A DNA stretch of 32,400 bases from Patescibacteria group bacterium. Its GTDB lineage: Bacteria; Patescibacteriota; Microgenomatia; UBA12405. The stretch lies in NCBI GenBank assembly GCA_018818185.1, contig JAHISL010000025.1, forward strand, positions 1 to 32,400, written 5' to 3'. Of this stretch, positions 1-32,400 are shown one piece after another. How positions within the stretch are numbered: position 1 is the first letter of the stretch; each line of letters opens with the position of its first letter. Both the position numbers and the translations under genes were made by a program. The notes beneath the pieces were generated by a model. That model made no database searches. It was given only the letters and a program-made list of their open reading frames with translations, and was not told the origin of the DNA.

Positions 1-492
1 CCTCTCGGCGAAGTTACCGAAACCAGTACCGGCCGCCGTCTTCAACGTTGCTCTAAAGGCTCCTGGAACGCCCAAACCCACAAAAACGAAGGTTGTGAAT
101 ACGTTAAATGGCTCGAAGTCGAACCTCAACAACTTGACGAAAAATGCCCCAAATGTGGCGCTGCCCTAATCCTCCAAGTCACCCGTTTTGGTAAAAAAAT
201 GAAAAAATGTTCCGCCGGCTCTTGGGATAAAGAAGCAAAAAAAGCCATCGGTTGCGACTACGTTGAGTGGATCAACGGCACCACCGAAAAACTCGACGAA
301 AAATGCCCCAAATGTGGTGAAAACCTAGTCCTCTATACCACCGCCAACGGTAAACGCATGAAAAAGTGCTCCACCTCTGGCTGGGATCGAGACGCAAAAA
401 AAGCCACTGGTTGCGACTACGTTCTCTGGTTAAAAGCTGGTGAAAACGTCAGTGACAACGGAGAAGAGTTTCTACCTCCAGAAGAAAAATAA
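1..492 (+). CDS. Zinc-ribbon repeat protein (3' end only)
   Basis: The frame is open at the left edge, so only the last 163 residues are visible. They consist of tandem units of about 50 residues. Each unit has a CPKCG pair, then a G-K-x-M-K-K-C-S segment, then G-C-D-Y-V-x-W, giving four cysteines per unit. Two units are complete and an earlier one is partly visible with a more divergent sequence (RCSKGSW, GCEYVKW). The pattern resembles the C-terminal zinc ribbons of topoisomerase I, also seen in topA at 29731-31707, but with a longer stretch between the last two cysteines. Zinc-dependent nucleic-acid binding is an inference. The missing N-terminus could carry any catalytic domain. The rRNA methylase starts two bases after the stop, so the two are probably co-transcribed. 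Confidence 0.8.
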   Translation, partial: PLGEVTETSTGRRLQRCSKGSWNAQTHKNEGCEYVKWLEVEPQQLDEKCPKCGAALILQVTRFGKKMKKCSAGSWDKEAKKAIGCDYVEWINGTTEKLDEKCPKCGENLVLYTTANGKRMKKCSTSGWDRDAKKATGCDYVLWLKAGENVSDNGEEFLPPEEK

Positions 493-494
493 AA

Positions 495-1313
495 ATGGTC
501 TTCCGAAATCCAAAATCTCTTTCCCAAAATTTCATTAAATATCCCTCTCTTGTTTCCGAGCTTTTAAATGCTTCTGACATCAAAAGAACTGACACCGTTT
601 TGGAGATTGGTCCCGGTCGCGGTGTCATTACCCAACAATTATTGAGACATGTTTCTCAAGTTATTGTAGTTGAAAAAGATCCTATCCTCGCAGGCAAATT
701 AATAGAATTGAACAAAAATTCACCTAAATTAAAAATTCTTCCAAAAAGTATTTTAGATTGCCCTCTCCCCACCACTCCATACAAAGTTTTTTCCAATATT
801 CCCTTTAGTCTTACCAGTAAAATTGTCTCAAGATTTCTTTCCTCCCCCACTCTTCCCGACTCCATGTATTTAATTATGCAGCGAGAGGCCGCCGAAAAAT
901 ATTTCGGATCCCCCGAAACTCAGAGCTCCTTGTTAGTTAAACCATGGTACGAAGTTGAAATCCTTGGCGACATCGACAGAAGTTCTTTCACTCGAAAACC
1001 CCAAGTTAGAATCGTCTTTGTAAAATTCAAAAAAAGACCCCTTGCCTTTATAAGGAACGAAGATAAAAAAGAATATCGACACTTTATCGCCTATGGTTTC
1101 AGTCAGTGGCAACCCACCTTTCTCGATGCCTATAAAGACATTTTTACCTACACTCAAAAAAAATCTCTCGAAAAAACTTTCAAACTTTCAAACCTTAAAC
1201 CCAGTCAGGTTTCCTTTGATAATTGGCTTCAAATCTTTAAAAGCTATCTCAAAATCGCTTCTGAATCCCAACGAGACATTATTCTCAACTTTAGGCCAAA
1301 AAAGACTTCCTAA
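495..1313 (+). CDS. rRNA adenine N6-dimethyltransferase family (Erm/KsgA type)
   Basis: This 272-residue protein belongs to the SAM-dependent family that dimethylates adenines in rRNA. The SLSQNFI start motif lies at residues 8-14, the SAM-binding motif EIGPGRG at 37-43, an acidic ribose-binding position near E60, and the catalytic motif IV N-I-P-F at 101-104. Two features point to the Erm branch (23S rRNA A2058) rather than KsgA (16S rRNA): NIPF instead of KsgA-like NLPY, and a C-terminal part with a W-L-x-I-F-x-S-Y-L motif like that ending many Erm proteins. This assignment is tentative. If no other family member is encoded elsewhere, it could be the housekeeping KsgA. The 3' end overlaps the convergent membrane gene by four bases. 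Confidence 0.85.
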   Translation: MVFRNPKSLSQNFIKYPSLVSELLNASDIKRTDTVLEIGPGRGVITQQLLRHVSQVIVVEKDPILAGKLIELNKNSPKLKILPKSILDCPLPTTPYKVFSNIPFSLTSKIVSRFLSSPTLPDSMYLIMQREAAEKYFGSPETQSSLLVKPWYEVEILGDIDRSSFTRKPQVRIVFVKFKKRPLAFIRNEDKKEYRHFIAYGFSQWQPTFLDAYKDIFTYTQKKSLEKTFKLSNLKPSQVSFDNWLQIFKSYLKIASESQRDIILNFRPKKTS

Positions 1314-1753
1314 TTTTCCTTTTCTCCACTTTTTATTGCCAAAACGTCTTTATGTAGTTTCTCCAATCTCTTCTCAATGTCCTTTATTGCTAAGACTATC
1401 TGATCATCCTCTTCGTCCTCTTCAATATAATCATCAGAAATTTCCTTAACATCAGTTCCCAAGTCTTCCACGTCCTCCTGGATATCGTCCACGTCCTCCT
1501 GAATATCATCAATATCCTTTTCCACCTCTTCCAGACTTTTTGTTGTTTTGTTAACCGTCATTTGAATAAAAATTGCCAAATAAATTGCCTCCAATGAAAG
1601 TGCCGTTGTCAGTATCAACAATATATTTTCCAAACTGTAGCCCCAAAATCGTAACCCAAAAATACCAATAAAAAGTATAGTGTGAACTAAAATTGATATC
1701 GGCCTTCCAATCCAATCAGTTAATTTTTCCGATATCTTTTCCAAAATATACAT
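1310..1753 (-). CDS. Two-helix membrane protein with acidic coiled-coil tail (DUF1003 / low-affinity iron permease-like)
   Basis: The start is placed at the ATG at 1753 because a GGAGG ribosome site lies eight bases upstream (about 1762-1766). An in-frame TTG farther upstream would put that site inside the gene. The protein is about 147 residues. Two hydrophobic segments follow an amphipathic N-terminus containing W-I-G-R-P, and the second contains SLEAIYLAIFIQMT. This resembles both DUF1003 proteins and the low-affinity Fe/Cu permease family; I cannot choose between them. The tail is a strongly acidic heptad coiled coil (DIQEDVD repeated), encoded by 21-base direct repeats at 1471 and 1492. 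Transport is not demonstrated; a membrane-anchored coiled-coil scaffold is equally possible. Confidence 0.7.
   Translation of the reverse strand: MYILEKISEKLTDWIGRPISILVHTILFIGIFGLRFWGYSLENILLILTTALSLEAIYLAIFIQMTVNKTTKSLEEVEKDIDDIQEDVDDIQEDVEDLGTDVKEISDDYIEEDEEDDQIVLAIKDIEKRLEKLHKDVLAIKSGEKEN
1471..1512. repeat. 21-bp tandem repeat encoding coiled-coil heptads
   Basis: Two adjacent 21-base copies begin with CGTCCTCCTG at 1471 and 1492. They add whole heptads to the coiled coil of the membrane protein on the minus strand. A period of exactly seven codons would let copy number change without shifting frame. Confidence 0.7.
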
Positions 1754-1847
1754 TTTAAAATCCTCCAGCAAACTTTGATAACAACCACTAGATAATACAC
1801 CATTTTAGGCAAAAAACCTAATTTTAAAAGGATAAAAAAATATACGA

Positions 1848-1853
1848 TATAAT
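1848..1853 (+). promoter_or_regulatory. -10 box TATAAT, leaderless type, for the HAD gene
   Basis: A perfect TATAAT ends only five bases before the ATG at 1859. A transcript starting the usual 6-8 bases after the -10 would begin at or next to the start codon. There is no Shine-Dalgarno sequence. Confidence 0.7.
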
Positions 1854-1858
1854 TCACC

Positions 1859-2662
1859 ATGCAGGTGGAATTTCAAGAACTATACTTATCTCCCATAGAA
1901 AAAGAACTCCGTTTCAATCAATGGTGTCAACAAAATAATATAGAACTCTTTCTTTTTGATCTCGACGATACAATCTGTAGAACAAAAGAAAACTTCTGGG
2001 AACAACTCGATAAATTAGCTAAACTTCTGCACCAAAATTCCCCAAACACATCTATTGACGAGTGGAAAGCGATTGTAAACGAAACAAATAACAGATTTTA
2101 TCAAACTGAAGGTGTCAACCCTAAGCGAAGATTTTCAGTCATTACTGATTTAACCAATAGATTTTCTTTACCAGAAAATATTCAACAACAGTCCCTAAAT
2201 CTTCTCTCCCAAATATATACTACCCCTCTCCAATGGCTTCCAGGTGCCCAAGATGGATTAAACTTCGTTAGAGCCCACACCCCAATTGGTGTTGTTACCC
2301 ACGCCAATAGAGGCTGGACTTGGCAAAAATACCAATGGCTTGGTCTGGCTGAATATCTCCCCTGGGATCATGTCTATGTTGTCAATGAAAATGGTCAAAA
2401 AACCGCTGAATCATGGCAGCAATCTATAAAATATTTTGGACAAGAAGCCAAAAATTGTGCCATTGTTGGTGACAGCCCCAAATCCGACATCAACCCCACT
2501 CACACAATTGGGGTCAAACATCGTTTCTTTGTCCATAATGGACCTATCTGGACCACTCAACAACAAGAAGTTCCCTCAGACACTCACCACATCAACAATC
2601 TCCTTGAAATTTCCAATATTGGTCTAAATTCCCTTGCTTCCTTACCTGCAACCCGACATTAA
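1859..2662 (+). CDS. HAD-superfamily hydrolase
   Basis: This 267-residue protein has the four HAD motifs in order. Motif I is F-D-L-D-D-T, with nucleophile D34 and general acid/base D36. Motif II is V-V-T-H-A, with T147. The motif III lysine is probably K181, and motif IV is G-D-S-P-K-S-D at 204-210. The cap is the helical insertion between residues 40 and 130, as in the phosphoglycolate phosphatase/haloacid dehalogenase subgroup. It is therefore probably a soluble Mg-dependent phosphatase of a small metabolite. The substrate cannot be read from sequence. It stands alone on its strand with its own leaderless promoter. An N-terminal extension of about 25 residues precedes the usual HAD start, but the -10 position supports the chosen ATG. 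Confidence 0.85.
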   Translation: MQVEFQELYLSPIEKELRFNQWCQQNNIELFLFDLDDTICRTKENFWEQLDKLAKLLHQNSPNTSIDEWKAIVNETNNRFYQTEGVNPKRRFSVITDLTNRFSLPENIQQQSLNLLSQIYTTPLQWLPGAQDGLNFVRAHTPIGVVTHANRGWTWQKYQWLGLAEYLPWDHVYVVNENGQKTAESWQQSIKYFGQEAKNCAIVGDSPKSDINPTHTIGVKHRFFVHNGPIWTTQQQEVPSDTHHINNLLEISNIGLNSLASLPATRH

Positions 2663-2676
2663 AATTACCATCACCC

Positions 2677-3039
2677 TTATATTCTTACTTCCTCTGGAAC
2701 ACTCTCTTGATTTGGATCTCCATGTCGAACCATCATTTCAGTTCCACGCGGATCACCTTCAAGTTTTAAAACCATACTTTTACCGTCTTCAACAGAATAT
2801 CTCTTTGAAGAAAAATCTCTGCCCAAAAAAGTTATCTCTACCTCATCATTCAAACATGAGTGAGAAAGTGTTATTTGTGTCGAAACACCTCTAACTTGCG
2901 GTAATTTCACAACACAGGGCTTCATGCTCTCACCAAGTACCTCTCTTTTGAATTCCACCCGATCTGGTATCGTTCCCGATAATTTGCTTCTTAAAGAAAC
3001 TTTCCCATTTTCCGTTACCCTAATTATTGCCTCTGTCAT
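2677..3039 (-). CDS. Hypothetical protein, 120 aa
   Basis: I do not recognise this protein. It looks soluble, with alternating short beta-like segments, two cysteines (about residues 42 and 62), and many charged residues, and has no signal peptide or membrane segment. The ATG start is supported by a TATAAT (3049-3054) in extended TGC context nine bases upstream. It converges with the HAD gene, with only 14 bases between the two stops. It is followed upstream on the same strand by another unknown gene with its own promoter, so the two are probably separate transcripts. Confidence 0.7.
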   Translation of the reverse strand: MTEAIIRVTENGKVSLRSKLSGTIPDRVEFKREVLGESMKPCVVKLPQVRGVSTQITLSHSCLNDEVEITFLGRDFSSKRYSVEDGKSMVLKLEGDPRGTEMMVRHGDPNQESVPEEVRI

Positions 3040-3048
3040 ATATCATAC

Positions 3049-3054
3049 ATTATA
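3049..3054 (-). promoter_or_regulatory. -10 box (TGC TATAAT) of the 120-aa gene
   Basis: A perfect TATAAT in TGC-extended context lies nine bases upstream of the ATG at 3039 on the minus strand. No ribosome-binding site lies between them. Confidence 0.65.
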
Positions 3055-3070
3055 GCACATATTATCCATT

Positions 3071-4060
3071 TTAATTTCGGGATTTCACCGGCCAAGCAAA
3101 AACTGACCGCTTTCCCAGCAAATAATCCCCTGCCTCATTTTTATAATCAATTTGATAGTGATCCAGCAAAGCCCCAACCCAGCTTTCACCCACTTTTTCA
3201 GAAAAACGCCTGACTGACCTCTCATTAAAATCTGGTTCATTTTCATTTCCTTTTTTAAAATCAACTAAAAACGAATTCGCCATTCCTCCCGCAAGTTTCG
3301 AAACCCTACGAACCAACGGAACATAAGCCTCTACCCCCTTTTTCAACAAATATTCAACTATTTCCCCATTGCTCGCCACAGAAGCAACTCTATCCTCCGT
3401 ATAATAATGCTCATTATCCGCCCTAAAAGTCGGACCTCCATATTTGGCCGTTACAATTTCACCAAATGGCTTTCTTATATCCAACCTACGCCTACGACGA
3501 CCATCATACATTTCAGACCGCGCCAAAGTCTTCTCTCCTCGATACACTGTTTCTTCATGTAAAGTCAGCACGGCCCCTGCATAACCATCAATCAATTTTC
3601 CCAATCTCTCTCTATCAGATTTAACCATCTCGGACTTATAAAAAACAAAGGCAGGATGAGGCCTAACCAAAGATTCCATATTCTTTGGCACCACTACCAA
3701 AGCCGCCATTCTCCACTCTTTACCTAACCTAACCATTGGACTAAATTGCTTAATCACAAAACTCTCTCCCTTAATTCTCCTCTCCGACAATCCATTTTTA
3801 GTCAACACAGAATCTAAATGATACTCCTGGGTCAATTCTCCAGCACAATAAGCCCTCCACACTTCACTAATCTTAGAACCACCCCCCTCCGTTTTCATAC
3901 TCTTACCCTTTTCTCTCAACCAAACACCGTGCCCAGAACTTAACCTAGAAAAATTTGCACCATTAACCGAGTCCCACCTCAAATATTTTTCACCATCAGC
4001 AATCAGCTCAAAAGGGCTCTCTCTATGATTAATACTTCCAGCTTCAATTAATCTACTCAT
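3071..4060 (-). CDS. Hypothetical protein, 329 aa
   Basis: The family is unknown to me. It is a soluble-looking mixed alpha/beta protein with an arginine run (GRRRRR near residue 170) and no membrane segments. Residues near 33-46 read NGANFSRLSSG, and the unknown protein at 21112-22395 has NGVKFSRLVSG. This short shared motif may indicate distant relationship or convergence. The ATG is supported by a TATAAT at 4069-4074 with an eight-base gap and no Shine-Dalgarno sequence. The gene lies among several minus-strand unknown genes, each with its own promoter. Confidence 0.7.
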   Translation of the reverse strand: MSRLIEAGSINHRESPFELIADGEKYLRWDSVNGANFSRLSSGHGVWLREKGKSMKTEGGGSKISEVWRAYCAGELTQEYHLDSVLTKNGLSERRIKGESFVIKQFSPMVRLGKEWRMAALVVVPKNMESLVRPHPAFVFYKSEMVKSDRERLGKLIDGYAGAVLTLHEETVYRGEKTLARSEMYDGRRRRRLDIRKPFGEIVTAKYGGPTFRADNEHYYTEDRVASVASNGEIVEYLLKKGVEAYVPLVRRVSKLAGGMANSFLVDFKKGNENEPDFNERSVRRFSEKVGESWVGALLDHYQIDYKNEAGDYLLGKRSVFAWPVKSRN

Positions 4061-4068
4061 AATAATAT

Positions 4069-4074
4069 ATTATA
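4069..4074 (-). promoter_or_regulatory. -10 box TATAAT of the 329-aa gene
   Basis: A perfect TATAAT lies eight bases before the ATG at 4060 (minus strand), within a very AT-rich stretch. It is of the leaderless type. Confidence 0.6.
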
Positions 4075-4106
4075 CAATATAACAACCCCAAATCAAAGCT
4101 AAAACT

Positions 4107-4298
4107 CTATTTTTCTTTTCCACGGTAACCTTCACTTCTTAAAGTTTTTTTTGAAATTCTCTCCCTACAATGCCCACAAAACACTTTTCCCTCTTTTTCT
4201 CTTGGATAAAATGTCTCTCCACAAAAATTACAAGTCATCTCACCAGGACTTTTCATAGGCCGCATTCCAGGTTTTCCGTACATAGCCTTTACACTCAT
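4107..4298 (-). CDS. Small zinc-ribbon protein, twin copy 1
   Basis: The start is set at the ATG at 4298, giving 63 residues. The longer reading from a TTG at 4325 would translate the promoter itself. The protein has C-N-F-C about 30 residues after the start and C-G-H-C some 20 residues later, a simple four-cysteine zinc ribbon with a basic tail. It is a paralogue of the next gene upstream (4334-4516). Both have a pair of CxxC motifs at similar spacing and a basic C-terminus. DNA or RNA binding is plausible but not shown. Confidence 0.7.
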   Translation of the reverse strand: MSVKAMYGKPGMRPMKSPGEMTCNFCGETFYPREKEGKVFCGHCRERISKKTLRSEGYRGKEK

Positions 4299-4304
4299 AG
4301 TTAT

Positions 4305-4333
4305 ATTATAGGTCTTTTTTCTCAAAAAGTCAA
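4305..4333 (-). promoter_or_regulatory. Promoter TTGACT-17-TATAAT, 6 bp before the start
   Basis: On the minus strand the -35 TTGACT is at 4328-4333 and the -10 TATAAT at 4305-4310, separated by 17 bases. The ATG follows the -10 after six bases, so the mRNA should be leaderless. The promoter is nearly identical to that of the twin gene (4523-4551), including the shared TTTTGAGAAAA just after the -35. Confidence 0.8.
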
Positions 4334-4516
4334 CTACCTTCCCTTTCCTTTTTTCGTCTTACCTTTTACTTTTACGGAAGCTTCACATAATGGACAAACA
4401 GAACTACCTTTTCTAATCATTGGCATAACAGGTGTATCACAATTATTACAAATAGTTGTGCTACGATCTCTATCTAATGGCCTTTCGCCTTTGCTAATTA
4501 AAATGTTTATACCCAT
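4334..4516 (-). CDS. Small zinc-ribbon protein, twin copy 2
   Basis: The protein has 60 residues from the ATG at 4516. The alternative TTG at 4543 lies between the -35 and -10 boxes and cannot be the start. C-N-N-C and C-P-L-C form a probable zinc ribbon, followed by a lysine/glycine-rich tail. It is paralogous to the gene at 4107-4298, and the promoter was duplicated along with the coding part. Between the twins, sequence outside the cysteines has diverged strongly, so the duplication is not recent even though the promoters are nearly the same. Confidence 0.7.
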   Translation of the reverse strand: MGINILISKGERPLDRDRSTTICNNCDTPVMPMIRKGSSVCPLCEASVKVKGKTKKGKGR

Positions 4517-4522
4517 ATCGAT

Positions 4523-4551
4523 ATTATAAGATACTTTTCTCAAAAAGTCAA
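4523..4551 (-). promoter_or_regulatory. Promoter TTGACT-17-TATAAT, twin of 4305-4333
   Basis: The -35 TTGACT is at 4546-4551 and the -10 TATAAT at 4523-4528, with 17 bases between them. The ATG at 4516 follows after six bases. It lies back to back with the plus-strand -10 at 4563-4568, so the two polymerase sites overlap and may compete. Confidence 0.8.
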
Positions 4552-4562
4552 CTATTTTGCGT

Positions 4563-4568
4563 TATAAT
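4563..4568 (+). promoter_or_regulatory. -10 box TATAAT of the 231-aa gene
   Basis: TATAAT lies ten bases before the ATG at 4579. The -35 region is weak and falls inside the divergent twin-2 promoter. Confidence 0.6.
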
Positions 4569-4578
4569 TCACTAATCT

Positions 4579-5274
4579 ATGGCAAAACCAGAAACATGTA
4601 CTGGAAACCAAGTTGAAGTCACCGCCCAATATCTGGCCGGTAACATAAACAGGGATAACCTTGACCCCCTTCACCAAAAAATTCTCGACCAAAACATTTC
4701 TCAAATGCAAACCGATCCCAGATTTTCCCAACAGGTAACCGCCAAAAAAAACGAAATCTGTTTAAATAGTGGTCAAAAAATACCTCTCTTTCCCGACTTT
4801 GATCCAAGTCCAAAAAAAAGAATCCATCGAAAAAAGAAAACAAACATTGCCCTTCAACCCTCTCTCTGGACACCAGAACCATCTTCACCTCCGAAAACAA
4901 ATAGTTTTATCCCAGAAAACAAAATTGAAAAGGTTGGTAAAAACCTCGAAGGTCGCTATACACACGACAAAGATCCCCTGATTGGCCGCGATATTCAACA
5001 AAAAAAACTGACTCTTAGAAAAGAAATTGGCCTTCCTGTTGCTAGAAATACGGGAAAACTCTACAAATTCTTGGTAAGAATGGTCTACACCCAAGATATC
5101 TTTGGCATTTTTTCTCAATATGACAGAGTTATTGGCGATACCCCACTAGAGCTGTCCCAAGAAATCCAACAAGTAAAAGAATTAATTAATACCGTTCTCA
5201 ACGACGACGATCTTTCCCAAAACCAAAGATACGCCACCTTCAACCAATTTCTAAAAGACTACAGTTGTAAATAA
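4579..5274 (+). CDS. Hypothetical protein, 231 aa
   Basis: I do not recognise this protein. The first 70 residues are helical and polar. Residues 75-125 are a low-complexity basic and proline-rich linker (KKRIHRKKK, then SSPP). The last 100 residues look like a compact helical domain. There is no signal peptide or membrane segment. A DNA-binding or scaffold role is only a guess from the basic linker. It is divergent from the twin zinc-ribbon genes and convergent with the next gene, whose stop lies inside it (16-base overlap). Confidence 0.7.
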   Translation: MAKPETCTGNQVEVTAQYLAGNINRDNLDPLHQKILDQNISQMQTDPRFSQQVTAKKNEICLNSGQKIPLFPDFDPSPKKRIHRKKKTNIALQPSLWTPEPSSPPKTNSFIPENKIEKVGKNLEGRYTHDKDPLIGRDIQQKKLTLRKEIGLPVARNTGKLYKFLVRMVYTQDIFGIFSQYDRVIGDTPLELSQEIQQVKELINTVLNDDDLSQNQRYATFNQFLKDYSCK

Positions 5275-5495
5275 CTTAGAAGCTCATACATCAATATTGC
5301 TGGCCAAAAAAAAGATTTTATTATTCCCATTATCACCATTCCAAAAGTAGCCGCACTTTGTAAAAAATAGAATAAAGCACCGACCACCCCCAGTCCATAA
5401 ATCGCCTCTGATTTGTCATGACATCTATGACTATGATGTCTCTTAAATATCATCCCTTCGCCACAGCACTCTTTTGTCTTTTTTTCTTTTTTCAT
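5259..5495 (-). CDS. Small Cys/His-rich two-helix membrane protein
   Basis: The protein has 78 residues from the ATG at 5495. The upstream TTG at 5501 lies too close to the -10-like TATTAT at 5503-5508 to be used. The first 30 residues are basic and rich in Cys and His (ECCGEG, RHHSHRCH) and could bind a metal. Then come YGLGVVGALFYFLQ and a second hydrophobic segment with the motif IKSFFWPAILMYELL. From memory, a small family with a YGLG…WPA pattern is common in Patescibacteria, where its function is unknown. The pattern match supports that assignment but was not checked by search. Confidence 0.75.
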   Translation of the reverse strand: MKKEKKTKECCGEGMIFKRHHSHRCHDKSEAIYGLGVVGALFYFLQSAATFGMVIMGIIKSFFWPAILMYELLSYLQL

Positions 5496-5560
5496 ACCCA
5501 ATAATAATACATTTTATTACTTTCGTATGCAACTCCGTCAAAAGAGTAGTGAAAACTATC

Positions 5561-7042
5561 TCAAGCAATCAGTAGTCCGACAATTCCAGCCAAAAGCACA
5601 TAAATAGCACATGGAATAAATACCCTTTTAATCACCTCTCTCTCCTCCCCTTTCAAATTAACAACCGTCAATGTCGGAAGAATATCAGCCAACGCAATCA
5701 TATTTCCCGCCGCAGCCCCAACCAATTCCAATGACAAAATAATGGCCGGATTAAAGCCAATAGCCTTACTAGTGTTTTCAAGAATATTTCCAAACATTAT
5801 ATTTGAAACTGTTGCCGACCCCGTCAAAAAACTACCAAAAGCACCAATAATCGGAGAAATAAAAGGTAAAAGCCCAGTTTTAAAATTATCAGCAATAATT
5901 TGTAAAAGAGAAAAGTAACCAGAAAGATTTTGACTAGAGTTGACCATCAATTGAACCATTATCGAAATAACTGCAATAACCAAAAACGGTTCAATTGCCT
6001 TTTTTAAAGATTCTCCAACAGTTCTAATTTCAAATTTTACATTTTTTCTAAATAAAAAAATTGTTGGAATAGTCGCCAATATAAAAGCAATTCCAGGATT
6101 AAAAAAACTAAAAGTGTGTCTATATCCAAAGTCAACCGTGTACCCCATATTGTTAAAAAATATTTTTCCAATTATCAGCAAAATTATTAGCAAAATATAT
6201 GGGGTTAAGGCTTTCAAAATATTCATTTTTTCCACAACTAACTGTTCTTTCCGAAGAACCCTCACCTGTTTTGGTATAAATATTTTTAGTTTAATAGCCA
6301 AAAAAACAAGTAAAAATCCAACAATCGAACCAATAATTGAAGGAAATTCCTGACCAAGAAAAACAAAAAAAACTGACGGGACAACAAAAGCGATTCCCGA
6401 AAAAATAGCAAAGGGCAAAGCTTCTAAAAAGTGTTTTCTTTTCTCAATTTGCTTAGAAGTTATCATCCACAACATGAAAACTGGCACCAAAAAACCAACC
6501 ATATTGATTAAAGCCGTATAAAGAGGCACATTGACAATGTTTATTCCAGAAAAACCGACACGAATTGGTGTTCCCGCGGCACCGAAAACAACTGAAGCAC
6601 TATTGCCCAACAAAGCCACGGACACAGCAGTAATAGGAGATAATCCAATCCCAATCAACAATGGGGCAACAATGGCTGAAGGGGCACCAAAACCCGCAGT
6701 TCCCTCAAGAAAGCTTTCCAAAAACCAGGCCAAAAGAATTACTTGGACACGATAATCTGGAGAAATTTTTTCTAAATATAAACAAAGCCCTTCAATTATC
6801 CTTGTTTTTCTTAATGTCTCTAAAAAAAATAATGCACCAAAAATAATCAGTAAAATATCAGCCGCCAAAAAAGTTCCCTTTAAAAATGAGGCCTCAATAA
6901 AACTAAATTTCATTTGCCATACAAACACAACCAAAACCAAAGTGCTAAACAGTGAAATTAATGATGCCCATAAAATTTTTAATTTTCCAAAAAAGACAAA
7001 AAGAACAAATATGATAAGTGGGAGAATCGAAAGAATCAACAT
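5561..7042 (-). CDS. L-lactate permease family transporter (LctP/LldP)
   Basis: This 493-residue integral membrane protein has about 12-13 hydrophobic segments. Residues 108-160 hold the family signature: ESFLEGTAGFGAPSAIVAPL, then NSASVVFGAAGTPI. A second signature, FGSFLTGSATVSN, lies in the C-terminal half. The family (TC 2.A.14) moves lactate or glycolate with protons. In a fermentative small-genome bacterium, lactate export is as likely as uptake; sequence cannot tell which. It stands alone with a leaderless-type promoter (TAGAAT at 7050-7055) divergent from the DUF167 gene. The length is slightly shorter than the E. coli protein (about 550 residues). Confidence 0.92.
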   Translation of the reverse strand: MLILSILPLIIFVLFVFFGKLKILWASLISLFSTLVLVVFVWQMKFSFIEASFLKGTFLAADILLIIFGALFFLETLRKTRIIEGLCLYLEKISPDYRVQVILLAWFLESFLEGTAGFGAPSAIVAPLLIGIGLSPITAVSVALLGNSASVVFGAAGTPIRVGFSGINIVNVPLYTALINMVGFLVPVFMLWMITSKQIEKRKHFLEALPFAIFSGIAFVVPSVFFVFLGQEFPSIIGSIVGFLLVFLAIKLKIFIPKQVRVLRKEQLVVEKMNILKALTPYILLIILLIIGKIFFNNMGYTVDFGYRHTFSFFNPGIAFILATIPTIFLFRKNVKFEIRTVGESLKKAIEPFLVIAVISIMVQLMVNSSQNLSGYFSLLQIIADNFKTGLLPFISPIIGAFGSFLTGSATVSNIMFGNILENTSKAIGFNPAIILSLELVGAAAGNMIALADILPTLTVVNLKGEEREVIKRVFIPCAIYVLLAGIVGLLIA

Positions 7043-7049
7043 TAAATTA

Positions 7050-7055
7050 ATTCTA
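7050..7055 (-). promoter_or_regulatory. -10 box (TGC TAGAAT) of the permease gene
   Basis: TAGAAT with an extended TGC lies seven bases before the ATG at 7042 on the minus strand. No Shine-Dalgarno site is present. Confidence 0.6.
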
Positions 7056-7105
7056 GCATTTACTCACTCACTGAAACGGTCTTAGAACTTATTATTTGAC
7101 AAAGC

Positions 7106-7111
7106 TATAAT
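7106..7111 (+). promoter_or_regulatory. -10 box TATAAT of the DUF167 gene
   Basis: TATAAT lies nine bases before the ATG at 7121. A TTGACA at 7096-7101 is too close to serve as its -35. Confidence 0.6.
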
Positions 7112-7120
7112 AAGTAAATT

Positions 7121-7339
7121 ATGAAAATATCGGTAATTGTCCATCCAAACTCAAGAAATCCAAGAATAGAAAAAGATTTAGTCGAAACATTGCATGTTTA
7201 CGTAAACCAACCACCACTAGAAGGAAAGGCAAATAAGGCAGTCATTAAATCATTGGTCAAATTCTTGAAAATTAAAAAATCGGAAATTGTTTTAATACGA
7301 GGAGAAAAATCAAAAAACAAGGTATTTGAAATTGGTTAA
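7121..7339 (+). CDS. DUF167 / UPF0235 (YggU-like) protein
   Basis: This 72-residue single-domain protein matches the DUF167 pattern: V-x-P-N-S-R near the start, then V-Y-V-N-Q-P-P-L-E-G-K-A-N-K-A at about residues 27-41, and I-R-G-E-K-S-K-N-K near the end. The family is widespread in bacteria, archaea and eukaryotes and has no settled function. It is full length and forms its own leaderless-type transcript. Confidence 0.9.
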   Translation: MKISVIVHPNSRNPRIEKDLVETLHVYVNQPPLEGKANKAVIKSLVKFLKIKKSEIVLIRGEKSKNKVFEIG

Positions 7340-7392
7340 ATTACAAAAGTGTTCCCTCAATCACTTCGATATTCTTATGGATTCAAAACAAT

Positions 7393-7560
7393 CTATTTTC
7401 TTTTAAAACCAATTACAACAACAGCCAAATCCGTATATTTCTTGTATTCCATCAAATAACTAGTAATTTTATCAGAACCTATTGTTAAATAAGGTTCATC
7501 ACTATTTAAATTAGCTACCAAAAAAAGATTAATTTTTGACCAATTTTCGATTAAATTCAT
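7393..7560 (-). CDS. 55-aa hypothetical protein overlapping the HNH gene
   Basis: An ATG at 7560 opens a 55-residue frame ending at the TAG at 7393-7395. It overlaps the last 32 bases of the HNH gene in another frame. The product begins MNLIENWSKINLFLVANLN and ends VVVIGFKRK, with a beta-rich C-terminal half. I know no family for it. The overlap suggests translational coupling to the HNH protein, as with small immunity or antitoxin partners, but it might equally be the remnant of a larger gene. Confidence 0.45.
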   Translation of the reverse strand: MNLIENWSKINLFLVANLNSDEPYLTIGSDKITSYLMEYKKYTDLAVVVIGFKRK

Positions 7561-7882
7561 TCAACTCAGATGGGGTCATGCGTTTGACAATTTGATTTAC
7601 AGCCCAATAGTTAATCTTAGCATCAGACCACTCAGTCGAATTGGTGGCTAATCGAAAATGTTCAATTGCATGTTCGGGACGGGTTACAGCTACCGCGTTA
7701 TTATCACTATCATCACGCGATTGATAATATGGATTTTTATGGTGGACCTCAAGGGCAACCTGTCCACATTGGGGATGCTGTCTCCTGGCTTTATCTTTTT
7801 GTTGCCGGGAAAATGGTAAAGTTTCAAATTTTCCCTTTCTTGAGGGCGGCTCACCAATTTTTCGACTTTCTCTTGAAAACAT
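7529..7882 (-). CDS. HNH-type nuclease domain protein, 117 aa
   Basis: Residues from about 40 onward carry an HNH-like signature: VHHKNP, an asparagine in the DNNAV segment, and H-A-I-E-H. The paired cysteines that bind structural zinc in many HNH proteins are absent; only one cysteine (PQCG) remains. The N-terminal 40 residues are basic. Function as a small DNA endonuclease is a reasonable inference. It could be mobile-element, restriction or toxin related. The start ATG directly follows an inverted repeat (7884-7910) that could fold in the mRNA. Confidence 0.65.
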   Translation of the reverse strand: MFSRESRKIGEPPSRKGKFETLPFSRQQKDKARRQHPQCGQVALEVHHKNPYYQSRDDSDNNAVAVTRPEHAIEHFRLATNSTEWSDAKINYWAVNQIVKRMTPSELNEFNRKLVKN

Positions 7883-7883
7883 A

Positions 7884-7910
7884 GGCGGTAATTAATAATT
7901 AACTTCCGCC
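7884..7910 (-). promoter_or_regulatory. Inverted repeat just upstream of the HNH start
   Basis: GGCGG (7884-7888) pairs with CCGCC (7906-7910) around an AT-rich core that can also pair partly. It ends one base before the HNH start codon. It could be a terminator for the upstream 65-aa gene, an operator, or a translation-blocking hairpin. No U-tract follows, which weakens the terminator reading. Confidence 0.45.
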
Positions 7911-7937
7911 TTGATGCCTCAGCAACGGACTAAAATA

Positions 7938-8135
7938 TCAACAATGGTCTGGGAAAATAGTTATATCCCCTTTAACATCATTGCCTTTGATGTGAATTTG
8001 GACTTTCATAGTTTTCCCGAGACTTAATATCAATGACTGATCATGCAACCAGTTCATAATTTTCTCTGAAACTAAATTACTGTTTACATTATTTGTTTGA
8101 ATATCCGATTTAATTGTTTGTTTCTGAAGAATCAT
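7938..8135 (-). CDS. Hypothetical protein, 65 aa
   Basis: I do not recognise this protein. It is a short polar protein with a beta-like C-terminal half (MKVQIHIKGNDVKGDITIFP). The ATG at 8135 lies in a very AT-rich stretch that can supply a -10 element but has no clear Shine-Dalgarno sequence. It lies upstream of the HNH gene on the same strand, 55 bases away, and may be its co-transcribed partner. Confidence 0.5.
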   Translation of the reverse strand: MILQKQTIKSDIQTNNVNSNLVSEKIMNWLHDQSLILSLGKTMKVQIHIKGNDVKGDITIFPDHC

Positions 8136-8199
8136 TATATATATTTATCTTATTTATATGTATAATTATCCCAAATATATATTTATGTAATATAAGCAG

Positions 8200-8260
8200 A
8201 TTACTATAAGATAGTAATTTATATATTGCATAACATATTGGACAGTTACGTATTAACTGT
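8200..8260 (+). promoter_or_regulatory. Two 7-5-7 inverted repeats, candidate operators upstream of the PhoU-like gene
   Basis: Two inverted repeats have the same geometry: ATTACTA-5-TAGTAAT at 8200-8218 and ACAGTTA-5-TAACTGT at 8242-8260. Their centres are 42 bases apart, about four helical turns, so both lie on the same DNA face. They sit 44 bases upstream of a gene whose product begins with an AbrB-like DNA-binding fold, which suggests autoregulation. Confidence 0.5.
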
Positions 8261-8303
8261 TATTTATGGAGAAATACGGAGAGACAAATAGAAGTATAGA
8301 AAT

Positions 8304-9269
8304 ATGGAAAAAAGAAACATTCAAAAAACAGGTGGGTCAAGTTTTTCTTTAACCCTACCGAAAACATGGATTGTAAATAACTGCCTTGAAAACGGAGGTG
8401 AAGTAGAGATTTATACCCGCAATCAAAAACAGTTAATAATTCAGCCACCGAAATTAGTCCATAGTCAATCAGCGATTCTTGCCATAGAAAATCTACCTGA
8501 CTCACATATCTACCGAGAATTAATTGGTCTATATATTTCCGGTGTTGATGAAATAAATGTAACAGCTAAATTTATTTCCTATGAACAAAAATCACTAGTT
8601 AGATTGATATGCTCAAAATTAATCGGATTTGAGTTGTTTGAAGAGTCTTCCAACAGAATATTACTAAAAAATGTTGCCAGTCCAACAATCACGTCAAAAG
8701 AGTATTTAAATAAAATGCATCAAATTATTCGATCAATGTTCGATGATATGGTCAAGGCTGTGGATAATTTCGACCGAAATTTAGCCAAAGACATTATCGG
8801 TCGTGATATTGAAATTGACAGGATTCATTTGATGATTTTTCGACAGTTTAATTCAATATTAACAACCATGGTTTCAGAAAATTCAACCGATATATCAGTA
8901 ATAAAACTACATTACTATGAATTAGTAGGCTTACGACTGGAGAGGCTGGCTGACCACATTGTTAAAATAGCAATCATGGTTTCAAAGCTAAAGGATAAAC
9001 AAAAAATTGTGCTTAATAAATTTGAACACGCGTATTTGACCAAAACATCTATATATCTCGATACGCTACCCTCTATAATATTCAATCTCGACAAACAAGC
9101 CGCACACGAAATACTGGATATATTTGACAGCAGAAAGGACAATGATTTCATCTATCGAAAAATTGAAAATGTCTTCAGTATTAATATCTTGATTCGGGAA
9201 AGTGTTGAAAGAATTCGAAGTTATGTTTCAAACATCGCCGAAGAAACATTGAATTTTTTCGATAGTTAA
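8304..9269 (+). CDS. AbrB-PhoU phosphate-uptake regulator, archaeal type
   Basis: The 321-residue protein has two parts. Residues 1-50 form a SpoVT/AbrB-like swapped-hairpin domain with the pattern R-x-I-Q-K-T-G-G-S-S-F-x-x-x-L-P-K-x-W and E-V-E-I. From about residue 130 to the end there are two PhoU-like helical repeats rich in acidic and hydrophobic residues (for example GLRLERLADHIVKIAI). This fusion is typical of archaea, where such proteins are annotated as phosphate uptake regulators. Bacterial PhoU lacks the AbrB part. Horizontal transfer from an archaeon is an inference. No Pst transporter genes are nearby. Confidence 0.8.
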   Translation: MEKRNIQKTGGSSFSLTLPKTWIVNNCLENGGEVEIYTRNQKQLIIQPPKLVHSQSAILAIENLPDSHIYRELIGLYISGVDEINVTAKFISYEQKSLVRLICSKLIGFELFEESSNRILLKNVASPTITSKEYLNKMHQIIRSMFDDMVKAVDNFDRNLAKDIIGRDIEIDRIHLMIFRQFNSILTTMVSENSTDISVIKLHYYELVGLRLERLADHIVKIAIMVSKLKDKQKIVLNKFEHAYLTKTSIYLDTLPSIIFNLDKQAAHEILDIFDSRKDNDFIYRKIENVFSINILIRESVERIRSYVSNIAEETLNFFDS

Positions 9270-9394
9270 ATACTAGTTAACAGCCTTAAACAGCTTTGTC
9301 ATAACTGCCAGTAAAAAATAATGTGGTGTTGTAATTGTACAAATTTTCTTAAACTCAGCTCGAAAAGTGGAACAGATTTGGAACTAATTTAAAT

Positions 9395-9802
9395 TTAATC
9401 TAAATTGTATCTCCAAAAAATAGCAGTGAGATTTTTGCCACCATTGACAAGATTAATGGCTTTTTTTAATTCATATTGACTAATAGTTTTATTTAATGGT
9501 TCTCTATATGGAATATTGCCAGTATAGAATTTTTCTAGAACTGGTAAAGCAGAAGAACTACCTAATTGTCCTAAAACCCAAATAGCGGAATTTCTGGCTT
9601 GAAAACCTCGGTTTTCATCTTCTAAAAGACTAATTAAGCTTTCTGTGCAAGAACCTCCATATTCTTTTTGAGCGTCATAACATTTGGATTTAACATCAAA
9701 ACCAATCCAGGTACAGGTGATAGTAAAAAACAAAATAAAAATACTAAAACCAATTGCTCCGATAAAAAGAATTGGTTTTTTAAAATTTTTTATAACTTTC
9801 AT
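9395..9802 (-). CDS. Membrane-anchored HEAT-repeat protein
   Basis: The 135-residue protein has one N-terminal membrane helix (about residues 10-30), a short cysteine-containing stretch (KCYDAQKEYGGSC), and then a HEAT-like repeat pair (SAIWVLGQLGSSSALPVLEK) and a conserved-looking tail (YREPLNKTISQYELKKAI). It is the third gene of an operon with the XRE regulator and the membrane protein. A strong CAGGAGG ribosome site, overlapping the end of the XRE gene, lies before its ATG. HEAT repeats bind proteins; the partner is unknown. The same gene company suggests envelope stress or membrane homeostasis, as inference only. Confidence 0.75.
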   Translation of the reverse strand: MKVIKNFKKPILFIGAIGFSIFILFFTITCTWIGFDVKSKCYDAQKEYGGSCTESLISLLEDENRGFQARNSAIWVLGQLGSSSALPVLEKFYTGNIPYREPLNKTISQYELKKAINLVNGGKNLTAIFWRYNLD

Positions 9803-9804
9803 TT

Positions 9805-10005
9805 TTAATCCTCCTGTTGATATATAAAAATATCTTCAATATTAACTTTAAAAAAAAGAGCAATTTTAAAAGCTAAAGTAATCGATGGTAAATAACGATT
9901 GCTTTCAATGGCAATAATTGTTTGCCGACTAACACCTAATTTGTCAGCCAATTCTTCTTGGGTTAAATTTTCAGCTACCCGATGAATTTTTAATTTATTC
10001 TTCAT
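9805..10005 (-). CDS. XRE-family helix-turn-helix repressor
   Basis: This 66-residue single-domain Cro/CI-type regulator has its recognition region at residues 15-35 (LTQEELADKLGVSRQTIIAI), followed by the typical P-S-I-T-L-A-F-K-I-A and V-N-I-E-D-I-F ending. It resembles the very short regulators paired with small membrane proteins in Firmicutes and archaea. It overlaps the upstream membrane-protein gene by 11 bases and has a GGAGG ribosome site. The likely operator is the perfect inverted repeat at 10421-10448, so the operon probably represses itself. Confidence 0.92.
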   Translation of the reverse strand: MKNKLKIHRVAENLTQEELADKLGVSRQTIIAIESNRYLPSITLAFKIALFFKVNIEDIFIYQQED

Positions 10006-10417
10006 CTTTTTTACCTCCGAATTTTTTGGCTAAAAAGAAATAAGAAATTGAATAAAGAGTGATTAAAAATAGTGTTAAAAAAGCAAATATAGTTCCTAAA
10101 GATTCTAGGAATAAAAATTCACCTTTTGAAAAAACAGATAAATTACTAAAAGAAGGAATAAGTAAAATAAAAGCTCCAATACCTATAGTCGGACCAAAAA
10201 TAGAATAGGTAAAATCAGCAGCTTTTTCTTGAATAGACAACTCTCTTTCGTCAATAATATTTTTATTACTTAAATGGACTAAAGAAAAAAGAATAATCCC
10301 AGTAAAAATAGAGACTAAGGTTAAAAGATAAAGTTTCAAAAAAACAGAAATAGTAATAATCGAAATAATAAAAAGAATAGCAATAAAGCGAATTTGTTTA
10401 TATTTTTTGATATCCAT
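9995..10417 (-). CDS. Four-helix membrane protein (DUF2178-like)
   Basis: The start is placed at the second methionine (10417), six bases after the -10 box. The ATG at 10423 directly abuts the -10 and would lie upstream of the expected transcription start. The product has about 140 residues with four hydrophobic segments and a cytoplasmic-type D-E-R-E motif in the middle loop (NIIDERELSIQEKA). The D-E-R loop and pairing with a tiny XRE regulator fit the DUF2178/DUF3796-like group. Function is unknown. Confidence 0.75.
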   Translation of the reverse strand: MDIKKYKQIRFIAILFIISIITISVFLKLYLLTLVSIFTGIILFSLVHLSNKNIIDERELSIQEKAADFTYSIFGPTIGIGAFILLIPSFSNLSVFSKGEFLFLESLGTIFAFLTLFLITLYSISYFFLAKKFGGKKDEE

Positions 10418-10420
10418 AAA

Positions 10421-10448
10421 CATATTGTAAAGTACACTTTACAATATG
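10421..10448. promoter_or_regulatory. Operator: perfect 13-bp inverted repeat over a TTGACA/TACAAT promoter
   Basis: The arms CATATTGTAAAGT (10421-10433) and ACTTTACAATATG (10436-10448) are perfect reverse complements separated by two bases. On the minus strand the same DNA holds the -35 TTGACA (10447-10452), a 17-base spacer, and the -10 TACAAT (10424-10429). The palindrome thus covers almost the whole promoter. The natural ligand is the XRE protein encoded in the operon. Binding would block RNA polymerase. Confidence 0.85.
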
Positions 10449-10596
10449 TCAAGTTTCCTTGTCATTATGAAACTTCTAAAACTGTTCCGTTGTGGTCTGT
10501 TTAGGCTCCCCTGCTGGGATACTACTCGGATAGAAAAATGGGTAAAAAATTATTTAATGCTCCACGAAATGAACAATTTTAAAACTAGTTATTGTT

Positions 10597-11019
10597 CTAA
10601 CTCGTGAATATCAATTTAGGGTCTACGTACTCACCGCTTTCAAACTGAAGGATGGCATCACCCACCTGAGGTCGGAGATTATGTAGCTTTTTCACACTAT
10701 CCAAATCGTACCAATTACCAATACTATTCGATCCAGTATCATTTTCGCAAGAAAATAAAAAAACAATGTGACCTTTTTTAAAATAAAATATTTTTACAAG
10801 CCTATCAGGCACAACATTAGTTAAACCTGTTTCCTCAGCAATTTCTCTAGTTGCAGCCTCTATAGGTGATTCACCACTTTTTACATGACCAACAACTAAA
10901 GATAGGTCTCCTTTGCTTTTGTTACTATGTAAGTTTGTGGACGGCTCTTCTATTAAGAGTATTTTTTTAGTAACCGGATTATGAATAACGACTGCGATAC
11001 CAATATTATTAATGTCCAT
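10597..11019 (-). CDS. NUDIX hydrolase
   Basis: The 140-residue protein has a complete Nudix box: G44, E50, R58-E59, E62-E63 and G65 with the standard spacing. The family hydrolyses nucleoside diphosphates linked to another moiety, using Mg at the REUxEE helix. The substrate is unknown: a sanitising or nucleotide-sugar role are both possible. The ATG at 11019 is supported by a TAATAT -10 six bases upstream (11026-11031), leaderless type. Confidence 0.92.
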   Translation of the reverse strand: MDINNIGIAVVIHNPVTKKILLIEEPSTNLHSNKSKGDLSLVVGHVKSGESPIEAATREIAEETGLTNVVPDRLVKIFYFKKGHIVFLFSCENDTGSNSIGNWYDLDSVKKLHNLRPQVGDAILQFESGEYVDPKLIFTS

Positions 11020-11217
11020 ATATACATATTACATCAACAAAGTTTAAGTGTGATGCTCGGATTGTTGAATCAGGTGAGAACCTTTTTCATCGATCAGATT
11101 GTCACTCCCATTCAACCACAAGAAATAGATAAGAGATTCGTAATTAACTACTTTAGAAATCCTACACTGGCCTTAAACATACAATAATACAGTAGCAGAC
11201 TTGTACTAGTACCCTTG

Positions 11218-11610
11218 TTATTCTGGCAACTTACCTATTCCCAATACTGCTTGAGTTATATCTCTTTGGTTTTGTCTGATTTTCTGTGCAACAGCTTCGA
11301 CTTGCTCTTTCGTTAAATCTTTTCCTATTTGTTCTGCTAACCTGTTGGAGGAATTTTTAACCATATCAATTAAAGCTTGTTCTCTGTCCCGTTGAATTTT
11401 CAAGCGAAAATAAGCAATTGAAATAGAAAGCGAAAGTAGTAATACACCAACTACTCCCAACAGTATTTGTCTCTGTTGATTTAATTCGCGCATAAATCCC
11501 CAAAGAATTACCAGGCTTCCAACATAAGTGACTAGTCCAGCAATCCCAAACTCTCTTAGTACTTTTATCAGACTTTCACTAAAGATTGATTTGATAGTGT
11601 CAGGTTTCAT
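11218..11610 (-). CDS. Two-helix membrane protein, third gene of defence-like operon
   Basis: The 130-residue protein has membrane helices at about residues 22-40 and 48-68, then a charged helical cytoplasmic tail rich in Lys, Glu and Gln. I know no family for it. Its ATG overlaps the stop of the DUF4145 gene by four bases (ATGA), a sign of coupled translation. In defence systems a short two-helix membrane protein next to a sensor is often the membrane-damaging effector; that is an analogy, not evidence. Confidence 0.7.
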   Translation of the reverse strand: MKPDTIKSIFSESLIKVLREFGIAGLVTYVGSLVILWGFMRELNQQRQILLGVVGVLLLSLSISIAYFRLKIQRDREQALIDMVKNSSNRLAEQIGKDLTKEQVEAVAQKIRQNQRDITQAVLGIGKLPE

Positions 11611-12314
11611 TTTTTATCCTCCTTATCCGGCATTTCTTCTTCATACTTATTAGCAATAATATCGCTTTCAACAAAATTAACAGTAAGCTTTATTAATTCC
11701 TTCAAATTTCCAATATCTTTGTTTTCCCATTTCCTATCATAATGTATTTCGTCATTTCCAAGCCAAGCAGCCCTTTTTGCACAAGCTTGTATTCGTTTAT
11801 CGTCAATTGCTGAGATTGCATCAGATAGTTGCATTTTTTTAATTTGTTCAACGGTTTTCACCTTGGTATTTTTTAGATAATCTTTTACTAAAAATTCCAA
11901 CGATTTTCTGTATCCACCACCGGCAATTTCGTCTAATCCAAAATCCTCAGATATTGCCGACTGGTTATATATTCTCGAAAAACGTTGACTAACTTCGTTT
12001 ATCTCGCCGGAAAATTTAATTGGTTCCCAATACTGCGGAGCAAGTGTTCTTTTTAAGAAAAAATAGTCACCCATTCTATCTGGTTTCGTATAAATCCCGG
12101 TATAGTATCTCTTACACTTATTGTTTGGGCATTGAAAAACAGCCTCAACCACCTCGTTATAATCCCAAGCAGCCCCTAATGAGTGACCAATTATAAATTT
12201 TGGTTGTCCTGCTACTCCACAAGCAGCACATTTATCAGGATATTCGTCAAGCTGAACGGATCCTCTGTTTCCACCCTCTAATACAACTGATATTGCGTGT
12301 GTGTCTACAGCCAT
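11607..12314 (-). CDS. DUF4145 domain protein with N-terminal zinc ribbon
   Basis: The 235-residue protein begins with a probable zinc ribbon (CAAC near residue 33, then C-P-N-N-K-C about 50 residues later). The C-terminal half is helical and ends with a DUF4145-like part: YRKSLEFLVKDYL and W-L-G-N-D-E-I-H-Y. The L-G-N-x-x-x-H feature is characteristic of DUF4145, often found in or beside restriction enzymes. It starts two bases after the nuclease gene and overlaps the next gene, so all three form one operon. A role as sensor or nuclease partner is inferred. Confidence 0.75.
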   Translation of the reverse strand: MAVDTHAISVVLEGGNRGSVQLDEYPDKCAACGVAGQPKFIIGHSLGAAWDYNEVVEAVFQCPNNKCKRYYTGIYTKPDRMGDYFFLKRTLAPQYWEPIKFSGEINEVSQRFSRIYNQSAISEDFGLDEIAGGGYRKSLEFLVKDYLKNTKVKTVEQIKKMQLSDAISAIDDKRIQACAKRAAWLGNDEIHYDRKWENKDIGNLKELIKLTVNFVESDIIANKYEEEMPDKEDKK

Positions 12315-12316
12315 AT

Positions 12317-13360
12317 TTATTTTAAGAACGTTTCATTTATTGCCGAAAATTCTGAAACGGCTTTGAAAAAGTTTTCTAACTGTTTATATTCTCTAAAACT
12401 AAAATCATTCTTATATTTATAATAAGGATCGTTGTTAATATATTTTTCATAAAGATAGTAATCCTTACCAGAAGCGATAATAAAAAGTTTTGTCGATAAA
12501 GGAACTAATTGATACAACCTTTGAAGACCGCTACTAATTTTAGTGCTATGTTCAACTTCAAAAGCGTATTTTGGCACCTCGTCCTTAAACCACATAACGT
12601 CAACCTGAGAGACTAATCTCACAATATCGCCACCCAAAAACCTCGTAGGAAGTTCTTTTAGAGATATATAATCTTGGAGTTTTTCCCCATACGCCTCGTT
12701 TGATTTATTTGGGCTAAAAGTATCGTAGCCAAGCAATCTTCCAATTTTTAGAAGTAACATTTCAGCCTCAGCGTGAGCTGTTATTTCATTCTTTTCTTCA
12801 AGATCACTCTCAATTAAGGGTTTATCCTCAGTGACACTGTAATGGCTTAAAAAAGCGTCTGCACTGCCAAACTTATCTAATATGGCCTTATTCCCCTCTT
12901 CGTTCAGAGGCATAAAACCTTGAATTCGATCAAACGAAGGTTCGTATTTTCCAAACTGTTGAATGTCAGACATTGGCATATATATTGGTCTTAAATCCTT
13001 TAAGAAAAAGACACAAGTCCACGGTTCTTCTCCTGTCTTTGGAGGCCACAATGCTAAACCAAGATCTCTACTGTGTTGCTTATAGAGAAGTTTGCCTGCA
13101 TATAAAAATTTTCCTTCTTTTTCATTACCTTCACGGCCTTTGTAGAAAAGTACTAAATCGTCAACTTCCATTTTGTCCCAAGAAGATTTTTTGGCTTCTT
13201 TATTTCCCCAAACAAATATCTTGTCGCTCGGAGCCAAAGTCTTTTTACCAGAGTCGTCTAAAAACGGTTCAACAATTGACTTGTCTACGCCGTTTTCAAT
13301 AGTACTTAAAAAATTCTTATATGACGTTTCGTTTGAACGTGGAGCGAGAAATATCTTCAT
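12317..13360 (-). CDS. Putative modification-dependent restriction nuclease: EVE/PUA-like domain plus PD-(D/E)XK domain
   Basis: The 347-residue protein has two parts. Residues 1-170 resemble an EVE/PUA-like domain: W61-D-K-M-E-V-D-D-L-V-L-F-Y at 61-73, an F-L-Y-A-G strand, and PWTCVFFLKDLRPIY at 113-127. EVE-type domains read modified bases. Residues 195-300 resemble a restriction-endonuclease fold: a helix (AEAEMLLLKIGRLLGYDTF), D254 in V-D-V-M-W, and E268-V-E270 in FEVEHSTKISSGL. The last active-site residue is Glu rather than Lys, as in some known variants. It probably cuts foreign, perhaps modified, DNA. It leads a three-gene operon with a TAAAAT -10 (13367-13372) six bases upstream. Confidence 0.7.
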   Translation of the reverse strand: MKIFLAPRSNETSYKNFLSTIENGVDKSIVEPFLDDSGKKTLAPSDKIFVWGNKEAKKSSWDKMEVDDLVLFYKGREGNEKEGKFLYAGKLLYKQHSRDLGLALWPPKTGEEPWTCVFFLKDLRPIYMPMSDIQQFGKYEPSFDRIQGFMPLNEEGNKAILDKFGSADAFLSHYSVTEDKPLIESDLEEKNEITAHAEAEMLLLKIGRLLGYDTFSPNKSNEAYGEKLQDYISLKELPTRFLGGDIVRLVSQVDVMWFKDEVPKYAFEVEHSTKISSGLQRLYQLVPLSTKLFIIASGKDYYLYEKYINNDPYYKYKNDFSFREYKQLENFFKAVSEFSAINETFLK

Positions 13361-13366
13361 AGTCGT

Positions 13367-13372
13367 ATTTTA
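13367..13372 (-). promoter_or_regulatory. -10 box TAAAAT of the defence-like operon
   Basis: TAAAAT lies six bases before the ATG at 13360 on the minus strand, the same leaderless geometry as elsewhere. A divergent TAAAAT with the same six-base gap serves the gene at 13467 (13455-13460). Confidence 0.55.
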
Positions 13373-13454
13373 CTCCAATTGTATACGTAAGTGAATAATA
13401 GTTAAGTCCCAACAAATCGATCCTTTTTCTATCTTTCGAAACCGGGAAAAAGAG

Positions 13455-13460
13455 TAAAAT
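13455..13460 (+). promoter_or_regulatory. -10 box TAAAAT of the terminase-small-subunit-like gene
   Basis: TAAAAT lies six bases before the ATG at 13467. It is divergent from the defence-like operon promoter. Confidence 0.5.
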
Positions 13461-13466
13461 AATACT

Positions 13467-13976
13467 ATGAGTAGTAGTGGCCCAAAGGGAATAAACTGGA
13501 CGGAAGTTTTTCAATTCTATTGTGAAACGATCAATGACAAGTTACCGTCTTACAAAGACGTCGCTAAAAGATTTGGGGTAAGTAAAACCGAAGTCGGTCA
13601 AAAGGCATTGGAAGAGAATTGGATAAATCTTAGACAAGAGTTATACGAAAACGGTAAAACTAAATTTTTAGAGAATAAATCAAACCAAATAGCAGAATCC
13701 GAAACCAGCCAGTTAGACAAATGGAGAGCTATTCAAGATTTGACAGACATTTATCTCGACGAGATCAATAAGGATCCATCACTTAAACAGGTTCATAAAT
13801 TGTATATTGTGTCTAAAATCATTAAGATTGCCATTGAAGGTGAAAGAATAGTTCTTGGATTACCCAACACTGTTCTACCTAATCGATTAACTACTAGAGA
13901 AGAACGTCAAGAATTATCACCAGAACTAATCCAAGAAATTGATAGATTATTTTTAATTAACAAAGCGCTTACTTGA
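13467..13976 (+). CDS. HTH protein, terminase-small-subunit-like
   Basis: The 169-residue protein has an N-terminal helix-turn-helix (about residues 27-45: SYKDVAKRFGVSKTEVGQKA) followed by W-I-N-L-R-Q-E-L and a long helical region. The layout resembles phage terminase small subunits and gpP-like ATPase subunits that begin with a resolvase-type HTH. No terminase large subunit, portal or capsid gene lies nearby, so packaging is unlikely unless this is a satellite. It could be a regulator of the element. It converges with the HEPN gene, with an eight-base overlap. Confidence 0.55.
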   Translation: MSSSGPKGINWTEVFQFYCETINDKLPSYKDVAKRFGVSKTEVGQKALEENWINLRQELYENGKTKFLENKSNQIAESETSQLDKWRAIQDLTDIYLDEINKDPSLKQVHKLYIVSKIIKIAIEGERIVLGLPNTVLPNRLTTREERQELSPELIQEIDRLFLINKALT

Positions 13977-15159
13977 TATTGTTTATTTTTATTTGTAAGA
14001 CACCGACTAACTTCATTATGTATTCGTCTAATTCCAACAAATTTGCTTCCTTGAAACTGTCTCTTTTGACTTCATACACTTTATCGTGGGTTACAAAATA
14101 TAAAACAAAGTCGTTGTTTGTTAGAATGCTGGCAAGGGTTCCTTTGAAGTATTCAAACTCTTTATTGTCATAGGCTAAGGCACAAATATCATTTTTTAGT
14201 TTACTAAGCAACTCACCTTGTCTTTCATAAAAGTCTTTATCAACGTGGTTTTTATTAAATACAACGTAAAATATCATTTTTGGCGTTACTCGGCTGTGTA
14301 ATATGCCTTCTACAGTGGATTCCATTTCCCAAAGTGTTTCTACAACTTCTTCTTCCCTTTTAGGGAGAATGGCACCGTGTACTGGTGTACTTCTTTTTTT
14401 ATGCCACGCACTAAGCATTTTCTTTTTATCTGCCACTGACAAAATCCCTTCCGCAGTCATTAAATCAAGTCCTTCTGCTAAAGAATCTAGTAAGCTCTTC
14501 TTGTGGGTATCCTTTAACCTTCCAATAAGTCTATATTTTTCTTCCTTAGTTAAATCTGTCCACTTTTCAATAATAGAACTAAGTTCCTTTACTTTATCTT
14601 CTGAAAGTATTTTGCCACCTTCGTCACCAAGAACCCTCTCGATAATTGACCAAAGTTTAGTAATTCGATCTCCCGGATCTTCATAAGACTCAAATAGTCG
14701 ATACGATCTTAATCCACTTATCAAACGAGCGTTATTGTCTTTTTTAACAGTATCGTACTGCTTTTGTAGAGCTACTGGATCTCTTAATGAAACCGGGATC
14801 TTGTTTGATAATCTATTACTTCCACCAATACCTAGTGCACTTAATTGATAACTACCACTTTTTATACGTATTCCCCTCGAAGTTGTAAGCGATATAAGGT
14901 CAAGAATTGTATTTAACTCCTCTTCATATTTTTGAAATTCTTCGGTCTCTTTTGAAGGTATTTCTTGCACCAAATTACCCTTCTCATTTTTATCTGTTAG
15001 AGTTGCTTCAAAACTAAACGATACCTCTAGTTCGATATCTGATACTTTTTTGAAATTGTATCTATCTACAGAAAAATTCCAACCTTCACTAAAAAAGGGA
15101 TTTGAATTGTCCTCGTCATTTACCAGTTCCACTAATAGGTCTACATTAACGATATTCAT
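13969..15159 (-). CDS. Apea-type HEPN domain protein, probable RNase
   Basis: The start is set at the ATG at 15159, nine bases after a TATAAT (15169-15174). An upstream in-frame start at 15225 would lie before the promoter. The 396-residue protein has a helical middle with R165-I-T-K-L-W-S-I-I-E-R-V-L-G, typical of Apea-like HEPN proteins, and R256-x4-H261 in R-S-T-P-V-H-G, which fits the R-x4-6-H catalytic motif of HEPN RNases. The N-terminal 110 residues and last 100 residues (beta-rich) are of unknown type. HEPN proteins often act as toxins in defence. Position next to the recombinase supports an accessory defence role. Confidence 0.65.
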   Translation of the reverse strand: MNIVNVDLLVELVNDEDNSNPFFSEGWNFSVDRYNFKKVSDIELEVSFSFEATLTDKNEKGNLVQEIPSKETEEFQKYEEELNTILDLISLTTSRGIRIKSGSYQLSALGIGGSNRLSNKIPVSLRDPVALQKQYDTVKKDNNARLISGLRSYRLFESYEDPGDRITKLWSIIERVLGDEGGKILSEDKVKELSSIIEKWTDLTKEEKYRLIGRLKDTHKKSLLDSLAEGLDLMTAEGILSVADKKKMLSAWHKKRSTPVHGAILPKREEEVVETLWEMESTVEGILHSRVTPKMIFYVVFNKNHVDKDFYERQGELLSKLKNDICALAYDNKEFEYFKGTLASILTNNDFVLYFVTHDKVYEVKRDSFKEANLLELDEYIMKLVGVLQIKINNIK

Positions 15160-15168
15160 TATAGGTAA

Positions 15169-15174
15169 ATTATA
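15169..15174 (-). promoter_or_regulatory. -10 box TATAAT of the HEPN gene
   Basis: A perfect TATAAT (AGTATAATTT) lies nine bases before the ATG at 15159 on the minus strand. It decides the start codon. Confidence 0.65.
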
Positions 15175-15213
15175 CTGCGATTGAGGTAAAATACGGATAT
15201 AGAGGGTAAAAAA

Positions 15214-15513
15214 ATGAATAATCAATCACCAGCGCAAAATAAATTTATATCGCACTTGTTAAAACGCGATCCTAAACTTGGCGAAAAAGATATTCCACCT
15301 CTAGTAAATAGTTTCAAGCGATTTGTAAAAGTGGTTCAGAAAATCTATACCGAACCCCAAGCCCAAATAATAATCAAAAATAAAAAAAGGATTATTACGA
15401 CAGATATTAAAGAGTTTAAGAAGGTTTTTGACAAAGATAATCCCAAACAAGATTTACTTGATACATTTAGAAAATTTCATAAATCTGTAACCAAAGATAA
15501 ATATGGAAGATAA
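15214..15513 (+). CDS. Hypothetical protein upstream of the recombinase, 99 aa
   Basis: The short basic helical protein has 18 lysines in the 99 residues and no recognised family. It has a GAGGG ribosome site seven bases before the ATG, unlike the leaderless genes around it. The last 11 bases overlap the recombinase gene, so it is translationally coupled and may be a small DNA-binding helper, such as a recombination directionality factor. That role is a guess from position and charge. Confidence 0.7.
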   Translation: MNNQSPAQNKFISHLLKRDPKLGEKDIPPLVNSFKRFVKVVQKIYTEPQAQIIIKNKKRIITTDIKEFKKVFDKDNPKQDLLDTFRKFHKSVTKDKYGR

Positions 15514-17029
15514 TGAACCAAAATATAATCGTGTTGTAGCTTATATCCGAAAATCGTCGGAAGATAATAAAGAAGGTGAGGCTAAAAAGCAGTTAAATTC
15601 TCTTGAATATCAAAATGATTTTGTTAAAGAAGCAATAAAGAAATATAAACTTGAACTGGCAGGGCCAATTTTTGAAGACACTAAAACCGGATACGAGGCA
15701 TTCGTGCGCGACGACTTTGCTAAAATGCTCGACTACTTAAAAGACCATAAAGACGAGATCGACGGCATTGTGTGTACTGAAATTAGCCGTCTGGCACGAA
15801 ACTTTGCCGACGGTGGAATGATTCTGTGGTATTTACAAAACGGAACAATTAAAAGAATTTATACTCCCACAAAAGTATTTACTGATTCTTCCGGAGATCA
15901 GTTAATGGTCGCTATTGAATTTGCTATGTCAAAGAAATCAAGCGACGATACGGGATACAGAACGATAGAGGGTATGAAATCAAAAGCAAGGGTAATGAAA
16001 CACCCTGCAAGACCTGCAATACTAGGTTACTTTACCGAAGGAAAAATTGGGCAAAAAAAATGGATTATTGATCCCAAAAAAGGGCCATTAGTTAGACAAG
16101 TCTTTGAACAATTCGCAACAGGAAAATACACTTTTGATCAAATAGCAGATTATGCTTTTAATATCGGACTTAAATCAATTAACAAGAAAACTATTATTGG
16201 AAAAATTTCTAAAAACACTTGGAGAAATAGATTGAGTGACGTTCAATACACAGGTATTTTTGAAAGCGACGGAGAAAGAATTGTAGGTGAATATAAACAT
16301 TTAATAGACACTCCACTTTTTTATCGTGTACAAGAAATTATTACCGACCACGAACACCCAAAAACTACCCACCTAGATTACGCATATTCGGGAATGTTTA
16401 AGTGTGGCCTATGTGGTGGAATGCTTTCAGGAACACACAAGAAAGGAATTACTTATTACCGGTGTGGTAAACGGAAAACCCCTTGTAAAGATATTGCTCG
16501 AATTACTTATATCCCCGAAAAACAACTTGAAGACAGTCTAATGACCGCTTTTGAAAACATAGAAATAGATCAAGATACTTGGAAAGCAGCACGAGAATAT
16601 GTCGCTGAAATAAATCAACCTCAAAAACTCGATATTAAGAAACAAATTCGAATGATAGGAGAAAAGATTTCGGCAGAGCAAAATACCCAAATAAATGTAG
16701 GTAGACGATTTTCAGCGAACGAATATACAAAAATAGATTATGACCGACTTATGGAAGATAGCCGTCGTAAAGAAGCCTCGTATCGAAACACGATTATTAA
16801 ATGTGAGAATATCGTAAACGAACTCGACGAACTTATGTATCAATTCCTCGACAACATTAAATATGTCACTAAAAAGTTGAGACTAGCATTACCAGAGAAC
16901 AAAAGAGAAATGGTTGATATTTTTTGTGAGAACTTGGAGTGGAAAGACGGAAAAGCCCTATGGGACTGGAAGAAACCGTATTTTATAATCGCAAATCGAC
17001 CAAAAAATTCAACAGTGCTCCCCCTCTAA
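15503..17029 (+). CDS. Large serine recombinase (site-specific integrase)
   Basis: The 508-residue protein has an N-terminal resolvase domain with Y14-I-R16-K-S18, where S18 is the likely nucleophile, and the S-R-L-A-R-N motif at 95-100. Then comes a recombinase domain (about 165-285, including L-R-Q-V-F-E and N-T-W-R-N-R-L). A zinc ribbon with C301, C304, C321 and C328 and a C-terminal coiled-coil region follow. This is the plan of phage- and element-integrating large serine recombinases. The last 12 bases overlap the 3' end of tRNA-Asn on the other strand, so the gene ends at the likely attachment site. Confidence 0.92.
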   Translation: MEDNEPKYNRVVAYIRKSSEDNKEGEAKKQLNSLEYQNDFVKEAIKKYKLELAGPIFEDTKTGYEAFVRDDFAKMLDYLKDHKDEIDGIVCTEISRLARNFADGGMILWYLQNGTIKRIYTPTKVFTDSSGDQLMVAIEFAMSKKSSDDTGYRTIEGMKSKARVMKHPARPAILGYFTEGKIGQKKWIIDPKKGPLVRQVFEQFATGKYTFDQIADYAFNIGLKSINKKTIIGKISKNTWRNRLSDVQYTGIFESDGERIVGEYKHLIDTPLFYRVQEIITDHEHPKTTHLDYAYSGMFKCGLCGGMLSGTHKKGITYYRCGKRKTPCKDIARITYIPEKQLEDSLMTAFENIEIDQDTWKAAREYVAEINQPQKLDIKKQIRMIGEKISAEQNTQINVGRRFSANEYTKIDYDRLMEDSRRKEASYRNTIIKCENIVNELDELMYQFLDNIKYVTKKLRLALPENKREMVDIFCENLEWKDGKALWDWKKPYFIIANRPKNSTVLPL

Positions 17030-17089
17030 GATTCGAACTTAGGACCAATCGCTTAACAGGCGAGCGCTCTACCACTGAGCTAAGGGGGA
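17018..17089 (-). tRNA. tRNA-Asn (GTT)
   Basis: On the minus strand 72 bases fold as a tRNA. The acceptor pairs TCCCCCT with AGGGGGA, the D arm GCTC with GAGC, and the T arm CTAAG with CTTAG around TTCGAAT. The anticodon loop is CTGTTAA, with anticodon GTT for asparagine. The outermost anticodon-stem pair is a C-U mismatch. The terminal CCA is not encoded. An upstream TGC-TATAAT (17133-17138) is a likely promoter. Confidence 0.93.
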
Positions 17090-17132
17090 ATGTGGTCAAA
17101 AAACCATTTCAGATTTTCAAAAGTACAAAGGG

Positions 17133-17138
17133 ATTATA
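17133..17138 (-). promoter_or_regulatory. Extended -10 (TGC TATAAT) of tRNA-Asn
   Basis: TATAAT with an extended TGC lies about 44 bases upstream of the mature tRNA 5' end, leaving room for a processed leader. Confidence 0.6.
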
Positions 17139-17183
17139 GCATTAAAATCACCTCTAAAATATCCTTAACAAAAACTACCTATA

Positions 17184-17432
17184 TCACGAAAACCGTCTCT
17201 TAATGGGGACAATTTTTGCTAATTCAACATGCCAATCACCATCAAGAAACATCGGCTCTGACATCTTGGGACATACAGACACTTCCGCTGTACTCATAGA
17301 TGATAATATTGGCTGACCAAAGTCAAATCGAGTTTTCGGATGTCTAGTATTTAAGACTCTATTGTGAAAATCAATGTCACAATTTCCATAGGGCCTACCG
17401 CATGTATTACAAACATTTTCACCCTTACCCAT
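17184..17432 (-). CDS. Hypothetical cysteine-containing protein, 82 aa
   Basis: I do not recognise this protein. It has C-N-T-C near the N-terminus, a further cysteine in the Y-G-N-C-D-I-D-F-H segment, and a late cysteine. The first cluster with H23 could bind zinc. Its ATG lies four bases after the stop of the upstream gene, so it is the last gene of the 20277-17184 operon. Confidence 0.65.
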   Translation of the reverse strand: MGKGENVCNTCGRPYGNCDIDFHNRVLNTRHPKTRFDFGQPILSSMSTAEVSVCPKMSEPMFLDGDWHVELAKIVPIKRRFS

Positions 17433-17436
17433 ATTG

Positions 17437-17973
17437 TTATTTTTTCAATAATCTATAATAAAATTTTTTCTTTCCTTTTGCCTTTGCTTCTTTTTTCCTT
17501 CCTCTATTTGTAGATTCCACAAAAGGAAAGCCCTTTTTCCCCACGTTTCCGTCAATTGCAATACAATACGGTGCAGTGAACCTATCATCAGGAACCCCGG
17601 ATCCAGGCCCTTGCACCATCAAAATCCTAAGTCCTTTCTGTGGTATTTCAATGCCTAACACTCTATCAACGCCATTTACCGTGTTACGCAAGGTAATGTC
17701 CACCCTTGCTCCAATTCGGTGAAAATGTTTAACTATTCGTTCTTCCATTAAATTAAAAGTTATACCACTATAATCACATCTCCCACACTTCGGAATCTCT
17801 TCTCCAATATCCGGACACACCAACCCACTCTGCGCTTTTCTAACAGGACATTCCCCCGCCCATACCTCATCTATGGTCCCATGTCTTGAACTCATATTAT
17901 TCAAATGCCCCACCACTTCATCCGCCGTCGATTTTGGTATTGTCACATATCCTTCACGATATCCATAGTTCAT
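17437..17973 (-). CDS. Hypothetical protein with Cys cluster, 178 aa
   Basis: The start is the ATG at 17973, four bases after the upstream stop. A TTG at 18006 would overlap the upstream gene and is less likely. The protein has cysteines in E-C-P-V-R, V-C-P-D and K-C-G-R-C (roughly residues 42-67), so a zinc-binding loop is likely. The middle is beta-rich, and the C-terminus is a strongly basic tail (GRKKEAKAKGKKKFYYR). Nucleic-acid binding is plausible. No family is recognised. Confidence 0.65.
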   Translation of the reverse strand: MNYGYREGYVTIPKSTADEVVGHLNNMSSRHGTIDEVWAGECPVRKAQSGLVCPDIGEEIPKCGRCDYSGITFNLMEERIVKHFHRIGARVDITLRNTVNGVDRVLGIEIPQKGLRILMVQGPGSGVPDDRFTAPYCIAIDGNVGKKGFPFVESTNRGRKKEAKAKGKKKFYYRLLKK

Positions 17974-17977
17974 ATAT

Positions 17978-19183
17978 TTATCTTTTTTCAATAAACTTAC
18001 CTTCAACTATTTTTTCGGGAGAGTTTCCAATTTGATCCGGAGATAAAGGCTTACTCGTAATCGAATTAGGTATATCCCCTACAATTCGAGCAAACGCTGC
18101 CTTGGTAGAAGCAAATTCTCTTGCTGAACTTTCGCCCAATATTTTTCTTTGAGACTCAGAAGCCAAAGTCATGATCCCACCCAAAAATTTCGAGGCAGCC
18201 GTATGTGCATTCAACTCCAGGGAAAATGCTGATAACAAGGCCACCTGAGCCGAAGAATATGCCTCAGCCATCAAGGGTTGATTCCCCCACCCAGCCATCA
18301 AAACATTACCCGCAACAGTAATAACCCCAGGCAAGGTCTGTCTTATTCGATAACTTTCCGAAACACTATTAACCATCCTGTCGACCTTCTGTAATTCTTC
18401 AAGGGACATCAAATCTCTCGGGTCAGTTGTATTTGAAAACTTTTTCAATCTTTCTGCCAACTCTTCCAATGCTTTGTTCACACCCGGAACACCTTCTTTA
18501 GTCACTCTTTGTGCTTCTTGAAGTTTACCTTTCAACTCCTCCATTTTTAAAATAACCAACTGGTTATTAGAAGCATTTTTTTCAAACATTTCTCTTGCCT
18601 TAATAGCATTATCTCTCAACTGTGGCATTATTCTTGCCGCCGCCAACCCGTCATTTATTGGTTCACGAATTACTTCCATTCCTGAAATAAACAAAGCCAT
18701 TGTCTTACTTTTTTCTCTAGTTTCTTTATTAAATCTTGCCCTTAATCCCGAAACATCAAGTCCGTTAATCGCCTCCCATAACCCAACGGCCCCTCTTGTC
18801 AAATTACTCAAAAACTGATCATTCATCCATTCTTCCGGCCTATCAACACTCCCCATCTTACCATCACTGGGAAAAAGAGCACTTCTAAATATATTCATCC
18901 CTTGAACCGCTTGTATTTGTGAAAAGGTCGCTAATTCTGCCGCCTGGGCAATTGCCTTAACCGGAATACTCCCTCCCACGCCGCTTTCTGTTGGAATGAT
19001 TCGATTATCACTAAGCCCAACCCCTTTTCCTCTCCTAATTGAATCTTTTAATGGTTTATTTGCACCTATTGTTGACTGAACAAGTTGATATATTTCTGGT
19101 TGTGCAATCTCAATACCCCTATACACTTCATTTTGAATTTGATTTTCCCCTTTTCCACCACTTTCAATTTTGTTTCTTCCCAT
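17978..19183 (-). CDS. Hypothetical helical protein, 401 aa
   Basis: Nearly all helical, with long amphipathic helices in the middle (about 190-260) that could form a coiled coil. Two weakly hydrophobic, alanine-rich stretches (around residues 285-345) could be buried helices or membrane-associated. No signal peptide or family is seen. It is the second gene of the operon starting at 20277; its ATG follows the previous stop by five bases. Confidence 0.7.
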   Translation of the reverse strand: MGRNKIESGGKGENQIQNEVYRGIEIAQPEIYQLVQSTIGANKPLKDSIRRGKGVGLSDNRIIPTESGVGGSIPVKAIAQAAELATFSQIQAVQGMNIFRSALFPSDGKMGSVDRPEEWMNDQFLSNLTRGAVGLWEAINGLDVSGLRARFNKETREKSKTMALFISGMEVIREPINDGLAAARIMPQLRDNAIKAREMFEKNASNNQLVILKMEELKGKLQEAQRVTKEGVPGVNKALEELAERLKKFSNTTDPRDLMSLEELQKVDRMVNSVSESYRIRQTLPGVITVAGNVLMAGWGNQPLMAEAYSSAQVALLSAFSLELNAHTAASKFLGGIMTLASESQRKILGESSAREFASTKAAFARIVGDIPNSITSKPLSPDQIGNSPEKIVEGKFIEKR

Positions 19184-19188
19184 ATTTT

Positions 19189-20277
19189 TTAATTAAAATT
19201 ATAATTGTTAATTAATTTTTCTAATTCCTCTTGCTCTTTTGCCATAGAAGCAAAACCCTTTTTCCAATTTCTACCTTCTGTCAAAGCACCCAATTGTCTT
19301 TCAACTTTCCTTCCCGCCGTCGCAATTCCTCCAACATGAAACAAATCAACACAATGCGCCAAAAATATTAGTGATCTACCGGGAATAGCATTCTCAGTTA
19401 TCCCTTTCATAATGGCTAGTCTTCCAACCAACATCTGCGATCGTAGGGCCACTGACTTCAAAGCCGATCTACTTCTATTGTTTCTAACTATCTGCTCAGC
19501 CAACCATTTTTCGGGAGAACCATTTTTTCCCTCTTCCAACATAACCTTTTTTGCTTGATCTCGGGATAAAACCGAACTTATCCCCGACAACAACTCTGCT
19601 TCCACCATCGCCTCAACTGAAGCTACAGCCAATTGGTTAATTGCTTCAAAACCTGGCAAATTTACCTGCCACAACACTGGATCAAAAAACAAATCATCCA
19701 ACACTCTGGCAAAACCTTTTTTTTCAGGTCTATATTGCTGAATAGACTCACCAGCTTCACTTTCCCAAAAAACTTGTCTAATTGGAGCCGTATTTATTTC
19801 CACCGCTCTTACGGGACCAAATTCAACATAATCTCCTTCCCAATAATTTTGTTGAGGTAATGAAATATTCTTTGTCAACTCCGCAACCGCCTCTCTAACC
19901 TCTGGTGCAACTTCAGCCAAACTCTTATGCGTTTCGTTCTCTAATGTTCCCCAAATTTCATTATGACCACTAAAATCGACCTCTGGCGGAGCATGATTTA
20001 TTGTTGCCATTTTTACCAAAACAGCTGGAAAATTTGAAGGAGCAATTTCCAACAATGCCTTCTCTGGCGGTTTTTCACTTCTAAATATTTGTTCTTTTAT
20101 TTCTGGTGGCAAATACGCTTCTGGATCATACAGCCATCCGATATCTGCCTTAGTTTCAACAACAACTGGCTCAGGAACAGTAAATAATGACAAACCTCCC
20201 TCTTTAACCTCTGGCAAAGCCACATTATCCGGCATCTGAAACACACCTCCCACATTTCCTTCTTTTGTGTTTGTCAT
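19189..20277 (-). CDS. Hypothetical protein, 362 aa
   Basis: The first 100 residues are proline-rich and acidic (for example PEPVVVETKADIGWLYDPEA), and the rest is helical with a hydrophobic stretch near residue 310 (SLIFLAHCVDLF). The family is unknown. It leads an operon of four genes (20277-17184) with 4-5 base gaps, so the products probably act together. The gene follows the 3' inverted repeat of the locus at 20314-21067. Its own promoter is unclear: several AT-rich -10-like sequences precede the ATG. Confidence 0.7.
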   Translation of the reverse strand: MTNTKEGNVGGVFQMPDNVALPEVKEGGLSLFTVPEPVVVETKADIGWLYDPEAYLPPEIKEQIFRSEKPPEKALLEIAPSNFPAVLVKMATINHAPPEVDFSGHNEIWGTLENETHKSLAEVAPEVREAVAELTKNISLPQQNYWEGDYVEFGPVRAVEINTAPIRQVFWESEAGESIQQYRPEKKGFARVLDDLFFDPVLWQVNLPGFEAINQLAVASVEAMVEAELLSGISSVLSRDQAKKVMLEEGKNGSPEKWLAEQIVRNNRSRSALKSVALRSQMLVGRLAIMKGITENAIPGRSLIFLAHCVDLFHVGGIATAGRKVERQLGALTEGRNWKKGFASMAKEQEELEKLINNYNFN

Positions 20278-20313
20278 ATTTTATTTAAAACTTTAATTTT
20301 TATTTTATAAATG

Positions 20314-20327
20314 CAAGTCAGAGAAGA
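20314..20327. repeat. 14-bp inverted repeat, 3' copy (locus 1)
   Basis: CAAGTCAGAGAAGA on the plus strand is the exact reverse complement of 20894-20907. The two copies flank the membrane gene at 20393-20806, and in its mRNA the leader copy could pair with this one. Confidence 0.75.
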
Positions 20328-20382
20328 TCGGGGTGTGGGGTTTGGGGGGTGTTTTTTTGTTTTTTTTGGCCTTCAGCCCCTG

Positions 20383-20404
20383 GGAGGGGGTTTTACCCCC
20401 CTCC
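20383..20404 (-). terminator. G/C hairpin around the stop codon (locus 1)
   Basis: An 8-bp stem (GGAGGGGG at 20383-20390 with CCCCCTCC at 20397-20404) has the stop codon of the membrane gene in its loop. On the minus strand the hairpin is followed by an A/C-rich tract, not U residues, so it is not a normal intrinsic terminator. It may stabilise the mRNA end. Confidence 0.55.
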
Positions 20405-20806
20405 AACCTCCCATCCGGCCACCCACTCCAGAGCGGCCGCCGCCCAATCTAAGGCGGTGGCAAAAACCTTCAACACCCAGGCCAGGTATGGCCCGAGATT
20501 GAAGATAAATGACGGCGCCGCCGTAAAGACAAAACCCCAGGGGGTTTCATCGATCAACGACGGGTTGTCGACAGAAAAGGACCAAAAAAGCAGTCCTCCA
20601 ATCCCGAAAACAAATCCACTTACCCCCTCAATTATTTCCCTGAGAGGGTCCTTTCCGGACTCCTCACGGAGTAAAACAATCACCAAACTGATCGCCAACG
20701 TGCCGATCAATCCAATAATTGTAAACCAAACCGGCCATCCCGTAAGGGCGCCGATAACAACCAACAGGGAAATTAATCCCTGTAAGATGTTCAAGAAAAC
20801 CACCAT
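20393..20806 (-). CDS. Small membrane protein of high GC, 137 aa
   Basis: The start is the ATG at 20806 because a perfect AGGAGG ribosome site lies at 20813-20818. The longer frame from 20857 is excluded. The protein has about four hydrophobic stretches: two N-terminal helices (LISLLVVIGALTGW, FTIIGLIGTLAISLVIVLL), a short acidic loop (REESGKDPLREIIEG), and two tryptophan-rich C-terminal ones. The gene is clearly richer in G+C than its neighbours, suggesting a foreign origin. No family is recognised; holin-like or toxin-like is possible. It has a long structured leader and is flanked by inverted repeats. Confidence 0.65.
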   Translation of the reverse strand: MVVFLNILQGLISLLVVIGALTGWPVWFTIIGLIGTLAISLVIVLLREESGKDPLREIIEGVSGFVFGIGGLLFWSFSVDNPSLIDETPWGFVFTAAPSFIFNLGPYLAWVLKVFATALDWAAAALEWVAGWEVGGG

Positions 20807-20841
20807 GGTTTTCCTCCTTTCTTTTACACGCAACCCGAATT

Positions 20842-20890
20842 GGTTGACATGAATCAATCTTGGTTATTTCAAAACTGATTCATGCCAACC
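20842..20890 (-). promoter_or_regulatory. Long imperfect hairpin in the leader of the 137-aa gene
   Basis: Arms 20842-20856 and 20876-20890 are 15-base inverted repeats with a single mismatch (GGTTGACATGAATCA versus GGTTGGCATGAATCA) and a 19-base loop. It lies about 24 bases upstream of the AGGAGG site in the expected transcript. It could be an operator in DNA or a regulatory stem-loop in RNA. Confidence 0.65.
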
Positions 20891-20893
20891 TTT

Positions 20894-20907
20894 TCTTCTC
20901 TGACTTG
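20894..20907. repeat. 14-bp inverted repeat, 5' copy (locus 1)
   Basis: TCTTCTCTGACTTG is the exact reverse complement of 20314-20327. It lies between two leader hairpins (20842-20890 and 20917-20936). Confidence 0.75.
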
Positions 20908-20938
20908 TTAAAGTGCTCTTTGGCTTTCGCCAAAGACC

Positions 20939-20990
20939 AAAAAAAGGCCTCAACTTGACCCGAAGCTTTATCGGGTTTTATTAAAGGCCT
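20939..20990 (-). terminator. Intrinsic terminator / attenuator with U7
   Basis: On the minus strand GGCCT (20986-20990) pairs with AGGCC (20946-20950), enclosing the stem ACCCGA/TCGGGT (20971-20976 with 20958-20963). Seven T residues follow at 20945-20939. It also lies downstream of the 427-aa gene ending at 21112. Confidence 0.65.
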
Positions 20991-21032
20991 CAAATTGTTT
21001 CATACATGGGCTTAATGCCTCTTTCTGAAACA
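20939..21032 (-). ncRNA. Predicted ~94-nt small RNA or attenuated leader
   Basis: A transcript from the promoter at 21039-21067 would begin near 21032. It contains GTTTCA/TGAAAC arms with an inner GGC/GCC, then a hairpin with an inner ACCCGA/TCGGGT stem and an outer GGCCT/AGGCC stem, and then a run of seven U. This makes either a free small RNA or an attenuator that must be read through to reach the membrane gene 130 bases beyond. Another perfect 8-bp stem with a GAAA loop (20917-20936) follows the U-run. I cannot match it to a known RNA family. Confidence 0.5.
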
Positions 21033-21038
21033 TAGAGA

Positions 21039-21067
21039 AATATACATCACAAATGTGTATAAGTCAA
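21039..21067 (-). promoter_or_regulatory. Promoter TTGACT-17-TATATT (locus 1)
   Basis: On the minus strand TTGACT is at 21062-21067 and TATATT at 21039-21044, 17 bases apart. The spacer holds a TATACA/TGTATA inverted repeat that could be an operator. The nearest coding start lies more than 220 bases downstream, so the transcript has a long untranslated leader, unlike the leaderless genes around it. Confidence 0.75.
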
Positions 21068-21111
21068 GCTTTTTTGTCCTGTTTTAATATCTTTATAAGA
21101 TTTTCTTATAT

Positions 21112-22395
21112 CTATTGTCCCAAGGCTGCGTTTATCGGACCAAGATAAGTATTCCTCACGTGTTGTCTCATCACCAATGGCCAAAAAGCCCCTGCCAAAT
21201 ATAATTGTCCTTTTGCCATCTCCAACTCAGGACCGGCAACACCCATTTTTTTCAATTGCTTAATCTGTCTTTCAATTTGTTTTCCAACCTCCTCCGTCAC
21301 TTTATTTACTGCCATAGCTCCAATTTTTTCAATCTCAGTCAATCTTTCCTTCAAAATTTCTCGTACCGACATATTTTTATCCTGACTAACCGGAATTCTA
21401 TCATCTAAAGATAATCCTTCATTTATCAACAACAAGACACTATCCTCTACTTTTACCTTAGCCACCCTTTCTGTTTCTTTTGTCAGCTCATCCCTCGTTA
21501 TTGTTTCAGTGCTTACTCTTTTTTCAGAGTAGCGCGTCTTTTTCCCATGTCTAACAGCTACAAGTTCATCCTTACTCTCTGACCTTGTATTGTATTGTGT
21601 TCGCCCCACCACCGATAAACTTTCGCCTCCAGAAACTAATCTAGAAAATTTTACTCCGTTACTTAAAGCAGTTAACCCCTCAAGACAAGCATTTAACTGT
21701 TTTTTTATTCCCTCAGCCTGGTCGCGTGAAATCCTTCCATTTTTATCAAGCACCGCACCCAATGGTGGATCCGGATACATTAATATTTCCGGGTGAAGCC
21801 TTTTGTATTCTCTAAATTTTTCAGCATCTGTTTGCACCCTAGGCTTTGGCACATCCGACATAGATACCTTCACTCCCACAACAGTCGATGTGCAGCTCTC
21901 ATACACATTCTTGGCCATTGCCACCAAAAACGACGAATTCCCTACAGCCCTCACATCACCTCCAACTGGTTTCAAAGCTACTTCCGCAAAGATCAATTTC
22001 CCAGGAATTGGTTCAGTGTGAAGATACTGCACCATCTCATAAACCCTTCCACCAACTCTAAAATGTGACAAACCTGCACGCGCTAACTCTGGACAAAGTT
22101 TTTCCTCTCTTGCTCCATTTTCTATCCCTAAAAATGCCTGACTAAACATTTTCGTGCTTTCGTCAACATACCTTTCTTTCTTGCCTGCCAAATCCATTCC
22201 CCCTTCTACCCATCTCTCCACAGTCTTGTCAAAATCTCCTTTGTACAAATCTTTTGCTCCAATCTTTACCGGCAAAACATTACCATTTCCTGACTCTTTA
22301 AAAATAGGGTTATTAGCCAAAAAAACAGCCAATATACCCGCCATAGCCTCAGGTCTTTCTACCTTCTTCCTCTGAACCGCAACTTCTCTATTCAT
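21112..22395 (-). CDS. Hypothetical protein, 427 aa
   Basis: The start is the ATG at 22395; a TTG at 22407 lies in promoter-like sequence. The protein is soluble-looking, with a long charged helical region in the C-terminal third (about 330-390) that may be a coiled coil. A short motif NGVKFSRLVSG matches NGANFSRLSSG in the unknown protein at 3071-4060. No catalytic motif is recognised. A canonical promoter TTGACA-17-TATAAA (22425-22453) gives a leader of about 20 bases. Confidence 0.7.
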   Translation of the reverse strand: MNREVAVQRKKVERPEAMAGILAVFLANNPIFKESGNGNVLPVKIGAKDLYKGDFDKTVERWVEGGMDLAGKKERYVDESTKMFSQAFLGIENGAREEKLCPELARAGLSHFRVGGRVYEMVQYLHTEPIPGKLIFAEVALKPVGGDVRAVGNSSFLVAMAKNVYESCTSTVVGVKVSMSDVPKPRVQTDAEKFREYKRLHPEILMYPDPPLGAVLDKNGRISRDQAEGIKKQLNACLEGLTALSNGVKFSRLVSGGESLSVVGRTQYNTRSESKDELVAVRHGKKTRYSEKRVSTETITRDELTKETERVAKVKVEDSVLLLINEGLSLDDRIPVSQDKNMSVREILKERLTEIEKIGAMAVNKVTEEVGKQIERQIKQLKKMGVAGPELEMAKGQLYLAGAFWPLVMRQHVRNTYLGPINAALGQ

Positions 22396-22424
22396 AACAC
22401 ACAACAAATATATATAAGTGACTG

Positions 22425-22453
22425 TTTATACATCAGCCTTACTTGCTTGTCAA
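22425..22453 (-). promoter_or_regulatory. Promoter TTGACA-17-TATAAA of the 427-aa gene
   Basis: TTGACA at 22448-22453, a 17-base spacer, and TATAAA at 22425-22430 lie upstream of the start at 22395. The same hexamers and spacing occur before the neighbouring gene (23744-23772), suggesting shared control. Confidence 0.75.
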
Positions 22454-22492
22454 TACAATACATATTTTATATAGGGTAAATATATATACCTT

Positions 22493-23719
22493 TTACGACA
22501 AAAAATGTCGCATTGGATTTAGGTAATATTCTTCAACATATTTCAAATACATCGCCGGCCAAATACTCATCAGATTTTTTATTGTCTTTTCGTAAATATC
22601 CATTTCCTCCCGATTAAATCTCCTCGATTTCCTCATGCTTTCTATCAACAAAGTTCCCACCTTTTTTGAACCATTATCAATACTCACCAAATTTCTAGAA
22701 ATTGTAGTTCCCATTTCATATGTTATGTGCTGAAGTATCTCCCCAACCGTTTCCTCATTACCATTGTACAAAACCACCTCATGACTTCCTATCTTACCCC
22801 CCATAATCCAATACATCAAATCTATCATTACTCCGTCATCTCCATACTTTCTAAAGTCGTTAATCTCTATCCTGGTCATTCCCTCAGAGTTTGTTTGCCC
22901 CCTAAACAAATCAGTTGTTTCACCAAAAACTCTTTTCCGACTTTTTTGTTTGGGTCGACGAATAACCATTTCAGCCACAAATCTCCCTTTATCCTCCTCC
23001 AATTTATTCACCATCTTTTCAGATAACTTAATGTCTTTCGCCGGAATTGTCATTGTCATGGCAATTTCTTTCATCCCCTTGCTTACCTTCTCGACTAACC
23101 CAATCGCTTCTTCATTCAAACTAATCTCACCTCCTTTATCAAAAATTACAGGCAAAATAGCTCCTGGAAATGAAATTTGCCTTCCTGAAAAATCTTCGTA
23201 AGCAGGATACACTCCTTTCCACGATTGTCTTTGTCTTGTTTTGGAATCATCCTTTGCCAATTGTGGGCCCTTTTTTTGTTCTCTAATATACCCTCTCGGC
23301 ACTACCCGAACACCTGCCAAACACACCTTCCCCCCACTGGGAGATTCTATTGGTAGCTCGATTCCCGTAGATATCATTTCCACCCCAAAGACTTTATCTA
23401 CAAACCCTAATCTTTTTCCTTCTTTGCTTTTTCCAACACCCTCCCACAAAGCACCAAACACATTCTTTCCATTTTCCAACCAATTCTTTGTTTCCACTGG
23501 CAAATCCCTAATTTTTCTCCCAATACCAAAACGAGCCCTTTCCACATACTCACCCAATGGTGATAATTTCTTGAAATCACTTCTTAAAAATGGATTTATT
23601 TTTGATAAATGCACCAAATCTTCCCCAGGAATCTTTGCAGTTATCTCTCCAAGTTTCTTCTGACTAGAAATTTCCCAACCACTTTCAGGAGCTGATTCAT
23701 GTCCACGTCTATAAGCCAT
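22493..23719 (-). CDS. Hypothetical protein, 408 aa
   Basis: The family is unknown. The sequence is mixed alpha/beta with basic patches (RRPKQKSRKRVFG near residue 255), a likely soluble fold, and no signal peptide. Glycine-rich turns and mixed strands in the middle suggest an enzyme or nucleic-acid-binding protein, but no motif can be named. The ATG at 23719 has a canonical promoter close upstream. The gene lies next to the 427-aa gene and shares its promoter type, and the two may form a functional pair. Confidence 0.7.
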   Translation of the reverse strand: MAYRRGHESAPESGWEISSQKKLGEITAKIPGEDLVHLSKINPFLRSDFKKLSPLGEYVERARFGIGRKIRDLPVETKNWLENGKNVFGALWEGVGKSKEGKRLGFVDKVFGVEMISTGIELPIESPSGGKVCLAGVRVVPRGYIREQKKGPQLAKDDSKTRQRQSWKGVYPAYEDFSGRQISFPGAILPVIFDKGGEISLNEEAIGLVEKVSKGMKEIAMTMTIPAKDIKLSEKMVNKLEEDKGRFVAEMVIRRPKQKSRKRVFGETTDLFRGQTNSEGMTRIEINDFRKYGDDGVMIDLMYWIMGGKIGSHEVVLYNGNEETVGEILQHITYEMGTTISRNLVSIDNGSKKVGTLLIESMRKSRRFNREEMDIYEKTIKNLMSIWPAMYLKYVEEYYLNPMRHFLS

Positions 23720-23743
23720 TAATTATCAAAATTCTAATGCTTC

Positions 23744-23772
23744 TTTATACCTCAAAGCACATCATTTGTCAA
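23744..23772 (-). promoter_or_regulatory. Promoter TTGACA-17-TATAAA of the 408-aa gene
   Basis: TTGACA at 23767-23772, a 17-base spacer, and TATAAA at 23744-23749 are followed by the ATG at 23719 about 18 bases after the expected transcription start. No Shine-Dalgarno sequence is present. Confidence 0.75.
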
Positions 23773-23797
23773 CTATATTTTTTTATTATAAGCTAGT

Positions 23798-23998
23798 TTA
23801 TTTCCTATCCCCTGTCGGTTGTGCCTTAGTTATTCCTGCCACATTCCAACCCCCTGTAATCTCAGTTTGTTCATGGTGACAATCCTCCCCCGTATCTCTT
23901 CCTGTATGCCTTGCCTTCAATTTCCCTCCCTCTGTCAGATGAGCAGTTTCATCTACTTCACAATCAAACAATCTTGGCTGTTCTTCTTGTTTTCTCAT
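23798..23998 (-). CDS. Hypothetical protein, 66 aa
   Basis: A small acidic/polar protein with no recognised family. It has D-C near residue 13 and D-C-H-H near residue 40, so metal binding is possible. The ATG at 23998 is supported by a TATAAT at 24005-24010 six bases upstream, leaderless type. Confidence 0.6.
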   Translation of the reverse strand: MRKQEEQPRLFDCEVDETAHLTEGGKLKARHTGRDTGEDCHHEQTEITGGWNVAGITKAQPTGDRK

Positions 23999-24004
23999 AC
24001 TTAT

Positions 24005-24010
24005 ATTATA
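24005..24010 (-). promoter_or_regulatory. -10 box TATAAT of the 66-aa gene
   Basis: TATAAT six bases before the ATG at 23998 on the minus strand. Confidence 0.6.
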
Positions 24011-24012
24011 TC

Positions 24013-24216
24013 TTACCTACTTCTTCTCCTTACTTCTTTATCAATAACTGCCTGTTTAACTCTCTCTGTTGCCACAACCACATCAACAGCTTCAGAAATT
24101 CTACCTAAAAATCCATTTTTTCTTGGCTTCATTACCTCATCCTGATTACTCAAGACTTCGCTCCAGCCAGTTCCATTTCTTCCCGCCCTTTTTCCTTCAA
24201 TTTTAAAAATTGTCAT
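24013..24216 (-). CDS. Hypothetical basic protein, 67 aa
   Basis: The start is set at the ATG at 24216. The longer frame to 24345 runs through the G/C hairpin and A/C tract of locus 2 and is not credible. The product is short, basic and helical, ending in an arginine run (VRRRSR). No family is recognised. It follows the 3' repeat of locus 2 by about 40 AT-rich bases, just as the gene at 20277 follows locus 1. Confidence 0.55.
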   Translation of the reverse strand: MTIFKIEGKRAGRNGTGWSEVLSNQDEVMKPRKNGFLGRISEAVDVVVATERVKQAVIDKEVRRRSR

Positions 24217-24253
24217 TAATTTTCTTAAACTTATAATCAAAATTTTAATGATG

Positions 24254-24269
24254 CCTGCGAAATATTTGT
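24254..24269. repeat. 16-bp inverted repeat, 3' copy (locus 2)
   Basis: CCTGCGAAATATTTGT is the exact reverse complement of 24790-24805. It follows the A/C-rich tract after the small ORFs of locus 2. Confidence 0.8.
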
Positions 24270-24313
24270 TTTTTGTGTGTGTTTGTTTTTTTTGTTTTTG
24301 CCCTTGGCCGTTT

Positions 24314-24341
24314 GGTGGAGGGGTATAAATACCCCCCCACC
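24314..24341 (-). terminator. G/C hairpin after the stop codon (locus 2)
   Basis: About a 12-bp stem with one mismatch (arms 24314-24325 and 24330-24341) and an ATAA-type loop lies 12 bases after the stop of the 62-aa ORF. The mRNA then reads into an A/C-rich tract instead of U residues. It has the same form as the hairpin at 20383-20404. Confidence 0.55.
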
Positions 24342-24353
24342 TCACCGATATAC

Positions 24354-24542
24354 TTAGTCAGGATCGCCGGCGCCGGCAATCCTCGACAATCCTAATTCTC
24401 TCTCTTGAACTTCAAGAGAGATATCCGATTCTTTGGTTTTTGCTAGCATCTTTTCTCTGCAGCTTTGAAAAAATTTACACCCAGAACAATTATTTAACGG
24501 ACATTGATCTGGTTTTCCAGGAGTTTTATTTTTTGTCATCAT
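24354..24542 (-). CDS. Cysteine-cluster protein, 62 aa (locus 2, second ORF)
   Basis: The small protein has four cysteines in D-Q-C-P-L-N-N-C-S-G-C-K-F-F-Q-S-C within about 15 residues, a possible zinc or iron-sulfur site, followed by an acidic helix. The ATG overlaps the previous ORF's stop (ATGA). It has a weak AAGG ribosome site. No family is recognised. Confidence 0.6.
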   Translation of the reverse strand: MMTKNKTPGKPDQCPLNNCSGCKFFQSCREKMLAKTKESDISLEVQERELGLSRIAGAGDPD

Positions 24543-24682
24543 CGTACCTTCCCAGCATCTAGTTTTCGATTGTGCAATTCTTTCAATTCGGCATCTGATA
24601 ACGACTTTCCAGCCCGTGCCAGCTTCTTTTGTTTCTGTTCCAATACTCTGATTCTCCTAAGATTACCATCCTTTGAACACAT
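24539..24682 (-). CDS. Small charged protein, 47 aa (locus 2, first ORF)
   Basis: The ATG at 24682 is chosen because AAGGA lies seven bases upstream. A GTG at 24727 would add 15 residues but lies directly after the large leader stem and has no ribosome site. The product is a charged helix (RRIRVLEQKQKKLA) followed by SLSDAELKELHNRKL. It overlaps the next ORF by four bases. No family is recognised. Confidence 0.5.
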   Translation of the reverse strand: MCSKDGNLRRIRVLEQKQKKLARAGKSLSDAELKELHNRKLDAGKVR

Positions 24683-24728
24683 GCTATTATCCTTTTCTTG
24701 TGGGCAAGTATTATTTAATCCACTCACA

Positions 24729-24889
24729 TTGAGTAGAACCCAATCAGTTCACAATCTTTCAATTGTGCTCTCATCGGGCCCACTCAATCACAAATATTTC
24801 GCAGGTTTTTAAAGTACTCTTACTTCCCGCCAATGTGATTGCTATGTATCTCACCGCAGTCTTGTAAGATACTTCTCAGTCTATCACAA
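24729..24889 (-). ncRNA. Predicted ~160-nt structured leader RNA (locus 2)
   Basis: From a TATTAT -10 (24896-24901) transcription would start near 24889. The RNA can form a TGTGAT/ATCACA stem (24883-24888 with 24834-24839) enclosing GTATCT/AGATAC (24867-24872 with 24846-24851), an AAGTA/TACTT hairpin, and a long stem of about 15 pairs with one bulge (24773-24787 with 24729-24744). The long stem encloses CACAAT/ATTGTG (24762-24767 with 24750-24755). The outer stem begins within a base or two of the predicted transcript start. No known riboswitch or RNA family is recognised. Confidence 0.55.
24790..24805. repeat. 16-bp inverted repeat, 5' copy (locus 2)
   Basis: ACAAATATTTCGCAGG is the exact reverse complement of 24254-24269 and lies just before the long stem in the leader RNA. 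Confidence 0.8.
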
Positions 24890-24895
24890 TGTCTT

Positions 24896-24901
24896 ATAAT
24901 A
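24896..24901 (-). promoter_or_regulatory. -10-like TATTAT of locus 2
   Basis: TATTAT lies about seven bases upstream of the first stem of the leader RNA. No good -35 is present, so confidence is modest. Confidence 0.4.
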
Positions 24902-24943
24902 TCAAGGAGTCAAATACACATTTATTGCACACATTTTTATGCT

Positions 24944-25273
24944 TTACTTGTGATAAACCCGACCAAGTCTCTTTAGTAACAAACTCTCTTCCCCAACAAC
25001 TACTTCCTCTTTTTCTTGTCTCCGTCTCAACATTCCCGCTACATCTACCCTTAGCAACCATTCTTGATTTTCCAAGCTTCCTTCTTCAATCGGTAATCTC
25101 CGTCTTCTTATGGCATGATCATGACACAACACGGCTACTGGCATTGCTTCCATCTCCGGATAGGCATATCTGACAAATCGATTTCTATTTTCTTTTGGAA
25201 CAATTCCATTTAAACACAAATAAACCCTCCCCTTCTCTTCAACTCCAATTTCGTTACAATCCTGACAATTCAA
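24944..25273 (-). CDS. Hypothetical zinc-ribbon-like protein, 109 aa
   Basis: The first complete Cys pair (C-Q-D-C) lies close to a TTG at 25273, which is taken as the start because no ATG precedes it in frame. L-C-L-N-G and L-C-H-D-H follow, so a Cys/His metal site is likely. The C-terminal half is basic and helical (MLRRRQEKEE). No family is recognised. The TTG start and lack of a ribosome site make the N-terminus uncertain. Confidence 0.55.
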   Translation of the reverse strand: MNCQDCNEIGVEEKGRVYLCLNGIVPKENRNRFVRYAYPEMEAMPVAVLCHDHAIRRRRLPIEEGSLENQEWLLRVDVAGMLRRRQEKEEVVVGEESLLLKRLGRVYHK

Positions 25274-25337
25274 CTGAGACAGTCGTTTATTAATTCTTGA
25301 TTCTATGTTGCTACTCTATCACGCACCCGTCCGCTTT

Positions 25338-25604
25338 TTATCTATATACCTCTTTTCGAAAAGCCACCTCTACAACCTTAATTCTCCTTGCCTTGTTATC
25401 CACCTCAAAAATCAATCTCAACTTACCCATTCTCAATCTGAAATAATCCCCCAGTTCACCACTTAGTTTTTTAACATTGTTATTGTTCAGATAGTTGTTC
25501 AACAAACTAGCTTTAAGAAAAATTCTTTCGGCATCTTTTTTTGATAGTTTTTTAAAATCCTTTTTTGCCTCATCAGAAAAACCTATTTCAAAGTTTAACT
25601 TCAT
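25338..25604 (-). CDS. RelE/ParE-family toxin
   Basis: The 88-residue protein has the family plan: F-S-D-E-A-K-K-D-F-K-K-L near the start, L-S-G-E-L-G-D-Y-F-R-L-R-M-G-K-L-R-L-I-F-E-V in the centre, and a strand with V-V-E-V-A-F-R-K at the end. RelE-type proteins cut mRNA in the ribosome; ParE-type proteins poison gyrase. Sequence alone does not decide. It overlaps the antitoxin gene by 17 bases and is the second gene of the pair. Confidence 0.9.
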   Translation of the reverse strand: MKLNFEIGFSDEAKKDFKKLSKKDAERIFLKASLLNNYLNNNNVKKLSGELGDYFRLRMGKLRLIFEVDNKARRIKVVEVAFRKEVYR

Positions 25605-25866
25605 ATTCTCTAGCCAAATCTTCCAAACTGGTAAAACCTTTACCTCTGCCTTCTTTTTCCAACTTATAAACCAACTGTTGATCCTCCCAATCCTCCAGCT
25701 TTTCTAAGATAGTTTTAAATTCCTTCATACTCAACACCACCGCCTGCGGTTCAGATCTCTGAAAGATATACTTCATACCTTTTTTCTGAACATCTTTTAA
25801 AAAGCTGATAGCGTCAACCCGCATATCAGTTACTGTACTTATATTATCTTTGCTTGGTATAAACAT
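25588..25866 (-). CDS. Phd/YefM-family antitoxin
   Basis: The 92-residue protein starts with a DNA-binding N-terminus (DNISTVTDMRVDAISFLKDV), followed by Q-R-S-E-P-Q-A-V-V-L-S-M-K-E-F, the typical Phd/YefM core, and an acidic C-terminal helix that would bind the toxin. It precedes and overlaps the toxin gene, the usual order. A promoter TTGTAA-17-TATATT ends six bases before the ATG, so the mRNA is probably leaderless and the operon autoregulated. Confidence 0.9.
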   Translation of the reverse strand: MFIPSKDNISTVTDMRVDAISFLKDVQKKGMKYIFQRSEPQAVVLSMKEFKTILEKLEDWEDQQLVYKLEKEGRGKGFTSLEDLAREYEVKL

Positions 25867-25872
25867 AACATT

Positions 25873-25878
25873 AATATA
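25873..25878 (-). promoter_or_regulatory. -10 TATATT of the toxin-antitoxin operon
   Basis: TATATT on the minus strand lies six bases before the antitoxin ATG, with TTGTAA 17 bases farther upstream. Confidence 0.6.
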
Positions 25879-25912
25879 ACATTTTCGTAACGTTTTTACA
25901 ATAGCCCTTCTG

Positions 25913-25938
25913 TAGGGGCGCTGCTAGCCAGCGCCCTA
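25913..25938. repeat. GC-rich palindrome between divergent promoters
   Basis: TAGGGGCGCTG (25913-25923) and CAGCGCCCTA (25929-25938) form an inverted repeat with one extra G, in an otherwise AT-rich gap between the antitoxin and type IV secretion genes. It resembles the short REP-like palindromes scattered in many genomes and could act as a bidirectional barrier. Confidence 0.6.
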
Positions 25939-25947
25939 AAATCACTA

Positions 25948-25953
25948 TATAAT
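25948..25953 (+). promoter_or_regulatory. -10 box TATAAT of the type IV secretion ATPase gene
   Basis: TATAAT lies six bases before the ATG at 25960. The -35 position falls inside the palindrome at 25913-25938. Confidence 0.65.
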
Positions 25954-25959
25954 GTTTCT

Positions 25960-28215
25960 ATGTCTGATATTGCTTCGCTTTGGAAAATTTTAGAAATCCG
26001 TCTACCTCAAGAAAACGAGTTCACTCCCGAGTCCATGTCTTCTCTTCTAAGCAACTTTGTCCAAATGAGCCACAAATCATTTTTCAACCGTATCTTTGGC
26101 AAAAAAACAACCATCACCTCCTTAGAAATCGTTCTTCTCGATGGACAAATTCATTTCTATGTCACCATTCCCGCCGCCAATTTCGAGTTTTTTCGTGCTC
26201 AAATCCTCGCCCAATACCCCACCGCCATCACCAAAGAATCAAAAGACTATTTAGATAGATTAGTGGATAAAAGCGGAGTAAACAATTTTTCGGAGCACAG
26301 CGAACGCGAAGGCGTAGCCAAGCCCGTAGGTAGCGAGCACCGCAAAAATTCGTTTACAAACGAATTATCCATGAGCCAATTAACTCTTGCCCGTCCCTAT
26401 ACCTACCCCCTCAAAACCAACCGTGATTTTCGTGACACCGACCCCCTGGCCTCAGTTCTTTCTCCCCTGGCTCGCTCCGCCCAATCCCAAGATTTTTTTG
26501 TTTACCAAATTCTCCTTTCCGCCCCTCCAAAAAATTGGCAATCGTCAATTATCTCCGTCATTCAAAACGGCATTGTTGTCGACAAGGAAAAAGGTTTTCG
26601 CCAAGCCCATCCCGACAAACAAGTTTTCGAAACCAAAATTCAATACCCTGGTCTATTAACCCAGATAAATCTTCTTAGTAACAACCCTTCGCTATTAAAC
26701 TCCATTTCTTCCTCTTTTGGTATCTACACCTCCCCCAGAGGCAACTTTATCAAGCCCTCTTCCCCCTCCTTTCTATACAAAAGAAACCTCAAAAAATCAA
26801 TTTTTCATCGATCTTTTTTACCCGGTCTTTCGACACAAATTTTGAATGTTGAGGAACTTTCTGCTCTTTGGCATTTTCCCACCTCGCTCACCAAGCTCCC
26901 CAACATCGCCTGGGGCAAAAATCTTTTCTCTGACCCTCCCGAAAACCTTCCTGCCGCTACTAATCTCGACGACGCCGCCAAGGAGAAAATCACCTTTTTT
27001 GCCAAAACCGAATTTCATAATCAAGATACCATCTTTGGCATCAAAGAAGGTGAGGATCGCCGCCGCCACACCTACATTATCGGAAAATCTGGTACCGGAA
27101 AAACCACCCTCATTGCCAACATGGCCATCGACGATATTCGTAAAGGTCGAGGTGTCGCCGTTATCGATCCACATGGCGATTTGTGCAACACTATTCTCGA
27201 CTACATTCCCGCCTCTCGTATCAATGATTGTTGTTATTTCAATCCTGCAGATCCAGATTATGTTTATCCTCTCAATGTCCTTGAAGCCCAAAACGAGTCT
27301 CAAAAAGAGCTTGTTGCCTCTGGCGTCATCTCAATTTTTAAGAAACTTTACGGCAATGTCTCCTGGGGACCCCGTCTAGAACACATTCTTCGCAATGCAG
27401 TTTTAACCCTCGTCAATACACCTGGCTCAGATCTAACTCATGTTGTTGAAATATTAACTCACAAAGAATATCGTAATCAGGTTGTCGCCGGCCTCAAAAA
27501 CCAAACCCTAAAAAATTTCTGGATTAATGAATATGACCGGATGGATGCCAAATTCCAAAATGAAGCTATTTCTCCCATTCTCAACAAAGTTGGTCAGTTT
27601 ATTTCCTCCACCAATATTAGAAACACCATTGCCCACCCCAAATCAAAGATTCGTATCGAAGACATTATGAACGAGAAGAAAATCCTTATCGCCGATCTTT
27701 CCACCGGAAAATTAGGTGAAGATAACTCTGCTCTTCTCGGCGCCATGTTAATTACTCAAATCCAGCTTTCTGCTATGAACCGCGTTTTCCAAGGCGAGTC
27801 AGAACGTTCTGATTTTTATCTTTATGTCGACGAATTCCAAAACTTTGCCACCGAAGCCTTCATCAAAATCCTCTCTGAAGCTCGGAAATTTAAACTAAAC
27901 CTTATTGTCGCCAATCAATATATGGCCCAGCTTGATCGTCCTATCCAAGATGCTCTATTTGGAAACGTTGGCTCCCTCCTCTCCTTTGTCGTCGGCAATC
28001 AAGATGCTTATCTTCTCAGCAAAGAATTTGGCCCAAAATTCCCCCCCGAAGACCTAGTAAAAATTGGAAAATACCAGATTATTTGCAAACTTAGTATCGA
28101 TTCCGAAACCCAAAATCCTTTTTACGCCACCACTCTCTCACCTCTTTCCTGTAAAAACCAGGGTCGCGACAAACTAATTCGCACTTCCCAAGAACGTTGG
28201 GGTAAAGTAAAATAG
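25960..28215 (+). CDS. Type IV secretion / conjugation ATPase (VirD4/TraG-like, FtsK-HerA fold)
   Basis: The 751-residue protein has a C-terminal P-loop ATPase domain: Walker A GKSGTGKTT at 375-383, a D-P-H-G-D motif soon after, and Walker B F-Y-L-Y-V-D624-E625 with FQNFATEAF. N-I-R-N-T-I-A-H and Q-Y-M-A-Q-L-D-R-P complete the TraG/VirD4-like pattern. The N-terminal 340 residues are of unknown type and include hydrophobic beta segments (LEIVLLDGQIHFYVTIPA). Such proteins are common in Patescibacteria and may drive DNA uptake, pili or secretion. No VirB4 partner lies in this window. Residues about 102-137 come from an inserted palindromic element (26265-26370). Confidence 0.88.
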   Translation: MSDIASLWKILEIRLPQENEFTPESMSSLLSNFVQMSHKSFFNRIFGKKTTITSLEIVLLDGQIHFYVTIPAANFEFFRAQILAQYPTAITKESKDYLDRLVDKSGVNNFSEHSEREGVAKPVGSEHRKNSFTNELSMSQLTLARPYTYPLKTNRDFRDTDPLASVLSPLARSAQSQDFFVYQILLSAPPKNWQSSIISVIQNGIVVDKEKGFRQAHPDKQVFETKIQYPGLLTQINLLSNNPSLLNSISSSFGIYTSPRGNFIKPSSPSFLYKRNLKKSIFHRSFLPGLSTQILNVEELSALWHFPTSLTKLPNIAWGKNLFSDPPENLPAATNLDDAAKEKITFFAKTEFHNQDTIFGIKEGEDRRRHTYIIGKSGTGKTTLIANMAIDDIRKGRGVAVIDPHGDLCNTILDYIPASRINDCCYFNPADPDYVYPLNVLEAQNESQKELVASGVISIFKKLYGNVSWGPRLEHILRNAVLTLVNTPGSDLTHVVEILTHKEYRNQVVAGLKNQTLKNFWINEYDRMDAKFQNEAISPILNKVGQFISSTNIRNTIAHPKSKIRIEDIMNEKKILIADLSTGKLGEDNSALLGAMLITQIQLSAMNRVFQGESERSDFYLYVDEFQNFATEAFIKILSEARKFKLNLIVANQYMAQLDRPIQDALFGNVGSLLSFVVGNQDAYLLSKEFGPKFPPEDLVKIGKYQIICKLSIDSETQNPFYATTLSPLSCKNQGRDKLIRTSQERWGKVK
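26265..26370. repeat. In-frame palindromic insertion inside the ATPase gene
   Basis: Imperfect inverted arms of about 30 bases (26265-26293 and 26340-26370) share GGATAA, GTAAAC, AATTTTT and CGG blocks and enclose a GC-rich core. The insert adds about 35 codons without a stop, giving a polar hydrophilic stretch (DKSGVNNFSEHSEREGVAKP) between two otherwise conserved-looking segments. It resembles Rickettsia palindromic elements in behaviour. Confidence 0.7.
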
Positions 28216-28218
28216 CTA

Positions 28219-28713
28219 ATGCCAGACACAGAACCTGTTAATATCGTCAACGAACTTAGACAAGAAGTAAAAACGGAAGAAACACTTAGAAAAAGGCATC
28301 AATTTAACGCCGTTGCCAATGCCTCCGCCGTCGTTGAACAACATGTAAATAAAATAAATGTCGCCTCCAAAGTTGAATGTGCCTTTTGGGGACTATATTC
28401 ATACCTAGAGTCAATTTACCCCAACCAAACCCTAGAGCAAATCGAAGACAAAGCAAGTCAGATACTCACATTCGATAGATCAGAAGACCCAGAACTTTTT
28501 TTTCAACAACAATCGATAATTCGACAACATCCCAATTCATCCATCATCGGTATCACCGCCCACATTCTCACACAACAAAAAAGAACCAATGAAATTAACC
28601 CCAAAATCCTAAATCCTTCACCAGAAATGCTTAAAAACTTCAAAAAAAGTCTCGGCGAACCAAACCCTGAACTAGTCGGCAAAGCCCTCGACCTCGCAAC
28701 TCACGATAATTAA
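28219..28713 (+). CDS. Hypothetical protein after the secretion ATPase, 164 aa
   Basis: The mainly helical, acidic protein has no recognised family, signal or membrane segment. It starts three bases after the ATPase stop, so it is co-transcribed and may be an accessory to that ATPase. No other role can be read. Confidence 0.7.
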   Translation: MPDTEPVNIVNELRQEVKTEETLRKRHQFNAVANASAVVEQHVNKINVASKVECAFWGLYSYLESIYPNQTLEQIEDKASQILTFDRSEDPELFFQQQSIIRQHPNSSIIGITAHILTQQKRTNEINPKILNPSPEMLKNFKKSLGEPNPELVGKALDLATHDN

Positions 28714-28818
28714 CCTCAAACTCCTTATTCTAACCTTTTTGTGCTCAAGATCACAGCTATTGAATTAGATATCTCACTCTTGCTACACTCATCCATTACT
28801 TATTTCTTATATATAAGT

Positions 28819-29016
28819 ATGGCCTTATCGATAGTAGAAGCATTACAAAGAATTTATCAAACAGGTGGATACATCGTCGATAGTAAAGAAGCATGTCAGG
28901 ACTGCACCTCTCAACCAGCATGTCGTCAAGTTTCAAGAACTGAACACACTAAAATTTCTCCCGGATCCCCAACCTGTCAAAGAGTAACCTCTGCAGAGGC
29001 AGAATCTCGAAAGTAA
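28819..29016 (+). CDS. Hypothetical cysteine-containing protein, 65 aa
   Basis: The start is the ATG at 28819, placed about six bases after TTATAT/TATATA, leaderless type. The longer reading from 28741 starts in the promoter region. The protein contains four cysteines (A-C-Q-D-C, A-C-R, T-C-Q) in a polar, threonine/serine-rich sequence, so metal binding or disulfides are possible. No family is recognised. Confidence 0.55.
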   Translation: MALSIVEALQRIYQTGGYIVDSKEACQDCTSQPACRQVSRTEHTKISPGSPTCQRVTSAEAESRK

Positions 29017-29075
29017 TCTTGCCACTCCCTCAATCCATTTCCACCCTCGCTTTGATTTTAAGTTCAATTTGCCCC

Positions 29076-29104
29076 TTGACAGCATTATAAGACAGTCCTA
29101 TAGT
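29076..29104 (+). promoter_or_regulatory. Promoter TTGACA-17-TATAGT of the microgene cluster
   Basis: TTGACA (29076-29081), a 17-base spacer, and TATAGT (29099-29104) give a transcription start near 29111 and a leader of about 26 AT-rich bases before the ATG at 29137. Confidence 0.8.
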
Positions 29105-29136
29105 TATATTAATTAAACATTATTTATTAAAATAAA

Positions 29137-29304
29137 ATGTCAAAAGAAACTATAGGACATAAACCAACCGATACAGCCAATATGCCCGAATTAAGGCGAG
29201 ATATTATAGAAGCTAGATTCATTCCTCGACTTAATCAAGCCGACTCCATGCTCAATCAGGCTACATACGGTAAAGTAGACTTTATTGCTTCTATCTTAGC
29301 TTAA
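29137..29304 (+). CDS. Microprotein 1, 55 aa
   Basis: An ATG after a canonical promoter opens a 55-residue frame (MSKETIGHKP at the start, DFIASILA at the end) with an amphipathic helical middle. It is the first of three consecutive tiny genes. No family is recognised; reading frame, promoter and company support it as real. Confidence 0.6.
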   Translation: MSKETIGHKPTDTANMPELRRDIIEARFIPRLNQADSMLNQATYGKVDFIASILA

Positions 29305-29333
29305 ATATTATTCATTAACCCATAACAAAACAT

Positions 29334-29474
29334 ATGTCTAAAGAACAATCATTTTTTTACAAAGAAACACCAGCAGGCCGAAATAATCTTCGTGACGAAT
29401 TTGGTCAAGCCTACACTCCTGACCCTATCACCCCCGTCCAATCTCGCCAATCCCTAATTATTAAAGAAAAATAA
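29334..29474 (+). CDS. Microprotein 2, 46 aa
   Basis: A 46-residue polar, proline-containing frame (starting MSKEQSFFYKE, with the same MSKE opening as microprotein 1). It lies 29 bases after microprotein 1 and four bases before the next gene. It is probably unstructured. Its start lacks a strong ribosome site. Confidence 0.5.
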   Translation: MSKEQSFFYKETPAGRNNLRDEFGQAYTPDPITPVQSRQSLIIKEK

Positions 29475-29478
29475 ACCT

Positions 29479-29730
29479 ATGCCTCCCAGAACCAGTCAAG
29501 AACAGCTTAGACAAAGAACAGAGAAAAGAAGTAATCGTTTTCCCGCTCAGCCTCAAACTCAAGCCGAAACTCCGGTTGCCAGGCATGAACGCATTGAGGA
29601 AAACCTCCTCAAAATTCCAACTCACATGGCATCTGAACCAAAACCCATCGGAGATGTTACCTTTCTTGATGTTCGCCAAAGAGCTGGTACTTCAAAAGGA
29701 AAACGACCAACACCACCAAAACGTCCTTAA
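29479..29730 (+). CDS. Microprotein 3, 83 aa, basic and disordered
   Basis: An Arg/Pro/Gln-rich sequence ending in KGKRPTPPKRP, with no hydrophobic core, so intrinsic disorder is likely. It starts four bases after microprotein 2 and its stop touches the stop of topA. The basic tail could bind nucleic acid. Confidence 0.6.
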   Translation: MPPRTSQEQLRQRTEKRSNRFPAQPQTQAETPVARHERIEENLLKIPTHMASEPKPIGDVTFLDVRQRAGTSKGKRPTPPKRP

Positions 29731-31707
29731 CTACGGCTTTTTCCAGCTAGCCCACTTACATTTCGGGTAATCACTACATCCAAAAAACTTTTTTCCACTC
29801 TTCGTTTTCTTAATTACCCCTTCCTTTCCACATTCCGGACAGGCAAATCCCGCCATTTCCCTAAACGGTGCCGTATATTTACAATCTGGGAACAAAGAAC
29901 AGGATATAAATTTTCCAAATCTCCCCACCCTAATCACCAAATCCCCTTCTTTACATAAGGGGCACTTTTCCCCTGTTTTTTCCACCGCCACCTTAACTCT
30001 TTCCGCGTGATCTTCCACATTTTTCAACTCTTTTTCAAAACCCTTCCAAAAATCCTTCATCATTTTTCTCCAATCTGCCTTCCCCAAAGCCACCTTATCC
30101 AAATCTGTTTCCATCTCTGCTGTAAAAGGCAATGACAAAACCTTGGGAAAATTCTTTGTTAAAAACTCATTCGCCGCTATACCTAAGCTCGTCGGTTTAA
30201 ACCTACCCTCTTCTCGATCCACGTACTGTCGATTGATAATCGTTGAAATAATCGGTGCATATGTCGACGGTCTACCAATTCCTTGTTTTTCCATCGCCGC
30301 CACCAAGGAAGCATCAGAATACCTCGGCATCGGATTTGTTTCGGTTTCCGTTACATTAATTTTCTTCGCTGCAATTTTCTCATCAACTTTTAGTTCTGGC
30401 AACAATTGATCCTCATGTTTTTCACCTGAAATTCGGTAAAAACCATCAAAGACAACCCTTAAACCATTGGCTTTAAATAATGCTTCATTATTAATCAGCT
30501 CCACACTATTACTCTCCATCTTGGCCACTGCCCCCTGAGTTGCCACTGCCCTCTTCCAAATCAATTGATACAGTTTCAGTTCTTTGCTGTCCAGATTTCT
30601 AGGTTCCACCTCTGCCACCTTAGTTGGTCTAATTGCCTCGTGTGCCTCTTGGGCATTTTTAGAATTATTTTTATATACCCGAACAGTAGGCGATAAATAC
30701 TCACTACCATATTCCTTTTCAATAAAATTTCTAAATTCTCCCACTGCCTTATCCGATAAATACACCGAATCAGTTCGGTGATAGGTAATCAAGCCTTGTT
30801 CATATAATCTCTGAGCCAAAGTCATTGTTTGTTTACCCGACCAACCAAAACGCCTCGCTCCGGCTTGTTGCAACTTCGAGGTTGTATACGCCGGTAAAGG
30901 TGATCGACTCACTTCTCTCACATTCACCCTTGCTACTGTGAATTCTTTTTCCAAAGAATCAGTAAATTTTTTTGCCTGTTCCTTCGTCGAAAATAGAGAC
31001 TTTGAGTAGCTATATTCACCATCAAACAAGTTGACCTTAGTACTTTCAATAAAATTTTTGCCCTTTATTTTTTGTAATTCAGCCTCAAAATTTTCTCCTT
31101 TTTTGAAACTAGCCCCAATCCTGAAAAATTTCTCTCGGGAAAATGCTTCAATCTCTCTTTCTCTTTCACATATTAATCTCACCGCCACAGATTGCACCCT
31201 TCCTGCCGACAAACCACGACGAACCTTTCTCCACAAAACTGGCGACAAGGAATACCCCACCACTCGGTCCAAAACCCTTCTTCCTTGTTGGGCATTAACC
31301 AAATCCATATCGATCTTTTTTGCCTTACCCAAAGCCTCTTCTACAGCTTCCTTGGTAATTTCGTGAAACACCACTCGTGAAATTTTATTCTCATCAACCT
31401 TTTTCTTTTGCCCTTCAGTCAAAAGCCATTTTACATGCCAAGCAATTGCCTCTCCTTCGCGGTCAGGGTCGGAAGCCAAATAAATTTCATTTGCCCCTGC
31501 CGATAATTTTCCCAATTCAGACACCACCGCTTTCTTTTTTGGATCAATTACATAATCAACCGTAAATTTTTTTAAATCAACTCCCATCTTACTACTCGGC
31601 AAATCTCGAAAATGTCCCACCGTCGCCATCACCTCAAAACCACTCCCCAAATATTTAGAAATAGTTCTCGCCTTAGTTGGCGATTCCACAATTAATAGCT
31701 TTTTCAT
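29731..31707 (-). CDS. topA: DNA topoisomerase I (type IA)
   Basis: The start is the ATG at 31707, where the Toprim domain begins at once (KKLLIVESPTKA). The longer frame to 31851 adds unrelated sequence and overlaps dprA. The 658-residue protein has the Toprim acidic residues E8 and D80-P-D82-R-E84, the catalytic tyrosine Y309 in L-I-T-Y-H-R-T-D-S, and two C-terminal zinc ribbons (C582/C585/C603/C609 and C623/C626/C644/C650). It relaxes negative supercoils by nicking one strand. It lies downstream of dprA, a pairing that is common in many bacteria. Confidence 0.97.
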   Translation of the reverse strand: MKKLLIVESPTKARTISKYLGSGFEVMATVGHFRDLPSSKMGVDLKKFTVDYVIDPKKKAVVSELGKLSAGANEIYLASDPDREGEAIAWHVKWLLTEGQKKKVDENKISRVVFHEITKEAVEEALGKAKKIDMDLVNAQQGRRVLDRVVGYSLSPVLWRKVRRGLSAGRVQSVAVRLICEREREIEAFSREKFFRIGASFKKGENFEAELQKIKGKNFIESTKVNLFDGEYSYSKSLFSTKEQAKKFTDSLEKEFTVARVNVREVSRSPLPAYTTSKLQQAGARRFGWSGKQTMTLAQRLYEQGLITYHRTDSVYLSDKAVGEFRNFIEKEYGSEYLSPTVRVYKNNSKNAQEAHEAIRPTKVAEVEPRNLDSKELKLYQLIWKRAVATQGAVAKMESNSVELINNEALFKANGLRVVFDGFYRISGEKHEDQLLPELKVDEKIAAKKINVTETETNPMPRYSDASLVAAMEKQGIGRPSTYAPIISTIINRQYVDREEGRFKPTSLGIAANEFLTKNFPKVLSLPFTAEMETDLDKVALGKADWRKMMKDFWKGFEKELKNVEDHAERVKVAVEKTGEKCPLCKEGDLVIRVGRFGKFISCSLFPDCKYTAPFREMAGFACPECGKEGVIKKTKSGKKFFGCSDYPKCKWASWKKP

Positions 31708-31775
31708 AAAATACAGTCTACACCCTTTATAATTGCCTATTGTAACATTACCCCTCTGCTTGTCCGTCCAGAGCT

Positions 31776-32207
31776 TTAACCAAGGTAAGTCAGGTCGTCC
31801 ACCTCCAGCAAAGGTGTCGCCCCCTGTTTTATCAACCAATTTGTTGCCCAACTTCCCTCATCAGTTATTCTCCCAGGTACACAAAAAACATTCTTCCCTT
31901 TATCAATAAAATTCTCTGCCAAAAGAATTGTCCCACTTCTTTCACCACCTTCAATTATCACCAATAAATCGGAATATTCAGCGATTTTATCATTAAGTAT
32001 CTGAAAATTATTTCCCTCAAAAACTCGGCATCTTATCTTTAATTCCTGACATTTTTTAAAAATTTCACTATTACAACCAGACACCCTAATTGTCACAATT
32101 TCCAAATCCATAACTCTTAATTCATAATTCTTAGTTAACAATTTATTTATTACCTCTTTTCCGTAATTACTCATTTTTCTACTTCCCACCACCGCCACCT
32201 TTTTCAT
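31776..32207 (-). CDS. dprA: Short DprA/Smf-like protein
   Basis: The ATG at 32207 has a GGAGG site seven bases upstream and overlaps the stop of the penicillin-binding protein gene (TGATG). The 143-residue protein keeps the DprA ends: K-V-A-V-V-G-S-R-K-x-S-N-Y-G at the start, and D-L-L-V-I-I-E-G-G-E-R-S-G-T with V-F-C-V-P-G-R-I-T and N-W-L-I-K-Q-G-A at the end. The middle of the Rossmann domain (G-x-A-x-G-I-D and the A-H helix) is missing. DprA loads RecA on incoming single-stranded DNA. Here that activity may be altered or lost. The alternative is a lysine-decarboxylase-like (LOG) relative. Confidence 0.75.
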   Translation of the reverse strand: MKKVAVVGSRKMSNYGKEVINKLLTKNYELRVMDLEIVTIRVSGCNSEIFKKCQELKIRCRVFEGNNFQILNDKIAEYSDLLVIIEGGERSGTILLAENFIDKGKNVFCVPGRITDEGSWATNWLIKQGATPLLEVDDLTYLG

Positions 32208-32400
32208 CAACGCACCTCCCCTTCCACATATCTTGGTACTAAAGTTTCCGGCTCATTAAACCATTCCTTCAAAATATCCCCCACAATTGGAGCTGCCACA
32301 TCACTTCCCTCTCCTCCTCTTTCAACCAACACCGTTATCGAAATCTGCGGACTATCTGCCGGGGCAAAAGCCGTCAACCAGGCATGAGTATCATGACTAC
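32206..32400 (-). CDS. Penicillin-binding protein (PBP2/FtsI type), C-terminal fragment
   Basis: The gene runs off the right edge. The 64 visible residues (HDTHAWLTAFAPADSPQISI, then VLVERGGEGSDVAAPIVGDI) are the end of the transpeptidase domain, with the G-G-E-G-S-x-V-A-A-P-I pattern common to class B penicillin-binding proteins. It cross-links peptidoglycan in the periplasm. Its stop overlaps the dprA start. Confidence 0.85.

Follow-up and report, generated by a model that had tools for sequence, protein, structure and literature searches.

The palindromic segment lying within a predicted ATPase gene of a Patescibacteria group bacterium (GTDB lineage Bacteria; Patescibacteriota; Microgenomatia; UBA12405) is very probably a copy of a lineage-specific, non-autonomous hairpin repeat that has spread through one family of ultra-small Patescibacteria (Candidatus Shapirobacteria), the minority of copies found inside genes being tolerated in permissive loops. 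The window, i.e. the whole stretch of DNA analysed, comprises 32,400 nucleotides (assembly GCA_018818185.1, contig JAHISL010000025.1, positions 1 to 32,400, forward strand). The best-known in-frame palindromic repeats within functional genes are those of Rickettsia. The original prediction had likened the segment to the palindromic elements of that genus, which proved apt as an analogy of behaviour, and had considered such events seldom recorded in Patescibacteria; indeed, no such report was found in the open-access literature searched, outside which most subscription papers lie. The following features were delineated:

25960 to 28215, plus strand: host gene, a 751-aa ATPase resembling a TrwB-type coupling protein or HerA (ORF; Pfam TrwB_AAD_bind and DUF87)
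26263 to 26372, plus strand: dispersed palindromic element, full extent (covariance model: R1 104 bits, E 5.9e-20; R2 88 bits, E 2.9e-16)
26264 to 26270, plus strand: outermost left arm TGGATAA, partner of 26365-26371 (sequence; 7-nt outer stem)
26365 to 26371, plus strand: outermost right arm TTATCCA (sequence; 7-nt outer stem)
26278 to 26290, plus strand: left inner arm GTAAAC-A-ATTTTT (covarying pairs)
26344 to 26357, plus strand: right inner arm AAAAAT-TC-GTTTAC (covarying pairs)
26287 to 26347, plus strand: GC-rich core between TTTT and AAAA, common to copies with differing arms (core/arm comparison, 73 copies)

As predicted from the window, the element is an imperfect palindrome with a GC-rich core and nested arms (26264-26371), in which GTAAAC (26278-26283) pairs with GTTTAC (26352-26357) and ATTTTT (26285-26290) with AAAAAT (26344-26349), and the ATPase frame stays open through it. 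Alignment of orthologues, one of the checks suggested originally, revealed that most of them lack the segment and that the only one with the same residues, in genome G020, is palindromic as well. The predicted insertion of 106 bases, adding about 35 codons, was borne out as regards the element and the in-frame gain but not as regards size: the loop measures 135 nt in the window gene and 42-60 nt in most orthologues, and the net gain over the nearest empty orthologue is about 93 nt (31 codons), 106 being no multiple of three. The designation of the gene as a type IV secretion ATPase is plausible according to Pfam (TrwB_AAD_bind, 2.8e-7; DUF87/HerA central domain, 1.4e-6) but falls short of proof, and the match to the TrwB structure is weak. 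An AlphaFold2 model of the ATPase, built on a two-row alignment, had a mean pLDDT of 36, too low to be informative; the insert-bearing loops presumably lie at the protein surface. Folded alone, the window element reaches -34.8 kcal/mol (z -2.27), which 7 of 200 shuffles equalled. Since this fold is only moderately unusual, a single sequence would not settle the hairpin, and the decisive evidence for it is comparative, coming from homologous copies and not from single-copy folding.

The surroundings of the gene include a short perfect hairpin (GTAGGGGCGCTG-CTAGC-CAGCGCCC) at window positions 25912-25936, some 25 bases before the ATPase start, and a stretch resembling it, GTAGGGGC, occurs in the ATPase loop of genome G011. 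A ParE-like toxin (Pfam E 1.6e-6) is encoded on the minus strand just upstream of the ATPase gene (25338-25866) and adjoins a weak Phd/YefM-like antitoxin match, below the cut-off. A large serine recombinase with Resolvase, Recombinase and zinc-ribbon domains (15503-17029), downstream of several unassigned ORFs, could mark an integrated element.

The refined covariance model detected 97 copies in 28 of the 35 genomes of the family (0-10 per genome), these genomes being for the most part incomplete assemblies from metagenomes, with each species represented once. BLASTN returned about 15 homologues in related genomes and no second convincing copy in the window's own genome (G000), in which the refined model placed a second, intergenic copy at C47:11593-11694. 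Beyond the family, the covariance model gave borderline matches in 5 of about 250 genomes of the class and in 1 of 332 further genomes sampled across the phylum; on this sampling the repeat family is essentially absent from the phylum outside Candidatus Shapirobacteria. Most copies are intergenic, 53 of them occupying 42 distinct gene-neighbour contexts, commonly between co-directional genes, where many fit tightly (orientation relative to neighbours: -E- 25, +E+ 11, divergent 8, convergent 6).

Covariation strongly supports the predicted hairpin. Indeed (i) among 14 homologous copies, aligned by sequence alone but with a structure drawn from the same copies, 11 pairs have changes on both sides, a number reached in 0 of 500 shuffles, and (ii) among 73 distinct copies, in an alignment that was fitted to the covariance model and so favours the structure, pairing is preserved in 95.1% of pair cells (69.9% in shuffles) and double-change cells number 339 (103 in shuffles). 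The stricter rule of invariably complementary outermost arms was rejected, as it holds only on average (mean longest stem 5.97, against 4.86 +/- 0.13 with swapped partners); this complementarity is weak in most in-gene copies, the 7-nt outer stem of the window being an exception.

Nineteen of the 73 copies examined lie inside long ORFs, all 19 on the sense strand, and occupy one loop each in proteins identified by Pfam as the ATPase, a GT4 glycosyltransferase, MurB, a class-II LysRS-like protein and a radical-SAM protein. The in-frame copies elsewhere that had been looked for on the basis of the original prediction are thus present in other genes; every counted in-gene copy has a single open frame across its junctions, in-gene copies being recognised by that frame, so that disrupted ones would escape the count. 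Site alignments and the refined search added further in-gene copies in the glycosyltransferase of G024, the MurB of G029 and the LysRS of G007. A supposed twentieth copy (L110) was rejected, its neighbour genes being antisense and the copy intergenic. The sense frames are hydrophilic (mean GRAVY -0.84 and -0.34 for the two frames used) and the antisense frames, open at least as often, are not (+0.51, -0.15 and 0.03); the sense-only orientation could thus result from selection acting on the peptide, with no need of a special insertion rule. Hairpin pairing is kept equally inside genes (94% paired) and between genes (95%), which could hint at a constraint on structure. Some neighbourhoods recur (L094-L132, e.g. 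G034:C24, G012:C45 and G002:C41), with copies upstream of and within MurB, or between and inside the neighbouring genes for the radical-SAM and LysRS-like proteins; in some cases two copies lie within a few hundred bases of each other.

Unrelated palindromes, too, occur in the loops that receive the element. The ATPase loop, empty in most other genomes, contains the window element in G000 and G020, a CGTCATTGCGA-type palindrome in G008, CCCTC-type hairpins in G010 and G023, a CCCTCC-type one in G012 and a GTAGAGACG-type hairpin in G028, the dispersal of these other palindromes being judged from pattern counts in the fetched loci only. In the tree of the ATPase, the four-member clade that includes the window gene has three different palindromes and one empty loop, and G020 is placed elsewhere. 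Counted as state changes in which gain and loss are inseparable, on trees with several weak branches, turnover amounts to 8 changes for the ATPase loop, 7 for the 7 glycosyltransferase copies, 4 for 5 copies in MurB and 5 for 8 in the LysRS-like protein; in the sister glycosyltransferases of G006 and G005, the loop is occupied by different hairpins. Loops of at least 45 nt have more stable folds than windows matched to them within the same genes, z falling below -2 in 23 of 61 loops and 11 of 183 windows. The five loops are hot spots for palindromes. A different type of in-frame insert, consisting of short AT-rich tandem-like repeats (AAATTGAAAATTG, AAATACTAAATAC), was also observed there, in the glycosyltransferase loop of G015, G004, G018 and G022 and in the MurB loop of G011 and G023.

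In the favoured explanation, the repeat would spread through the genomes of the family, possibly mobilised in trans or by recombination, and most copies would end up between genes. The in-gene minority would survive where a copy lies in frame and on the sense strand within a loop that permits it, the insert then being presumably translated into a hydrophilic, probably disordered peptide (NNFSEHSEREGVAKPVGSEHRKNSF in the window) that may be tolerated without having a function; no conserved peptide role is evident because copies at one site are not alike in frame and sequence. Counter-selection of other outcomes would confine the survivors to a few loops, which would also gather unrelated palindromic repeats. 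Since only five genes are concerned, fewer than random insertion followed by selection might give, a preference for certain targets may contribute, as may old inheritance in which the core was replaced; by inspection, the LysRS arms look partly inherited.

The comparison of cores and arms lends weight to another explanation, in which the hairpin sites are long-lived and partly inherited, a core of about 54 bp is copied or converted within a genome, and the locus-specific arms evolve by compensatory change or by templated (quasi-palindrome) correction. Indeed, four copies in G018, one of them within the radical-SAM gene, have near-identical cores (similarity 0.97-1.0) and arms that are at background (0.41-0.57; background 0.54 +/- 0.08) yet complementary within each copy, and the MurB and LysRS copies of G012 have a common shortened core and different arms. 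At the LysRS site, by inspection, arms are alike across genomes and cores differ, one being CGTC-like, and in G023 a CGTCATTGCG-like core lies within arms of the shared type. Either cores would be copied or converted separately or arms would be rebuilt at the site. However, near-identical copies at several sites of G015 share both cores and arms, which indicates that whole elements are copied as well, the identity of arms at the same site is barely above background (0.46 against 0.40), and no direct conversion tract was seen. Core transfer is a serious contender, though not the probable one; the further proposal that what moves or converts is the core of about 54 bp itself, spreading independently of the arms between hairpin sites with locus-specific self-complementary arms while the loops act as standing sites that exchange unrelated palindromes, is possible but rather doubtful.

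The strong covariation, the undecayed state of the hairpin in genes and the tight fit of many intergenic copies between co-directional genes would also suit a functional structured RNA or DNA element (a regulator, a processing site or a terminator-like hairpin) kept by selection and occasionally overlapping coding sequence. This is unlikely, as an Rfam search of the element gave no match, copies occur in both orientations relative to their neighbours, their presence at orthologous sites is patchy, and the cores shared within genomes suggest copying over conserved function.

A further reading would make the element a member of the REP/RPE superfamilies moved by RAYT-type Y1 transposases; intragenic REPs are reported from many bacteria, and in two Xanthomonas species distinct REPs occupy roughly one recB site (PMC3733652). 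Y1 genes are present in 16 of the 35 genomes, including G000, but the genomes richest in copies (G032, G015 and G020) have no Y1 hit. Y1 transposase was rejected as a driver, copy number being uncorrelated with Y1 hits across the 35 genomes (Spearman rho 0.00), and no mobilising enzyme emerged from this comparison. On inspection of the 73 copies, their ends resemble CGAAG and GAGC, with arms that vary, and no GTAG/CGTC tetranucleotide was seen at an end, GTAG being internal and confined to one core type. Membership in the REP families is not supported, and such an origin seems improbable.

Removal or skipping of the insert during expression (intron-like, intein-like or by translational bypassing) has one known parallel among palindromic inserts in coding genes, in Magnusiomyces mitochondria, as cited in PMC6649704; it is very improbable here, the counted copies, although chosen by their open frame, presenting no stop or frameshift that would require it. 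Finally, the idea of an ordinary variable protein loop that is palindromic by chance, compatible with the single-copy z value and the variable loop length, is refuted by the dispersed homologous copies, many of them intergenic, and by the covariation never equalled in shuffles.

That a streamlined Patescibacteria family has a system comparable to that of Rickettsia, in which several unrelated palindromes take turns in a few loops, suggests that selfish repeats have a recurrent way of lengthening the proteins of small genomes. The five genes in many genomes offer a natural comparative set for how repeats move and why certain loops alone accept them, and in annotation such loops should be read as repeat insertions and not as functional protein segments.

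Among known systems, the Rickettsia palindromic elements (RPEs) are, as summarised in two papers (PMC10969869, PMC3733652), dispersed palindromes of 100-150 bp; many of them lie in frame within genes unrelated to one another, and the one genus has several families. The Shapirobacteria element is alike in being a dispersed, multi-copy, hairpin-forming palindrome found in frame within five unrelated protein genes; it differs in belonging to another phylum, in being limited to a few recurrent loops and in having arms that can be locus-specific around a common core, and the likeness drawn here is one of behaviour. The GTAG/CGTC REPs (PMC3733652) are likewise hairpin repeats, mostly intergenic and in part within genes, but the Shapirobacteria element is longer, with no terminal tag seen and no association with Y1/RAYT genes; the insert in the ATPase loop of G008, which begins CGTCATTGCGA, resembles CGTC repeats. 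Bacterial MITEs share with it the short non-autonomous form, the complementary arms and the in-frame fusions, whereas arms of the Shapirobacteria element pair within a copy and vary between copies (G015 excepted), no conserved terminal inverted repeats common to copies being present, and no parent insertion sequence was found. None of the empty sites was near enough to the element to place its insertion point exactly. The coding palindromes of Nematomorpha mitochondria are also inverted repeats within genes, for which template switching has been proposed as keeping the arms complementary (PMC6649704), but these are perfect, have no dispersed homologous family and belong to another biology. In summary, the kind of element is known already, the precedents for in-frame palindromes being the RPEs and the intragenic REPs, while within the searchable literature the family, the host group, the degree to which loops are reused by unrelated palindromes and the decoupling of core and arms appear to be new.
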